NCBI GenBank assembly: GCA_946415475.1
Contig: CAMKSQ010000001.1
Span: forward strand, 1 to 64,000
DNA: 64,000 nt
DNA from: an uncultured Bacteroidales bacterium
Lineage (GTDB): Bacteria; Bacteroidota; Bacteroidia; Bacteroidales; UBA932
Direction: 5' to 3'
Shown: positions 1 to 64,000 of the stretch, piece by piece
Layout of the letters: every line of letters starts with the position of its first letter
Numbering within the stretch: the first letter of the stretch is position 1
Notes under the pieces: generated by a model
What the model saw: only the letters and a program-made list of their open reading frames with translations
The model's database searches: none
What the model was told of the DNA's origin: nothing
Program-made: the position numbers and the translations under genes

Positions 1-1
1 C

Positions 2-75
2 GGGGTATTAGCTCAGTTGGCTAGAGCGATAGGTTCGCAATCTATAGGTCAGGGGTTCGACTCCCCTATACTCCA
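2..75 (+). tRNA. tRNA-Ala (anticodon CGC)
   Basis: Cloverleaf readable by eye: acceptor GGGGTAT/ATACTCC with G3:U70, D stem GCTC/GAGC, anticodon stem ATAGG/TCTAT with loop TTCGCAA, T arm AGGGG-TTCGACT-CCCCT; CCA not encoded. Confidence 0.92.
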
Positions 76-85
76 CAAAAAAAGC

Positions 86-109
86 AGCAGGCTTCGGCCT
101 GCTTTTTTT
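86..109 (+). terminator. Rho-independent terminator after tRNA-Ala
   Basis: AGCAGGC-TTCG-GCCTGCT followed by a T tract. Confidence 0.85.
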
Positions 110-329
110 GTGGGTATAAACCTCTATCCACGTTACCCTCTGCCCAGCCCCTCTCCTCGGGAGAGGGGCTCAAGTCGACCTCCGGCCTCCGAATGTGGTG
201 CCCGGCCTGGTTTTTTTGTGGAGTAATGTGCCCACGTTACCTTCTCGTCCTTGTTTTGGGCCCTTTTTGAGGACGAGAGCCCGGTTCAGGCCTTCTCGTC
301 CTTGTTTTGGGGCAATTTTAAGGACGAGA
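95..329. repeat. Degenerate intergenic repeats: GGCCTG-T7-GTGG...CCACGTTACC twice (95-140, 203-243) and TCTCGTCCT...AGGACGAGA hairpins twice (243-278, 294-329)
   Basis: Direct reading of repeated strings; the second hairpin runs into the lpxB 3' end. Confidence 0.6.
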
Positions 330-1464
330 CCATGGCTTTGGCGACGGCGGTGGAGGCGCCGGAGCCGCCGAGGAGCTGGCGGACTTCGGCGTAATCGGCC
401 AGCATTTTTTGTCGATAGGCGGCGTCTTCGGTGATGCGGCGCATCTCTGCCACCAGGTTCTCCAGGGTGAAGTTTTCCAGCAGGAATTCCTTGAATGCCT
501 GGCGGTTAATAATCAAGTTAGCTAGAGACACGTACGGCACTTTCACAATGCGGCGCGCAATGAACGCCGTAAGGGCCGACATCTGGTAACCCACCATTTG
601 CGGCGTGCCGATCAGGGCGGCTTCCAGCGAAGCGGTGCCGGAATTGATGATGGCCGCCTGGGCATGCCTGAGGGCGCCATACGTTTCCCCGAACACCACG
701 TGCACGTACGGGCGTCCGCCCACGTACTTCTCATAATCCTTCATGGAGCGGGACGGCGCCGCCGCCACCACAAAATGGCAGGACGGATTCTCCGCGTGCC
801 ACACATCGGCAAACTGCATGAAAGTGGGCATCATGCTGCCGATCTCCATGTTTCGCGAGCCGGCCAAAAGGGCGATATAAGGCGCATCCGGCAGGCCTGT
901 GCGCTGGAAAAACGCCTCCCGGGGTTCCGTCATGGCCGGACTCTGGTCAATAGCATCCACCAGCGGATTCCCCGCGTAGGTAAACGGTACGCCCTTGGAC
1001 TCAAAATACGGAATCTCGAACGGGAAGATAATGAACAGGCGGTCCACCCAGGCCTTAATCTTGCGGATACGCCCCTCGCGGGACGCCCACACCTTGGGCG
1101 CGATGTAATAATACACCTTGTACCCCGCCCCGTGCGCAAACTCGGCAATCTTGAAGTTGAATCCGGGATAGTCGATAAGAATTACCACATCCGGCTTAAA
1201 GGCGGCGATATCCGCCTTGCAGTCCTTCACATTCCGGGCGATGGAGAAGCCCTTGAGGAGCACCTCCCAAAAGCCCATCACGGCCGTATCCCGGTAATCT
1301 CTTACCAGGCCCTCCCCTGCCTGATGCGCCTTGTAAACGCCGTTCATGAGGTCTCCGCCCCAGAAACGGATATCGGCCGAAGGGTCCTGCGCATACAGGC
1401 CCTTCATGAGGTTGCTTCCGTGAAGGTCTCCGGAAGCTTCACCGGCAATGATGTAATATTTCAT
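286..1464 (-). CDS. lpxB: Lipid-A-disaccharide synthase
   Basis: MKYYIIAGEASGDLHGSNLMKGL N-terminus and LpxB-like body; start moved to the internal Met. Confidence 0.93.
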   Translation of the reverse strand: MKYYIIAGEASGDLHGSNLMKGLYAQDPSADIRFWGGDLMNGVYKAHQAGEGLVRDYRDTAVMGFWEVLLKGFSIARNVKDCKADIAAFKPDVVILIDYPGFNFKIAEFAHGAGYKVYYYIAPKVWASREGRIRKIKAWVDRLFIIFPFEIPYFESKGVPFTYAGNPLVDAIDQSPAMTEPREAFFQRTGLPDAPYIALLAGSRNMEIGSMMPTFMQFADVWHAENPSCHFVVAAAPSRSMKDYEKYVGGRPYVHVVFGETYGALRHAQAAIINSGTASLEAALIGTPQMVGYQMSALTAFIARRIVKVPYVSLANLIINRQAFKEFLLENFTLENLVAEMRRITEDAAYRQKMLADYAEVRQLLGGSGASTAVAKAMVSSLKLPQNKDEKA

Positions 1465-1491
1465 AATCTGTCCAGTCTGCCAGGCATGGAA

Positions 1492-1499
1492 CAAAGATA
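1492..1499 (-). promoter_or_regulatory. -7 box TATCTTTG upstream of lpxB
   Basis: Bacteroidota TAnnTTTG consensus about 27 nt upstream of the start. Confidence 0.5.
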
Positions 1500-1559
1500 G
1501 AAAAAAAGGAGCAAACCCCAAAAGAGCTTGCCCCTTGTCTTAAGAAACCTCACGCAGGC

Positions 1560-2627
1560 TTATTTGAGTTCTGCCAGGTACTTGATGGTGCGAACCATCT
1601 GGGAAGTGTAGGAGTTCTCGTTGTCGTACCAGGAAACGACCTGAACCTGATAGGTGTTGTCGTCGATCTTGGAGACCATGGTCTGGGTGGCGTCGAACAG
1701 GGAACCGAACTTCATGCCGATGATGTCGGAGCTCACGATCTGGTCCTCGGTGTAACCGAAGGACTCGGTGGAGGCGGCCTTCATGGCGGCGTTGATGCCT
1801 TCCACGGTAACGTCCTTACCCTTCACAACAGCAACCAGGATGGTGGTGGAACCGGTAGGAGTGGGAACACGCTGGGCGCTGCCGATGAGCTTGCCGTTGA
1901 GTTCCGGAATCACAAGACCGATAGCCTTGGCGGCGCCGGTGGAGTTGGGAACGATGTTGCAGGCACCTGCACGGCTGCGGCGGAGGTCACCCTTGCGCTG
2001 AGGGCCGTCGAGGATCATCTGGTCGCCGGTGTAGGCGTGGATGGTGCTCATGATACCGCTCTGGATGGGAGCGTATTTGTTCAGGGCATCGGCCATAGGG
2101 GCGAGGCAGTTGGTGGTGCAGGAAGCAGCGCTGATCACAGTGTCTGCAGGGGTGAGGACTTTGTGGTTGGTGTTGTACACGATGGTGGGGAGGTCATTGC
2201 CTGCAGGAGCGGAGATGACAACCTTCTTGGCACCAGCCTGGAGGTGAGCAGAAGCCTTTGCCTTGGAAGTGTAGAAACCGGTGCACTCGAGCACTACGTC
2301 TACATCCAGCTGGCCCCAAGGGAGCTCAGCGGCGTTGGGCTTTGCATAAATGGTGATCTCCTTGCCATCCACGATGATGGAACCGGGAGTAACAACAGTT
2401 TTACCGTCTTCTGCGAGCACAGCGTCCTTATAGTCTACGGTGTGCTTACCCTCACCGAACTTGCCGGCGAAACCACCCTGGGCGGTATCATACTTGAGAA
2501 GGTGAGCGAGCATTTTAGGACTTGTGAGGTCATTGATGGCGACTACTTCATAGCCATCTGCCTCGAACATCTGACGGAAAGCCAGACGACCGATACGGCC
2601 AAAACCGTTGATTGCAATTTTATTCAT
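1560..2627 (-). CDS. gap: Glyceraldehyde-3-phosphate dehydrogenase, type I
   Basis: [13 protein letters not shown] and [12 protein letters not shown] motifs. Confidence 0.96.
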
Positions 2628-2678
2628 ATGAAAATGTAACTAAATGGTAAAAATTTCTTACAATTCGTTAAAGCGACG

Positions 2679-2686
2679 CAAAGTTA
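2679..2686 (-). promoter_or_regulatory. -7 box TAACTTTG upstream of gap
   Basis: TAnnTTTG consensus, about 50 nt leader. Confidence 0.5.
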
Positions 2687-2736
2687 CAAAAAAATCCGAT
2701 AATATCATAGATATTAACGAATTTCCTAAAAAAATC

Positions 2737-3327
2737 TTATTTATGGTTCCCAAACAGGCTCTGTTCCACATAATCGCACAGGATATGGCCGATAAGCGTA
2801 TGGCACTCCTGGATGCGCGGGGTATCCGCCGACGGTACGCGCAGCACATAGTCGTAGGCATCCATGCCGCAAGCATTGGCGCCCACCAACGCCACGGTGA
2901 CTATCCCCTTCTCCCGGCAGGCCTCCAGCGCCCGCAGCAGGTTCTGCGAATTGCCGGAAGTGGACAGGCCGATAAAAACGTCCCCCGCATTGCCACAGGC
3001 AATAATTTGACGGGCAAACACCTGGTCATAGCCATAATCGTTGCCGATGGCGGTAAGGATGGACGTGTCCACCGTAAGGGCCATGGACGGAAGACCGGAG
3101 CGGTTGAGCCGGAACTTGTTCACCAGTTCCGCCGCCATGTGCTGGGCATCCGCCGCGCTGCCGCCATTGCCCGCCCAGAGGGTTTTTCCTCCCTGTCGAT
3201 AAGTTTTTACCAGCAGATTGGCAACCGTAGCCAGGGCTTGCATCGCCTTTTCATCTTGCAAGTAGGCTTCCATCACTTGGGCGGAGGCCGCCACTTGCGC
3301 TTTCACTTGTTCCTTTGTGCATTCCAT
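2737..3327 (-). CDS. gmhA: Sedoheptulose-7-phosphate isomerase (phosphoheptose isomerase)
   Basis: SIS domain, AGNGGSAADAQHMAAELV and STSGNSQN motifs. Confidence 0.9.
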   Translation of the reverse strand: MECTKEQVKAQVAASAQVMEAYLQDEKAMQALATVANLLVKTYRQGGKTLWAGNGGSAADAQHMAAELVNKFRLNRSGLPSMALTVDTSILTAIGNDYGYDQVFARQIIACGNAGDVFIGLSTSGNSQNLLRALEACREKGIVTVALVGANACGMDAYDYVLRVPSADTPRIQECHTLIGHILCDYVEQSLFGNHK

Positions 3328-3333
3328 AGTTTG

Positions 3334-3361
3334 CAAAGATAACATAAAATCCGTACTTTTG
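3334..3361. promoter_or_regulatory. Mirrored divergent -7 boxes for gmhA (-; 3334-3341) and rnhA (+; 3354-3361)
   Basis: CAAAGATA-12 bp-TACTTTTG; TTTG at 3330-3333 in -33-like position for rnhA. Confidence 0.65.
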
Positions 3362-3367
3362 CATACT

Positions 3368-3850
3368 ATGACAGAGAAGAAACCACCGATTTACCTTTAT
3401 ACCGACGGCGCCGCCAGCGGCAACCCCGGTCCCGGAGGATACGGAATCGTCCTTCGCTGCGGCAGCTATGAGAAAGAGTTGTCGGGCGGTTTCTCCTGCA
3501 CCACTAACAACCGGATGGAACTGCTGGCCGTCATAATCGGACTGGAACAAATCCGCTGGGACAACGCGGAGGTACATGTCTGGAGCGACTCTTCCTATGT
3601 GGTAAAGGCGCTCAACGAGGGCTGGCTGGACAAATGGAAGACCATCGGCTTCAAAGGCAAAAAGAACGTGGACCTGTGGCTCCGTTTCGATGCCGTATAC
3701 AAACGGCACCGCGTAGCATTCCACTGGCTCAAGGGCCATGCCGGCCATCCGGAAAACGAGCGCTGCGACCAACTGGCCGTAGCTGCTTACCATCAACCCA
3801 ACCTGCCGGAAGACAGCGGCTATCTGGCAGAAAACACACAATTGCTTTAA
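3368..3850 (+). CDS. rnhA: Ribonuclease HI
   Basis: YTDGAASGNPGPGGYG, NNRMELLAV, SDSSYVVKALN, KGHAGHPENERCD. Confidence 0.95.
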   Translation: MTEKKPPIYLYTDGAASGNPGPGGYGIVLRCGSYEKELSGGFSCTTNNRMELLAVIIGLEQIRWDNAEVHVWSDSSYVVKALNEGWLDKWKTIGFKGKKNVDLWLRFDAVYKRHRVAFHWLKGHAGHPENERCDQLAVAAYHQPNLPEDSGYLAENTQLL

Positions 3851-3861
3851 AACCAAAGAAT

Positions 3862-4902
3862 ATGGCACTCCCTAAACTTGTTGTGGGAATCACCCAAGGA
3901 GACAGCAACGGCATCGGCTACGAGGTCATCATCAAATCCCTCGCGGACGAGCGCATCCTGGACTCCTTTACCCCTGTCATTTACGGCTCCTCCAAACTGC
4001 TGGGCTTTTACCGGAAAACGCTGCACAACATCGGCCCCATGGACGTGAACGTGATTTCGTCCGCATCGGATGCCCGTCCGCGCAAAATCAACCTGGTAAA
4101 CTGCCTGCCGGACAATATTTACGCAGAACCCGGCCAGAGCACCCCGGAAAGCGCCAAAAACGCCATCGCCGCGCTGGACGCCGCCGTTAAGGACCTCAAG
4201 GACGGACAGATAGACGTCCTGGTCACCGCGCCCATCAACAAGCGCGCCATGAATGCAGAAGGCTTCTCCAACACCGGCCACACGGAATTCCTTCAGAAGG
4301 AGTTTGGCGTGGACGATGTCACCATGATCATGGTCAGCGACCAAATCAAGATTGGCGTAGTCACCGGCCACATCCCGCTCCGGGACGTTCCGGGAAGCAT
4401 CTCCCAGGAAGCCATCCTGGGCAAACTGCGCATCATGAAAGCCTCCCTGGAGCGCGACTTTGGCGTGGCGGACCCCAAGATTGCCGTGCTGGGCCTGAAC
4501 CCGCACTGCGGGGACGGCGGCCTACTGGGCGACGAAGAGCAGAACATCATCCTGCCGGCCGTAAAAGCCGCCCAGGAGGAAGGCATCCAGGCCTTTGGCC
4601 CCTACTCCCCCGACGGATTCTTCGGGCTGGGCAATTACAGCCGCTTTGACGCTACGCTGGCCATGTACCACGACCAAGGCCTGGCTCCGTTCAAGGCCCT
4701 GGCCTTTGCCGATGGCGTCAACTACACCGCCGGTCTGCCCGTGGTACGCACGTCGCCGGACCACGGCACCGCCTATGAGATGGCCGGCCGGGACGAGGCA
4801 GACCCGCGTTCCATGATGAGCGCCATCTACACCGCCATCGACATTTTCCGGAAACGCCTCCAGTACGATTCCTTAATGGAAGGGAGATTGGTGGAGAAAT
4901 AA
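3862..4902 (+). CDS. pdxA: 4-hydroxythreonine-4-phosphate dehydrogenase
   Basis: GITQGDSNGIGYEVI, TAPINKRAM, GHTEFL, YHDQGLAPFK. Confidence 0.95.
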   Translation: MALPKLVVGITQGDSNGIGYEVIIKSLADERILDSFTPVIYGSSKLLGFYRKTLHNIGPMDVNVISSASDARPRKINLVNCLPDNIYAEPGQSTPESAKNAIAALDAAVKDLKDGQIDVLVTAPINKRAMNAEGFSNTGHTEFLQKEFGVDDVTMIMVSDQIKIGVVTGHIPLRDVPGSISQEAILGKLRIMKASLERDFGVADPKIAVLGLNPHCGDGGLLGDEEQNIILPAVKAAQEEGIQAFGPYSPDGFFGLGNYSRFDATLAMYHDQGLAPFKALAFADGVNYTAGLPVVRTSPDHGTAYEMAGRDEADPRSMMSAIYTAIDIFRKRLQYDSLMEGRLVEK

Positions 4903-4917
4903 TTATCGGGCCCCACC

Positions 4918-5111
4918 CTGCAAAAGGTTGGTTGCATCATTGCAAAAGGTTGGTTTTCAAGTGACCAGCCTTTTGCACGTAAATGGCCCTGGGAATATGC
5001 GAGAGGCCGTTCCGCTGTCAAAGGTTGGCGTCACAAAATCCAGCCATTGACAGAACTGCCGCCAACCTTTAACAGAACTGCCGCCAACCTTTGACGACGG
5101 ACAAATAATTA
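4918..5111 (+). repeat. Structured intergenic repeat, copy A (194 bp)
   Basis: Identical, in reverse orientation, to 8320-8491 except for an extra 22-bp tandem copy of CAGAACTGCCGCCAACCTTTAA; two stem families built on AAAGGTTGG. Confidence 0.95.
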
Positions 5112-7238
5112 GGAAATCTGGGAATAATCCTTGGTTTGGTATTTGTCCCGCTTGAGCTCTGCGGCGAGCGGGGCATTGCGGTCCTGGGTGAGGCCCGGAT
5201 CCTGGTCCAGGATGTGCTGGGCATAGCCGCGGGCATCGGACAGGATGAGCCCGTCCTTGGCCAGGGAGGCAATGTTGAGGCTAATGGGAAGGCCGCTTTG
5301 CTGGGTGCCTTCCAGGTCTCCGGGGCCGCGCATCTTCATGTCTTCCTCGGCCAGTTCAAAGCCGTTTTCCGTGGCGCAGAGCAGGTCCAGGCGCTTCTGG
5401 CTTTCCTTGGAGACCTTGGTGCCCCGCATGAGTATACAATAGGAGCGTTCCGCACCCCGTCCTACACGACCACGCAACTGGTGCAACTGGCTTAGGCCAA
5501 AGCGCTCCGCACTTTCGATGACCATCACGGAGGCATTGGGCACATCCACGCCCACCTCAATAACCGTGGTGGAAACCAGGATGTTGGCGCGCCCAGCCAC
5601 AAAAGCGTCCATGTTGAACGCTTTTTCCTGCGGCGTCTGCTGACCATGGACGATGGCCACCTTATACTGCGGCAGCGGGAAGGCTTTCACAATTTCCTCG
5701 TACCCCAGTTCCAGGTTCTTGTAGTCCAGTTTTTCGCTTTCGAAAATGAGCGGATATACGATGAAGGCCTGCCGTCCTTTGGCAATCTCGTCCCGGATAA
5801 AATTGTGCATGGCGTGGCGCTTTCCCTCGCCTACGCACAACGTTTGAACGGGCTTACGGCCCGGGGGCATTTCGTCAATCACGGAGACGTCCAGATCCCC
5901 GTACAGGGTCATGGCCAGGGTGCGCGGAATGGGCGTGGCGGTCATTACCAGCACGTGCGGCGGAACGCCCTGCCATCCTTTGTTCCAGAGCCGGGCGCGC
6001 TGGTCCACGCCAAAGCGGTGTTGCTCATCGACAATAGCCAGCCCCAAAGCCCGGAAATGCACCGTATCTTCTATGAGCGCATGTGTGCCAATAAGCACTC
6101 CGATGCTTCCGTCCTGCAGCCCCGCATGGATTTCCCGGCGGTCTTTGACGCCGGTGTTGCCGGTAAGGAGCGCAACCTTTACGCCCGTGGGCCTGAGGTA
6201 CTTGGATACGTTGGCAAAATGCTGCTGGGCAAGCACTTCCGTGGGCGCCATGACGCAGGCCTGGTAGCCGTTCCCCACAGCGATGAGGGCACTGAGCACC
6301 GCCACCATGGTTTTGCCGGAGCCTACATCGCCCTGCAGCAGGCGGTTCATCTGGTGGCCGCTGCGCATATCGTCACGGATTTCCCGGATTACGCGCTTTT
6401 GCGCATTGGTCAGTTCGTACGGAAGCGCGTTGTAGCAAGCGTTGAACGCCTCTCCTACGGCCGGCATATTGAGCCCGACGGCGCTGCGGCTGCGGACGTA
6501 TTTTTGCTTGAGCAGGGACAGCTGCAGGAGGAAAAGTTCCTCGAATTTGAGCCGATAGGTGGCCTTGGCCAGGGCATTCTGATCCACCGGGAAGTGGATT
6601 TGCCTTAACGCATAAGTGAGGGGAACCAGCCCTTTTTCCTTTAAGATATAGTCCGGCAGCGTGTCCTGCAGGGTAGGCAATACGCCTTCCAGGGCCGTGC
6701 CGATCAGTTTGAGCATCACCTTGCCCGTGATGCCGGCGGTCTTGAGTTTTTCCGTAGAGGTATATACCCCGGTGAGGACGCCGGTATTGGCACTGTCCGG
6801 TGCATCCACTTCCGGATGGACCATGTTGAGCCGCGTGCCAAAAACGGCCGGTTTCCCAAAGAAGATGAACGAGTGGCCGGGAATCAGGCGGGCGTGCATC
6901 CACTTGACGCCCTTGAAAAAAACCATCTCCATTTCGCCGCTCTCATCCGCCACGATGACGCTTAAGCGGCTCACCATGTTGTATTTCAGCTTCTCCGCGG
7001 GGAGTTCCACGCCGTTCTTGCCGTAGAGGCGGACCTTGGTGACCATGGCACGCACTTGCACCTGGGCCAGGTCCGGATGGATATCGGCAATACGGACAAT
7101 GCTGCTACGGTCGATGTAGCGGAAAGGATACGTACGCACCAGGTCCCCCACCGTGCTGATTCCCAGCTCGGTTTGCAGGAGTTCCGCCCGTTTGGGCCCC
7201 ACCCCCGGCAGGTACTGTATGGCCGTATCCAGGTTCAT
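5109..7238 (-). CDS. recG: ATP-dependent DNA helicase RecG
   Basis: YLPGVGPKRAELL, GDVGSGKTMVA, DEQHRFGV, LHQLRGRVGRG. Confidence 0.96.
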   Translation of the reverse strand: MNLDTAIQYLPGVGPKRAELLQTELGISTVGDLVRTYPFRYIDRSSIVRIADIHPDLAQVQVRAMVTKVRLYGKNGVELPAEKLKYNMVSRLSVIVADESGEMEMVFFKGVKWMHARLIPGHSFIFFGKPAVFGTRLNMVHPEVDAPDSANTGVLTGVYTSTEKLKTAGITGKVMLKLIGTALEGVLPTLQDTLPDYILKEKGLVPLTYALRQIHFPVDQNALAKATYRLKFEELFLLQLSLLKQKYVRSRSAVGLNMPAVGEAFNACYNALPYELTNAQKRVIREIRDDMRSGHQMNRLLQGDVGSGKTMVAVLSALIAVGNGYQACVMAPTEVLAQQHFANVSKYLRPTGVKVALLTGNTGVKDRREIHAGLQDGSIGVLIGTHALIEDTVHFRALGLAIVDEQHRFGVDQRARLWNKGWQGVPPHVLVMTATPIPRTLAMTLYGDLDVSVIDEMPPGRKPVQTLCVGEGKRHAMHNFIRDEIAKGRQAFIVYPLIFESEKLDYKNLELGYEEIVKAFPLPQYKVAIVHGQQTPQEKAFNMDAFVAGRANILVSTTVIEVGVDVPNASVMVIESAERFGLSQLHQLRGRVGRGAERSYCILMRGTKVSKESQKRLDLLCATENGFELAEEDMKMRGPGDLEGTQQSGLPISLNIASLAKDGLILSDARGYAQHILDQDPGLTQDRNAPLAAELKRDKYQTKDYSQIS

Positions 7239-7243
7239 CCTTA

Positions 7244-7270
7244 CAAAGATACAATTTTTTTCTATCTTTG
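7244..7270. promoter_or_regulatory. Mirrored divergent -7 boxes for recG (-; 7244-7251) and lactonase (+; 7263-7270)
   Basis: CAAAGATA-11 bp-TATCTTTG, perfectly symmetric boxes. Confidence 0.65.
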
Positions 7271-7275
7271 TGGAT

Positions 7276-8322
7276 ATGAAACGAATCCTTGCCATCCTCA
7301 CCATGCTGGCCGCCCTGAGCGCCTGCCAACAGTCTGCCACCTTGTTTGTCGGAACCTATTCGGACGGGTTCTTTGCCTACGGTTTCGATTTGGATAAGGG
7401 CGATGTCCTTCCGGGGGAACCCGCCAAGGCACCCATGCCCAATCCGTCCTTCCTGGCCATTGACGGGAACAAGGTGTACGCAGTGAGCGAGATGCCGGAC
7501 AGCACGGCTTCCGTGTGGGCCTGGCGCTATGGCGGGGGCGGGTTCGAACTCCTGGGCAGCCAGCCCACCGGCCTTCCGAATGGGGGTGAGGACCCCTGCT
7601 ACGTGTCCACCGACGGCCGTTTCCTGGCAGTGGCCAACTACAGCGGCGGCTCCCTGGCTGTATATCAATTAAAGGACGATGGCGGCATCGCTCCGCTGGA
7701 CAGTCTGGTGTTCAGCAGCACGGGCGGTCTCGACCTTTCCCGGCAGGACAAACCGCATGTGCATTGCGCTCTCTTTACGCCCGATAAGCAACTGCTGTTC
7801 ACTGAGTTCAGTGCCGATGCCATCAGCTCGATGGACATTACGCCGCTGGGTGCAACCAACTTCCGGAAACGGGCCCAGTTGCCTGCGGATTTCGGCCCGC
7901 GTCATCTGCTGCTGAACGGGAACCGCCTCTACTGCATTGGCGAGCTTTCCGGCGACATCGCCGTGCTCAGTTACCCGGAAATGACCCTCCTGCAAGTGGT
8001 GAAGGCCGATGAGGTAGACGCCCGCGGCGCCGCAGACCTGCACCTGAGCCCGGACGGCAAGTATTTATACGCCAGCCTGCGTCTGCAAAACGACGGCGTG
8101 GCCATTTTCAAAGTCACAGAAGATGGCCTTCTGGAGAAAATCGCCTACCAGCAGACGGGCAGCCATCCCCGGAACTTCACGGTCCTGGAACAGTGGGTTC
8201 TGGTGGCTTGCCGGGATACGGACCAGGTGGAAATCTACCGCCGGGACAAAAAAAGCGGCAGCCTGCAGGATACAGGCCGCCGGATTCACGTTTCCAAGCC
8301 GGTATTCGTCGGGATTCAGTAA
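7276..8322 (+). CDS. Lactonase family beta-propeller lipoprotein (6-phosphogluconolactonase, YbhE type)
   Basis: Lipobox LSAC; FVGTYSDGFFAYGFDLD, GPRHLLL, LHLSPDGKYLYASLR, GSHPRNF. Confidence 0.85.
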   Translation: MKRILAILTMLAALSACQQSATLFVGTYSDGFFAYGFDLDKGDVLPGEPAKAPMPNPSFLAIDGNKVYAVSEMPDSTASVWAWRYGGGGFELLGSQPTGLPNGGEDPCYVSTDGRFLAVANYSGGSLAVYQLKDDGGIAPLDSLVFSSTGGLDLSRQDKPHVHCALFTPDKQLLFTEFSADAISSMDITPLGATNFRKRAQLPADFGPRHLLLNGNRLYCIGELSGDIAVLSYPEMTLLQVVKADEVDARGAADLHLSPDGKYLYASLRLQNDGVAIFKVTEDGLLEKIAYQQTGSHPRNFTVLEQWVLVACRDTDQVEIYRRDKKSGSLQDTGRRIHVSKPVFVGIQ

Positions 8323-8491
8323 TTATTTGTCCGTCGTCAAAGGTTGGCGGCAGTTCTGTCAATGGCTGGATTTTGTGACGCCAACCTTTGACAGCGGAAC
8401 GGCCTCTCGCATATTCCCAGGGCCATTTACGTGCAAAAGGCTGGTCACTTGAAAACCAACCTTTTGCAATGATGCAACCAACCTTTTGCAG
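8320..8491 (-). repeat. Structured intergenic repeat, copy B (172 bp), inverted relative to copy A
   Basis: Reverse complement identical to 4918-5111 minus one 22-bp tandem unit. Confidence 0.95.
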
Positions 8492-8498
8492 AAGGGTC

Positions 8499-10715
8499 TT
8501 ACTCCGCCTTCATCCAGCGATCCAGCCAGCCAAAGTAGCTGCGGTGCCAATAGAGGGCGTTCTGGGGCTTCAGGATCCAGTGGTTCTCGTTAGGGAACAC
8601 GATGAGTTTGGACGGTACACCCATCATTTGAGCCGCATTGAAGGCAGCCATACCCTCATCCACCGGCACGCGGAAGTCCGAGCCGCCATGGATGCAGAGG
8701 ATGGGCGTGTGCCAGTTCCGCACCAGCTTGTGCGGGGAATTGGCATAGTGACGCACGGCAGCGGGCTTGTTGCTCCAGGGAGAGCCGGCCTGCTGCAGGC
8801 CGCCAAAGGTGATACCGTCACCGGCAGGACCCGTCTGGCCCTCCGTATAGGCATATTCCATGGGGATGCCGCCATTGTCCCAGTTGGGGAACCACATCTC
8901 TTCCGTGGTCATGTACATGTGCTCCTCGTTGAAAATACCCGCATGGGAAATGAAGCAGTCGTACATGTCGCCGTGAATACCGGCCAGATAATAAATGCTG
9001 TACCCGCCGTAAGAAGCGCCACAGGCAGCGACGCCACTCACATACGGTTCCGCCTTAATGTTGCGGGCAGCCGTAAGGTAATCCTGCATATTAAGGCCGA
9101 TATAGTCGCCGGAGATTTCCTCGCACCAGGGCTGGCCGAAGGCCGTGGTTCCGCGCCGGTTAGGCAGCACCACCACATAGCCCTGATGACACATGAGCAG
9201 ATAATTCCAGCGATAGCTCCAGCCCTGCGAAAGCGTTCCCTGCGGACCGCCCAGGCAAATTTCGATGGCCGGATAGGTCTTGGAGGCGTCGAACTGGGGC
9301 GGATAGAGCACCCAGGTGAGCATCTTCTCCCCGTCCACGGTATCCAGCCAGCGGGCCTCGGTCTCGTGCGAATCCAGCTGCGAAAGCAGGTGCTCGTTCT
9401 CAAAGCTGAGCTGCTTGATGGAATTATCGGTCACGGCCACCAGCTCCGTCGGGAAATCCATGGAAGCGTAGGTGGTGAGCAGCGTCCCATCCTGCGTCAC
9501 GCCAAAGGGCGAGCCAAAATCGAACCAAAGGTTATCGGCCGTAAGGCGCACGATTTCAGGCGTTTGGGAAAGCACCACGTTGAAAATACCCTGGAGGCCT
9601 TCCGCCAGCGCGGCAAAGTAGATGGACTGGCTGTCCGCCGCCCACACGGGCCCATCGGCATTGTATTTAAAGGCCGATGTCACGTCGCAAATGTCCTCCA
9701 CCACGGGATTGTCGGTCTGTCCCTCCCCTTCTTCCTCATAGCGGACCGATGCCACCATCAGGCGCACCTTGTCCGCCTCATAGCCGTCGCGCTCCATGGA
9801 AAGCCAGGCCAGCTTGCTGCCGTCCGGACTCCAGACGGGGTGCGTATCATAGCCGCCCTTGGAGGTTACCTGGGTGGTCTGGCCCGTAAGCGGGCAATAA
9901 ATATAGATACAGGTATTGGTCGAGAAAGCATATTGCTTCCCTGCCAGCTTTTTGCAGGAATAGGCGATGTACCGGCCGTCCGGGCTCCAGCAAAGGTCCG
10001 CCACATCCGGGAAGGGGCCGTTGGGCAGCTGGAAGAAGGCCTCGTCCTCTCCCAGGATGTCCATGCCTTCGCGAATGACTCCATTGCCGAGTGTAGCCAC
10101 AAAGCTGTGCGGAATGTCCGTCACCCAGTGGTCCCAGTGCCGATACATCAGGTCTTCCGTGGCATAGGCCTCCGCCTTGGAAAGCAGCGGATCGGTGTCT
10201 GCCGGGACCTCCACTGCGCTGTGAACATTGGACACGTAAATCAGTTGGGACTCGTCCGGCGAGAGGAGATAATCGTCCATGCCGGCAGGGATGTCCGAAA
10301 GCTGCGTACGCTTGCCCAGTTTGCCGTTTTTGAACGGGGCCTTGTACAACTGGCCGCCCTGCAGGAAGTATATGGCGCTGCCGTCCTGGCTCCATCGGGC
10401 CGAAGCAATGCTTTTGCCGTCCATGGTCAGTTGCGTGGGCTCACCGCCCTCCACAGGCATCACAAAGAGGTTGCGCACGCTGCGGTTCTCCGCAATGGAA
10501 GTATAGCTGACGCCATACAGGATGGTCTTTCCGTCCGGCGACAGTTGAGGGTCGCTCAGGCGCCCCAGCGAGAGCAGCAGCTCCGGGGTCATGTGCCCGC
10601 CTTCCACTTGCAGGGAGGAGGGGCCGATATACGCTTTGTCCGGTTTCATTTCCGTGTTGTTACAGGCAGCGAGGGCCAGTGCCGCAACCGCCGATGCTAA
10701 ATACTTAGTTTTCAT
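8499..10715 (-). CDS. S9 family serine peptidase (prolyl oligopeptidase/DPP-like), lipoprotein
   Basis: Lipobox LAAC; CGASYGGYS nucleophile elbow, GGSDFRVPVDEG, ENHWI; beta-propeller SPDG repeats. Confidence 0.88.
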   Translation of the reverse strand: MKTKYLASAVAALALAACNNTEMKPDKAYIGPSSLQVEGGHMTPELLLSLGRLSDPQLSPDGKTILYGVSYTSIAENRSVRNLFVMPVEGGEPTQLTMDGKSIASARWSQDGSAIYFLQGGQLYKAPFKNGKLGKRTQLSDIPAGMDDYLLSPDESQLIYVSNVHSAVEVPADTDPLLSKAEAYATEDLMYRHWDHWVTDIPHSFVATLGNGVIREGMDILGEDEAFFQLPNGPFPDVADLCWSPDGRYIAYSCKKLAGKQYAFSTNTCIYIYCPLTGQTTQVTSKGGYDTHPVWSPDGSKLAWLSMERDGYEADKVRLMVASVRYEEEGEGQTDNPVVEDICDVTSAFKYNADGPVWAADSQSIYFAALAEGLQGIFNVVLSQTPEIVRLTADNLWFDFGSPFGVTQDGTLLTTYASMDFPTELVAVTDNSIKQLSFENEHLLSQLDSHETEARWLDTVDGEKMLTWVLYPPQFDASKTYPAIEICLGGPQGTLSQGWSYRWNYLLMCHQGYVVVLPNRRGTTAFGQPWCEEISGDYIGLNMQDYLTAARNIKAEPYVSGVAACGASYGGYSIYYLAGIHGDMYDCFISHAGIFNEEHMYMTTEEMWFPNWDNGGIPMEYAYTEGQTGPAGDGITFGGLQQAGSPWSNKPAAVRHYANSPHKLVRNWHTPILCIHGGSDFRVPVDEGMAAFNAAQMMGVPSKLIVFPNENHWILKPQNALYWHRSYFGWLDRWMKAE

Positions 10716-11613
10716 ATAATTGTAATGTTTTTTCCAAGGCTTCTTTTACCGCTTGCCGCAGACTCTCCGGTTCCAGGACTTCCAGGCCGGGACCATGCTT
10801 GCAGAGCTCCATCACCAGGTTGGGATTGGGAATGAGCCGCAGGGCAAACGTGCAGTACTCCCCTTCCTGCGACACCAGCGTCTGGCTGGGGTGCAGGGGC
10901 AGGTCCTGCAAATAGGCGGCTTCCCGCAGGGTGGTCCGGAGTTTTACCAGGACGGGTGCTTGCCCGGCCTCCGGAAGGTACATGCCGTAGCTGGCCTCGA
11001 AAGCCGTTTCTACATTGAATCCGCCCGGCATCTTGAACTTGTCACCCGTGCGCTCTATCGCCAGCAGACGGTCCAGGGCGTACACCCGCAGCATGGCGGC
11101 CTCCTCACTGTAGGCCACCAGGTACCAGCGTTTGGCGAACTCCCGCAGGGCATACGGACGGACCGTGCGGACATCGGCCTGGGCGCTTAAATACTTGCGG
11201 TAGCGGATGCGCAGCACCTCCCCTTCCAGCATGGCCTGCATGAGCACGGTAAGGTACTTTTGGCCCGATGGTACATCCTCCACGCTCACCCTTCCCCGCA
11301 GGCGTTCCTGCCCCAGCGTAAGGAGGCTGTTTACGGTGAAGGTATTGATGAGGTAATCTACCGCAGCGCGCTTATCCACAGCACTTTCCGCCGCGTCGAT
11401 TTTGTACAGGTTGGTACTCCGGTCGCAGGTGATCACGATCCCAAAAACTTCCTCTACGGCGGCACGGTGGTTCAGGAACGAACGGCGGGGGTAAGACTCC
11501 CCGAAACGGCTTTCCCAACGGCGCGAAACTTCTTTCCAGGAGAGTCCCCGCTCCCCTGCTTCCACAAAGAGTTGCACCAAAAAGACGTATTTTCCAATAA
11601 GTTCCGGTACCAT
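10705..11613 (-). CDS. WYL domain transcriptional regulator
   Basis: Helix-turn-helix-like N-terminus; WYL region (IRYRKY...RTVRPYALREFAKRWYLVAYS...LRVYALDRLL); overlaps the S9 peptidase start by 11 bp. Confidence 0.8.
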   Translation of the reverse strand: MVPELIGKYVFLVQLFVEAGERGLSWKEVSRRWESRFGESYPRRSFLNHRAAVEEVFGIVITCDRSTNLYKIDAAESAVDKRAAVDYLINTFTVNSLLTLGQERLRGRVSVEDVPSGQKYLTVLMQAMLEGEVLRIRYRKYLSAQADVRTVRPYALREFAKRWYLVAYSEEAAMLRVYALDRLLAIERTGDKFKMPGGFNVETAFEASYGMYLPEAGQAPVLVKLRTTLREAAYLQDLPLHPSQTLVSQEGEYCTFALRLIPNPNLVMELCKHGPGLEVLEPESLRQAVKEALEKTLQLYEN

Positions 11614-11619
11614 AACTCA

Positions 11620-11648
11620 CAAAGATAACAAAATTTTGTGTAAATTTG
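11620..11648. promoter_or_regulatory. Mirrored divergent -7 boxes for WYL regulator (-; 11620-11627) and gdhA (+; 11641-11648)
   Basis: CAAAGATA-13 bp-TAAATTTG. Confidence 0.6.
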
Positions 11649-11683
11649 CGCCTTAATAGTAGTGTATTAAACAAGAATAAGTT

Positions 11684-13039
11684 ATGGATAATTTCACCCG
11701 CAACTACATCGAGGGCTTCATGGGCGAGGTCATTGCCCGCAACCCCGGTGAAAACGAGTTCCACCAGGCCGTGCGCGAGGTGGTGGAAAGCGTAGCCCCC
11801 TATGTGACCGAGAATCCGCAGCTCATGGACCAGAAAATCCTGGAGCGCATCGTGGAGCCGGAACGCATCGTCATTTTCCGTGTTCCCTGGATGGATGACC
11901 GTGGAGACGTACACATCAACCGCGGCTTCCGCGTGCAGAACAACAGCGCCATCGGCCCGTATAAAGGCGGCCTGCGCTTCCATCCCAGCGTGAACCTCTC
12001 CATCATGAAGTTCCTGGCGTTTGAGCAGACTTTCAAAAACGCTCTTACAACCCTTCCGATGGGCGGTGCCAAGGGTGGCAGCGACTTCAACCCGCGCGGC
12101 AAGTCAGACGCAGAGGTCATGCGTTTCTGCCAAAGCTTCATGACGGAACTGTGCCGCCATATCGGCCCTAATACGGACGTTCCTGCCGGTGACATCGGTG
12201 TAGGCGGTCGTGAGATTGGTTATCTGTTTGGCCAGTACAAGCGTCTGAGGGATGAATTTTCCGGCACCCTTACCGGTAAAGGCCAGGCCTGGGGCGGCTC
12301 CCTGCTGCGTCCGGAGGCCACCGGTTACGGTCTGTGCTACTTTACCAGCCAGATGCTGGAAACCCGCGGCCTCAGCTTCGAGGGCAAACGCGTGAACATC
12401 TCCGGCGCCGGCAACGTGGCCCAGTACACCGCACAGAAGGCCATGCGCCTGGGTGCCATCGTCCAGACCCTGTCCGACTCCGACGGCTTCATCTACGACC
12501 CGGAAGGCATCAACGAAGAGAAGATGGCTTATGTCTTCGAGCTCAAGAACCTCCGCCGCGGCCGCATCAAGGAATATGCGCAGAAGTTCCCGCAGGCCAC
12601 CTATTATCCCGGCGAGCGCCCCTGGCGTATCCCTTGCGACATCGCCCTCCCCTGCGCCACGCAGAATGAGATCGAGAAGGCCGATGCCGAAATCCTGGTC
12701 AAGAACGGTTGCGTCTGCGTAGCGGAAGGTGCCAACATGCCTTCCACCCCGGAAGCCATCCGCATCTTCCAGGGCGCCGGCCTGCTGTATTCGCCCGGTA
12801 AGGCCTCCAACGCCGGCGGCGTAGCCACCAGCGGCCTGGAGATGAGCCAGAACTCCATGCGCATGCGCTGGACCTCGGAAGAAGTGGACCAATACCTGCG
12901 CCGCATCATGCACGACATCCACGAAGCCTGCCTCAAATACGGCACCGAGGCCGATGGAAGCGTCAATTACGTCAAGGGAGCCAACCTGGCCGGCTTCATC
13001 AAGGTAGCCGCCGCGATGAGCGACCAGGGACTCGTATAA
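11684..13039 (+). CDS. gdhA: NADP-type glutamate dehydrogenase
   Basis: PYKGGLRFHPSVN, PMGGAKGGSDFNPRGKSDAEVMRFCQ, VPAGDIGVGGREIG. Confidence 0.95.
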   Translation: MDNFTRNYIEGFMGEVIARNPGENEFHQAVREVVESVAPYVTENPQLMDQKILERIVEPERIVIFRVPWMDDRGDVHINRGFRVQNNSAIGPYKGGLRFHPSVNLSIMKFLAFEQTFKNALTTLPMGGAKGGSDFNPRGKSDAEVMRFCQSFMTELCRHIGPNTDVPAGDIGVGGREIGYLFGQYKRLRDEFSGTLTGKGQAWGGSLLRPEATGYGLCYFTSQMLETRGLSFEGKRVNISGAGNVAQYTAQKAMRLGAIVQTLSDSDGFIYDPEGINEEKMAYVFELKNLRRGRIKEYAQKFPQATYYPGERPWRIPCDIALPCATQNEIEKADAEILVKNGCVCVAEGANMPSTPEAIRIFQGAGLLYSPGKASNAGGVATSGLEMSQNSMRMRWTSEEVDQYLRRIMHDIHEACLKYGTEADGSVNYVKGANLAGFIKVAAAMSDQGLV

Positions 13040-13045
13040 AAGACT

Positions 13046-15955
13046 ATGAACAACACGTCCAACCTCATGGCCAAACGGATCCGCCGGATCCTGCTGGTTT
13101 GCAACAATTACGACAATTTCTCGCTGGAAGAAGACGGCCGGCTGGACATGCGTATCTCCCACGAGTACGCAGAACTGAACCTGAGCGGCCCGCCCGTCTT
13201 TGAACGGGCCTCCAGCACCCGCGAGGCCCTGGAACGCGCCCAGCAGGGAGGCCGATGGGACCTGGTGATTACGTTGTACAACGTGGGCGAAGTGGACGTG
13301 TTTGACTTTGCCGCCCGGATGAAGGCGTTCGACGCCTCCACCCCGGTGGTACTGCTCACCTCCTTCTCCAAGGAGGTTTACCGGCAACTGGAGCAGCGGG
13401 ACCTGAGCCATATCGACCATATCTTCAACTGGAACGGCAGCACGGACCTGATTATCGCCATCATCAAACTGCTGGAAGACAGCATGAATGCCCCGCAGGA
13501 CATCCTTCAGGGCGGCGTACAGTGCATTTTGCTGGTGGAAGACTCCGTCCGCTACTACTCCACCTATCTGCCGCTGCTGTACAAACTGGTCCTCCAGCAA
13601 AACGTAGCCTCCGTGCGCGACGCCCTCAACGAGGAGCAGCAGATTTTCCGCAAACGCGCCCGGCCCAAGATCCTCATGGCCACCAACTATGACGATGCCG
13701 TGCAGCTCTATAACCAGTACAAGGAGAACCTCCTGGGCGTGATTTCCGACATCGGCTTCGTGCTCCATCGACACGATAAACCGGAGCTGGAGAAACTGGA
13801 TGCCGGCGTGGACCTGTGCAAGATGATTCGCCGGGAAATCCCCAAGATGCCCATCCTTATGCAGAGTTCGCAGGAGAGCATGCGTTCCGTGGCGGAAGGC
13901 CTTCGGGCCGGTTTCCTGATGAAACGCTCCAAGACGCTTACGCATGAGCTGTCGGAGTATATCGGCCGGGAATTTGGCTTTGGCGATTTTGTCGCCACCA
14001 ATGACAAGGGGCATGAGACCGACCGCGCCCAGGACCTGCAAGGGGCCGAGGAACTCATCGCCCGGCTGCCGGAAAAGCAGCTGGAGAAGCTCAGGAGCAA
14101 GAATTACGTCTCCCGCTGGCTGCTGGCCCGCGGTATCTTCGAGGAAGGTAGCGCCCTCAAAAACACCACTTTCCCTACTACGGAAGCGTTCCGGGAAAGC
14201 GCCGTCGCGCTCATCCACGAATACCGCGTGAAACAGAGCCTGGGCGTAGTGGCCCGCTTCGATCCGGCCACCTACAACGACACCATCTGGTTCTCCCGCC
14301 TGGGAGAGGGTTCCATCGGCGGAAAAGCCCGCGGCCTGGCTTTCCTGAACCACATCCTGTACAAGTACAACCTGTACGGGGAATGGGAGGGCGTAAAGCT
14401 TTCGGTGCCGCGTACGCTGGTAATCGCCACGGAATTCTTCGACCGTTTCATTATCGACAACGGTCTGCAATACGTAATCAATGCCGATATTTCCGATGCG
14501 GAACTCCTGTCGGAGTTTGTATCGTCCAACCTGCCGGCGGAACTGATCGACGCCCTGCGCGCCTTTATCCGCGTGGTGCGGAAACCGCTCGCCGTGCGTT
14601 CATCGTCCAAACTGGAAGATTCTTATTATCAACCGTTTGCGGGCGTATACTCCACCTACATGATTCCGGCGGTGGAAAACGAAGACCAACAGCTGCGCCT
14701 GCTGGCCAAGGCCATCAAGAGCGTGTACGCCAGCGTCTATTTTGCCGCCTCGCGTGGCTATATCACCGCTACGGCCAACGTCATCTCGGAGGAAAAGATG
14801 GCCATTATCCTGCAGGAGGTGTGTGGCAGCGAGGAGCAAGGCTTCTTCTTCCCCACCCTGTCCGGCGTGGCGCGCAGCGTGAATTTCTATCCCATCGGCC
14901 ATGAAAGGTCGGAGGAAGGCATTGTGAAACTGGCTTACGGCCTGGGGAAAGCCGTTGTCGATGGCGACCAGGTGCTCCGTTTCTCCCCTGCCTACCCCAA
15001 GCACGTACTGCAAACTTCCACGCCGGAACTTTGCATGCGGGAAACCCAGCAGGAGATGTATGCGCTCAACCTGCAGCCGGAGAAATTCAAGACTTCGGTG
15101 GACGATGCCATCAACTTGGAACGCATCCCGGTGAGCGACTGCGACCGCTTTGCCTCGTTCCAGAAAGTGTGCTCCACCTACGACTACGAGAACCTGCGGA
15201 TGGTCGATTCGCCCTATGCCAAGGGACCCAAGGCCATCACCTTCGCCCACGTCCTGCGATACGGGACGTTCCCGCTGGCTCCCATCGTGCAGCGGCTACT
15301 GGATATTTGCGTAGCCGAGATGCAGGGAAGCGTGGAATTGGAATTTGCAGCAGACCTTTCAACGGGCATATTCAACGCCCTGCAAATCAGGCCAATATCG
15401 TCCGATAGTTTAAGGGCCGATGTGGACTGGAGGAACATTGATTGTTCCGGCGCGCTCATCACTTCGGAGAGCGCCCTGGGCACCGGCTGGCTGGAAGGAC
15501 TGAAAGACGTGGTATACCTGAAGGCCTCGGCCTTCGACAAAATGAAAACCCAGGAAATGGCCGAGGAACTGCGGGCGCTGAATACGGAACTGCGGGCGGC
15601 CGGCAAACAATACGTGCTGATCGGTTTTGGCCGATGGGGCTCCAGTATCCCCACCCTGGGCGTTCCGGTTGCCTGGAGCGACATTTCCGAGGCCCGCGTG
15701 CTGGTGGAATGTGCCCTGCCGGACTTCCGCGTGGACCCTTCCCAGGGCACGCACTTCTTCCAGAACCTCACTTCCTTCAATGCGGGCTATGTGAATGTGG
15801 ATCCTTACTCCCGCCGCGGCGACGCCATGGACCTTTCCGCCCTGGACGCCCTCCCGGCCGTGTACGAGACGCCCTGGCTCCGCCACGTACAGCTGCCCTC
15901 CCCCCTCACCGTCTGCGTCGACGGCCGCGAAGGCCGCGCGGTGATAAAAATTTAG
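13046..15955 (+). CDS. Receiver-like domains fused to PEP/pyruvate-binding (PPDK_N ATP-grasp) domain protein
   Basis: N-terminal ILLV...LVIT and CILLVEDS...VISDIGF...LMQSS receiver-like strings; GEGSIGGKARGLAFL, KPLAVRSSSKLEDSYYQPFAGVYSTYM, LEFAADLSTGIFNALQIRPI; no GGxTSH phosphohistidine motif. Confidence 0.75.
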   Translation: MNNTSNLMAKRIRRILLVCNNYDNFSLEEDGRLDMRISHEYAELNLSGPPVFERASSTREALERAQQGGRWDLVITLYNVGEVDVFDFAARMKAFDASTPVVLLTSFSKEVYRQLEQRDLSHIDHIFNWNGSTDLIIAIIKLLEDSMNAPQDILQGGVQCILLVEDSVRYYSTYLPLLYKLVLQQNVASVRDALNEEQQIFRKRARPKILMATNYDDAVQLYNQYKENLLGVISDIGFVLHRHDKPELEKLDAGVDLCKMIRREIPKMPILMQSSQESMRSVAEGLRAGFLMKRSKTLTHELSEYIGREFGFGDFVATNDKGHETDRAQDLQGAEELIARLPEKQLEKLRSKNYVSRWLLARGIFEEGSALKNTTFPTTEAFRESAVALIHEYRVKQSLGVVARFDPATYNDTIWFSRLGEGSIGGKARGLAFLNHILYKYNLYGEWEGVKLSVPRTLVIATEFFDRFIIDNGLQYVINADISDAELLSEFVSSNLPAELIDALRAFIRVVRKPLAVRSSSKLEDSYYQPFAGVYSTYMIPAVENEDQQLRLLAKAIKSVYASVYFAASRGYITATANVISEEKMAIILQEVCGSEEQGFFFPTLSGVARSVNFYPIGHERSEEGIVKLAYGLGKAVVDGDQVLRFSPAYPKHVLQTSTPELCMRETQQEMYALNLQPEKFKTSVDDAINLERIPVSDCDRFASFQKVCSTYDYENLRMVDSPYAKGPKAITFAHVLRYGTFPLAPIVQRLLDICVAEMQGSVELEFAADLSTGIFNALQIRPISSDSLRADVDWRNIDCSGALITSESALGTGWLEGLKDVVYLKASAFDKMKTQEMAEELRALNTELRAAGKQYVLIGFGRWGSSIPTLGVPVAWSDISEARVLVECALPDFRVDPSQGTHFFQNLTSFNAGYVNVDPYSRRGDAMDLSALDALPAVYETPWLRHVQLPSPLTVCVDGREGRAVIKI

Positions 15956-15957
15956 CT

Positions 15958-17502
15958 ATGAAAGAATTCGAGATAGCACAGAAAATCGGCAAGGAACTTA
16001 CGGACGCACAGCTTCGTGAGGCAGCCGCCAAGGCATTGGGGGTGAAGCCGGAGAAAGTGGGGCACGTGGAAGTGACCCGCCGGAGCATCGATGCCCGGCA
16101 GGATATCCTGTACCGGTATCGCGTGCAGGCTTACAGGGACAATGAGCCGTACGAGCCTTATCGTGTAGCGCCCTATCTGGATGTGCACCAGGCTCGTCCC
16201 GTGATTGTGGTGGGTGCCGGTCCTGCGGGCATGTTTGCTGCCCTTAAGCTGCTGCAGTTGGGGCGTAAACCCATCGTCCTGGAAAGGGGAAAAGATGTAG
16301 AGCGGCGTAAGGTGGATATGGCTAAGCTTTCCACAGAGGGTGTGCTGGATCCAGATTCCAATTATTGCTATGGGGAAGGCGGCGCCGGTGCTTTCAGCGA
16401 CGGCAAGTTATATACGCGTTCTTCCAAAAGGGGCGATATCCGGGAGGTGCTGCACCAGTTGGTGGCGTTTGGCGCGCATCCTGATATCCTGATCGATGCG
16501 CATCCGCATATCGGCACGGACAAGCTGCCGGAAGTGGTGAAAAATATCCGGCATTGCATCGAGGAGCATGGCGGGAAATATCATTTCGATGCGCGGGTGA
16601 CAGATATTGTCCGGCGCGCGGAGGGTGGTTTTGACGTGCACTGTGGCTCAAGCGTTTATTCCGCTGACCAGGTGATTCTGGCAACGGGGCATTCGGCACG
16701 GGATATTTACGAACTCTTCCAGGCCAAAGGCTGGTCGCTGGAGGCCAAGGGATTTGCCCTGGGCGTGCGCGTGGAGCACCCGCAGTGGCTCTTGAACCAG
16801 ATTCGGTATCATGGTAAATATCAGCCGTTTATGCCAACGGCAGAATACTCTTTTGTGCAGCAGGTAGACGGCCGCGGCGTGTTCTCCTTCTGCATGTGTC
16901 CGGGCGGCATCCTGGTCCCTTCTTCCACCGAGCCGGAGACCGTGGTGCTCAACGGCATGTCCAACGCGGCCCGCAATTCCAAATGGGCCGATGCGGGTGT
17001 TGTGGTGCAGATTGAACCCGGCGACCAGCCGGAAGAATATACGGGGCCGTTCGCCCTCATGGACTTCCAGCGGGATGTGGAACGGGCCATGTATCGTTAT
17101 GCGCAGGAGCATGGCGCACGCCATCCGTTCACAGCCCCGGCCCAGCGTATGAAAGACTTCTGCAGAGGACTGGTTTCTAAGGATTTGCCTAAAACATCCT
17201 ATCATCCCGGAACGGTTTCGGCTCCCTTGCATGAATTGTTGCCGGAACACGTTGCCTCCCGCCTTAGGAAAGTTTTCCCCATGGTGGAACGTGGCATGCG
17301 CGGTTACTACACCAATGATGCGCTGCTGCTGGGGGTAGAGTCCCGCACTTCATCCCCGGTCCGCCTCCCGCGGAATCCGGAAACCCTGGAGCATGTGGAT
17401 GTTCCCGGCCTGTACCCCTGCGGGGAAGGCGCCGGTTACGCCGGTGGCATTGTCTCCTCCGCCCTGGACGGCATCAACTGCGCCGTCGCCGCTGATCGGT
17501 AA
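15958..17502 (+). CDS. FAD-dependent oxidoreductase (uncharacterized FAD-dehydrogenase family, COG2509-like)
   Basis: VIVVGAGPAGMFAALKLLQLGRKPIVLERG; GEGGAGAFSDGKLYTR; C-terminal GEGAGYAGGIVSSALDG. Confidence 0.85.
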   Translation: MKEFEIAQKIGKELTDAQLREAAAKALGVKPEKVGHVEVTRRSIDARQDILYRYRVQAYRDNEPYEPYRVAPYLDVHQARPVIVVGAGPAGMFAALKLLQLGRKPIVLERGKDVERRKVDMAKLSTEGVLDPDSNYCYGEGGAGAFSDGKLYTRSSKRGDIREVLHQLVAFGAHPDILIDAHPHIGTDKLPEVVKNIRHCIEEHGGKYHFDARVTDIVRRAEGGFDVHCGSSVYSADQVILATGHSARDIYELFQAKGWSLEAKGFALGVRVEHPQWLLNQIRYHGKYQPFMPTAEYSFVQQVDGRGVFSFCMCPGGILVPSSTEPETVVLNGMSNAARNSKWADAGVVVQIEPGDQPEEYTGPFALMDFQRDVERAMYRYAQEHGARHPFTAPAQRMKDFCRGLVSKDLPKTSYHPGTVSAPLHELLPEHVASRLRKVFPMVERGMRGYYTNDALLLGVESRTSSPVRLPRNPETLEHVDVPGLYPCGEGAGYAGGIVSSALDGINCAVAADR

Positions 17503-17507
17503 CGCAT

Positions 17508-17740
17508 TGAATATCAGCAAGTTGCTAATAATCCTCGTCACTTTTTGCGACGAGGATTTTGCGTAAAAAGCTCACTATCAGCATGTTAGCAATCACCCCG
17601 TGTTGGCGATCAGGACGCTCCGTAATAACAGGGTGATCCGTAACTTATTGATAATCAGAAAGATGCCGAAAATCCTCGTCGCAAAACGAAACGAGGATTA
17701 TATAGGAACAAGCTGATAATCAGATTGTTAGCGATCACCT
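17508..17740. repeat. Two diverged ~91-bp direct repeat units (17508-17599, 17649-17740) plus an inverted motif copy (17625-17653)
   Basis: Each unit: ATCAGnAAGnTGCnnAnAATCCTCGTC hairpin, then ATCAGnnTGTTAGCnATCACC; period about 141 bp. Confidence 0.8.
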
Positions 17741-18761
17741 AAAAATCCGCCATGCGGGAGACGGGGGCCACATCCAGCGGGGTGCGGACGCCGGCTTTGT
17801 ACTGGAACCAGCCGGCCACGGCGATCATGGCGGCGTTGTCTGTAGTGAATTTAAACTCAGGCAGATACACGTTCCAGTGACGCTTGGCGCCTTCCTCCAG
17901 CATGCGCTGGCGCAGGCCGCTGTTGGCGCTGACACCGCCGCCGATGGTAATTTCCCGGATGCGGGTTTCCTTGGCCGCCCGGATGAGTTTTCCCATGAGC
18001 ACGTCGATGAGCGTTTTTTGGAAACTGGCACACAGGTCCTCCTTGTTCTTTTCCAGGAAGTCCGGATCCAGCGCCATCTGGTCCCGCACAAAGTACAGGA
18101 GCGAGGTCTTAACGCCCGAAAAACTGTAGTCCAGCCCAGGGATATTGGGCTTGGCGAACTGGAAGCGCTCCGGGTCCCCCTGTTTAGCCAGCCGGTCGAT
18201 CACCGGACCGCCCGGGTAACCCAGGCCCAGCATTTTGGAACATTTGTCGAAAGCCTCCCCTACGGCATCGTCAATGGTCTGGCCCAGAATGTCGTAGGAC
18301 AGCGGACTGTTCACCCGCACAATCTGGGAGTTGCCACCGGAGACCAGCAGGCACAGATACGGGAACGACGGTTCTCGCACAGGCACACCTTCCTGGCGCA
18401 CGAAACCGGCCAGGATGTGCCCCTGCAGGTGGTTCACCATCACCATGGGAATATCCAGGGAAAGGGAAAGCGCCTTGGCAAAAGAAGTACCCACCAGCAG
18501 CGAACCCAGCAAACCCGGTCCGCGTGTAAAGGCAATGGCCGTCAGGTCACCCGCCTCCACGCCGGCCTTCCTCAAGGCCTCCGAGACAACGGGCACGATG
18601 TTCTGTTCATGCGCCCGTGACGCCAGTTCCGGCACCACGCCGCCAAAATCCTTGTGAACCTGCTGAGAGGCAATCACATTGGACAGTAAAACACCGTCCC
18701 GGATGACGGCCGCCGAGGTGTCGTCACACGAAGATTCTATTCCCAGAATAATGTCTGCCAT
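17739..18761 (-). CDS. tsaD: tRNA N6-adenosine threonylcarbamoyltransferase
   Basis: ILGIESSCDDTSAAV, GPGLLGSLLVG, VNHLQGHILAGF, GGGVSANSGLR. Confidence 0.96.
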   Translation of the reverse strand: MADIILGIESSCDDTSAAVIRDGVLLSNVIASQQVHKDFGGVVPELASRAHEQNIVPVVSEALRKAGVEAGDLTAIAFTRGPGLLGSLLVGTSFAKALSLSLDIPMVMVNHLQGHILAGFVRQEGVPVREPSFPYLCLLVSGGNSQIVRVNSPLSYDILGQTIDDAVGEAFDKCSKMLGLGYPGGPVIDRLAKQGDPERFQFAKPNIPGLDYSFSGVKTSLLYFVRDQMALDPDFLEKNKEDLCASFQKTLIDVLMGKLIRAAKETRIREITIGGGVSANSGLRQRMLEEGAKRHWNVYLPEFKFTTDNAAMIAVAGWFQYKAGVRTPLDVAPVSRMADF

Positions 18762-18785
18762 ATGCGTCGTAAGCAATTTCGATTG

Positions 18786-18813
18786 CAAAGATAGTAATAA
18801 ATTACTATTTTTG
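18786..18813. promoter_or_regulatory. Near-palindromic divergent promoter for tsaD (-; 18786-18793) and tamB (+; 18806-18813)
   Basis: CAAAGATAGTAAT-AA-ATTACTATTTTTG, 13-bp arms with one mismatch. Confidence 0.7.
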
Positions 18814-18820
18814 TAAGTTA

Positions 18821-21800
18821 ATGAGACGTCTGGTCAAAATATTGGCATGGCTGCTGGGCCTGTTTTTCCTGCTTATTCTGGCGGGACTGGTAGCCATTCA
18901 ATCGCCGCGGGTGCAAACGTTCATCACCACCAAGGTGGTAGAGCGCCTGCGGGACAAGATTGACGCGGACCTGGACATCGGCCTGGTCACCTTGCGTCCC
19001 TTCGACGCCATCGTACTGCACGACATCGTCCTGAAAGACCCCGCCCCCGTGGTGAACGGCATGGATACGCTCGGGCGCATCGACAACCTCACGGTCAAAT
19101 TCAACCTCATGGGCCTGTTCCGGGACAGCGGCATACACGTGCGGCGTCTCAAGCTGGACGGCGGCGTCTTCAACCTCTCCATCGAACCGGACTTTGACGG
19201 CCCCACCGGCTCCACCATGAACCTGTACCGCGTATTCCGTATCCAGCCAAAAAAGAGCGACGAACCTCCCCACTGGGGTGACGTGATCAGTGCCAAATTC
19301 GTGCAGATCAGCCACTTCACCTTCCGCTACGCCAGCATCCAAGATGCGCTGGAGATGTACGCCAAAGGCCTTTCCTATGGCGATGGATCCATCGACTGGA
19401 ACGATTTCAACGTATATGTGGAGGACCTCGTCGCCGGCAATCTGGCCGTTAAAGACACCCTCATCACCGGCGAGGTGCAACGCCTGATCGCCCAGGAAAC
19501 GGGCTCCGGCTTCCGCATCAACATGGCATCGGCCCAACACGTGCAGGTGGGCAAGCAGAATGTCACCATCGACGGCCTGCACCTGCAGAGCGACCACACG
19601 GACGCCCACCTGAGCCGCTTTATCATGGACGGCGCCATTGCCGATTACGCCGACTTCATCCACAAAATCCGCCTGGATGCGTACATTGCGGACGGTTCCG
19701 TCATCTCCATGCCCACCATCCGCTATTTTGCCGACGGCCTGGGCGGCATCACCTTCGAAGGCCGCCTTCGCGGACACGTAAGCGGCACGGTGGATCAGAT
19801 GCAACTGGAAGAGCTCCGCTTAGAGGACGATAACAACGACGTACAGCTGCGCGGCCATGGCACCATCGTAGGCCTTCCGGAAATCGAGGATACTGAGTTC
19901 GACATGGAGTTGGAACAGTTCCGCTTCTCGATGGCCGGCCTGAACGGCTTCATCAAATCCTGGGCGCCCGGCACCAACTTGAACATGAGGAAACTGGCCC
20001 ACGGCGAGCACTTCTCCTTCAACGGCCACTTGGCAGGCACCCTGAACAAGCTGAAAGTAAAAGGCAGTTTCCGTTCCCGCATCGGCAATGTCAGGGCCGA
20101 TGCCACCTTGAAGAACGTTGTCGATAACTACAATCCCATCGTCATCGGCGGGGCCATCCAGACGGAAGACCTGCATCTGGGACGCATCCTGAACACCCCG
20201 TCCCTGGGGCCGCTCAGCATGAAAAGCGGCCTGGAAGCCACCCTGGGCGAGAAAATGCACGTCCGGCTGGACTCCCTGAACATCTCCCGCCTGCAAGCGC
20301 TGGAGTACGATTATTCGGACATCTCGGCCGTGGGTGTTTACAGCGACGATTCCTTCGACGGGCGCATCATCGCCGCAGACCCCAACCTGAATTTCCTCTT
20401 CCAAGGTACCTTCAACCTTTCCCGTAACACCCAGAACGCGCTATATCGCTTCTACGCCTCGCTGGGCTACGCGGACCTCCATGCCATCCACCTGGACAAA
20501 CGGCCGCATTCCAAAATCAGCTTCCAGGCATCGTCCAACTTCCTGCGCACGGAAACGCGCGACCTGCTGGGCGACATCCACCTGAGCGATATCTGGCTGG
20601 AAAGCGAAACCGGCAGGGACGACCTGGGCGATGTCACGGTGCAGGCCCAGGTCAACGACAACGTCAGCCGCATCCGCCTGGAATCCAGTTTCCTGGAGGG
20701 CACCTATGTTGGCGATGCCGCCCCCGCCCGCTTCCTCAACGACCTCAAATACCTGGTGCTGCAACGGGATGTTCCCGCCCTGCTGGAGGAAGCACCGGAT
20801 CCGTGGGAAGGGGCCACTTACAACCTGGAAATGAATGTGAAAGGCTCGCAGCTGCTATGGAACTTCCTGGTGCCCGGCCTGTATCTGGAGAAAAACACCC
20901 ACATGGCCCTTAATGTCGATCAGGCGGGTCTGGTGACCGCGCAGGTGAAATCCGGGCGCATCGCCTACAACGACAAATTCATCAAGGACCTGCAGCTGGA
21001 CTTCGACAATGGAGACGCTGCGCAGACCGCCTCCCTCACCGGCAAGCAAATCTCCCTTTCCGGTACGCAAATCCTGAACAACCGCATTTCCCTCTATGCG
21101 GACAACAACCAGGTGGGCTTCGGTTACACCTTCGACAACGAGGATCAGGAGAGCACCCACGCAGAACTCTACGTCTCCGGCGACCTGGACCGCGACAAAG
21201 ACGGGCTCATCGTAAGCGCCCGCACCCTGCCTTCCAACATCTACTACAAAGGGAATGGCTGGGGCATCTCCAGCGGTGAAATCCGCTACAGCAGCAAGAG
21301 CTTCACCATCGACAGGCTGATGGCCCGCCACGACAACGAAATCCTGCTGGTCGACGGTGCTTTGTCCCCGGACCGTACGGACACCCTGGCCGTGACCATG
21401 GAGAAATTCGACATCGGCCTGCTGAATACCCTGAGCGGCCTGCTGCCCACGCTCGCCGGTCATGCCACCGGTAAAGCCTTGCTGCTCTCCCCCACCAAAC
21501 CGTCCCTCGGCCTGGTTGCCAACATCAGCTGCGACTCCACCTACATAGCCGGCCATCGGATGGGACAGCTCAATGTCGCCAGCAACTGGGACGATACCGA
21601 CAAGCGTTTCAACCTGGAAATGAGCAATCTGATGTCCGGGAAGAACAACATCAACGCCAGCGGCTACCTGAAGCCCTCCAACGGAGAGATTCATCTGGCG
21701 GCCCAATTGGACCGCTTCAACATGGGATATGCAGCCCCGTTCCTGAAAGACGTCTTCGCCAAGTTCGAAGGATTCCTCAGCGGAGAGGTCGGGCTGGATG

Positions 21801-23377
21801 GCACCCTGGAGGAGCCGCACTCGAGCAGCCATGGGCTCCGACTGGACGACGGTCTGCTCCAGGTGGATTTCACCCGGGTCAATTACCACGTTTCCGGTCC
21901 GCTCGCCCTGGACGATACAGGTCTGCATTTTAACCAGCTGCAAATCACGGACGGCCTGGGCGGAAGCGGTATGCTGGGCGGCAGCCTCCTGATGAACGGG
22001 TTCAGGAACCTGGCGCTGGACACCCACATGCAGCTCACCGACATGAAGGTGGTGGAAATCCCCCGAGGCATGAATCCGCTCCTGTACGGCAACGCCACCG
22101 CCAGCGGAACGGCCGCCATCACCGGCCCGCTGAACAAGATCCTGCTGGATGTGAACGCCACCACTACCCGTGGCGGAGAAATGCATATCTCCTTGGACGG
22201 AAGCTCCGAAGACCGCTCGCGGGAGATGCTCCGCTTCAAAAAGCCTCCGCAGGACGATATCGACCCTTATGAAGTCATGATGGCCGCCCAGACATCGGAA
22301 GAGGCCCGAAGCGACCTCCAGCTGAGACTCCGGATCCGCGCCACCGAACAGATGCAGCTTCATATCGACGTGGATGCTGAATCGTCCCTGAGCGCCCGCG
22401 GAAACGGCATCATCAACCTCGAAAGCCGCCTGTCGCAGGGCACCTTCTCCATCAACGGCGACTATGCCATCTCACAGGGCTCGTTCCTGTTCTCGGCCAT
22501 GAACCTGGTCACCCGCAAATTCACCATCCAGGACGGCAGTACCATCCGTTTCAACGGCGATGTCATGAATACGGACCTCAACGTGCATGGCCTGTACACC
22601 ACCAAAGCCAGCCTGTCCAACTTACTGGCCGATGGCAGTGCCGGCAACCGCCGCACCGTGAACTGCGGTATCACCATCACCGGCAAGCTGAGCAATCCGG
22701 AGATGAGTTTCAGCATCGACATCCCGGACCTGAACCCGACCACACAGGCACAGGTCGATGCTGCCCTGAATACGGTTGACAAGGTGCAGAAGCAGTTCAT
22801 TTACCTGCTCATCGCCAGCAACTTCCTGCCCAGCGAAGAGTCCGGCATCAGCACCGCCGGCGGCTCCAACGTCCTGTTCTCCAACGTGTCCAGTATCATG
22901 TCGGGACAGCTCAACAACATTTTCCAGAAACTGAACATTCCGCTGGACATGGGTCTGAACTACCAGACCACACAGGCGGGCAGCAATATCTTTGACGTGG
23001 CTCTGAGCACGCAGCTGTTCAACAACCGCGTCATCGTGAACGGTACGGTGGGCAACAAGAAGCAAATTGACGGCACATCCACCAATGAAGTGGTGGGTGA
23101 CATCGACATAGAAATCAAACTGAACCGCAGCGGTTCCATCCGCATAAAACTGTTCAGCCACTCGGCCGACCAATACACCTCCTACCTGGACAACAGCCAA
23201 CGCCATGGCGTCGGTTTCTCCTACCAGCGGGATTTCAACTCCTTCTGGACCTTCCTGCGCACCATATTCATGGGACAGAAAAAACGGGAGGCCCTCATAT
23301 CACAGGATATGCTGGGAGTCGGACGGCAGCATGTGTATTCCGTGAATGAAGACGGAAAAATAGACGAAGACGAATGA
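18821..23377 (+). CDS. tamB: Translocation/assembly module TamB-like (AsmA/DUF490 superfamily)
   Basis: Single N-terminal TM, 1518 aa repetitive beta-rich protein, C-terminal LNRSGSIRIKLFSHSADQYTSYLDNSQRHGVGFSYQRDF. Confidence 0.85.
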   Translation: MRRLVKILAWLLGLFFLLILAGLVAIQSPRVQTFITTKVVERLRDKIDADLDIGLVTLRPFDAIVLHDIVLKDPAPVVNGMDTLGRIDNLTVKFNLMGLFRDSGIHVRRLKLDGGVFNLSIEPDFDGPTGSTMNLYRVFRIQPKKSDEPPHWGDVISAKFVQISHFTFRYASIQDALEMYAKGLSYGDGSIDWNDFNVYVEDLVAGNLAVKDTLITGEVQRLIAQETGSGFRINMASAQHVQVGKQNVTIDGLHLQSDHTDAHLSRFIMDGAIADYADFIHKIRLDAYIADGSVISMPTIRYFADGLGGITFEGRLRGHVSGTVDQMQLEELRLEDDNNDVQLRGHGTIVGLPEIEDTEFDMELEQFRFSMAGLNGFIKSWAPGTNLNMRKLAHGEHFSFNGHLAGTLNKLKVKGSFRSRIGNVRADATLKNVVDNYNPIVIGGAIQTEDLHLGRILNTPSLGPLSMKSGLEATLGEKMHVRLDSLNISRLQALEYDYSDISAVGVYSDDSFDGRIIAADPNLNFLFQGTFNLSRNTQNALYRFYASLGYADLHAIHLDKRPHSKISFQASSNFLRTETRDLLGDIHLSDIWLESETGRDDLGDVTVQAQVNDNVSRIRLESSFLEGTYVGDAAPARFLNDLKYLVLQRDVPALLEEAPDPWEGATYNLEMNVKGSQLLWNFLVPGLYLEKNTHMALNVDQAGLVTAQVKSGRIAYNDKFIKDLQLDFDNGDAAQTASLTGKQISLSGTQILNNRISLYADNNQVGFGYTFDNEDQESTHAELYVSGDLDRDKDGLIVSARTLPSNIYYKGNGWGISSGEIRYSSKSFTIDRLMARHDNEILLVDGALSPDRTDTLAVTMEKFDIGLLNTLSGLLPTLAGHATGKALLLSPTKPSLGLVANISCDSTYIAGHRMGQLNVASNWDDTDKRFNLEMSNLMSGKNNINASGYLKPSNGEIHLAAQLDRFNMGYAAPFLKDVFAKFEGFLSGEVGLDGTLEEPHSSSHGLRLDDGLLQVDFTRVNYHVSGPLALDDTGLHFNQLQITDGLGGSGMLGGSLLMNGFRNLALDTHMQLTDMKVVEIPRGMNPLLYGNATASGTAAITGPLNKILLDVNATTTRGGEMHISLDGSSEDRSREMLRFKKPPQDDIDPYEVMMAAQTSEEARSDLQLRLRIRATEQMQLHIDVDAESSLSARGNGIINLESRLSQGTFSINGDYAISQGSFLFSAMNLVTRKFTIQDGSTIRFNGDVMNTDLNVHGLYTTKASLSNLLADGSAGNRRTVNCGITITGKLSNPEMSFSIDIPDLNPTTQAQVDAALNTVDKVQKQFIYLLIASNFLPSEESGISTAGGSNVLFSNVSSIMSGQLNNIFQKLNIPLDMGLNYQTTQAGSNIFDVALSTQLFNNRVIVNGTVGNKKQIDGTSTNEVVGDIDIEIKLNRSGSIRIKLFSHSADQYTSYLDNSQRHGVGFSYQRDFNSFWTFLRTIFMGQKKREALISQDMLGVGRQHVYSVNEDGKIDEDE

Positions 23378-24081
23378 CCTACGGAAAATTATACCTGATT
23401 CCCACACCGCTGGGAGACGGAGCACCGGAAAACGTGCTTCCGGCACCGGTTTTCGCCCTGCTCCCTACCCTGCACCGCTTTGTGGTGGAGGAAGTGCGCA
23501 CGGCACGGCGTTTCCTGTCCGCGGCCGGCCTCAAGGGCCACATCGCGGAACTGGAATTCCACGAACTCAATGAGCATACGGCCCCGGCGGAAGTAGAAAA
23601 GTTCCTGCACCTGTTCGAGGACGGCACCTCGGTGGGCCTGCTTTCGGAAGCCGGCCTGCCCGCCGTAGCGGACCCGGGGGCACTGCTGGTGGCGCTGTGC
23701 CATCGACATGGAATCGAAGTGGTTCCCCTCGTCGGGCCCTCGTCCCTGATGATGGCCCTGATGGCATCCGGCCTCAACGGCCAGTCGTTTGCCTTCGTAG
23801 GCTATATCCCGGCCAAAACGGAAGAGCGCCGTGCGGCCCTAAAGGCCCTGGAGAAACGCTCTGCGGCTGCCCATCAGACGCAAATCCTCATCGAAACGCC
23901 TTATAGGAACGATTCCCTTTTGGCCGATATGCTCCAATCCCTCGGCGGCAACACGCGGCTTTGCGTAGCCGCCAACCTCACCTGTGAAGACCAATTCATC
24001 TGCACCCGGACGGTGGCCCAGTGGAAAGCCTCCCCTGTCACCGTGGGCAAACGGCCGTGCGTATTCCTGATACTTGCATGA
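23374..24081 (+). CDS. SAM-dependent methyltransferase, RsmI-like (tetrapyrrole methylase fold)
   Basis: LYLIPTPLGDG, VGLLSEAGLPAVADPGALLV, VPLVGPSSLMMALMASGLNGQSFAFVGYIP. Confidence 0.85.
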   Translation: MTYGKLYLIPTPLGDGAPENVLPAPVFALLPTLHRFVVEEVRTARRFLSAAGLKGHIAELEFHELNEHTAPAEVEKFLHLFEDGTSVGLLSEAGLPAVADPGALLVALCHRHGIEVVPLVGPSSLMMALMASGLNGQSFAFVGYIPAKTEERRAALKALEKRSAAAHQTQILIETPYRNDSLLADMLQSLGGNTRLCVAANLTCEDQFICTRTVAQWKASPVTVGKRPCVFLILA

Positions 24082-25334
24082 AGATAGCTTTCAACACATT
24101 AGGCTGCAAACTCAATTATGCAGAAACGGCCACCTACGAGCGCGGCTTCATCGCTGCCGGCTGGGAGGTGGTGCCGTGGACTGCCGCTGCCGATGTGTAC
24201 CTGATCAATACCTGCGCCGTGACGGAGACGGCGGAGAAGAAGTCCCGCAACCTCATCCGCCGGGCGCACAAGACCGCCCCGGATGCCCGGATCGTGGTCA
24301 CCGGCTGCTACGCGGAACTCCGCAAAGAGCAACTCCTGGCCCTGGAAGGCGTGTGGCAAGTATTCGGTGCCAATGAGAAACAACAGATAGTTCCCCAAAC
24401 TCTTCTTATAGCGGAGGCGGTTTCGGATGCAATACCCTCCGCAGCGAAAAATAGCGTTTTTGGTGCATACAGCTCCGGTGAAGAGCGGACCAGGGCATTC
24501 TTGAAGGTGCAGGACGGGTGTGACAACTTCTGCGCATACTGCACGGTGCCTTACGCCCGCGGACGGAGCCGGAACATTCCAATCTGCGAGGTCGTGAAGA
24601 TGGCCCGGAACATTGCGGCAGAGGGCGTGAAAGAAGTGGTGCTCACAGGCGTGAACACCGGCGACTTCGGACGCACCAGCGGAGAAAGCTTCCTGGACCT
24701 GCTCAAAGCCCTCAACGAAGTAGAAGGCATCGAGCGGTACCGGATATCCTCCATCGAACCCAATCTGATTACCCCGGAAATCGTGGACTGGATTGCCTCC
24801 GGCACCAAATTCCAGCGGCATTTCCACATTCCGCTGCAGAGCGGCAGCGACACCCTGCTCAAGCGGGTGGGCCGGCGGTACGACACTGCCCTCTTCGCTT
24901 CGCGCATCGACTACATCCGCCAGGCGATGGAGCGCCCCGGAGAGCCCCGCGTTTTCTTTGGCATCGATGTCATCGTGGGCCTGCCCGGGGAAACGGAAGA
25001 GCTGTTCCAGGAAACTTATACCTTCCTGAAAGAGCGTATCAAACCCGCATTCATTCACGTATTCCCCTACTCCCGCCGGCCGGGAACGCGGGCTGCGGAG
25101 TGGAAAGACCAGGTGCAGGACAGCCTCAAGACTGAACGCGTCGCGCGCCTGGAAGCACTGTGCGAAGAGCTGCACACGGAATTCGTGCAGGCGCACAAGG
25201 GCATGCACGAGACCGTGCTGTGGGAATCGTCCGAAAAAGGCGGACTCATGGGCGGCTATACCGGAAACTACATCCGCGTGGAACGGCCGTTCGATGCCGC
25301 CCGCGTAAACCAATTGGAGGAGGTTGTGCTATGA
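24078..25334 (+). CDS. mtaB: tRNA t6A37 methylthiotransferase
   Basis: FNTLGCKLNYAET, VVTGCYAEL, CDNFCAYCTVPYARGRSRN radical SAM. Confidence 0.93.
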   Translation: MKIAFNTLGCKLNYAETATYERGFIAAGWEVVPWTAAADVYLINTCAVTETAEKKSRNLIRRAHKTAPDARIVVTGCYAELRKEQLLALEGVWQVFGANEKQQIVPQTLLIAEAVSDAIPSAAKNSVFGAYSSGEERTRAFLKVQDGCDNFCAYCTVPYARGRSRNIPICEVVKMARNIAAEGVKEVVLTGVNTGDFGRTSGESFLDLLKALNEVEGIERYRISSIEPNLITPEIVDWIASGTKFQRHFHIPLQSGSDTLLKRVGRRYDTALFASRIDYIRQAMERPGEPRVFFGIDVIVGLPGETEELFQETYTFLKERIKPAFIHVFPYSRRPGTRAAEWKDQVQDSLKTERVARLEALCEELHTEFVQAHKGMHETVLWESSEKGGLMGGYTGNYIRVERPFDAARVNQLEEVVL

Positions 25335-26239
25335 CCAGACTGACTTTCCTTGGGACCGGTACTTCGCAGGGCGTGCCCATCATCGGCTGCCAGTGCCCGG
25401 TGTGCAAAAGCGCCGACCCGCGGGACAAGCGCTTCCGCTCAGCCGCCTTCGTGCAGTTTGACGGCCTTAACATCCTGGTCGATGCCGGTCCGGATTTCCG
25501 CTCCCAGATGCTTGCACAGGGCATCTCCCACCTGGATGCCATCCTCCTCACGCACAACCACAAAGACCATACGGGCGGCCTGGACGATGTCCGCTCCCTC
25601 AACTATATCGACAGGAAAGCCGTCGAGATCTTTTGTGAAGAACGGGTGCTGCACTCGCTCCGCGTGGAGTATTCGTATGCCTTTGAGGAGCATAAGTACC
25701 CCGGTTCGCCGGAGTGGCATGTGCACCTGATCGACGAGCGACCTTTCCGCGTGGACTCGCTGGAAGGCACCGGCGACCTGGAATGGGTGCACGACAAAGG
25801 CTATTTTTACCGCCAGCCGGACGGGAGCCTCAAATCCTCGGACAACGCCGTGGTGGAAGCGCCGCACGATCGGCCCAACGTCATTCCCATCCGGGGCATC
25901 CACGGACAGATGCCGGTACTGGGCTTCCGTTTTGGGAACATCGCCTATATCACCGACATGAGCACCCTGCCGGAGAGCGAGCTGGGCAAACTGCAGGGAC
26001 TGGAACACGTAACCCTGAACACCGTGAGCTACCACCCGCACCACTCCCACTTCTCGCTGGAAGAGGCTTTGCGGCTGGCCGATAAGATTGGCGCCAAACA
26101 CACCTGGCTTACGCATCTTTCGCATGCGTTCCCCAGCCATTCCCAATTTTGTAAAGAACTTGCCATCCGTTGCAAGGAAATGGGCATCCGTTCTGCGGTG
26201 CAGCCCGCCTATGACGGACTAACAATTGAAGCATTATGA
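25331..26239 (+). CDS. MBL-fold metallo-hydrolase (PhnP-like)
   Basis: FLGTGTSQGVPIIGCQCPVC, LTHNHKDHTGGLDD. Confidence 0.88.
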   Translation: MTRLTFLGTGTSQGVPIIGCQCPVCKSADPRDKRFRSAAFVQFDGLNILVDAGPDFRSQMLAQGISHLDAILLTHNHKDHTGGLDDVRSLNYIDRKAVEIFCEERVLHSLRVEYSYAFEEHKYPGSPEWHVHLIDERPFRVDSLEGTGDLEWVHDKGYFYRQPDGSLKSSDNAVVEAPHDRPNVIPIRGIHGQMPVLGFRFGNIAYITDMSTLPESELGKLQGLEHVTLNTVSYHPHHSHFSLEEALRLADKIGAKHTWLTHLSHAFPSHSQFCKELAIRCKEMGIRSAVQPAYDGLTIEAL

Positions 26240-26988
26240 AAAAATTACTGACCTCCCTCCTGATTCTGCTTCCCTGCGCCCTGTTTGCCCAGGAGCAAGT
26301 GTACAATTTCTCATTCGATACCTGGAGCAAATCCAAAGGCGCCTGGGACCTGTTCCCGGAAAACGCCTCCGAAAAACAGAAAGTCTGGGGCACCGTGAAC
26401 CACGGCACCAGTTTCCTGGGCATCAACACCACCGTCCCGGAATACGAGCATGTGGCCGTTAAAGGGAAAGGCAAGGCGGCGGCCAAAGTGAGCAGCCGTT
26501 CCATTATGGGCACCTTTGCCACCGGCAACCTGTACACGGGTAAATTTGTCAAAATCATCGGCATGTCCGGAGCGGAGATGTACCACGGAACGCCCTTCAA
26601 GGGACGCCCCAAGAGCCTGTCCGGTTATGTGCATTACCAGCCCGGAAAAATTGACGCCGCCAAAGCACCGTACAAGGACCAGAAAGGCAAACTGGACAAA
26701 GGCCAGATAGAGATTGCCCTCTATAGCTGGAAGCAGGCGCGCCACTTCCTGTCCACCGACGGTCCCAGTACCCCGGCCCAGAAAGACCCGGATATTGTGG
26801 CCTATGGTTCCCTTGTTCTGGATAAGGACACAGGCGGGTACATTCCCTTTACCATCGACCTGAAATATGTCAACGACAAGGAGCCCGGCTACCTGTTCAT
26901 TGCCGTCCTGGCCAGCCGCCTGGGCGAGTTCTTCACCGGCAGCAGCAAGTCGGTCATTTACGTGGACGAATTCCAATTCAACTACTAA
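26236..26988 (+). CDS. PCMD domain-containing secreted protein
   Basis: Signal peptide MKKLLTSLLILLPCALFAQ; F(S/D)TW...WGTVNHGT... and C-terminal SVIYVDEFQFNY typical of Bacteroidota PCMD proteins. Confidence 0.7.
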   Translation: MKKLLTSLLILLPCALFAQEQVYNFSFDTWSKSKGAWDLFPENASEKQKVWGTVNHGTSFLGINTTVPEYEHVAVKGKGKAAAKVSSRSIMGTFATGNLYTGKFVKIIGMSGAEMYHGTPFKGRPKSLSGYVHYQPGKIDAAKAPYKDQKGKLDKGQIEIALYSWKQARHFLSTDGPSTPAQKDPDIVAYGSLVLDKDTGGYIPFTIDLKYVNDKEPGYLFIAVLASRLGEFFTGSSKSVIYVDEFQFNY

Positions 26989-26994
26989 GCTTTT

Positions 26995-27945
26995 ATGACC
27001 CAGGAAGTTATCCAGAGCATCGACAGCATTCAGGTGAGCCTCAACGCCGGAGGCATGAACACCATCAATATTATTCTGGCGCTGGTGATGTACGGCGTGG
27101 CGCTGGGCATCAAACCGGCCATCTTTATAGAGGTGTTCCGAAAGCCCAAGAGCGTGCTGCTGGGCATGCTGTGCCAGTTGGTACTGCTGCCAGCCTTCAC
27201 CTGCCTGCTGGCCATCGCCTTAACCGGATGGATTTCCCCGATGATGGGTCTGGGCATGATCCTGGTCGCTTCCTGCCCCGGAGGCAACATCTCCAATTTC
27301 ATGAGTTCGCTGGCCAAAGCCAATGTGGAACTGTCCGTCTCGCTGACCGCCATTTCCACCGCGCTGGCCGTCGTGCTTACGCCCTTTAACTTCTGGGCCT
27401 GGGGGTCGGTTTATCTGCATTCGGCCGCCGTATCGGCAGAAATTCCTACGCTGGTGATTCCCCTCTGGGACGTGTTCAAGACCATCTTCATCCTGCTGGG
27501 CATTCCGCTGGTACTGGGCATCCTCACCAGTCATTATCTGCCCAAGGTTGCCGCCGCCCTCAAAAAGCCCCTGCAGTGGCTTTCCATCATCATCTTCATT
27601 GCCATGGTGGTGCTGTCGTTCGGCAGCAATATCGACGCCTTCCTCAAGTGCATCCGCTACATCTTCCTGGTGGTGCTCATCCACAACGCGCTGGCGCTGA
27701 GCATTGGCTTTGGCGTGGCATCGGCCTTTAGGGTTCCCTTCCGCGACCGCCGTACGCTCACCATCGAGACCGGCATCCAGAACAGCGGACTGGGCCTGGC
27801 ACTCATGCTGGGAACCAGCCTCTTCGCCGGCTTCCCTCCCCACGGCGGCATGCTGGTGATTACGGCCTGGTGGGGCATCTGGCACATCATCTCCGGCCTC
27901 ACCGTCGCCACTATCTTTAACCTGACCAGACGGGCCGATGTCTAA
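26995..27945 (+). CDS. Bile acid:sodium symporter (BASS/SBF) family transporter
   Basis: Multi-TM; LVASCPGGNISNFMSSLAKANVELSVSLTAIST; ETGIQNSGLGLAL. Confidence 0.9.
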   Translation: MTQEVIQSIDSIQVSLNAGGMNTINIILALVMYGVALGIKPAIFIEVFRKPKSVLLGMLCQLVLLPAFTCLLAIALTGWISPMMGLGMILVASCPGGNISNFMSSLAKANVELSVSLTAISTALAVVLTPFNFWAWGSVYLHSAAVSAEIPTLVIPLWDVFKTIFILLGIPLVLGILTSHYLPKVAAALKKPLQWLSIIIFIAMVVLSFGSNIDAFLKCIRYIFLVVLIHNALALSIGFGVASAFRVPFRDRRTLTIETGIQNSGLGLALMLGTSLFAGFPPHGGMLVITAWWGIWHIISGLTVATIFNLTRRADV

Positions 27946-28897
27946 GATTTGGCAGCATAACCGGCTCTATAGCCTTGGACGCCTGTACGTAGATTGGTGT
28001 ACGAAGAACAGCTACCGCTACCTGCGCTACCGGGGCGCGGATTTGCCCCAGGATGGCGCCGTCATCATCGCCCCCAACCACACCAACACCCTCATGGATG
28101 CGCTGGTTATCCTGGCTGGCCGCAAGGACGCCACGGTGTTCGGTGCCCGGGCCGATCTTTTCCGCCGGCCGGCTGTAGCCCGGGTGCTGCATTTTCTCCG
28201 CATCGTGCCGATGGTCCGTCAACGCGACGGTCTGGAGCACGTGAGCGAGAATTACGCCACCTTTAATCAGATTGACGATGTGCTGTCACATGGCGTGCCA
28301 TTCTGCCTGTTTGCGGAAGGGACACACCATCCCGGACGCACCCTGCAGCCTATCAAAAAAGGCATTGCGCGGATTGCATTGCATAGCGCACAAACGCGCC
28401 AGACCTGGGTGGTGCCTACGGGTATCAACTACAGTGACTTCTATCATTTCCGGAGCGCCTGCGAGGTGCGCTATGGAGAGCCGCTGGATATCAATGCCTT
28501 CGTCCGAGCGCATGATGGGCTTACGGAAGCGCAGCTGCTGCAGGAACTGCGGAGCCATATTGAAGCACACATGGCGGCAATGGTGGAACCGGCAGGACCC
28601 GCCTCCGAGAAAGCCCACCCGCTCCTGCTTTTGGTCTGGCCCCTGGCTGCGCTGCTCACGCTGCCCATCTGGGGCACGGCAGAGATGCTCTGTTACAAGA
28701 TGAAGGACAAAGCCTGGTGCAACAGCATCCGCTGCGCGAGCCTGGTGCTGCTCCTCCCCCTCACCCTCCTTATCTGGGGCATCATTTGGGGCTTTATCCT
28801 TCCCTGGACCTGGACGCTTTCCCTTTTGATCTGCACGCTCTTCTCCTACCCCGTCTTTTACGACGGCCTCCGCATCCTTCGCCTGAAACGGAACTAG
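27938..28897 (+). CDS. 1-acyl-sn-glycerol-3-phosphate acyltransferase family protein
   Basis: PNHTNTLMDAL (NHxxxxD-type), FAEGTHHPG; C-terminal TM helices. Confidence 0.85.
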   Translation: MSKIWQHNRLYSLGRLYVDWCTKNSYRYLRYRGADLPQDGAVIIAPNHTNTLMDALVILAGRKDATVFGARADLFRRPAVARVLHFLRIVPMVRQRDGLEHVSENYATFNQIDDVLSHGVPFCLFAEGTHHPGRTLQPIKKGIARIALHSAQTRQTWVVPTGINYSDFYHFRSACEVRYGEPLDINAFVRAHDGLTEAQLLQELRSHIEAHMAAMVEPAGPASEKAHPLLLLVWPLAALLTLPIWGTAEMLCYKMKDKAWCNSIRCASLVLLLPLTLLIWGIIWGFILPWTWTLSLLICTLFSYPVFYDGLRILRLKRN

Positions 28898-28920
28898 CTG
28901 ACTTTCAGATAGATATAATA

Positions 28921-28980
28921 ATGGACGGGTATCGAATTGATACCCGTCCATTTGAGTAAAACGCTGATAAAGAGCGTTTT
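28921..28980. terminator. Two tandem bidirectional hairpins between convergent plsC-like gene and pckA
   Basis: ATGGACGGGTATC-GAATT-GATACCCGTCCAT (perfect 13 bp) and AAAACGCT-GATAAAG-AGCGTTTT. Confidence 0.85.
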
Positions 28981-28990
28981 GTGTTCCAGG

Positions 28991-30607
28991 CTAGAGCTTC
29001 GGACCAGCTTTTACGAGGGCCTTACCGGCCTTGTTGGACTCGTACTTGTGGAAGTTCTTGATGAAGCGACCGGCCAGGTCTTTGGCCTTCACTTCCCACT
29101 CTTCCGGCTTGGCATAGGTGTCGCGAGGATCCAGGATGCCGGTGTCTACGCCTTCCAGCTTGGTAGGAACCTTGAAGTCGAAGTACGGGATCTGCTTGGT
29201 GGGAGCCTTGTCGATGGCGCCGCTCAGGATGGCATCGATGATACCACGGGTGTCGCGGATGGAGATACGCTTGCCGGTACCGTTCCAACCGGTGTTCACC
29301 AGATAAGCCTTGGCACCGCTCTTCTTCATCTTCTTCACCAGTTCCTCTGCATACTTGGTAGGATGCAGCTCCAGAAAAGCCTGGCCGAAGCAGGCGCTGA
29401 AGGTAGGAGTGGGCTCAGTGATGCCGCGCTCGGTACCGGCCAGCTTGGCGGTGAAACCGGAGAGGAAGTAGTACTTGGTCTGTTCCGGGGTAAGGATGGA
29501 AACCGGAGGCAGTACACCGAAGGCATCGGCGCTCAGGAAGATCACCTGCTTGGCTGCCGGACCGTGAGAAACGGGACGGACGATCTTCTCGATGTGATAG
29601 ATAGGATAGCTGACGCGGGTGTTCTCGGTGACGGACTTGTCGTTGAAGTCGATCTTACCCTGGGCATCCACGGTTACGTTCTCCAGGAGAGCGTCGCGAC
29701 GGATGGCGTTGTAGATATCGGGTTCGGATTCCTTGTCCAGCTTGATGACCTTGGCATAGCATCCGCCTTCGAAGTTGAACACGCCCTTGTTGTCCCAGCC
29801 GTGCTCGTCGTCACCGATGAGAAGGCGCTTGGGATCGGTAGAAAGGGTGGTTTTACCGGTGCCGGAGAGACCGAAGAAGATGGCGGTGTTTTCACCGTTC
29901 ATGTCCGTATTGGCGGAGCAGTGCATGGCGGCGATGCCCTTGAGCGGGAGGTAGTAGTTCATCATGGAGAACATACCTTTCTTCATTTCACCACCATACC
30001 AGGTGTTCAGGATAACCTGCTCACGGGAGGTAACGTTGAAGGCCACGCAGGTTTCGCTGCGGAGACCCAGTTCCTTGTAGTTTTCTACCTTTGCCTTGGC
30101 AGCGCAGTATACTACGAAGTCAGGCTCCTGGTCGAATTCCTTCTGGTTCTGGGGACGGATGAACATGTTGGTCACAAAGTGGGCCTGCCATGCAACCTCC
30201 ATAATGAAGCGAACCTTCATGCGGGTATCTGCGTGGGTGCCGCAGAAACCATCCACCACAAAGAGGCGCTTGCCGCTGAGCTGCTGCTGGGCGAGTTTCT
30301 TCACCACTTTCCAGGTGGAGACGCTCATCTTGTGGTTGTCGTTGGGATAACCCTCGGTGGTCCACCAGATTTCGCCGGGTTTGCCTTCCTTGGTGGTGTT
30401 GTCGTACACGATGTACTTGTCTTTAGGGGAACGGCCGGTGTAAACGCCAGTCATTACGTTGATGGCGCCCAGTTCGGTCACCTGACCTTTGTCATAACCT
30501 TCCAGACCGGGTTTGGTTTCCTCATTGTAGAGGACTTCGTACGTGGGGTTGTACAGGATTTCCTTAACGCCCTTGATGCCGTACTTTTTGAGATCGATGC
30601 TTGACAT
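28991..30607 (-). CDS. pckA: Phosphoenolpyruvate carboxykinase (ATP)
   Basis: [28 protein letters not shown]. Confidence 0.97.
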
Positions 30608-30641
30608 AAAATATCTAGAATTAATTGTAACTTCTATCCCG

Positions 30642-30649
30642 CAAATTTA
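30642..30649 (-). promoter_or_regulatory. -7 box TAAATTTG upstream of pckA
   Basis: TAnnTTTG consensus. Confidence 0.45.
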
Positions 30650-30657
30650 GTGAATTT

Positions 30658-31584
30658 CTACCGCTTTTCCAAGTGGGCATCCAGCCTTTTTTGAAGGCCC
30701 GGAGCCAGTGACACATTCTCCAATTTTTCGGCCTCTTTCAGCCAGCGCTGGCTCAGCTCATAATCTTCCATCAGGTAGAAGGCCTGGGCAATGTTGTAGC
30801 AGGCACAGGCGCGATGCAGTGCATCGCCCCGCTTAACCAGTTTGGACCAGCAGTCTACCGCAGCGGCGAACTTGCCGTCCATCACCTGCAGGATGCCATC
30901 GATCCAAGGATCGGAGCCCATATCGAAATAATAGAAACCGAACCCCTCCGTAATCCAGGTGGAAAGGAAACGCTTGCTGATGCGCTCCCCTACCACATCG
31001 GCCTCCTTGGCCAGGCTGCGTAACGCTTTTTCGCCCAGGGCTTCCTGCGTCAGCATGCCATTGTTGTACACCAGCGTTTTCAGGACAGCAGAACCGTTGA
31101 AGCTGTGCACCTTGTCCTGACTCATGCTGTCGTACACATCCAGGTGGGTCTTGATGGGAACATTCACAGGACACACAAACGCGGAATCCACGGAAGTGGC
31201 GTCCTTGGCCACCTGGTTGGTCTCCGGTGCAGGTATGCCCAGATTGGTTTTAAGGACGAAAACCACGTCCCCGCCGGTATCCATCACCAGCGAATGCATC
31301 AGGTCCACCGACATGCTGTCCAGCTCCGGCAGGTGGTAGATACCCACCTTTTCCTCGCCGCCAAAATAGTCACTCTCCAGCGAACGGGCCAAGGACGATG
31401 CCGCCTGGCGGTCGAAAAGTGAATCCACAGGATTGGTTCCGTCCCGATACACGATGGAAATATCTTTCCGGGAAAGATTCAGGCCGGAAGAAGAAGGATT
31501 CCGCACGTCCATATACAGCGGATATATCTGCGGAGAGCAGGATGCAATGAGCAAAACTACGGCAAAAATCCAGGAATGTTTCAT
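30658..31584 (-). CDS. DUF6340-like lipoprotein with C-terminal TPR-like region
   Basis: Lipobox IASCSPQIYPLYM; ACYNIAQAFYLMEDYELSQRWLKEAEKL. Confidence 0.65.
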   Translation of the reverse strand: MKHSWIFAVVLLIASCSPQIYPLYMDVRNPSSSGLNLSRKDISIVYRDGTNPVDSLFDRQAASSLARSLESDYFGGEEKVGIYHLPELDSMSVDLMHSLVMDTGGDVVFVLKTNLGIPAPETNQVAKDATSVDSAFVCPVNVPIKTHLDVYDSMSQDKVHSFNGSAVLKTLVYNNGMLTQEALGEKALRSLAKEADVVGERISKRFLSTWITEGFGFYYFDMGSDPWIDGILQVMDGKFAAAVDCWSKLVKRGDALHRACACYNIAQAFYLMEDYELSQRWLKEAEKLENVSLAPGLQKRLDAHLEKR

Positions 31585-32894
31585 ATCACTTGTGCTGTAA
31601 GGTCATACTCGTCGGCACCGGTAATGCGCACCTGAAGGAATTCACCCACAAGGGAATACGGTTCCACGCCGTCAAACGCCTCCGGGGTGTATTTCACCAG
31701 GATTTCGCCGTCCACTTCCGGGCTTTCGAATTCGCTCCGGCACACCAAAGTGCCTTCCACGAAATCATCCACCAAAACGCGGACTTCCGTGCCGATCCGG
31801 GACTGGTTATATGCAAGAGAAATGCCACGCTGCTCCTCCATGAGCAGGTCCAGCCGCTTTTGCTTGGTTTTGGCCGATATGCTGTCGCGATAGTGCTCCG
31901 CGCCATAGGTCCCCTCCTCCTCTGAATAAGTGAAAGCGCCCATGCGCTGGAAGCGGGCTTCGCGGACAAAGGCCAGCAGCTCGTCAAAATCTTCCTGACG
32001 CTCGCCGGGATGTCCCACGATGAGGGTGGTACGCAAAGCAACGCCCGGCACCCGTTCACGCATGCGGCGGATGAGTTCCCTTGTCCAGGCACCGTCCACA
32101 TGGCGATGCATCTTGTCCAGCACCCGGTCGCTCACATGCTGGAGCGGGATATCCATGTATCGGCACACCTTGGGATTGCGCGCCATCTCTTCCAGGACAT
32201 CCTCCGGGAAATCGGCAGGATAGGAATAATGGATGCGCAGCCACTCGATTCCCTCTACGCCGGAAAGCTTGCGCAACAATTCCGCCAGCGCACGCCGTCC
32301 GTACAGGTCCAGGCCGTAATACGTGGTGTCCTGGGCGATGACGATGAGCTCCCGGATGCCATTGGCCGCCAGTTCTTTGGCTTCTTCCACCAGCTGTTCC
32401 ATGGGAACGGAACGATGGGCGCCGCGGATAAACGGGATGGCACAGTAGGAGCAACGCCGGTTGCACCCTTCGGAAATCTTGAAATAGGCGTAGGGCTTGT
32501 TCCCTTCCGTAAGGATACGCCGGAAGGATTCCTCCGCCTTATACTTGCAGCCCAAAGCCTCCACCAGCGGAGCCAGGTCCCGTGCACCGAACCACCCATC
32601 GACCTCCGGAATGAGGGATGGCAGCTCGGAAGCATAACGCTGGGACAGGCATCCAAAAACGAGCAGGCGCCCCACCTCCCCTGCCTTTTTGCGCTCCGCG
32701 CAGGCAAGAATGGTCTGGATGCTCTGCTCTTTGGCATCGCCGATAAAACCGCAGGTATTCACCAGGAGCACATCCACCGGACGGGACTCCGATTCCGGGA
32801 CCAGCTCATAGGCCTGCTGAACCTGGAACAGGAGATGCTCCGTATCGACGGTATTTTTGGAGCACCCGAGCGTTATGACCTGCAGCGTGGGCAT
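31581..32894 (-). CDS. rimO: Ribosomal protein uS12 methylthiotransferase
   Basis: TLGCSKNTVDTE, NTCGFIGDAKEQSI, GCNRRCSYCAIPFIRG, PLQHVSDRVL. Confidence 0.95.
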   Translation of the reverse strand: MPTLQVITLGCSKNTVDTEHLLFQVQQAYELVPESESRPVDVLLVNTCGFIGDAKEQSIQTILACAERKKAGEVGRLLVFGCLSQRYASELPSLIPEVDGWFGARDLAPLVEALGCKYKAEESFRRILTEGNKPYAYFKISEGCNRRCSYCAIPFIRGAHRSVPMEQLVEEAKELAANGIRELIVIAQDTTYYGLDLYGRRALAELLRKLSGVEGIEWLRIHYSYPADFPEDVLEEMARNPKVCRYMDIPLQHVSDRVLDKMHRHVDGAWTRELIRRMRERVPGVALRTTLIVGHPGERQEDFDELLAFVREARFQRMGAFTYSEEEGTYGAEHYRDSISAKTKQKRLDLLMEEQRGISLAYNQSRIGTEVRVLVDDFVEGTLVCRSEFESPEVDGEILVKYTPEAFDGVEPYSLVGEFLQVRITGADEYDLTAQVI

Positions 32895-33326
32895 TTAAGC
32901 TTCCTCCTTGGCGGCGGCTTCGCGGTCCTCGTCGGTCATGAACTCCAGCGAAGCGTACTTGCGGAGTTCGTTGTACCACTCAACAACCTTCTTCATGTGG
33001 GACACATAGAAGCGGTTGGCATCGTAATTGGGCAGGGCCTTGGCGAAGAGCGCCTTGAGTTCTGCATCGGCAGCCTTGGCGGACGGAGCTTCCTTATCAC
33101 CCAGCACCTCGTGCATTTTGGTGAAAACCTCCGACAGCTTCACTTCCCCTTCCTCCGTATAGATGGAGATATCTTCCAGGGTGGTGATGCCGGCGTTGGC
33201 GGCGAAGTTGGCGCGCTTTTTATCGGAAAGGGCCTCTACGATGGCACCGGTGCGCGACTGGGCGATATAATTGAACAGTCCGTGCTGACCACGGATAGAA
33301 AGGGTTTTTGCGAGATCGGTTTTCAT
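32895..33326 (-). CDS. DUF5606 domain-containing protein
   Basis: MKTDLAKTLSIRGQHGLFNYIAQSRTGAIVEAL typical Bacteroidota small protein. Confidence 0.75.
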   Translation of the reverse strand: MKTDLAKTLSIRGQHGLFNYIAQSRTGAIVEALSDKKRANFAANAGITTLEDISIYTEEGEVKLSEVFTKMHEVLGDKEAPSAKAADAELKALFAKALPNYDANRFYVSHMKKVVEWYNELRKYASLEFMTDEDREAAAKEEA

Positions 33327-33351
33327 GATATAGTTTGGTTTCAAAATCTTA

Positions 33352-33359
33352 CAAATATA
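33352..33359 (-). promoter_or_regulatory. -7 box TATATTTG upstream of the DUF5606 gene
   Basis: TAnnTTTG consensus. Confidence 0.5.
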
Positions 33360-33360
33360 G

Positions 33361-33939
33361 TCATTTTTTCGGAAAAAACACGGCGTCTACGGCCCTGCGA
33401 AGTTGCTCAGGCGTACCGTCATTTTGCAGCACCGTGTCGATGCCATCCATGGGCATCTGCTGTGCGTCCATCCGGCGGATCACCTCTTCTTCCGACAGGC
33501 CGTCACGGGCCATCACCCGCTGCAGGCGGACCTCCCGCGGCGCCGTCACCAGCACTACGCGGTCTGCCAGGCCGTTGAAGATGGGTTTGGAAAGGATAAT
33601 GGCCGATTCCAACACCACGAAGGGCGCGTCGTCATGCGCCTCCCGCCAGCGGAGGAAATCTTCCAGCACGGCGGGATAGACCAGTGCCTCCACCCGTTCA
33701 CGGGCATCGTCATCGGTAAAAATCACGGCAGCCAATGCCTTCCGGTCCAGCTTTCCGTCCGTGGTCCGGAGCGGCATGCCCAGCGCCTTTTCCAGGGCCG
33801 GCACCAGAGAGGGGCTCTCATCATAAAGGGCCTTGGTGCGGGCGTCCGAATCATAGACAGGAATGCCCCGCTCACGAAGCAGGGCGCTTACAGCGGACTT
33901 GCCGCTGCCGATGAATCCGGTTAAGAAGATGGTTTCCAT
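33361..33939 (-). CDS. coaE: Dephospho-CoA kinase
   Basis: LTGFIGSGKSAVSALL, PVYDSDARTKALY. Confidence 0.92.
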   Translation of the reverse strand: METIFLTGFIGSGKSAVSALLRERGIPVYDSDARTKALYDESPSLVPALEKALGMPLRTTDGKLDRKALAAVIFTDDDARERVEALVYPAVLEDFLRWREAHDDAPFVVLESAIILSKPIFNGLADRVVLVTAPREVRLQRVMARDGLSEEEVIRRMDAQQMPMDGIDTVLQNDGTPEQLRRAVDAVFFPKK

Positions 33940-34907
33940 CAGCGGAGTTCCACGCAGTCAAACACTTCCGGTTCCACCCGGTAGTCCAGTACACCGGCGG
34001 GCAGACGGATGGTACGGGCGGCGCATCGACCTGTAAGGGAGGCATTGAAGTCCTTCCAGTCCACATACAGTTTGAAGGCAGAGACAGGGTCCTTGGCCAG
34101 CGGGAATGCACAGCGCATAACCACCTGTGCCGTAGGAGGATACACCTGGATTTCACGTCCGGCGGGAGCATTCCATACCTCGATGGGGACCGTGGTCCGC
34201 AGCTCCACGAAACGGGATACGGGCAGTTCGAAACTGACTTCCTCGGTGGACAGCCGGACACCCTTGATGGAGGCAAGGCGCAGCACACCGTGCTGGGACT
34301 CGTGAACGTCCGTCAGCAGCAAACGGGAAGCCACCACTTTTTCCACGGTCTCCAGATGCTTGTCATCGCCATATACGGTAACCGAATCCGGCATAATGCG
34401 GAACGGGCCGCTGGGCATATACTGGGAGCGGCACACCACACTTTTGTGCACCTCTACCGGCACCCGCTTATGGTTCTCGGCCGGGAAAATGAATTTGAGG
34501 GTATCCGAGATAAATGCCTCCACCTGAGCACCTTCACCGAAGAATTCGTTGACGTAGGAGTTGATGGTACTACCTATAAGACAATAGGTGTGAGGCGCCG
34601 TATTGCGGAGGTCGGCCTGGTCGAAGGGAACCACCACCACGGCGCGCTCCTTGCGGCTGCGCTCCCGCAGCAGGCGGAATCCGTCCGTACGGCAGCGGGC
34701 ACTCACCACCACGGTGTTGGTGGACTCCAGTCCGTGCCCCTCGATATTGCACTGGGCCACTACAGGTACGCTGATGGTACCCGAATATTCCTTTGAAAGA
34801 TTGGTCAGCACCCAGATGAATACAGCCAGAAGCAGGGAAAGAATCATGATAATCCCTTCCCCGTTCCAATTTTTCACTTTGGCCCTGATGCTGTCTTTCA
34901 GGGACAT
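33939..34907 (-). CDS. YbbR/CdaR-like protein
   Basis: N-terminal TM followed by YbbR-like repeats; yajC/nusB/coaE neighbourhood. Confidence 0.75.
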   Translation of the reverse strand: MSLKDSIRAKVKNWNGEGIIMILSLLLAVFIWVLTNLSKEYSGTISVPVVAQCNIEGHGLESTNTVVVSARCRTDGFRLLRERSRKERAVVVVPFDQADLRNTAPHTYCLIGSTINSYVNEFFGEGAQVEAFISDTLKFIFPAENHKRVPVEVHKSVVCRSQYMPSGPFRIMPDSVTVYGDDKHLETVEKVVASRLLLTDVHESQHGVLRLASIKGVRLSTEEVSFELPVSRFVELRTTVPIEVWNAPAGREIQVYPPTAQVVMRCAFPLAKDPVSAFKLYVDWKDFNASLTGRCAARTIRLPAGVLDYRVEPEVFDCVELR

Positions 34908-34911
34908 GGCC

Positions 34912-35253
34912 TTACTTTTGTTCGGCGTCGGAATAATCCTTCACCAGGCCCTGCTTGTCCACGCGGAGTTTCACGTCACCATCGACACGGATGAGGACGG
35001 TCTTTTCGCTCACTTCCACGATTTCTCCGTAGATACCGCCCACGGTGACCACTTTGTCACCTTTCTTGAGGGCGTTGCGGAATTCCTGCATTTCCTTCTG
35101 CTGTTTGCGCTGCGGACGGATCATGAACAGCCACATCACCAGGATGATGGCACCGAACATGATGATGGTGGGCCAGGCGCTGGGCTGCTGGGCGGAACCA
35201 TCGGCAGGGGCAACAGCGGGACCCATCAGAAGGAGGGTGTACAATAGCTTCAT
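34912..35253 (-). CDS. yajC: Preprotein translocase subunit YajC
   Basis: MFMIRPQRKQQKEMQEFRNALKKGDKVVTVGGIYGEI-like core. Confidence 0.95.
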   Translation of the reverse strand: MKLLYTLLLMGPAVAPADGSAQQPSAWPTIIMFGAIILVMWLFMIRPQRKQQKEMQEFRNALKKGDKVVTVGGIYGEIVEVSEKTVLIRVDGDVKLRVDKQGLVKDYSDAEQK

Positions 35254-36170
35254 ACAGTTTTGTTAATTATGCCCTTGGCCATGCGGTCTTTGATGAGACG
35301 GTCCAGCAGACCGTTCACGAAACCGCGGCTCTTGGGCGTTGAATAATATTTGGAAATTTCTACGTATTCGTTGATGGTGACCCTGAGCGGAATATCCGGG
35401 CAGGTTTCCGCTTCTGCCAGGCCCATGGAAATAAGGACAATGTCCGTGGTGTACAGACGATCCTGGTCCCACTTGGAAACGGAGCCGGCAATCAGGTCAT
35501 AATACTCTGCATACCGGCCGTAGGCGGCGGTGAGCAGGGAGCGGATGAACTCGTGGGCGTCGCTCTGGTACAGCGGAGGATAGGTCCACCGGCCCGTGCG
35601 GCCCATCTCTTCCAGGGAGCGGACAACGCAGCCCAATACGTACGGGAGGTCGTCGGACCAATGGATGGAAAGGTCCTCCAGGATGGTCCAGAGGGTTTCA
35701 TCGTCCTCAAACTCGTTCTCGAACACCTGCTTCCAGAGGGCGGCGTCCTTGACGATGGACTGCTCCGGATCCTGCATGTAGGCCTGGTAGTACAGGCGGG
35801 TTTTCAAGTTCTCGTAGAGCGTATGCACGAAGGCGTCGTTCTGGTCCCAGGACAGCTTCTTCTTTTCCAGAAGCTTCTGGAAATCAGGGTCCTGTTCCAG
35901 CAGGGCGGCGATGCCGTTGCGGACGAATTTGAGATTAGGATGGAGTTCCTCCTCGGTAGGATTGAACTTGGTACGGGCCGCTTCCGTACGGCGGGCGGCT
36001 TCCTGCGTGAGGGCCGGAATTACCTCCAGCATATACAGATAAAGGTCGCGTGTAGCCTCACAGGAGGCTTCAAGGCTTCCGAGCGCCTCTTTCAACGTAA
36101 GGTCCGGATTTTCCGCGTATGCGTAAAGGACCTTGAAGGCCTTGATTCTTAGGATGCGGCGATTTAGCAT
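35250..36170 (-). CDS. nusB: Transcription antitermination protein NusB (long Bacteroidota form)
   Basis: LNRRILRIKAFKVLYAYAEN; INEYVEISKYYSTPKSRGFVNGLLDRL. Confidence 0.92.
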   Translation of the reverse strand: MLNRRILRIKAFKVLYAYAENPDLTLKEALGSLEASCEATRDLYLYMLEVIPALTQEAARRTEAARTKFNPTEEELHPNLKFVRNGIAALLEQDPDFQKLLEKKKLSWDQNDAFVHTLYENLKTRLYYQAYMQDPEQSIVKDAALWKQVFENEFEDDETLWTILEDLSIHWSDDLPYVLGCVVRSLEEMGRTGRWTYPPLYQSDAHEFIRSLLTAAYGRYAEYYDLIAGSVSKWDQDRLYTTDIVLISMGLAEAETCPDIPLRVTINEYVEISKYYSTPKSRGFVNGLLDRLIKDRMAKGIINKTV

Positions 36171-36190
36171 GATGTCAAATAAATTTCAGG

Positions 36191-36198
36191 CAAAGTTA
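36191..36198 (-). promoter_or_regulatory. -7 box TAACTTTG upstream of nusB
   Basis: TAnnTTTG consensus. Confidence 0.5.
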
Positions 36199-36219
36199 GT
36201 GTTTTTTAATAAAAATCCC

Positions 36220-36227
36220 TACATTTG
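36220..36227 (+). promoter_or_regulatory. -7 box TACATTTG upstream of the DUF3276 gene
   Basis: TAnnTTTG consensus. Confidence 0.5.
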
Positions 36228-36257
36228 TAATCAGAAAACATAAAAACGAACAAAGGT

Positions 36258-36605
36258 ATGTACAGTGAAGATTACGAGCGCGCCCACGCTCAGGAGAGAA
36301 ATTCCGAGGATGTGTACTCCAAGCCGGTCCGTGCCGGTAAAAGGACGTACTTTTTCGATGTAAAAACTACCAAAGGCAACAACGACTTCTATCTCACTAT
36401 AACCGAGAGCAAGCGCCGCCAGGAAAGGGACGGTTCCTTTACTTACGACAAACACAAGATTTTCCTCTATAAAGAAGATTTCGAAAAGTTCCAGGAAGGG
36501 CTTCAGGATGCCGTGCGCTATATTCTGCACGATTTACTGCACGACCAGCCCATCCGCCAGTATCCCTCCCGTGAGGAGCAGGAAACATCGGAAGAAGAGT
36601 TTTAA
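36258..36605 (+). CDS. DUF3276 (PUR-alpha-like) protein
   Basis: SKPVRAGKRTYFFDVKTTKGNNDFYLTITESKRR...KHKIFLYKEDFEKF. Confidence 0.88.
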   Translation: MYSEDYERAHAQERNSEDVYSKPVRAGKRTYFFDVKTTKGNNDFYLTITESKRRQERDGSFTYDKHKIFLYKEDFEKFQEGLQDAVRYILHDLLHDQPIRQYPSREEQETSEEEF

Positions 36606-36611
36606 TGTTGG

Positions 36612-36637
36612 AAACCGGCACGCCCCTGCCGGTTTTT
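36612..36637 (+). terminator. Hairpin terminator after the DUF3276 gene
   Basis: AACCGGCA-CGCCCC-TGCCGGTTTTTT. Confidence 0.8.
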
Positions 36638-36657
36638 TCGAACCTGTCTCCAGCCCT

Positions 36658-37908
36658 ATGATTCTCCTGAAGAACATTTTGCATGAAAACCGGCGTACGG
36701 ACATCCTCATCGGGGATGACGGACGCATCAGCCGCATCGGCCCTGCCCTGGAGCAGCTCCCCGGCACGGATGTGGTGGATGGTACCGGCTATGCCGTCAT
36801 TCCCGGCTTCATCAATATGCACACCCACGCCGCCATGATCCTGCTGCGGGGTATCCACGAGGACCTTTCCCTGTACGACTGGCTCAACAACATCTGGAAA
36901 ATCGAGGCCAAACTGGACCGCGAATTCATTTACTGGGGCACCAAGGCAGCCTGCCTGGAAATGATTAAATCCGGCACCACCACCTTCAACGACCAATACT
37001 GGTTCTCCCCGCATGCCCGGCAGGCGGCACTGGACGTGGGCCTTCGCCCCGTGGTGTCGTTCATCTTCCTGGATTCCCACAATCCGGAACTGGCCCGCAA
37101 GCAGCGGGAAGCCTGCCTGCGCCTGTATGAGCGCACGCTGGACTGGGCCGGAGAAACGCCCTTCGCTATCTCCATCCACTCGGTGTACACGGTTTGCCAG
37201 GAGAACATCCTCTGGGCCAACCAGTTCGCCCTGGACCATGGCCTCAAAGTGCACCTGCACCTGGCGGAAACCCGCGCGGAGGATGAGGACTGCCGCCACG
37301 CCCATGGCGGGCTCTCCCCCACCGAATACTTCGAGCAGCTGGGCATCCTGGGGCCGCACGTCATCGCTGCCCACGCCCTGCATCTCTCAGACAACGACAT
37401 CCGCATCCTGGGAGACCGCCGCGTAAACTGCGTGCACAATATCGACTCCAACCTCAAACTGGCTTCCGGCTTCCGCTTCCGGTACAACGAGTTGCGGAAT
37501 GCAGGCGCCAACGTGTGCCTGGGCACGGACGGAGCTGCATCGGCCAATAATATGGACATGCTGGAGCACATGAAAAATACCGCCCTCCTGCAGAAGGCCT
37601 GGCGCCACAATCCGTCGGCCATGCCCCTGAAGGAACTGATGGATTGCGCTACGGTCAACGGGGCCAAGGCCCTGGGCATCGACACCGGCGTCATCCGCGA
37701 GGGCGCCTGGGCAGACCTTTCCCTGGTCGACCTAAACAACACCGCTTTCCTGTCACCGGGCTCCCTGGAAGCCAACCTGGTGTACGCCGCCCACAGCGAC
37801 GTCATATCTTCGGTGATGGTGAAAGGAAAATGGGTGATGCGGGACCGTCACGTCCCCGGAGAGGAAGAAATCCTGGAAGGCGCCCGCCGCGTTTTGTCAC
37901 AAATCTAA
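36658..37908 (+). CDS. Amidohydrolase, SAH/5'-methylthioadenosine deaminase-like
   Basis: [52 protein letters not shown]. Confidence 0.85.
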
Positions 37909-37918
37909 CCACATTACT

Positions 37919-38746
37919 ATGGATCCAAGAATAGAAACCATCAATGCGATTACTGCCCGCCTGAAAGAGCGCATCGAAGGCCGTCAGCCGGAACTGGGCA
38001 TTGTCCTTGGCAGCGGCTTGGGAAGCCTGGCAGAATCCATCGAAAATCCTATCGTCGTCCCCTACCGGGAACTCCCCGGCTTCCCCGTTTCCACCGCAAC
38101 GGGCCATAAGGGAAACTTCATCGTGGGCACCCTGGGCGGCAAAATGGTCATCGCCATGCAGGGCCGTATCCACTTTTATGAGGGCTATAGCATGGACAAA
38201 GTGGTGCTGCCCATCCGCGTCATGATCGGCTGCGGCATCAAGCGCCTCTTCGTTTCCAACGCCGCCGGCGGCACCAACCTCGCCTTCCATGTGGGAGACC
38301 TCATGATTATCCGCGACCACATCAACCTGTTGCCCAACCCGCTTATCGGCCCTAATTTTGACGATTTCGGCCCGCGCTTCCCGGACATGACCCGCCCGTA
38401 CGACCCTGCCCTCATCCACCTGGCCATCGTCACGGCCGCAGAGGAAGGCATCCAGTTGCAAAAAGGCGTGTATGTGGGCGGCACCGGCCCGTCCTATGAG
38501 ACGCCCGCGGAATACAAGTACTTCCGCACCATCGGCGGCGATGCCGTAGGCATGAGTACCGTTCCGGAAGTCATCGTGGCCCGCCACGCCGGCATCCCGG
38601 TGTTCGGCATGTCCGTCATCACCAATGAAGCTCATGACGATTATGCCGATGATTACGAAAACGACGGAGAAGACGTGGTAATTGCCGCTAACGCCGCCGC
38701 TGACAAAATGACCCGTTTAATCACGAAAATGATTGAGAAACTATGA
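37919..38746 (+). CDS. Purine-nucleoside phosphorylase (paralog 1)
   Basis: [53 protein letters not shown]. Confidence 0.92.
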
Positions 38747-39567
38747 ATTACGCAGACACCATACACCTCGCATCAGACTATATAAAGAACCGTCTGGACG
38801 GACGCCAGCCGCTGTTTGGCATCGTCCTGGGAAGCGGACTGGGCAAACTGGCAGACCAGATTGAAGACCCGCTGGTCATCCCCTACCGGGATGTGCCCGG
38901 TTTCCCGGTGAGCACGGCAATCGGCCATAAAGGCAATTTCATCGTGGGAACGCTGTCCGGCAAAACCGTGATTGCCATGCAGGGCCGTATCCATTATTAT
39001 GAGGGCTACGGCATGAACCAGGTGGTTCTGCCCATCCGCGTCATGGAAGTACTGGGCATCAAATACCTGTTCGTCTCCAATGCCGCCGGTGGCACCAACC
39101 TGGCCTTCCATGTAGGTGACCTCATGATTATCAAGGACCATATCAACCTGCTGCCCAACCCGCTTATCGGCCCTAATCTGGAAGAATTCGGTCCCCGTTT
39201 CCCGGACATGACCCGTCCGTACGACCCTGCCCTTATCCGCAAGGCGGAAAAGATTGCCGCCAAGGAAGGCATCCGGCTCCAGAAAGGCGTATATGTAGCC
39301 TGCACCGGCCCGTCCTATGAGACGCCCGCGGAATACCGCTACTTTGCCACCATCGGCGCCGATGCCGTGGGCATGAGCACCACCCCGGAGGTTATCGTGG
39401 CACGTCACGCCAACATCCCGGTCTTCGGCATGTCCGTGATTACAGACGTTGCCCGCGCCACCGACGATGACGACTACGTCACCGACGGCGAAGCCATCGT
39501 CAAAGCCGCCGACGCCGCCGCCGACAAAATGACCATCATCTTCAAGAAACTCATCGCGCAACTGTAA
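38743..39567 (+). CDS. Purine-nucleoside phosphorylase (paralog 2)
   Basis: Same motifs; tandem duplicate overlapping paralog 1 by 4 bp. Confidence 0.92.
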
Positions 39568-39590
39568 ACCGCGCATTGATATGTCGATGA

Positions 39591-39623
39591 GGGCGTCCTA
39601 AACATCAGGGCGCCCCATTTTTT
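39591..39623 (+). terminator. Hairpin terminator after the PNP pair
   Basis: GGGCGTCCT-AAACATC-AGGGCGCCC then T-rich tract. Confidence 0.85.
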
Positions 39624-39687
39624 ATCCTCAGGCAAAAAAGTTTTGAAAAAATGGGGGTTAGGAACTAAAAGTTTGGAAGTTTTTTCG

Positions 39688-39695
39688 TATATTTG
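39688..39695 (+). promoter_or_regulatory. -7 box TATATTTG upstream of the coiled-coil/zapA operon
   Basis: TAnnTTTG consensus. Confidence 0.55.
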
Positions 39696-39718
39696 CATGA
39701 ATAGTGCTAAAACCGGCC

Positions 39719-39991
39719 ATGCTGGAAGATATTAGAAAACAAATAGAACAGCTGATTGCCCGCTATGAGGCTGAGAAGGCAGAGAATGAACGTCTCCGCC
39801 AGGAGTTACATGCGAGTGAAGAAACCGGGAAGGCCCTAAGGAAACAGATTGATACACTGGAATCCGAGATAGAAACCAAAAAACTTGCCCAGGCTTTCTC
39901 CAATGGCTCCCCCAGCCCGGAGACAAAAGCCAAGGTGGACACTTTAATCAAGGAGATCGATAAGTGCATCTCCTATTTGGAGGAAGCGTAG
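39719..39991 (+). CDS. Small coiled-coil protein upstream of zapA
   Basis: Heptad-rich 91 aa ORF, 1-bp gap to zapA. Confidence 0.75.
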   Translation: MLEDIRKQIEQLIARYEAEKAENERLRQELHASEETGKALRKQIDTLESEIETKKLAQAFSNGSPSPETKAKVDTLIKEIDKCISYLEEA

Positions 39992-39992
39992 T

Positions 39993-40280
39993 ATGGACCA
40001 AAAAATCAGCGTAAAGATTGCCGGTCGCCTCTTCAACCTCACGGCCAGCACTCCGGAAGCGGAGCAGCTCTACCGTGAGGCTGCGGAAACCATCAACAAA
40101 CGCTTCGCCGCCTACACCCGCAGCCATCCCGGCAAAAACGTCTCAGACCTGCTGTCCATGATAGCCCTCAACGAGACCGTTCTCCGCTTAAAGCTGCAGA
40201 TGGACCTGGAAAGCCAGAAGCAAGACGAAAAAGCCCTGGCAAGTGAGTTGGAACGCTATCTGAAGGACATACAAGCATAG
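39993..40280 (+). CDS. zapA: Cell division protein ZapA
   Basis: ISVKIAGRLFNLTAS...EQLYREAAETINKRF...LLSMIALNETV. Confidence 0.88.
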   Translation: MDQKISVKIAGRLFNLTASTPEAEQLYREAAETINKRFAAYTRSHPGKNVSDLLSMIALNETVLRLKLQMDLESQKQDEKALASELERYLKDIQA

Positions 40281-40284
40281 CCGT

Positions 40285-40445
40285 CACCCATCGAAAGCTG
40301 AAATCAACACGTTTCAACACGCCGGGTAGACTTAGGCCGGGGATGACAGGCCCCTTGTTACCGCAATGGAATTCTGTGCACGCACAGGACGCGGGATCTC
40401 AGCAACCGGTCGGCTCCCAAATCTTATTCCGATAAGATTTTCTGA
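40285..40445 (+). ncRNA. Candidate structured ncRNA between zapA and rny (6S-RNA-like position and rod-like fold)
   Basis: No ORF; nested pairing GCCG/CGGC, TTGT/GCAA, CCGC/GCGG, TTCTGTGC/GCACAGGA, followed by AAATCTTAT-TCCG-ATAAGATTTT hairpin. Confidence 0.5.
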
Positions 40446-40469
40446 CTAGATGCTGGCGGCTCTTTTATC

Positions 40470-40504
40470 AAGCAGTTTCCTTGCAAAAGGAGGCTGCTTT
40501 TTTT
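40470..40504 (+). terminator. Hairpin with T tract upstream of rny
   Basis: AGCAGTTTCCTT-GCAA-AAGGAGGCTGCTTTTTTT. Confidence 0.8.
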
Positions 40505-40532
40505 GAAAACACTAACACACAATATATACTTT

Positions 40533-42074
40533 ATGAACATTACAAGCTTACTTATCGGATTAGTCGCCGGTGCAATCATTGCCCTGGTAGCGTACATATT
40601 CATCCGCCGCTCTATCCTCAAGGGGAAGCGCGATGAAATCCTGGAAAAAGCAGAACTGGAAGGCGAAAAAATCAAGAACGAGCGCATTCTACAAGCCAAG
40701 GAAAAGTACCTCTCCCTCAAGAGCGAACACGAAAAGATGGTGAACGAGAAAAACATCCAGCTCCGTGAGGCGGAAAACCGCATCAAGCAAAAGGAGAACA
40801 CCCTGAACCAGAAACTGAACGAGGCGGACCGCAAGAACAAGGAACTGGAAGCCCAAAAGGCCACTGCAAAGGCCCAGGAAGAGGTCATGAAAGAGCGTGA
40901 GGCAGAATACGAGCAGCTCCGCGGACAGGTCATCCGCCAGATTGAAGCAGTGGCCGGCATGAGCGCCCAGGAAGCCAAAGCCCAGCTCGTTGAGAGCATG
41001 AAGGCAGAGGCCCGTTCAGAGGCCCAGGCCTATATCAACGACTGCCTGGACGAAGCCCGTCTGAACGCCGCCAAGGAAGCGAAGCGCATCGTCATCAATA
41101 CCATCCAGCGCACCGCTACGGAAACCGCCATCGAGAACGCCGTCACCACCTTCCCTATCGAAAGTGACGAAATTAAAGGCCGCATTATTGGCCGCGAGGG
41201 CCGCAATATCCGCGCCCTGGAGGCCGCCACCGGCGTAGAATTCGTAGTGGACGATACCCCCGACGCCATCCTGCTGAGCGCCTTTGACCCGGTCCGCCGC
41301 GAGGTGGCCCGCCTGGCCCTGCATCAGCTGGTCGTGGACGGCCGCATCCATCCCGCCCGCATCGAGGAAGTAGTCACCAAAGTGCAGAAACAACTGGAAG
41401 AAGAAATCCTGGAAACCGGTAAACGCACCTGCATCGACCTGGGCATCCATGGCCTGAGCATGGAACTGGTGCGCCTCATCGGCCGCATGAAATACCGTTC
41501 CTCCTATGGCCAGAACCTGCTGCAGCACTCCCGTGAAGTAGCCAATATCTGCGCCATCCTGGCCAGCGAACTGGGCCTGAATCCCAAGATTGCCAAGCGC
41601 GCCGGTCTCCTGCACGATATCGGTAAAGTGTCTGAGGAAGAGCCTGAACTGCCGCACGCCCTGCTGGGTATGAAACTGGCGGAGCAGTATAAGGAAAAGC
41701 CGGAAATCTGCAACGCTATCGGCGCTCACCATGAGGAAACGGAAATGACCTCCCTCTACGCTCCCCTGGTGCTGGTGGGCGACGCCATCTCCGGTGCCCG
41801 TCCGGGAGCCCGCCGGGAAGTGATTGAGAGCTACATCAAGCGCCTGCGCGGCATGGAGAACCTGGCCGGTTCCTATCCGGGCGTTACCAAGGCCTATGCC
41901 ATCCAGGCCGGCCGTGAGCTTCGTGTGATCGTGGGTGCCGAACAAGTGAGCGACCACGACGCCGAGGTTCTTTCCGGAGACATCGCCCAGAAGATCCAGG
42001 ACGAAATGACCTACCCGGGTCAGGTGAAAATCACCGTCATCCGCGAAACCCGTTCCGTCGCTTACGCCAAGTAA
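40533..42074 (+). CDS. rny: Ribonuclease Y
   Basis: N-terminal TM plus coiled coil, KH region [30 protein letters not shown] motif LLHDIGK. Confidence 0.97.
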
Positions 42075-44330
42075 ATGGATAACCTGGCCCCGCTCATTGC
42101 AGACCTGGCGCTGATTCTTATCTGCGCCGGCATCATGACGCTGATTTTCAAGAAATTGAAACAGCCGTTGGTGCTGGGCTACATTGTGGCGGGCTTCATC
42201 GCCAGTCCCCATTTCACCCTGACGCCTTCCGTGATGGATGCAGCCAGCATCCATGTGTGGTCGGATATCGGCGTCATCTTCCTGCTCTTTGCATTAGGGC
42301 TGGAATTCAGCTTCAAAAAGATCGTCAAGGTGGGAGGGCCGGCCATTATCGCCGCCCTTACCATCATCATCGGCATGATTTTCCTCGGCTTCGTCGTGGG
42401 ATCGGCCTTCGGATGGAGCAAGATGGACGCCCTGTTCCTGGGCGGCATGATCTGCATGAGCTCCACTACCATTATCTATAAAGCCTTCCAGGACCTGGGA
42501 CTCTCGCAAAAGAGGTTCGCCGGGCTGGTCATGAGCATCCTCATCCTGGAGGACATCCTGGCCGTTGTGTTGATGGTCATCCTTTCTACGGTGGCGGTAT
42601 CGACCAACTTCGAAGGCGGCGAACTGGTCATGAGCATCTTGAAACTGGTGTTCTTCCTGGTTCTATGGCTGCTGGTGGGCATTTACATCATCCCGCTCAT
42701 CCTCCGCAAAACGCGCTCGCTCATGAACGACGAAACCCTCCTGGTGGTGTCGCTGGGCCTGTGCTTCATGATGGTGGTGATCGCCGCAAAAACCGGATTC
42801 TCCGCCGCCTTTGGCGCCTTCATCATGGGTTCCATCCTGTCGGAGACATTGGAGGCAGAGCATATCGAGCGCCTGGTAAAACCCGTCAAGGACCTCTTCG
42901 GTGCCATCTTTTTCGTGTCGGTGGGCATGATGGTGGATCCTGCCATGATCGGCCAATACTGGCTGCCCATCCTCATCATCACCATTACGGTCATCCTGGG
43001 CCAGTCTTTCTTCGCCACGGTAGGTGTTCTGCTCTCCGGACAGCCCCTCAAAACCGCCGTGCAAAGCGGTTGCGCGCTCACCCAGATTGGAGAATTCTCC
43101 TTCATCATCGCATCGCTTGGTGTAGCCCTCGGGGTAACCAGCAACTTCCTCTACCCTATCGTAGTGGCGGTTTCGGTCATTACCATCTTCCTTACGCCCT
43201 ACATGATACGCCTGTCGGGACCGGCCTACGGTTTCCTGCAGTCGCACCTGCCGACAAAGCTGCTCTCTTTCCTGGAAAGCTACGCAGGATCAGCCGAGCC
43301 CAGAAGCGGAGCGGACAACACCTGGAGACAATATCTTGGCAACGTCATCAGCGCGGTGCTCATTTATGGGATTCTGTGCATCGCCATCTGCATCATTGGC
43401 TTTACGGCCCTGGTGCCTCTGGCCGAAAGATGGATACCGGGCATCTGGTCGCACGTCGTAGCGGCCTTCGTCATCCTTGCCCTCCTGGCGCCTTTCCTGC
43501 GCGCGATGATGATCAAATACAACAAGTCGGAGGAATTCAGCACCCTGTGGGAGGAAAGCAAATCCAACCGCGCCCCTCTGGTGGCCTCGGTGGTCATTCG
43601 CATCCTCCTGGCCATGGGATTCGTGCTATACACCCTGGCGAGGCTGTTCCATGTGTCGGTGCTCCTGATTCTCCTGCTTGCCCTATTGGTCATCGGGTAC
43701 ATGCTCTTCAGCCGCTGGGCAAAGCATTCGGCGCACCGGCTGGAAGAAACCTTCATGACCAACCTGCGTTCCAGGGACATGCAGGCCGAGCAGGCGGGAC
43801 AGAAAAAACCGGAATACGCCTCTCGCCTGCTGGACAAGGACCTTCACCTGGCCGATTTCGACATCCCTGCTGAGGTGGACTGGGCCGGCTCCGAACTCTC
43901 CAGCCTTAACTTCGGCCAGCGCTATGGCGTGCACGTGGTCTCCATCATGCGAGGGAACCGCCGCATCAACATTCCCAAAGCCAGCACCCGCCTCTTCCCC
44001 CAGGACCGTATCCAAGTGATTGGTACGGATAAAGACCTGGAAATCTTTGGAAAAGCCCTGGAGCGCCACCAGGACGACAGTCCGGAAAACTGGAGCAACG
44101 ACGAGATGGTCCTGCGCCGTCTGATTATTGGTCCTACCTCCCCCTTCCTTGGGCTAAATCTGGTTCAGGCGGGCATCCGTGACAAATACCACTGCCTGGT
44201 GGCCGGTATCGAAAAGCCGGACGGCACCCTCCACGTACCCAACGCCCAACTCCCGTTTGAAGATGGCGACATCCTCTGGCTGGTGGGCGAACATAAGGAT
44301 ATCGACGCCCTGATGGGCGAAAAATACTAA
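42075..44330 (+). CDS. CPA2 (Kef-type) cation:proton antiporter with TrkA-C domains
   Basis: Multi-TM LGYIVAGFIASP, FLLFALGLEFS; C-terminal TrkA-C-like repeats. Confidence 0.9.
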   Translation: MDNLAPLIADLALILICAGIMTLIFKKLKQPLVLGYIVAGFIASPHFTLTPSVMDAASIHVWSDIGVIFLLFALGLEFSFKKIVKVGGPAIIAALTIIIGMIFLGFVVGSAFGWSKMDALFLGGMICMSSTTIIYKAFQDLGLSQKRFAGLVMSILILEDILAVVLMVILSTVAVSTNFEGGELVMSILKLVFFLVLWLLVGIYIIPLILRKTRSLMNDETLLVVSLGLCFMMVVIAAKTGFSAAFGAFIMGSILSETLEAEHIERLVKPVKDLFGAIFFVSVGMMVDPAMIGQYWLPILIITITVILGQSFFATVGVLLSGQPLKTAVQSGCALTQIGEFSFIIASLGVALGVTSNFLYPIVVAVSVITIFLTPYMIRLSGPAYGFLQSHLPTKLLSFLESYAGSAEPRSGADNTWRQYLGNVISAVLIYGILCIAICIIGFTALVPLAERWIPGIWSHVVAAFVILALLAPFLRAMMIKYNKSEEFSTLWEESKSNRAPLVASVVIRILLAMGFVLYTLARLFHVSVLLILLLALLVIGYMLFSRWAKHSAHRLEETFMTNLRSRDMQAEQAGQKKPEYASRLLDKDLHLADFDIPAEVDWAGSELSSLNFGQRYGVHVVSIMRGNRRINIPKASTRLFPQDRIQVIGTDKDLEIFGKALERHQDDSPENWSNDEMVLRRLIIGPTSPFLGLNLVQAGIRDKYHCLVAGIEKPDGTLHVPNAQLPFEDGDILWLVGEHKDIDALMGEKY

Positions 44331-44336
44331 CCGCGT

Positions 44337-46082
44337 ATGAAAACCCGTTTTCTCCTTTCCATCGCCCTCCTGTCGGGCCTCATGCTGTCTTGCACGCACA
44401 AACTCAAAGACGGCGACTACACCCTTACGGTGCTCTCTACCAACGACGTTCACGGCACCTGGTTCGACTCCACCTATGTCGATGGCAAGGTGCGCAAGTC
44501 GCTCTTCGCCATGAACTACTACATCGACAGTGTCCGTACGGCCGATGGCTTTGGCAACGTCCTGCTGGTGGACGCCGGCGACTGTCTGCAGGGAGATAAC
44601 GCCCCGTATTACTTCAACTATGTCGATACGATTACGCCGCACCTCTTCCCCCGCCTGCTGGAATACATGCAGTACGATGCCGTCGCCATGGGCAACCACG
44701 ACATCGAAACCGGCCATAAAGTGTACGACCGCGTGGCGGCGGACCTGAAACGCGCCGGCGCACCGTTCCTGGCAGGCAATGCCATCCGCAACGACAACGG
44801 GGAGCCCTACTTCCCCCTGTACAAGATGGTGGAGAAAGCCGGACTGCGGATTGCCGTTATCGGCTATAACAATGCCAACATCAAAGCTTGGCTCTCTGAG
44901 GAACTCTGGAGCGGCATGCACTTCGTTTCCATCGCCCAGATTATCCAGGCCGATGTGGACAAGGTGCGCGCCAAGGAGCATCCGGACGTAGTAATCGCCG
45001 CCATGCACTCCGCCTGCGGCCAGGGAGACGGAACCGTTCTGGAAGCGGAAGCCCTGGATGCCTTCAACCTGGTAAAGGGTGTCGATTGGATTATCTGCGG
45101 CCACGACCATCGTCCTTATGTGGAGACGCGTGACACCTGCGCGCTACTCAATTCCGGCAGCCACAGCCGTTATGTGGCGCACGGAAAAATGCACCTGAAG
45201 GTGGAAAACGGCCAGATTGTGAGCAAATCCTTCGAGACCGACCTCATTCCCGTTAAAGCGGAAAAGGCCGATCCCGTCATGCGCGAATATTTCCGCAAAG
45301 ATTTTGAAGCGGTGCGTGACTTCACGCTTCAGGAAGTGGGTATCCTGAACACGGAACTGTACACCCGCGATGCATACAAGGGCATGTGCGATTACATGAA
45401 CCTCATCCACACGCTGAGCCTGGCGCAGGCCCCGGCACAGATTTCCTTTGCCGCTCCCCTCACCTACAACGGCCACGTAAAAGCGGGGACGCTGGTTTTC
45501 AACGACCTGTTCACCATCTATCCGTTTGAGAATCAGTTATATGTAGTGAGCATGACCGGTGCGGAAATCCAGAAGTACCTGGAGGTTTCCTACGACAAAT
45601 GGATTTGCACCATCTACAAGCCCACGGACCACGTGCTCCAGATTCAGAGCCGGGACGATCCCCGCACCCAGCAGCGCGGCTGGTCGTTCGTAAATCGTGC
45701 CTACAACTTTGACTCCGCCGCCGGCATCAACTACACGGTGGATGTCACCAAACCTTTCGGCAGCCGCATTCAGATCAGCTCCATGGCCGATGGGACCCCG
45801 TTCCAGGCGGAGAAGACCTACAACGTAGCCATGACCTCCTACCGCGCCAGCGGTGGCGGCGACCTGAAGGAGGCCGGCATAGACACAGACCAGATTGACC
45901 AGCGCATCGTGGCCCGCTATCCGGAAATCCGGAACCTGCTGTACGACTACCTCATGGAGAACGGCTCCATCGACCCGGAAGTCATTGGTAATCCGGCAGT
46001 GATTGGTAAGTGGGAGTTTGTTCCCGAGAAGCTCGCCCGTCCCGCCCTGGAGCAGGACATGGCGCTGCTGTTCAAACGCTGA
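44337..46082 (+). CDS. 5'-nucleotidase/metallophosphatase family lipoprotein
   Basis: Lipobox LSC; LSTNDVHGTW, DAGDCLQGD, AMGNHDIE, CGHDHRP. Confidence 0.9.
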   Translation: MKTRFLLSIALLSGLMLSCTHKLKDGDYTLTVLSTNDVHGTWFDSTYVDGKVRKSLFAMNYYIDSVRTADGFGNVLLVDAGDCLQGDNAPYYFNYVDTITPHLFPRLLEYMQYDAVAMGNHDIETGHKVYDRVAADLKRAGAPFLAGNAIRNDNGEPYFPLYKMVEKAGLRIAVIGYNNANIKAWLSEELWSGMHFVSIAQIIQADVDKVRAKEHPDVVIAAMHSACGQGDGTVLEAEALDAFNLVKGVDWIICGHDHRPYVETRDTCALLNSGSHSRYVAHGKMHLKVENGQIVSKSFETDLIPVKAEKADPVMREYFRKDFEAVRDFTLQEVGILNTELYTRDAYKGMCDYMNLIHTLSLAQAPAQISFAAPLTYNGHVKAGTLVFNDLFTIYPFENQLYVVSMTGAEIQKYLEVSYDKWICTIYKPTDHVLQIQSRDDPRTQQRGWSFVNRAYNFDSAAGINYTVDVTKPFGSRIQISSMADGTPFQAEKTYNVAMTSYRASGGGDLKEAGIDTDQIDQRIVARYPEIRNLLYDYLMENGSIDPEVIGNPAVIGKWEFVPEKLARPALEQDMALLFKR

Positions 46083-46148
46083 ATCCCCAAGTCCCTCCCC
46101 CGAGGGGAGGGGTTTCGGGAGGGAGTAACGTGGATGTTTTCATGCAAA

Positions 46149-46181
46149 GATGAAGGGATTTAGCCTCTAAATCCCTTCATC
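46149..46181. terminator. Bidirectional hairpin overlapping the last codons of ffh
   Basis: GATGAAGGGATTTAG-CCT-CTAAATCCCTTCATC (perfect 15 bp). Confidence 0.85.
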
Positions 46182-47482
46182 TTTTGCATTAAGGAGCCCG
46201 TTGCTACGCCCTTCATGAGCTTGCGGGTTCCTTCAAACTGCTTCAGCAGCTTGTTCACATCCGGAACGGAGGTGCCGGATCCGTCTGCTATGCGCTTGCG
46301 GCGGGAACCGTTGATGGCTTCCGGATGCTCGCGCTCGTACGGGGTCATGGACAGGATAATGGCTTCCGTGCTCTTGAAGGCATCGTCCGGAATATCGACA
46401 TCCTTGAGGGCCTTTCCTACGCCGGGAATCATGGAGGCCAGGTCTTTCATGTTGCCCATCTTTTTCACCTGCTGGATTTGCTGATAGAAATCCCATAGCG
46501 TGAACTGGTCTTTGGCCAGTTTCTTCTTGAGTTCGCGGGCCTGTTTTTCGTCGTACTGCTCCTGTGCTTTCTCTACCAGGGAGACCACGTCACCCATGCC
46601 CAGGATGCGGTCTGCGATGCGTTCCGGATGGAAGACATCCAGCGCCTCCAGCTTTTCACCGGAGCTGACGAACTTGATGGGTTTGCCCACCACGGCCTTG
46701 ATGGAAAGGGCCGCACCGCCACGGGTGTCGCCATCCATCTTGGTGAGTACCACACCGTCGAAATCCAGGCGGTCGTTGAAGGCCTTGGCAGTTTCAACGG
46801 CATCCTGACCGGTCATGGCGTCCACCACGAAGAGGGTTTCCGTGGGCTGGATGGCCTGGTGCAGGGCGGAAATCTCGTCCATGAGCTGCTGGTCCACGGC
46901 CAGACGGCCGGCGGTATCGACAATAACTACACTGAAGCCTTCCGCCTTGGCTTTGGCGATGGCAGCCTTAGCAATCTTGATGGGGTCCTTCTCCCCTTCC
47001 TCGGTGTAAACCGGCACGCCGATACTTTCTCCCAGCAGGATTAACTGGTCGATAGCGGCAGGACGGAACGTGTCGCAAGCCGCCAGCAGCACCTTCATGC
47101 CACGCTTGGACTTGATATGCAGGGCCAGTTTGCCGGAGAAAGTGGTTTTACCGGAACCGTTGAGACCGGCCACCAGCACAACCGCGGGATTCCCCTTGAT
47201 ATTGATGTCCTGGGCCTGGGAGCCCATGAACTCCGCCAACTCGTCGTGGGTGATTTTCACCATCATCTGCTGGGGCTTCACGGCAGTGAGCACGTTGGCA
47301 CCCATGGCTTTCTCCTTCACGCGGTCGCAGAACTCCTTGGCCACTTTGTAGCTTACGTCGGCATCCAGCAAAGCCTTGCGGATATCCTTGACGGTTTCTG
47401 CAACGTTGATCTCGGTGATTTTACCTTCACCCTTCAATATTTTGAAAGACCGTTCCAGTCTTTCGCTCAAGTTCTCAAACAT
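46160..47482 (-). CDS. ffh: Signal recognition particle protein
   Basis: GLNGSGKTTFSGKLA, DTAGRLAVDQQLM, TKMDGDTRGGAALS, M domain; start MFENLSERLE. Confidence 0.96.
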   Translation of the reverse strand: MFENLSERLERSFKILKGEGKITEINVAETVKDIRKALLDADVSYKVAKEFCDRVKEKAMGANVLTAVKPQQMMVKITHDELAEFMGSQAQDINIKGNPAVVLVAGLNGSGKTTFSGKLALHIKSKRGMKVLLAACDTFRPAAIDQLILLGESIGVPVYTEEGEKDPIKIAKAAIAKAKAEGFSVVIVDTAGRLAVDQQLMDEISALHQAIQPTETLFVVDAMTGQDAVETAKAFNDRLDFDGVVLTKMDGDTRGGAALSIKAVVGKPIKFVSSGEKLEALDVFHPERIADRILGMGDVVSLVEKAQEQYDEKQARELKKKLAKDQFTLWDFYQQIQQVKKMGNMKDLASMIPGVGKALKDVDIPDDAFKSTEAIILSMTPYEREHPEAINGSRRKRIADGSGTSVPDVNKLLKQFEGTRKLMKGVATGSLMQKMKGFRG

Positions 47483-47505
47483 ATCAAATCCTTTTGAATA
47501 GCCTA

Positions 47506-47513
47506 CAAAGATA
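47506..47513 (-). promoter_or_regulatory. -7 box TATCTTTG upstream of ffh
   Basis: TAnnTTTG consensus. Confidence 0.5.
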
Positions 47514-47691
47514 CGGATTTTGGCGGAAGAATGGAAATCGACAAAAAAAATTGGCCCAAAGGACGTTGTTTTACACGAATCGGTAGAAAAGTTCCCGAAA
47601 AAATTCACGTTTCTGAATCTGCGTTCCGGGAAAGTCCCCTACCTTCGCACTGGACCGGACACGGTGTCCGGCCGGTAAAGATTTGTGCTGT

Positions 47692-48777
47692 ATGAAATTG
47701 AAAAAACTCTGGGTGATGCTCCCGCTAGTGGCCGGACTCACCGCCTGTGACGACTTCTCGGCCCTCAAAGGGCTGAAAGAGCAAGGGGAACTCCGCTGGG
47801 TGCTGGACAAAAGCATCGACACAAAAGCGACGGAAGAAATTCCCGACACCAACGATTTTCTTCTCACCATCCGCGACGGCGATGGCAGTATTCTGTACGA
47901 GGGAAACTATGGCGATTCTCCCCAATACCTGAAGGTGGATCCGGGCAGTTACACCATCAGGGTGATGTCTATTCCCTTTTCCGCACCGGCTTTTGCGCGC
48001 CCGCAATACGGAGATGAACAAGTGGTAGTGGTATCGGCCGGACAGAAAATCACCGCGCACCTGAACTGTACGCTGCAAAATGCCGGCATCCGCCTCAAAA
48101 TTGCACCGGATTTCCTTACCACTTTCCCGGACGGCGTGCTTTTCGTCAGTCAAAACAGCGTGAAGCTCAAGTACACCTACACGGAAAAACGCATCGCCTA
48201 TATGTTTCCGGGCAAGGTTTCCGTCATCCTGTACAACAACGCCCAGGACCAGACGCTCTTCACCCGGGAGCTGGAGCCCCGCGAGATTCTCACCGTGAGT
48301 ATATCTGCCCCGGCCAATGGCAGTGCAAGCGGTCAGGTGAAGGTAGCGGTCGATACCTCCAAGGTGTGGTCCAACGAGCAGTATGTCATTGGTGGTGACA
48401 ATGACAGTGGCAGCGGGAACGACGGCGGCGAATGGAAAAATGCCATCGCCGTGGGAGATGCCTACAAGCACGTGGGTGAGACCGGTGTTTGGCTATACGG
48501 CTATATAGTAGGCGGCGATTTGACATCGGCCGGAAAGTCGGTGAAGACGGACGGCATCAGCAAAAACACCCACATCGCCCTGGCGGAGCGCTCTTCCATT
48601 ACCGCCAAAGAAGACTGCGTGGCGGTGGAACTGCCCAAGGGTAGCGTACGCGACGCCCTGAACCTGGTGGGCCACCCGGATTTACGGGGCCGACGGGTCT
48701 ATGTAAAAGGAAATATCGTAGAAAGCTACTTTGGGACGACGGGCCTGAAGGGCACTTCCGAGTATCACCTCAATTAG
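47692..48777 (+). CDS. DUF4493-type lipoprotein with C-terminal OB-like (DUF6359-like) domain
   Basis: Lipobox LTACDD; DFLLTIRDGDGSILYEG...LKVDPGSYTIRV; G/N/D/S linker; YIVGGDLTSAG...RRVYVKGNIVESYFG. Confidence 0.7.
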   Translation: MKLKKLWVMLPLVAGLTACDDFSALKGLKEQGELRWVLDKSIDTKATEEIPDTNDFLLTIRDGDGSILYEGNYGDSPQYLKVDPGSYTIRVMSIPFSAPAFARPQYGDEQVVVVSAGQKITAHLNCTLQNAGIRLKIAPDFLTTFPDGVLFVSQNSVKLKYTYTEKRIAYMFPGKVSVILYNNAQDQTLFTRELEPREILTVSISAPANGSASGQVKVAVDTSKVWSNEQYVIGGDNDSGSGNDGGEWKNAIAVGDAYKHVGETGVWLYGYIVGGDLTSAGKSVKTDGISKNTHIALAERSSITAKEDCVAVELPKGSVRDALNLVGHPDLRGRRVYVKGNIVESYFGTTGLKGTSEYHLN

Positions 48778-50228
48778 AGCTGGCGGTAGAACAGCCGCAT
48801 GAAATGCGAGCCCATCTCGTAGTACCAGGTGCGGCTGTCTCTCCAGCTTTCCAGCGTCCACTCCACGCTGTCCTTGCCGTCTTCCAGGAACTGTGATTTG
48901 CCATAAGCGGCAATTTCCTTATCGTAGATAAAGCAGTTTGCCTCCGTATTGATAAAGAAACTGCGCATGTCCAGGTTAGAAGCGCCGACAATGGCCAGAC
49001 AATCGTCGCAGACCAAGCTTTTGGAATGGATGAACGCGCCGCTGCGTTCGAAAATGCGTACGCCTGCCGCCAGACATTCGGCATAGACCGAACGGTTGGC
49101 CGGGCCGATAAGCGGGGTATCTACCTTCTTGGGCAACATGAGCCGTACATCCACCCCACGGAGCGCAGCGCTCTTGAGCGCATTCAGGAACGAGGTAGGT
49201 GGAATAAAGTACGGCGTGTGGAGATAGACATAGTCACGGGCGTTCTGCAGAATCCACTCATACCCCAGGAGTGTAGCCGGATGCTGATTTTCCGCAGCGT
49301 CCGTCACCACCTGCATGCACTTGTCCTTGAAAGGCGCATCCCAGGTAATGGAATCGGGCAGCGGGAAATAATACCGGAGCGGATGGCTCAAGCGTCCACC
49401 GGAAGACACCCAGCTGTCGATAAATGAGGCCTGCAGGCGTGCCACTGCCGGACCTTCTATGCGCAGGTGCGTATCCCGCCACTTGTAGAAGTAGTTGTCG
49501 TTCAGGTTCATGCCTCCGGTGTAGGCTATCTGGCCGTCTATCACCACAATTTTGCGGTGGTTCTGGCAGTTGATGCGCATCAGGAAAGAGCGGAAACCGT
49601 TGCGGATATGCGTATAAGGCAGCACCTCCATCCCCTCTCTGGCCATATTGCGGAAATAGGAACGGGGGATGTTCCGGCCGATCATGTTGTTGTTCAGGAA
49701 ACGCACCTCCACCCCTTCCTTCACTTTCTGCAGCAGGGCATCACGCACTTCCATACCGGCTTTATCGTTGCCAAAACGGAAATATTCGATATGAATGAAT
49801 TTCTTCGCCTTGCGGATGTCCTCCAGGAGAAGTTCCCGCTTGCGGAGGCCGGAAGTGATGATTTCCAGGGAATTGCCTTCGTACACCCGGTTGCCGTCCC
49901 CGCAAGCGCGAAGCATCTGTGCCAAAGGATGAAAACGCGCGTCCACCTTATCAAGGTTACTCTCCGGGAACAATTTATGTTCCAAATCCTCAGGCATCTG
50001 TTCGAACAGCTTAAGGGTACGGGCATGCAAACGCTCACGCACGACTTCCCGCCTGTAGTTGATCCCAAACAGGCAGTAGGCAATCAGGCCAAGAACGGGT
50101 AACAGGGCAATGAACAACAGCCATAGAACCTGGACATCCGCTTCCTTCTCTCCGCGAAGGATCTGCCAGATGATACCCAGCGCAAGGATAACACGCAAGA
50201 TGAGTCCTATGATTAGTGTAAGTGGCAT
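48774..50228 (-). CDS. cls: Cardiolipin synthase
   Basis: Two TMs, HRKIVVIDGQIAYTGGMN and HSKSLVCDDCLAIVGASN (HKD motifs). Confidence 0.92.
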   Translation of the reverse strand: MPLTLIIGLILRVILALGIIWQILRGEKEADVQVLWLLFIALLPVLGLIAYCLFGINYRREVVRERLHARTLKLFEQMPEDLEHKLFPESNLDKVDARFHPLAQMLRACGDGNRVYEGNSLEIITSGLRKRELLLEDIRKAKKFIHIEYFRFGNDKAGMEVRDALLQKVKEGVEVRFLNNNMIGRNIPRSYFRNMAREGMEVLPYTHIRNGFRSFLMRINCQNHRKIVVIDGQIAYTGGMNLNDNYFYKWRDTHLRIEGPAVARLQASFIDSWVSSGGRLSHPLRYYFPLPDSITWDAPFKDKCMQVVTDAAENQHPATLLGYEWILQNARDYVYLHTPYFIPPTSFLNALKSAALRGVDVRLMLPKKVDTPLIGPANRSVYAECLAAGVRIFERSGAFIHSKSLVCDDCLAIVGASNLDMRSFFINTEANCFIYDKEIAAYGKSQFLEDGKDSVEWTLESWRDSRTWYYEMGSHFMRLFYRQL

Positions 50229-50276
50229 ATAATTTGCGAATTTACGGATTTTCCGCGACAATACCTATTTTTGTTG

Positions 50277-50284
50277 TATCTTTG
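50277..50284 (+). promoter_or_regulatory. -7 box TATCTTTG upstream of the acyl-CoA synthetase gene
   Basis: TAnnTTTG consensus. Confidence 0.55.
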
Positions 50285-50305
50285 CACGATTGAGAGCATC
50301 GAGGA

Positions 50306-51931
50306 ATGAAAAGTTATCTGAAGAAACTGGAAGAACAAATACGGCTCCGTGCCGACAAAATCGCCCTGTGTGACTACGGCGGCGAAAGCTATACCTATGC
50401 ACAAGTGGCAGAGCAGGTGGAAAAGTTCCACATCTTTTTCCAGGCTGCCGGTATTCGCAAAGGGGACAAGATTGCGCTCTGTGCCCAGAATTCGGCCCGA
50501 TGGGCCATCGCCTTCCTGGCCGTAAACACTTATGAGGGCGTCATCGTCCCCATCCTGCCCAACTATACGCCGGAAGGTCTTGCCCAGCTCATCCAGCATT
50601 CGGACAGTATCTTTCTCATTGCCGATGCACCCATCTGGAAAAGCCTGCGCGAGTATGAGCTCCCGCTGCTCAGGGGCGTGCTGGATGCCCGGGAATACAA
50701 GTTGCTCGCCTGTATGGACGAGCGGCTGCAAACTGCCTGGGAGGACAAAGAAAAGTTGTTTGAAGAATGCTACCCGGAAGGGGTCGGCGTGGACGATATC
50801 CACTACCCGTACAACCCGGATGCCGTCGGCATCATCAACTACACCTCCGGTACCTCCGGAGACCCCAAGGGCGTCATGCTCCGTTACGGGTCCATGTCGG
50901 ATATCGTAGAATATTGCCAGCAGCACATCCACAATGCGCCGGTAAACCTGGTATCCATGCTGCCGATGGCCCACATCTACGGCCTGGCCATCGAATTTAT
51001 CTATCCCTGCTGTACCGGCTTTTCCATCCACTTCCTGGGGAAAGCACCCTCCCCTTCCCTTCTCATCCAGGCCATGAACGAGGTGAAACCGTACCTGATG
51101 ATTACGGTACCGCTCATCATGGAGAAGATCTATGCCAACCTTATCCGGCCGCAATTGAACACCCGCTCGGCCAAGGCCATCAGCACCATTCCGGGTCTTC
51201 GTTCCTCCTTTTATCGTTCCGTCGGCAAAAAATTGCTGGCCACCCTGGGCGGAAACCTGCACACCATTATCATTGGCGGTGCGCCGCTTAGCTGGAAGGT
51301 GGAAAGCGTGCTCAAAAAGATTGAACTGCCCTATGCGGTGGGTTATGGCATGACCGAAGCCTGTCCTCTGCTCGCGTTTGACATGCCGGACGGCTATGCC
51401 CCCGGTTCCTGCGGAAAGCCCATTCACGAAATTCGGATAGACTCTTCTGAGCCAGACCGCATTCCCGGTGAAATTCAGGCCAAGGGTCCCAACCTCTTCG
51501 TCGGTTATTACAAGAATCCGGAGGCGGAAAAACAGGCATACACGGCAGACGGCTGGTTCCGAACCGGAGACCTGGGCATCATGGACGAAGGCGGCAACCT
51601 GTTCATCCGCGGCCGCATCAAAGCGCTCATTCTCAGTTCCTCCGGCCAGAATATTTACCCGGAAGAAGTGGAGCAGGTCCTGGCCCGGCATCCGCTGGTA
51701 GAAGAATCCCTGGTGGTGGACCGCGATAACAAACTGGTGGCCCTGGTGTATCCCAAAGCGGACTCCGTTAAAGGAGACGATGAAGAAGCCGTAGCGGCGC
51801 TGTCAGAGGACATCCGCAAAAAAAGCAATGACCTCCTGCCTAAATTCAGCCAGATTTTTCAGGTAGAACTGGTGGACATGCCCTTCGAGCGCACCGCCAA
51901 AGGCAGCATCAAGCGCCATCTGTACCAATAG
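50306..51931 (+). CDS. AMP-binding long-chain fatty acid-CoA ligase family protein
   Basis: NYTSGTSGDPKGVML, GYGMTEACPLLAF, GWFRTGDLG. Confidence 0.9.
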   Translation: MKSYLKKLEEQIRLRADKIALCDYGGESYTYAQVAEQVEKFHIFFQAAGIRKGDKIALCAQNSARWAIAFLAVNTYEGVIVPILPNYTPEGLAQLIQHSDSIFLIADAPIWKSLREYELPLLRGVLDAREYKLLACMDERLQTAWEDKEKLFEECYPEGVGVDDIHYPYNPDAVGIINYTSGTSGDPKGVMLRYGSMSDIVEYCQQHIHNAPVNLVSMLPMAHIYGLAIEFIYPCCTGFSIHFLGKAPSPSLLIQAMNEVKPYLMITVPLIMEKIYANLIRPQLNTRSAKAISTIPGLRSSFYRSVGKKLLATLGGNLHTIIIGGAPLSWKVESVLKKIELPYAVGYGMTEACPLLAFDMPDGYAPGSCGKPIHEIRIDSSEPDRIPGEIQAKGPNLFVGYYKNPEAEKQAYTADGWFRTGDLGIMDEGGNLFIRGRIKALILSSSGQNIYPEEVEQVLARHPLVEESLVVDRDNKLVALVYPKADSVKGDDEEAVAALSEDIRKKSNDLLPKFSQIFQVELVDMPFERTAKGSIKRHLYQ

Positions 51932-51934
51932 GTA

Positions 51935-52723
51935 TTACTCCAGATACCGTTTCTGCAAGAGGAGACAATCCTCATAACTGATTTCCATAGCCTCCTCCAG
52001 GTAGCCCTGGATGGAGCCCCAGTTGGCGTCGATGAGGTCCAGTGCGTGATTGAAATTTTTCACGCTCACGCCCATGAAGGCACGGACCACCTCCTCTTCG
52101 TCTTCCCCGCCGCCGGCTGCACGGACTTCCGCACACAGACTTTCCACCAGGGGCCGATAAGAGTCGTTGGAGCGGTCGAAATCTTCCAGGATGGTGGCAC
52201 GGTCTGCGCCCAAGGCGCCCAGAATGAGCGCGGCGCCAATGCCGGTGCGGTCCTTGCCCTGCGAGCAGTGCCACAGGATAGCGCCCCCTTCCGTGTCCAG
52301 CACCAGGTTCATGAAGGTAGCATATTGCAGCTGTGAGAATTCACTCAATATCAGGGAAGGATAAAGTTCGCGGGCCTTTGCCTGAAACATTTTCATGAAC
52401 GACAGGCGGACGATGTGTTTGGGCAGGTTCAGCCATGTTTCCTCCGGGATGGCTTCCCCACTCTCCTTTTCTGCCGAAGTGTCCAGCGTAGGGAGTGTAA
52501 GATAAATGGCTCCGGGGATGGCGCGGTCCGGTTGCAGGGAAGCTTCCGGAATGGAGCGGAAATCGAAGATGCGTTTGAGATGGAATTCCTCCACGAGCCG
52601 CAGGACATCCATATCCGTGACATCGTGCAGATGGGCCGTACGCAGCAGCAGTCCGTGTTTTACGGTTTTATTCCCGATTTTTATTCCGCCTAAATCGCGG
52701 GCATTGATAATTCCCTCAAACAT
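51935..52723 (-). CDS. Protein-tyrosine phosphatase (Y_phosphatase3-like)
   Basis: NARDLGG, RTAHL, HCSQGKDRTG active-site loop. Confidence 0.9.
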   Translation of the reverse strand: MFEGIINARDLGGIKIGNKTVKHGLLLRTAHLHDVTDMDVLRLVEEFHLKRIFDFRSIPEASLQPDRAIPGAIYLTLPTLDTSAEKESGEAIPEETWLNLPKHIVRLSFMKMFQAKARELYPSLILSEFSQLQYATFMNLVLDTEGGAILWHCSQGKDRTGIGAALILGALGADRATILEDFDRSNDSYRPLVESLCAEVRAAGGGEDEEEVVRAFMGVSVKNFNHALDLIDANWGSIQGYLEEAMEISYEDCLLLQKRYLE

Positions 52724-52728
52724 GAACG

Positions 52729-52756
52729 CAAATATAACAAAAAATACCTATATTTG
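52729..52756. promoter_or_regulatory. Mirrored divergent -7 boxes for PTP (-; 52729-52736) and cytidylate-kinase-like gene (+; 52749-52756)
   Basis: CAAATATA-12 bp-TATATTTG. Confidence 0.6.
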
Positions 52757-52778
52757 TATGTTGCAACCAAGAAAGACT

Positions 52779-53438
52779 ATGGATACCAAAAAGCCCTTCG
52801 TCATTACTATCAGCCGGGAGCTGGGCTCCGGCGGACGTACCATCGGCCGCAAACTGGCCGCCCAGTTAAATGTACGCTACAGCGACAAAAACCTCATCCA
52901 GGACCTCCGGGAAAAGTTCAAGCTGTCCACCTATGAAATTGAGAAAATCAAGGGGACCAAAAAGAACTGGCTCACGGAAATGCTGGACATCGTGGCTCCC
53001 GTGCCCAATTCCGGCGCCTTCATTGGCTTCGAGGCCAACAAGGGAGACGACTGGAAACTGAACAAAGTGAAGGCGGACGATATCTTTGAGGCCGAGGCAG
53101 AAATCCTGAAAGGAATCGCTGCAGAAGGTTCCTGCGTCATCGCCGGCCGTTCGGCTTTCTTTGTGCTCAAGGACCATCCCAACAAGCTGGATATCTTCAT
53201 CCAGGCTCCGCTGGAAAAACGCGTAGAGCGAGTCATGGAAAAGCAGAACCTCACTAAGGAAGAGGCCCTCACCGTCATCGAGTCGGTAGATAAAAGCCGC
53301 GAAACCTACGTGCAACGTTATGCCGGCACCAGCCGCTACGATGTCCGCAATTATGACCTGGTCCTGAACACTGGCGACCTGTCAGACGAAGATGCCGTTG
53401 CCTGCATCCTCAAATTCATCAAATACGCAACCAAGTAA
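52779..53438 (+). CDS. Cytidylate kinase-like family protein
   Basis: ITISRELGSGGRTIGRKLAAQL; AGRSAFFVL; YDLVLNTGDLS. Confidence 0.88.
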   Translation: MDTKKPFVITISRELGSGGRTIGRKLAAQLNVRYSDKNLIQDLREKFKLSTYEIEKIKGTKKNWLTEMLDIVAPVPNSGAFIGFEANKGDDWKLNKVKADDIFEAEAEILKGIAAEGSCVIAGRSAFFVLKDHPNKLDIFIQAPLEKRVERVMEKQNLTKEEALTVIESVDKSRETYVQRYAGTSRYDVRNYDLVLNTGDLSDEDAVACILKFIKYATK

Positions 53439-56267
53439 TTAGCGCCCGCAGATATTCTTAAAGTTGCAGATGGCGCAGGTTCTTGCGTCCTTCGTGCGAC
53501 GGAAGGGCACCGTTACATCGGTCATTTCGGAGAGCATGTCCCGGAGTTTCTCCCGCATCAGGCGGATGAACTCCGGGCTTTCCGCTACATCCGGCAGCGC
53601 CCCGGTATAGAGACGGCCGGTACTGTAAATGGAGTTGAGCACCTGCGCTCCCTTCAGTTTAGGATCGGCATGGGCCAAAACGCCGTACACAAAGAGCTGG
53701 AGGGCAATTTTAGGGCGGCCGTTGTTGGATTCGCCAAAGAGCTTTTCCACCACGGAAGCGGCATTCTCGTCCGTAATGAGGATGTCATCGTCCTCCACCT
53801 TACCGGTCTTATAATCGACAATACGTACTTCTCCCTCCTTGTAGCTGTCCATCCGGTCGATATACCCCTTGATGCGGAAACCATCGAAGGTGGTTTCCCG
53901 GCGCTGTTCCAGGCCGATGATACGGAAGCCCGCCGAACCGGCATTGGCCAACAGGTTTATGTCATGTTTTAGCGTAGCACGGACATAGCCCAACAGCACT
54001 TCTTCCAGCACCAGGTTGCGACCGCTCACCTCCACGCTGTGCATTTCCTCCAATACGGCAGCCCGGATAAGACGCCTGAGCTTGTCCATATCTTTTTCGG
54101 TGGCTACAAGATAAGCCGGCGTTACCAGGTCCACGTCGTAGAGTTGCTTCATCACTTTGTGGAACACGTTGCCCAGCATACCGGCATCCAGCGACTCCGC
54201 CACCTCATCGTCCACCTGCAGTTGCTCTACGAACTGGTAATAAAAGCGCGCCGGGCAGTACAGGTAACTTTGCAGTACCGATGCCGACAACACCCCGTTC
54301 CGGATGGCCTGTACATGGGTCTCCGTCTTGGGGATGGTATCTTCCACGGTGACAGGATGTATGGGGGCGCTTGCCACCAGGCGCTCCAGCGGCAGATGGA
54401 AATGATACTCCAGCTGTTTGATATAGCGGCTCTCCTCCCCCGACTTCAGGCCTTCCGTGCGGCTGTCGTACAGGAGCCACACATGTTCCGGCCGCTGGAT
54501 CATGCGGTAGAAATAATACGCCCATACGGCATCCTGGTACTCATAGGTGGGCAGCCCGAATCCTTTTCTCAGTTCCGGCGGGATAAAGGACGATGAGAAA
54601 CTCTTCCGCGGGAACATGCCCTCGTTGGCGCTCAGGATAACCAGATTCCGGAAGTCCAGCGCACGGGTTTCCAGCGGGCCCATCACCTGCAGGCCCTGCA
54701 GCGGTTCTCCCCGGAACGGCACCGAGATGCCCTCCAAGCTGGCTTCCAGCAGGCGCAGGTGCGTAGCCGGCAGCAGTTCCAGGTCCGTCTCCAGGAGGAT
54801 ATTCAACTGCGTATGGCAGCGTTTGGCAAAGTCCAGTTCCAGCAACATGTCTCCAGTGGCCGATAACTGCCGCCCCACCAGCGCCACAACGTCGGAAAAG
54901 TAGCGCTCCACCGCATGGTTCTGTTCCACAGAGGCCAGCGCAGGATCCGTCACCCCCACCTGGAAGAAGAGGTCCAGCACCGGACCGCCCTGCAAATCCG
55001 CCAGGGGGATAAAGTATTTGGCATCGGCCTTAACGCGGGCCACGATGGTCTTTTCCTTCTCAGACAACAACTCCCGGAACAGGCCGGAACCGAACACCTC
55101 CCGTACCGTCCGATGGTAGAAATACCAGCCGTCCGGCCGATGCCGCAGGCGCAGTTGCATCTGCCCCAGCGCCTGGAGCAGCGTATAGACCGAACTGCCG
55201 CGCATGGGATATCCCATCGTCACGTTAATATTGTTATGCTGTGGCGGAATGGAATTGAGCAGCGGCAGCAGCAGGCTCTCGTCCGGAAGGACAAACGCCG
55301 TCTCCACATCACTCGAGGCCCGGGAAGCCTGAAGGATGTGCCCGGCCAGCTTGGCCTGCCCCACGGAAGAAGGCACGCTGATAACGGTAATCCGGGGTTT
55401 GCCAAGGCCTTGCGGGTCGATTGGGAAGGCCTGCGGGAATTCCTGCACGTTCTTTCGCATGAAGAGCGACGCCTTGTTGGCCGGATCCTGGATTTCCGCA
55501 CTGACAAAGTCCCAGACAAACTGGGCTAAGCCGGCATCCCGCATGCGCGAGAGCAGCAGGCGCTCACACTCCGTAAGCGCATTCAGGCCCACGAAAACAA
55601 ACTGTTTGGTTTCCGGAAAAACGGGAGAGAGGATATCCACGGCCGGCGTTCCGCCTTTAAGGGCATCCGCCAGGCTGCGGTACACCATACCCTCGTACGC
55701 CATGCCTTTCTCCTGCATACGCGCACGGAACTGCGTATATAGCGGGAACAGGAGGTTCCACAGTTTCACAAAGCGGTTCTTAATCTCACTCTCCTTCCCT
55801 TCCCGAAAGTGCGAGAGGAACTGCTCGATGGCAGCCCGCTGGTTACCGCTCAGGTAATCGAAGGAATCCTGGATGGCCTTGAAATCCGACACATTCCGCA
55901 GCAAATCCTCCGCATTCACCAAATATTTGTCGATGTCGTCGAAATCCTGCAGAATAACATCGCCCCAGAATACAAACTCGTCCAGCGATTCTGCCTGCGG
56001 ATTGAGTGAACGGTAGCAGTCGTACAGTTCCAGCAACAGCCGGAGACGGTCTGTCACGTTTACCTTATATACCGCGTAGAAGAAGTCGTTGATGGTGTAC
56101 ATGGGCGGGACCGGAAGCGGAACACCCCCGCCCTGCTCTTTCACCCTCTCTCCCAGATACTTACGGAAGAAAACCATCGACCTTCGGTTGGGAAAGACGA
56201 AGCAATGTTGCCGTATGTCCGGGGCCTGGAAATAGTGCGCGGCCACCTGCGAGAGAAAAGGTGTCAT
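53439..56267 (-). CDS. AddB-like PD-(D/E)XK nuclease with predicted Fe-S cysteines
   Basis: QSYLYCPARFYYQF, IVDYKTGK, C-terminal CAICNFKNICGR (CxxCx5C); degenerate helicase N-terminus. Confidence 0.82.
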   Translation of the reverse strand: MTPFLSQVAAHYFQAPDIRQHCFVFPNRRSMVFFRKYLGERVKEQGGGVPLPVPPMYTINDFFYAVYKVNVTDRLRLLLELYDCYRSLNPQAESLDEFVFWGDVILQDFDDIDKYLVNAEDLLRNVSDFKAIQDSFDYLSGNQRAAIEQFLSHFREGKESEIKNRFVKLWNLLFPLYTQFRARMQEKGMAYEGMVYRSLADALKGGTPAVDILSPVFPETKQFVFVGLNALTECERLLLSRMRDAGLAQFVWDFVSAEIQDPANKASLFMRKNVQEFPQAFPIDPQGLGKPRITVISVPSSVGQAKLAGHILQASRASSDVETAFVLPDESLLLPLLNSIPPQHNNINVTMGYPMRGSSVYTLLQALGQMQLRLRHRPDGWYFYHRTVREVFGSGLFRELLSEKEKTIVARVKADAKYFIPLADLQGGPVLDLFFQVGVTDPALASVEQNHAVERYFSDVVALVGRQLSATGDMLLELDFAKRCHTQLNILLETDLELLPATHLRLLEASLEGISVPFRGEPLQGLQVMGPLETRALDFRNLVILSANEGMFPRKSFSSSFIPPELRKGFGLPTYEYQDAVWAYYFYRMIQRPEHVWLLYDSRTEGLKSGEESRYIKQLEYHFHLPLERLVASAPIHPVTVEDTIPKTETHVQAIRNGVLSASVLQSYLYCPARFYYQFVEQLQVDDEVAESLDAGMLGNVFHKVMKQLYDVDLVTPAYLVATEKDMDKLRRLIRAAVLEEMHSVEVSGRNLVLEEVLLGYVRATLKHDINLLANAGSAGFRIIGLEQRRETTFDGFRIKGYIDRMDSYKEGEVRIVDYKTGKVEDDDILITDENAASVVEKLFGESNNGRPKIALQLFVYGVLAHADPKLKGAQVLNSIYSTGRLYTGALPDVAESPEFIRLMREKLRDMLSEMTDVTVPFRRTKDARTCAICNFKNICGR

Positions 56268-56284
56268 ACTTTCCGCTAAATTAG

Positions 56285-56313
56285 CAAAAATATCCGAATT
56301 TTGTTTATATTTG
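56285..56313. promoter_or_regulatory. Mirrored divergent -7 boxes for the addB-like gene (-; 56285-56292) and rubrerythrin (+; 56306-56313)
   Basis: CAAAAATA-13 bp-TATATTTG. Confidence 0.6.
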
Positions 56314-56368
56314 TAAACGGAACTTTCTTTTGAAAGATTCAAAACTAAACACAATAAAAGGAACTGAT

Positions 56369-56923
56369 ATGAAAAAGAAATTCAGATGTCTGGTGTGCGG
56401 ATACGTACACGAAGGCGACAATCCCCCTGCAGAATGCCCTGTGTGCCACGCCAAGGCAGAAAAATTCGTTGAAATCAAGGAAGAAGCCGGCAAGCCCCAG
56501 TGGGCCTGCGAGCACGTAATCGGTGTTGCCAAAGGCTGTGACCCGGAAGTTTGGGCTGGCCTGCAGGAGCACTTCACCGGCGAATGCTCCGAGGTTGGCA
56601 TGTACCTGGCCATGAGCCGTCAGGCCGAACGCGAAGGCTACCCGGAAATTGCCGACGCCTTCAAGCGTTACGCTTTTGAAGAAGCGGACCACGCCGCCCG
56701 CATTGCAGAACTCCTGGGTGAGGTTGTCTGGGACACCAAGACCAACCTCAAGAAGCGCTATGAGGCCGAAGCCGGCGCCTGCGAAGGCAAGCTGGCTATC
56801 GCCACCAAGGCCAAACAGCTGGGCTACGACGCCATCCACGACACCGTCCACGAGATGGCAAAAGACGAAGCCCGCCACGGGGCAGGCTTCTTAGGTCTTT
56901 ATAAACGCTTCTTCGAGAAGTAA
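56369..56923 (+). CDS. Reverse-type rubrerythrin (N-terminal rubredoxin-like domain)
   Basis: [24 protein letters not shown] then ferritin-like helices with EEADHA and DEARH. Confidence 0.92.
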
Positions 56924-56926
56924 TCC

Positions 56927-58708
56927 CTATCGAATCTCAAGCATGTAAGGCAGCCGGGCGTAAACAGCGCTCGGCTGTTCTTTTGTCAGCTCCTTGGCGG
57001 CCTTGGCAATACCGGCGAAAGGCGTATCTGCAAGGATGGCGGGCTCCTCGGGCCCCTGGCCGAAACTCATCAGCAGTTCTTCCATCATGGTGAGCGGCTG
57101 CGGGTAACCCACAATCGTGTACTCGTCGGAAGAATGGAAGTCTGCCAGGGCGGCAGCGTATGCGATGGCATCTTCCAGCGTGCCGATTTCATCTACCAGA
57201 CCAATCTCGAGGGCATCGACACCGGTCCATACACGACCCTGGGCAATCTCGTCCACACGGGCGGGCTCCATATTACGGCTGGAGGCCACCAGGTTCACGA
57301 AGGATTCGTAGATATCCTCCACGGAAGCCTGCATGTAGGCGAGTTCATCCTTGTCGAAGGGACGCATGAGCGAGAACATGTCGCTGTGCTTGTTGGAGCC
57401 CACAGACTCCACGCCTACGCCCACCTTCTTGGTAACGGCGGAGAATTCCGGGATCATGGAGAACACGCCGATGGAGCCGGTAAGGGTGGTGGCGTCCGTA
57501 TAAATCTTCTGGCAGCCGTTGGAAATCCAGTAACCGCCGGAAGCGGCATAGTCACCGTAAGAGGCTACCAGGGGCTTTTCTTTCTGGAGAAGATCCAGTG
57601 CGGTGCGGATTTTCACCGAAGCGGAAACGCTGCCGCCAGGAGAGTTCACGCGGAGCACCACGGCCTTGACGGTCTTGTCTTTACGGACCTGGTCGATTAC
57701 CTGGACAAAGCGGTCAGCAGACACCTGACCGTACTCCTTGCCCTCAACAATCTCGCCATCGGCATAGATAACGGCCACGTTATTGCGGCCAGGCATCTCC
57801 TGCACACGTGCGGAAACATAGTCGGCAAAGGGCATCAGGCCCAGCTTCTCCACTTTTTCCACCTGTGCCAGGGTGCAGAGTTTCTCGATCAGAGCCTCAT
57901 GGTCCACCAGTTCGTCAACGAGACCGCAATACAGGAAGTCTTCCGGCTGAACAAGGGCCAGATCGTCCACCAGCTGGTTGAAGGTTTCCTCGGAAATGCC
58001 ACGAGACTGGGCGATAGCGCTGGAGAAAGCCTTCCAGCAGGAGCTGATCAGCACCTGGTACTGCTCCCGGTTCTCCGGAGAGGCTGTGGAACGGATGTAC
58101 ATTTCACCGGCGCTCTTGTATTTTCCGTGACGAATGAGCTGCATATGCAGGCCCACCTTATCCAGCAGGTCTTTCAGGAAGATGAGCCGGGCAGACAGGC
58201 CGATGACCGTGGCGTTGCCGCCATGCTGGGAGCCCATATAGATTTTATCGGCAACCGTAGCAAGATAATAGGAACCATTGCCCGGATTCTCCGTATAGGC
58301 GATAATGGCCTTCCCGCTCCTGCGGAATTCGGCCAGGGCAGCCCGCAGTTCTTCCACCTGTGACATACCCATCGACATTTCGTCTGCGCGTAAAAGGAGA
58401 TATTTCACGCCCGGGTCCGATGCGGCGGCGCGAAGGGCAACCACGGCGTCATGCATCCCGATGATGGGATTCATGTCGAAGGAGCCCAGGGACATGAGGT
58501 CCATGCCCTGCGGCATCTGGGCCTCCTGGCTCTGTTCTGCCAGGGTGAAAGCGCTCATATCAAAGTCCAGCACGCCCTCACGGGGCAATGAAGGTTTTCC
58601 GCTCGCCAAAGCAGAGCCCACGAAGATGAGCAGCAGAAGGATGCGCAGGATACGGAGTACGATGAAGCCGCAAATGACGGCCAGCATGGTTTTTACAAAC
58701 TCTTTCAT
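56927..58708 (-). CDS. sppA: Signal peptide peptidase SppA, 67K type
   Basis: VLRVNSPGGSVSAS, YGDYAASGGYWIS, TGSIGVF. Confidence 0.93.
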   Translation of the reverse strand: MKEFVKTMLAVICGFIVLRILRILLLLIFVGSALASGKPSLPREGVLDFDMSAFTLAEQSQEAQMPQGMDLMSLGSFDMNPIIGMHDAVVALRAAASDPGVKYLLLRADEMSMGMSQVEELRAALAEFRRSGKAIIAYTENPGNGSYYLATVADKIYMGSQHGGNATVIGLSARLIFLKDLLDKVGLHMQLIRHGKYKSAGEMYIRSTASPENREQYQVLISSCWKAFSSAIAQSRGISEETFNQLVDDLALVQPEDFLYCGLVDELVDHEALIEKLCTLAQVEKVEKLGLMPFADYVSARVQEMPGRNNVAVIYADGEIVEGKEYGQVSADRFVQVIDQVRKDKTVKAVVLRVNSPGGSVSASVKIRTALDLLQKEKPLVASYGDYAASGGYWISNGCQKIYTDATTLTGSIGVFSMIPEFSAVTKKVGVGVESVGSNKHSDMFSLMRPFDKDELAYMQASVEDIYESFVNLVASSRNMEPARVDEIAQGRVWTGVDALEIGLVDEIGTLEDAIAYAAALADFHSSDEYTIVGYPQPLTMMEELLMSFGQGPEEPAILADTPFAGIAKAAKELTKEQPSAVYARLPYMLEIR

Positions 58709-58712
58709 TTTA

Positions 58713-59969
58713 TTATAATACTAATTCGGTGGCTTGGTTCCAGGAGATGTTCTCCTTATAATAATTGTTCAAATAAGTGGAGCCCATGGACGGTAGGTAC
58801 ATGGACAATCCGCATACGCGTAAGAGGGGGATGCTCAGGAAATCGTCCGTTGCGGCCTGATACACGATGCATTGGTTCAACGCATCGTCCAGACGCGCTT
58901 TCTGCTGTTCAGTAATACCCGCCTGCACCAGAATGTCCCGGAGGTCATAGAAATAATGACGGTCCATGCGGAAATAGCCTTGAACGGAACTTCCGCTCAT
59001 GGTATTCAAAACGAGCCGATAAGCCTGGAACAGTTCCTTGCAAACCGCTTCCAGAGCCGCCATCTTGCGGGTATCTACCGCCGTAATGGTAGCGCTGCGG
59101 TTGCTTCCCGTCTGGGCGTTGTAATACTCGAAGTATTCACGGCATACGGCAACCGGATCCAGCGGTTTGGCAAACAGATGGCTGGTGATGTCCTTGTAGT
59201 TGAAGCCGTCTGCCAGCACTTCCGTAGGCGAGAAACCAACGATATCGGCCTTGTCCTTCAGCGCATGAGCAACCTCTACGCATCCGGACAGGCAGGCGTC
59301 TATCAGGCAGTAGTCCAGATGCATGGGGATGGCATCGGCAAAGTCTTTCAGGGGCAGTTCCGTACCGCCGGTGGGCGTTTTATCCTGGCCGATGGAACGC
59401 AGGCTCCAAACGCTGCCGGAGGTTGGCTCAAACTTAGACGGGTCTGAATAATACCCGGGCGGCAGCCAACCGGAGCCGTGCGACGAGAATACTACACCGT
59501 AGCTTTGGGCAGGGAAGTTCTTTTGCGTTGCCGTGAGGGCTTCTCGGATGGTCTCCTTGGTGCAAAGCTGGGTGTCGCCATCCCAGACAAGAATGGTATC
59601 CCGCTGCACTTCCCCATCACGGTTGGCCCACAAGCGGTAAAGGATGGGCGCACTAGGAGTTGCATAATCTCCCGCGCTCTTGGGAAGGCGGGCCAACACC
59701 AGCAGGACGTCGGAATTGAAGTAGGTGCCTTCCGGGAGGTAGCCGCTCTCCAAATCCGTCAAGTCTTCCGTAAGATAGCCGGAGAGCGAGTTGTAGCCGG
59801 CCGAAATCATTACCATTACCCGGCGCGAGGGCATGGAATAACTGCGCTCCGTACCGGTCCGGGAACCATTGTCCGCCCCACTGAAGCCTGGCTCAAAGCC
59901 GGCATCCTTGTTACAGGCGGTCACTACAAGCAGTGCCGCCAGCAAGGTCCATATTAGCCTTTTTCCCAT
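58713..59969 (-). CDS. Clostripain-related (C11) cysteine peptidase lipoprotein
   Basis: Lipobox VTACNKD; VVFSSHGSGW (catalytic His), YCLIDACLSGCVE (catalytic Cys). Confidence 0.85.
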   Translation of the reverse strand: MGKRLIWTLLAALLVVTACNKDAGFEPGFSGADNGSRTGTERSYSMPSRRVMVMISAGYNSLSGYLTEDLTDLESGYLPEGTYFNSDVLLVLARLPKSAGDYATPSAPILYRLWANRDGEVQRDTILVWDGDTQLCTKETIREALTATQKNFPAQSYGVVFSSHGSGWLPPGYYSDPSKFEPTSGSVWSLRSIGQDKTPTGGTELPLKDFADAIPMHLDYCLIDACLSGCVEVAHALKDKADIVGFSPTEVLADGFNYKDITSHLFAKPLDPVAVCREYFEYYNAQTGSNRSATITAVDTRKMAALEAVCKELFQAYRLVLNTMSGSSVQGYFRMDRHYFYDLRDILVQAGITEQQKARLDDALNQCIVYQAATDDFLSIPLLRVCGLSMYLPSMGSTYLNNYYKENISWNQATELVL

Positions 59970-59975
59970 AATCTA

Positions 59976-60004
59976 CAAAGTTAAGGATTATTTTTGTATA
60001 TTTG
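59976..60004. promoter_or_regulatory. Mirrored divergent -7 boxes for the C11 peptidase (-; 59976-59983) and DPP III (+; 59997-60004)
   Basis: CAAAGTTA-13 bp-TATATTTG. Confidence 0.6.
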
Positions 60005-60010
60005 CACATT

Positions 60011-62020
60011 ATGAAGAATTTAGCCAAAATGATCTTATGCGGAAGTGCCGCCCTCATGGTGGCCGGCTGTGATGCGCCCGAAAAAGAGAGTGCAGCAAAC
60101 GATTTCAAGTACACCATCGATTCCTTTGCGGACCTCAAAGTCATGCGCTACCGCATTCCCGGATGGGAAAACCTGAGCCTTCAACAGAAAGAATACGCCT
60201 TCCATCTTGCAGAGGCCGCCAAATACGGCCGCGACATCCTCTGGGACCAGAACTGCAAGGACAACCTGCGTGTCCGCCATGCCCTGGAGGCCATTCTGGA
60301 GAACAGCAGCATCGACACAAAAACGCCTGAGTACCAGGACTTTCTCGTTTACGCCAAGCGCGTATTCTTCTCCAACGGTATTCACCATCATTACGCAGAG
60401 GATAAAATCTTCCCGGCCTGCGACAAAGCGTATTTTGCTTCGCTGCTGGATGCCGCCGGTGTAGCCGGTGCTGCAGAACTGCTGGATATCATCTACAACC
60501 CGGCCGTATGGCCCCAGCGCCGTTCCACGGAAACTTCTGGGGACTTGGTGAAACTTTCCGCCGTCAACTTCTATGAGAATGTCACGCGCGAGGAAGTGGA
60601 GAATTACTACGCCGGCATCGTGGACCCGACCGATCCGGAACCCATTTCCTGGGGTCTCAACACCAAAGTGGTCAAGGATGCAAAAGGCAAAATCGTAGAA
60701 CTTCCCTGGAAAATCGGCGGGCTGTACTCCCCTGCCTTGGAGAAAATCTGCGAAGAGCTGGGCAAAGCCCGCGAAGTGGCGGAAAACGACATCCAGAAGC
60801 GTGCCCTGGGTATTCTCATCGAGTACTATAAGACCGGAGACCTCCACAAGTGGGACGAGTTCAACATCGAGTGGGTAAAGGACACCATCGGCACGGTGGA
60901 CTTCATCAACGGTTTCATCGAAGACTACAATGACCCGCTGGGCCGGAAGGCTTCCTGGGAGGGTTACGTGAATATCAAGGACTTCGAGGCTTCCAAGCGC
61001 ACGGAAATCCTGAGCGCCAACGCCCAGTGGTTCGAGGACAACTCCCCGGTGGATCCGCGCTTCAAGAAGGCAACCGTGAAGGGCGTCAGCGCCAAGGTGA
61101 TCAATGCCGTCTGCCTCTCCGGCGACAGCTACCCTTCCACGCCCATCGGTATCAACCTGCCCAACGCAGACTGGATTCGCAAGGAGCACGGCTCCAAGAG
61201 CGTCACCATCGCCAACATTACCCATACCTACGACTATGCCGCGCAGGAGCTGCCCACCAGCACCCTGAAGGAATTCGCCTATGATAAAAAGGAGATCGAG
61301 CTGGCCAAGAAATGGGGTACCGTTGCCGATGAAATCCATACGGACCTGCACGAGTGCCTGGGCCATGCTTCCGGTCAACTGCTTCCGGGCGTAAGCTCCA
61401 CCGCCATGGGCGAATATGCATCGGCCCTGGAGGAAGCCCGCGCAGACCTCTTCGGCCTGTATTATACGGCCGATCCCAAGATGGTGGAACTGGGCATCAT
61501 GCCGGATCCGGAGGCCTACAAGGCCGAATATGCCAACTATATCCGTAATGGCCTCATGGTGCAGTTCACCCGCGTAGAACTGGGCCGTCCCAACACGGAA
61601 GCGCACATGCAAAACCGCAAGCTGGTAGCCGAATGGTGCTACGAGAAGGGTGCCAAGGACAAGGTCATCGTCAAGAAGGTTAAAAACGGCAAGACGTATT
61701 TTATCGTCAAGGACTATGTGAAACTGCGTGCCCTGTTTGCCGAGCTCCTGGCGGAGATCCAGCGCATCAAGAGCGAAGGCGATTATGAGGCCGGCAAGGC
61801 GCTGATCGAGACTTATGCCGTCCATATCGACCCGGAACTGCATAAGGAGGTGAAAGCCCGGTACGAGGCCCTCAACCTCAAACCTTACGGCGGTTTCGTG
61901 AACCCGGAAATCCAGCCGGTCTATGCAGCGGACGGCACCATCACCGATTACGTCCCCGTTTACACGGACGATTATCTGGGCCAGATGCTCCTCTACGGAA
62001 AGAAATACGGGACGTTGTAG
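60011..62020 (+). CDS. M49 family metallopeptidase (dipeptidyl peptidase III-like) lipoprotein
   Basis: Lipobox VAGCDAP; HEXXGH as HECLGH; EEARADLFGLYY. Confidence 0.9.
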   Translation: MKNLAKMILCGSAALMVAGCDAPEKESAANDFKYTIDSFADLKVMRYRIPGWENLSLQQKEYAFHLAEAAKYGRDILWDQNCKDNLRVRHALEAILENSSIDTKTPEYQDFLVYAKRVFFSNGIHHHYAEDKIFPACDKAYFASLLDAAGVAGAAELLDIIYNPAVWPQRRSTETSGDLVKLSAVNFYENVTREEVENYYAGIVDPTDPEPISWGLNTKVVKDAKGKIVELPWKIGGLYSPALEKICEELGKAREVAENDIQKRALGILIEYYKTGDLHKWDEFNIEWVKDTIGTVDFINGFIEDYNDPLGRKASWEGYVNIKDFEASKRTEILSANAQWFEDNSPVDPRFKKATVKGVSAKVINAVCLSGDSYPSTPIGINLPNADWIRKEHGSKSVTIANITHTYDYAAQELPTSTLKEFAYDKKEIELAKKWGTVADEIHTDLHECLGHASGQLLPGVSSTAMGEYASALEEARADLFGLYYTADPKMVELGIMPDPEAYKAEYANYIRNGLMVQFTRVELGRPNTEAHMQNRKLVAEWCYEKGAKDKVIVKKVKNGKTYFIVKDYVKLRALFAELLAEIQRIKSEGDYEAGKALIETYAVHIDPELHKEVKARYEALNLKPYGGFVNPEIQPVYAADGTITDYVPVYTDDYLGQMLLYGKKYGTL

Positions 62021-62053
62021 TCCCTGTCATACCGAGCGAAGCGAGTGTATCTC

Positions 62054-62920
62054 ATGATACTGCAGGATTACAGAAATTACCTCAGGTTAGAACGAAGGAT
62101 GTCACCCAATACGGTGGCATCCTATTGTCATGATATAGAGGGATTTCTGGCTTTTTGTGAGGTGGAGCCCCGCGTGGTCACCACGGAGGATATCCAACGC
62201 TATCTGGGGAAAGTAACGGCGGAAGGCCTGTCCAAACGCAGCACGGCCCGCCTGGTAAGCGCTCTGCGCAGTTTCTTCAGCTGGTGCGTGGAAGAAGGTG
62301 AAATCAAGGAGAATCCCTGCGACCGCATCGACGCGCCCAAACTGGGAAAATACCTGCCGGAAGTGCTCAGCGTGGACGAAGTCACGGCCATCCTGGAATC
62401 GGTGGACCTGAATGCTCCCTATGGGAAACGCAATCGCGCCATCCTGGAGGTACTGTACGGCTGCGGGCTGCGCGTAAGCGAATGCGCCGGCCTCCGCATC
62501 TCGCACGTGCACCTGGAGGAGGGTTTTGTCGATGTCATCGGCAAAGGAAACAAGCAACGCCTGATCCCGCTGGGAGAAATGGCCGCAGACGCCATCCTCG
62601 CCTACCTCCCGGAGCGGCCCTCCCCTGCCTCTGCCGCCTGCGAGGACTTCCTTTTCCTCAACCGTTTTGGAAAGCCGCTCAGCCGCGTGTCCCTGTTCAA
62701 CCTGGTAAAAGAGCAGGCCATGGTTGCCGGCATTCAGAAAGAAATCTCGCCCCACACCTTCCGGCATTCGTTTGCCACGCACCTGATAGAAAACGGGGCT
62801 GATTTACGTATTGTCCAGGAAATGCTGGGCCACGAGAGCATCCTCACCACGGAAATCTACACCCACATCGACACCTCCACCTGGCACAGAATGGTCCTGG
62901 AGCATCATCCGAGGGCATAA
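62054..62920 (+). CDS. xerD: Site-specific tyrosine recombinase
   Basis: SAM-like N-terminal domain; LYGCGLRVSECAGL, HTFRHSFATHLIENGADLRIVQEMLGHESILTTEIYTH. Confidence 0.9.
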   Translation: MILQDYRNYLRLERRMSPNTVASYCHDIEGFLAFCEVEPRVVTTEDIQRYLGKVTAEGLSKRSTARLVSALRSFFSWCVEEGEIKENPCDRIDAPKLGKYLPEVLSVDEVTAILESVDLNAPYGKRNRAILEVLYGCGLRVSECAGLRISHVHLEEGFVDVIGKGNKQRLIPLGEMAADAILAYLPERPSPASAACEDFLFLNRFGKPLSRVSLFNLVKEQAMVAGIQKEISPHTFRHSFATHLIENGADLRIVQEMLGHESILTTEIYTHIDTSTWHRMVLEHHPRA

Positions 62921-62930
62921 AAAACAAAAA

Positions 62931-62965
62931 AACCGGTCTTTGGCAATGCCTTGGAACCGGTTCTT
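62931..62965 (+). terminator. Hairpin terminator after xerD
   Basis: AACCGGT...ACCGGTT followed by TCTTTT. Confidence 0.6.
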
Positions 62966-63014
62966 TTGACGTGTACTAAAACCTAAACCTATAATATAGA
63001 TGCAGAAAAAAACA

Positions 63015-63050
63015 AAACGTTGCAGAAAAATTTAAGATTCTGCAACGTTT
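63015..63050. terminator. Bidirectional hairpin overlapping the 3' end of pth
   Basis: AAAACGTTGCAGAA...TTCTGCAACGTTTT (14 bp). Confidence 0.85.
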
Positions 63051-63640
63051 TCTTGTTTTTCCGCTTTTTCTGCCTTGGGACGCGTGTTCAGGGTGTTCAT
63101 CGCGCGGCCTATTCCAATGGTGGAAACATCCTTGATTCCCTGGATAATGCGGGCGGCAAGTTGCGGAACTTCCGCCTTTTCTTCATCGGACAACGGCCCT
63201 AACACGTAGTCCACCTGTCTTCCCCGTGAGAATTCATTTCCGATACCGACCCGGATACGGATCCACTGATCGCTTTCCAGCTTATCCGTAATATCCTGCA
63301 GGCCGTTGTGGCCGCCGGAAGATCCGTTGGCCCGCATACGCAGGGTGCCGAACGGCAGGTTGATATCGTCAGAAATGACAATGAGGTTTTCCATGGGAAG
63401 ATGCAGCTTCTGCATCCAGTAACGGACCGCATTGCCGCTCAGGTTCATGTAGGTGTTCGGCTTGAGCAAGACGAACCAGCGCCCTTTGAAAGAGACCTCC
63501 GCCACGTCGCCGTAGCGGTCGGTCTTGAAAAGGACATTGGATGCCTGAGCCCAGGCATCCAATACCATAAATCCCATGTTGTGCCGGGTATTGGCGTATT
63601 CTGCGCCAATGTTCCCCAGCCCTACAACAAGATACTCCAT
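63032..63640 (-). CDS. pth: Peptidyl-tRNA hydrolase
   Basis: VVGLGNIGAEYANTRHNMGF, KPNTYMNLSG, GSSGGHNGLQDI. Confidence 0.95.
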   Translation of the reverse strand: MEYLVVGLGNIGAEYANTRHNMGFMVLDAWAQASNVLFKTDRYGDVAEVSFKGRWFVLLKPNTYMNLSGNAVRYWMQKLHLPMENLIVISDDINLPFGTLRMRANGSSGGHNGLQDITDKLESDQWIRIRVGIGNEFSRGRQVDYVLGPLSDEEKAEVPQLAARIIQGIKDVSTIGIGRAMNTLNTRPKAEKAEKQENVAES

Positions 63641-63642
63641 TT

Positions 63643-64000
63643 TTACTGAGCGGCCTTAGCAGCTTCCAGAGCGGCCTGCTGCATGGCACGGGTGGTCTTC
63701 ACGGAGCAGATGATGGTGTTCTTGTCGGACACAATCTGCAGGCCCTCGAACTTGAGGTCACCGGCGACCATTCTCTTGTCCAGCTCCAGCGGAGTAACAT
63801 CGATGTCCAGCTGATCCGGGAGGTTCTTCATGAGAGCGCAAACCTTCAGGCTGCGGGCGCTCTGGGTGAACTTACCACCAGCCTGTACACCCTTGGGGTG
63901 ACCGGTGATGTTCAGCGGAACAGCAATGACGATGGGCTTAGTTTCATTAACGGCGAGGAAATCCACGTGCAGGCAGTTGTCCTCTACCGGGTGCCACTGA
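63643..64000 (-). CDS. rplY: 50S ribosomal protein L25 (partial; 5' end beyond the window)
   Basis: Open frame to the window edge ...QWHPVEDNCLHVDFLAVNETKPI; VPLNITGHPKGVQAGG, 3 bp from pth. Confidence 0.88.
   Translation of the reverse strand, partial: QWHPVEDNCLHVDFLAVNETKPIVIAVPLNITGHPKGVQAGGKFTQSARSLKVCALMKNLPDQLDIDVTPLELDKRMVAGDLKFEGLQIVSDKNTIICSVKTTRAMQQAALEAAKAAQ

Follow-up and report, generated by a model that had tools for sequence, protein, structure and literature searches.

The window, a stretch of 64 kb, belongs to a 2.25 Mb MAG of 65 contigs (labelled C1, C23, C28 and so on below). In it, recG and a divergently transcribed lactonase gene are enclosed by two inverted repeats, A and B, each of which fills a convergent spacer: pdxA and recG point towards each other across A, and the lactonase gene and an S9/Dpp5-like peptidase gene do so across B (Table 1). 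Both the convergent setting and the near-identity of the repeats had been recognised in a preliminary description of this DNA, and both were confirmed. A local alignment of A with the reverse complement of B is free of substitutions and the lone difference is a unit of 22 bp; the pair is the top-scoring inverted repeat of the window. According to profile matches, there is no invertase among the four genes around A and B.

Table 1 Features of the recG-lactonase region (coordinates of the window)
Feature	Position	Strand	Remarks
pdxA	3862-4902	+	Left neighbour, 3' end toward A; TIGR00557, 366 bits
Copy A	4918-5111	+	Element proper about 4920-5092; 5093-5111 is the 19-bp recG 3' flank with the recG stop
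A hairpin 1	4941-4977	+	37-nt palindrome, TGCAAAAGGTTGG / CCAGCCTTTTGCA
A hairpin 2	5016-5052	+	TGTCAAAGGTTGG / CCAGCCATTGACA; starts 75 bp past the start of hairpin 1
22-bp half-site unit	5062-5083	+	Ancestral; absent from B
recG	5109-7238	-	NF008168, 832 bits
Lactonase gene, 7-bladed propeller	7276-8322	+	Divergent from recG; PF10282, 235 bits
Copy B	8320-8491	-	Starts at the lactonase stop; recG-type 3' flank at 8320-8338
B hairpin 2	8357-8393	-	From palindrome search
B hairpin 1	8432-8468	-	75 bp from B hairpin 2
S9 / dipeptidyl-peptidase Dpp5-like gene	8499-10715	-	3' end toward B

The element is built from two 37-nt palindromes, each with a 13-bp stem and an 11-nt loop, the second starting exactly 75 bp after the first; further half-sites follow outside the hairpin pair at 22-bp steps. 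The entire window has only three pairs of such palindromes (13+11+13 nt, 38-130 bp apart), A and B being two of the three. Folding of both strands gave z values of -4.2 and -4.0 against dinucleotide shuffles, and none of 200 shuffles equalled them. The ends of the element were set by an empty-like junction in UBA2716. By this measure, 19 bp of the block shared by A and B (GACGACGGACAAATAATTA) are gene-flank DNA outside the element, and the block takes in both stop codons, that of recG at 5109-5111 and that of the lactonase gene at 8320-8322. Elsewhere in the window, positions 37976-39443 hold a duplicated tandem stretch with a period of 821 bp and 77-86% identity, and two tandem units of 51 bp, 80% identical, lie at the window start (240-341).

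A dispersed family of double hairpins

The preliminary description had proposed a copy count of the 172-bp unit and had considered a mobile or maintained family. Further copies are indeed present, and the element was found at about 20 loci of the window's genome. The unit has 30 matches there, which besides A and B are mostly 70-88% identical and many of which lie at contig ends. Since the genome contains at least 18 more matches, and since the family adjoins a RAYT gene in relatives, a mobile or maintained family is borne out; a plain local duplication is ruled out by the many copies elsewhere in the genome. The hairpin pattern occurs 27 times in the genome, compared to 0 occurrences in a backwards control. 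Across 27 aligned copies from several genomes the hairpin-spacer-hairpin core does not have a single indel, and the sequence of the spacer is variable. Near-identical clusters are also formed by C24/C16, C30/C33 and C25/C28, so that A and B are not the sole near-identical set. No credible match to the element was found in Rfam. Covariation within the family did not reach significance relative to shuffles, since its stems hardly vary; stem changes are visible only between RAYT lineages.

Thirteen of 400 sampled species of the same genus carry the hairpin pattern, and none of the 199 relatives of the first family-wide draw does. The named carriers are mostly ruminant-gut Bacteroidales MAGs (UBA2716, UBA3764, RUG13332, RUG331, RGIG3780, UBA4360 and others); single matches in unrelated organisms, among them Chitinophagaceae, Arcobacter, Alkalibacillus and Thermonema, look fortuitous. 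The main caveat of these comparisons is that all genomes are MAGs, taken as short-read assemblies, in which repeats break contigs.

The copies lie between called genes. A bias to convergent junctions, which had been suspected, is present: of the 13 loci at which both neighbours are known, 7 are convergent, as against 10 of 50 gene pairs of the window (binomial p 0.007); among 34 adjoining gene ends, 24 are 3' ends (p 0.02). The excess shrinks when only gaps of 60 bp or more are taken as the reference (6 of 19 convergent), and the counts are small and come from a crude gene caller based on codon usage.

An IS with the ends GAGGCCGCTGAAAAA sits in the 11-nt loop of the element at the ends of C28, C36 and C5 (L010 1-55, L020 1-54 and L026 1546-1600, respectively). 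The C28 and C36 ends apparently border a single insertion from either side, with a target duplication of 10 bp (CGTCCTAAAA); the body of the IS is absent from the bin. A third palindromic repeat family (GTCATGCCCGGCCCCGACC..GGGCATC) forms an inverted pair around a variable segment and also adjoins recG in another species (L213 3585-3660 and 5900-6000; L170 1430-1500).

Concerted evolution and inverted segments

Recent duplication and ongoing gene conversion had both been offered as reasons for the identity of A and B. RUG13332, an independent assembly, has a pair A'/B' at the same two junctions, and its flanking DNA is just 84-88% identical to the window, which is at odds with a recent duplication. 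When A and B were compared with A' and B' over 156 aligned positions, six sites separated the species and none separated the copies. A and B thus evolve in concert, as expected from ongoing gene conversion; judged by this comparison, the duplication is old and its identity is maintained by concerted evolution. The 22-bp unit had been taken for a tandem duplication in A. Its presence in A, A' and B' does not agree with this and indicates that the unit is ancestral and was lost by deletion from B, with no gain by A.

It had also been argued that the segment between A and B could invert, and that an invariant orientation across strains, together with a lack of further copies, would reduce the pair to a local duplication. 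The orientation is not invariant across relatives, and inverted orientations at three loci support inversion over evolutionary time. At the recG locus, RUG331 and UBA2716 have the order pdxA> <lactonase recG> <S9, the inverse of that in the window and RUG13332. The element is absent from both junctions in these two species; no compared species combines the A/B pair with the opposite recG orientation, and the inverted species are without both elements. In UBA2716 the S9/recG junction reads GACCCTTCT-GACGACGGACAAATAATTA: here the flank that B has on the S9 side continues into the flank that A has on the recG side, and there is no target duplication at this empty-like junction. By the identities of pdxA, recG, the lactonase gene and the S9 gene, UBA2716 and RUG331 fall into one group with the window; the common ancestor therefore probably had the paired arrangement already, and inversion and loss of the elements would have come later, a direction that we infer from these groupings.

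The second case is on C28, where a GFO/IDH/MocA segment within an inverted pair of 97% identity is inverted relative to RUG13332 and UBA3764; at the equivalent locus, RUG13332 has inverted copies of a different palindromic repeat. The third is the RAYT cassette, which is inverted in UBA2716 relative to RUG13332 and UBA3764. Each of the three species has an element at either end of the cassette, and the flanks are collinear. As far as sequence comparison goes, this inversion is the cleanest of the three signs of recombination between inverted copies. The inverted cassette is 98% identical inside (RUG13332, L097 3630-5977, vs UBA2716, L201 2325-4661) compared to 84% in one flank, which suggests a transfer of the cassette between species; such an exchange may have occurred here as well. 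uvrA and an AMP-ligase gene are convergent across one element in UBA2716 and separated in the window's genome (C25 and C28), where each lies near a 99%-identical copy of the element (L211 = C25 and L210 = C28, vs L076); this separation is a possible element-mediated rearrangement.

The element is linked to a RAYT gene in relatives

UBA2716, RUG13332, UBA3764 and RGIG3780 each have a gene for a Y1_Tnp-like protein of 304-309 aa with the element next to it, either on one side or on both; in RUG13332 this gene is at L097 3874-4803. The Y1_Tnp match is weak (18.9 bits for the RUG13332 protein, below the Pfam cut-off of 23 bits), and the C terminus gave weak HTH-type matches in a few members. The motifs of the RAYT are HxH with a small x (NHxH) and YIPRNA; among the aligned relatives H68-x-H70 is nearly invariant and Y128 is invariant. 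In place of the class 2 signature Y---NP, the RAYT has AYIPRNA, in which N is kept and A replaces P. The best PDB match of the AlphaFold model (mean pLDDT 88.2) is 4er8, the complex of E. coli TnpA-REP with a REP hairpin; IS200/IS605 transposases come next. Paralogous RAYTs are accompanied by palindromes with other stems (TGATAAAGG, TGCAAAAGGTCGG, TGCGGAAGG, TGGGCAAGG, TGGCGAAGG) that keep the 75-bp spacing: 13 pairs were found at this spacing and at most two at any other. Different stems at a constant spacing are the pattern expected from coevolution of RAYT and REP.

In the window's genome, the proteins closest to the cognate RAYT share 48% and 39% identity with it, and neither has this element on its flanks. 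On C23, the two sequences that border the cassette in UBA2716 and RUG13332 are next to each other in the alignment, with only a row of half-sites in between. Judging from this alignment, the genome has lost the cognate RAYT and a half-site scar remains on C23. Present mobility of the element in this genome is unlikely, because no RAYT close to this REP variant remains.

Several other genes were considered as the cognate RAYT and rejected. The Y1_Tnp genes on C57, C1, C18 and C34, which were the first to be found in this genome, and a closer RAYT paralogue on C15 are not flanked by the element; the paralogue on C53 has another 75-bp repeat on its flanks, and its HUH histidines are gone. The repeat family that borders this gene (L101 1495-2412 and downstream) is TTAAAGCAC..GTGCTTTAA in 75-bp tandem, and the HUH region reads ATRGLC.

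Discussion

We consider it probable that A and B are copies of an atypical REPIN, a non-autonomous double hairpin spread by a Y1 (HUH) RAYT, and we predict that the element is mobilised in this way. It is the coevolution-like change of stems at a constant 75 bp beside the paralogous RAYTs that leads to this reading. The RAYT would recognise the paired hairpins as single-stranded DNA by a 75-bp ruler and would have copied the element into the convergent spacers. A and B are inverted, near-identical and 3.2 kb apart and could therefore recombine: RecA-type homologous recombination would keep the copies identical by conversion, and it could also invert the recG-lactonase segment. A later loss of copies would leave an empty-looking junction without target duplication. 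Against a REPIN stand the missing GT[AG]G foot, the small x in HxH and the motif Y-x-x-x-N-A instead of Y---NP; moreover, plain recombination inside the element does not explain why the 3' flank of recG is found on the lactonase gene.

The main rival for this flank is a duplication of the breakpoint region during the inversion. Pair and inversion would then be one event: a single element gave rise to an inverted second copy as the segment next to it turned over, through RAYT-coupled replicative inversion or through staggered breaks or template switching. Indeed, B bears 19 bp of recG's own 3' flank, as such a duplication would bring along, and at recG as well as at C28 the pair-bearing species have one orientation and the element-free species the other. 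However, gene trees trace the pair back to the ancestor shared by five species, the RAYT cassette exists in both orientations with elements at both ends so that no duplication is needed, and Y1 transposases are not known to have an activity of this kind. We hold a single event to be rather unlikely.

The strong hairpins and the convergent context (7 of 13 loci, 24 of 34 flanking 3' ends) could also mean that the elements owe their maintenance chiefly to a role as bidirectional terminators or as mRNA 3' stabilisers where genes converge, but T-runs are inside the loops and no T-tract follows the stems, only two convergent spacers of the window carry the element, and termination requires neither a 75-bp ruler nor a linked transposase. 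As the main reason for their maintenance this is quite improbable; such a role may be a side effect. Repeats that were collapsed or flipped by the assembler have to be considered as well, given that these are MAGs in which many contigs end in the repeats, but A and B differ by 22 bp, there is a one-base difference between A' and B', an independent assembly contains the same pair, and the gene order lies within a 283-kb contig in RUG331 and within a 318-kb contig in the case of the window, which makes an artefact very improbable. Hardly credible is a MITE of a DDE transposon, or a local duplication: the overall inverted symmetry and the intergenic dispersal would fit, but the two internal hairpins, the empty-like junction of UBA2716 without target duplication, the linked Y1 transposase and the copies elsewhere largely refute it.

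REPINs or BIMEs of Pseudomonas and E. coli consist of two inverted REP hairpins that form one unit of fixed length, with 71 bp between the REPs for GI in SBW25; they are extragenic, tied to one RAYT gene and mostly vertical, and precise loss of doublets has been seen (PMC3116915, PMC8049555). The element described here likewise has two inverted palindromes at a conserved spacing and is dispersed, extragenic and multicopy, and its cognate RAYT is bounded by the same REPs in UBA2716, RUG13332, UBA3764 and RGIG3780, the cassette being deleted in the window's genome. It differs from REPINs in that its hairpin starts are 75 bp apart across several RAYT lineages, in the extra half-sites of its halves at 22-bp steps, in a copy number of about 20 instead of hundreds, and from canonical REPINs in the lack of a GT[AG]G foot, with no GTAG or GTGG beside the stems in the 27-copy alignment; atypical classes are allowed for in the literature (PMC6006769), and we do not count the element as a canonical GTAG REP. 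The transposase resembles TnpA-REP/RAYT proteins in its Y1/HUH core, the fold match to 4er8, one RAYT per REP family and several RAYTs per genome (PMC6006769). It differs in its length of about 305 aa and a putative C-terminal HTH (weak matches in a few members), features described for RAYT subclass 2.1, and in the motifs NHxH and YIPRNA; subclass 2.1 had no REPs (PMC6006769), and REPs are present here. TIRtrons/TIRYT also have a Y1 gene bounded by inverted repeats, with dispersed and in part self-complementary copies, but the repeats here are double hairpins of fixed geometry, and GGGGWSAS, reported for many TIRs, is not in the element consensus (PMC3733652). The IS in the hairpin loop at contig ends is reminiscent of the REP-targeting IS elements ISPpu9 and ISPsy8 (PMC1525189).

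Taken together, we read the element as an atypical REPIN/RAYT system of rumen Bacteroidales. It is tempting to go further and to see a new lineage of HTH-tailed RAYTs with 75-bp-ruler REPINs and a variable stem "address" (TGnnnAAGG), in which the activity of the RAYT, and not only RecA, makes inverted pairs and inversions and thereby shuffles the genome at convergent junctions; this is a speculative proposal that we regard as unlikely. The REPIN literature that we found rests mainly on Proteobacteria. The species comparison adds REPIN pairs that remain identical through concerted evolution and enclose segments that flip; the window's genome would represent a population of REPINs whose RAYT is gone. 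Within a single uncultured rumen genus, several lineages of RAYT share an architecture but differ in their stems, and they would be natural material for the study of the RAYT-REP recognition code.
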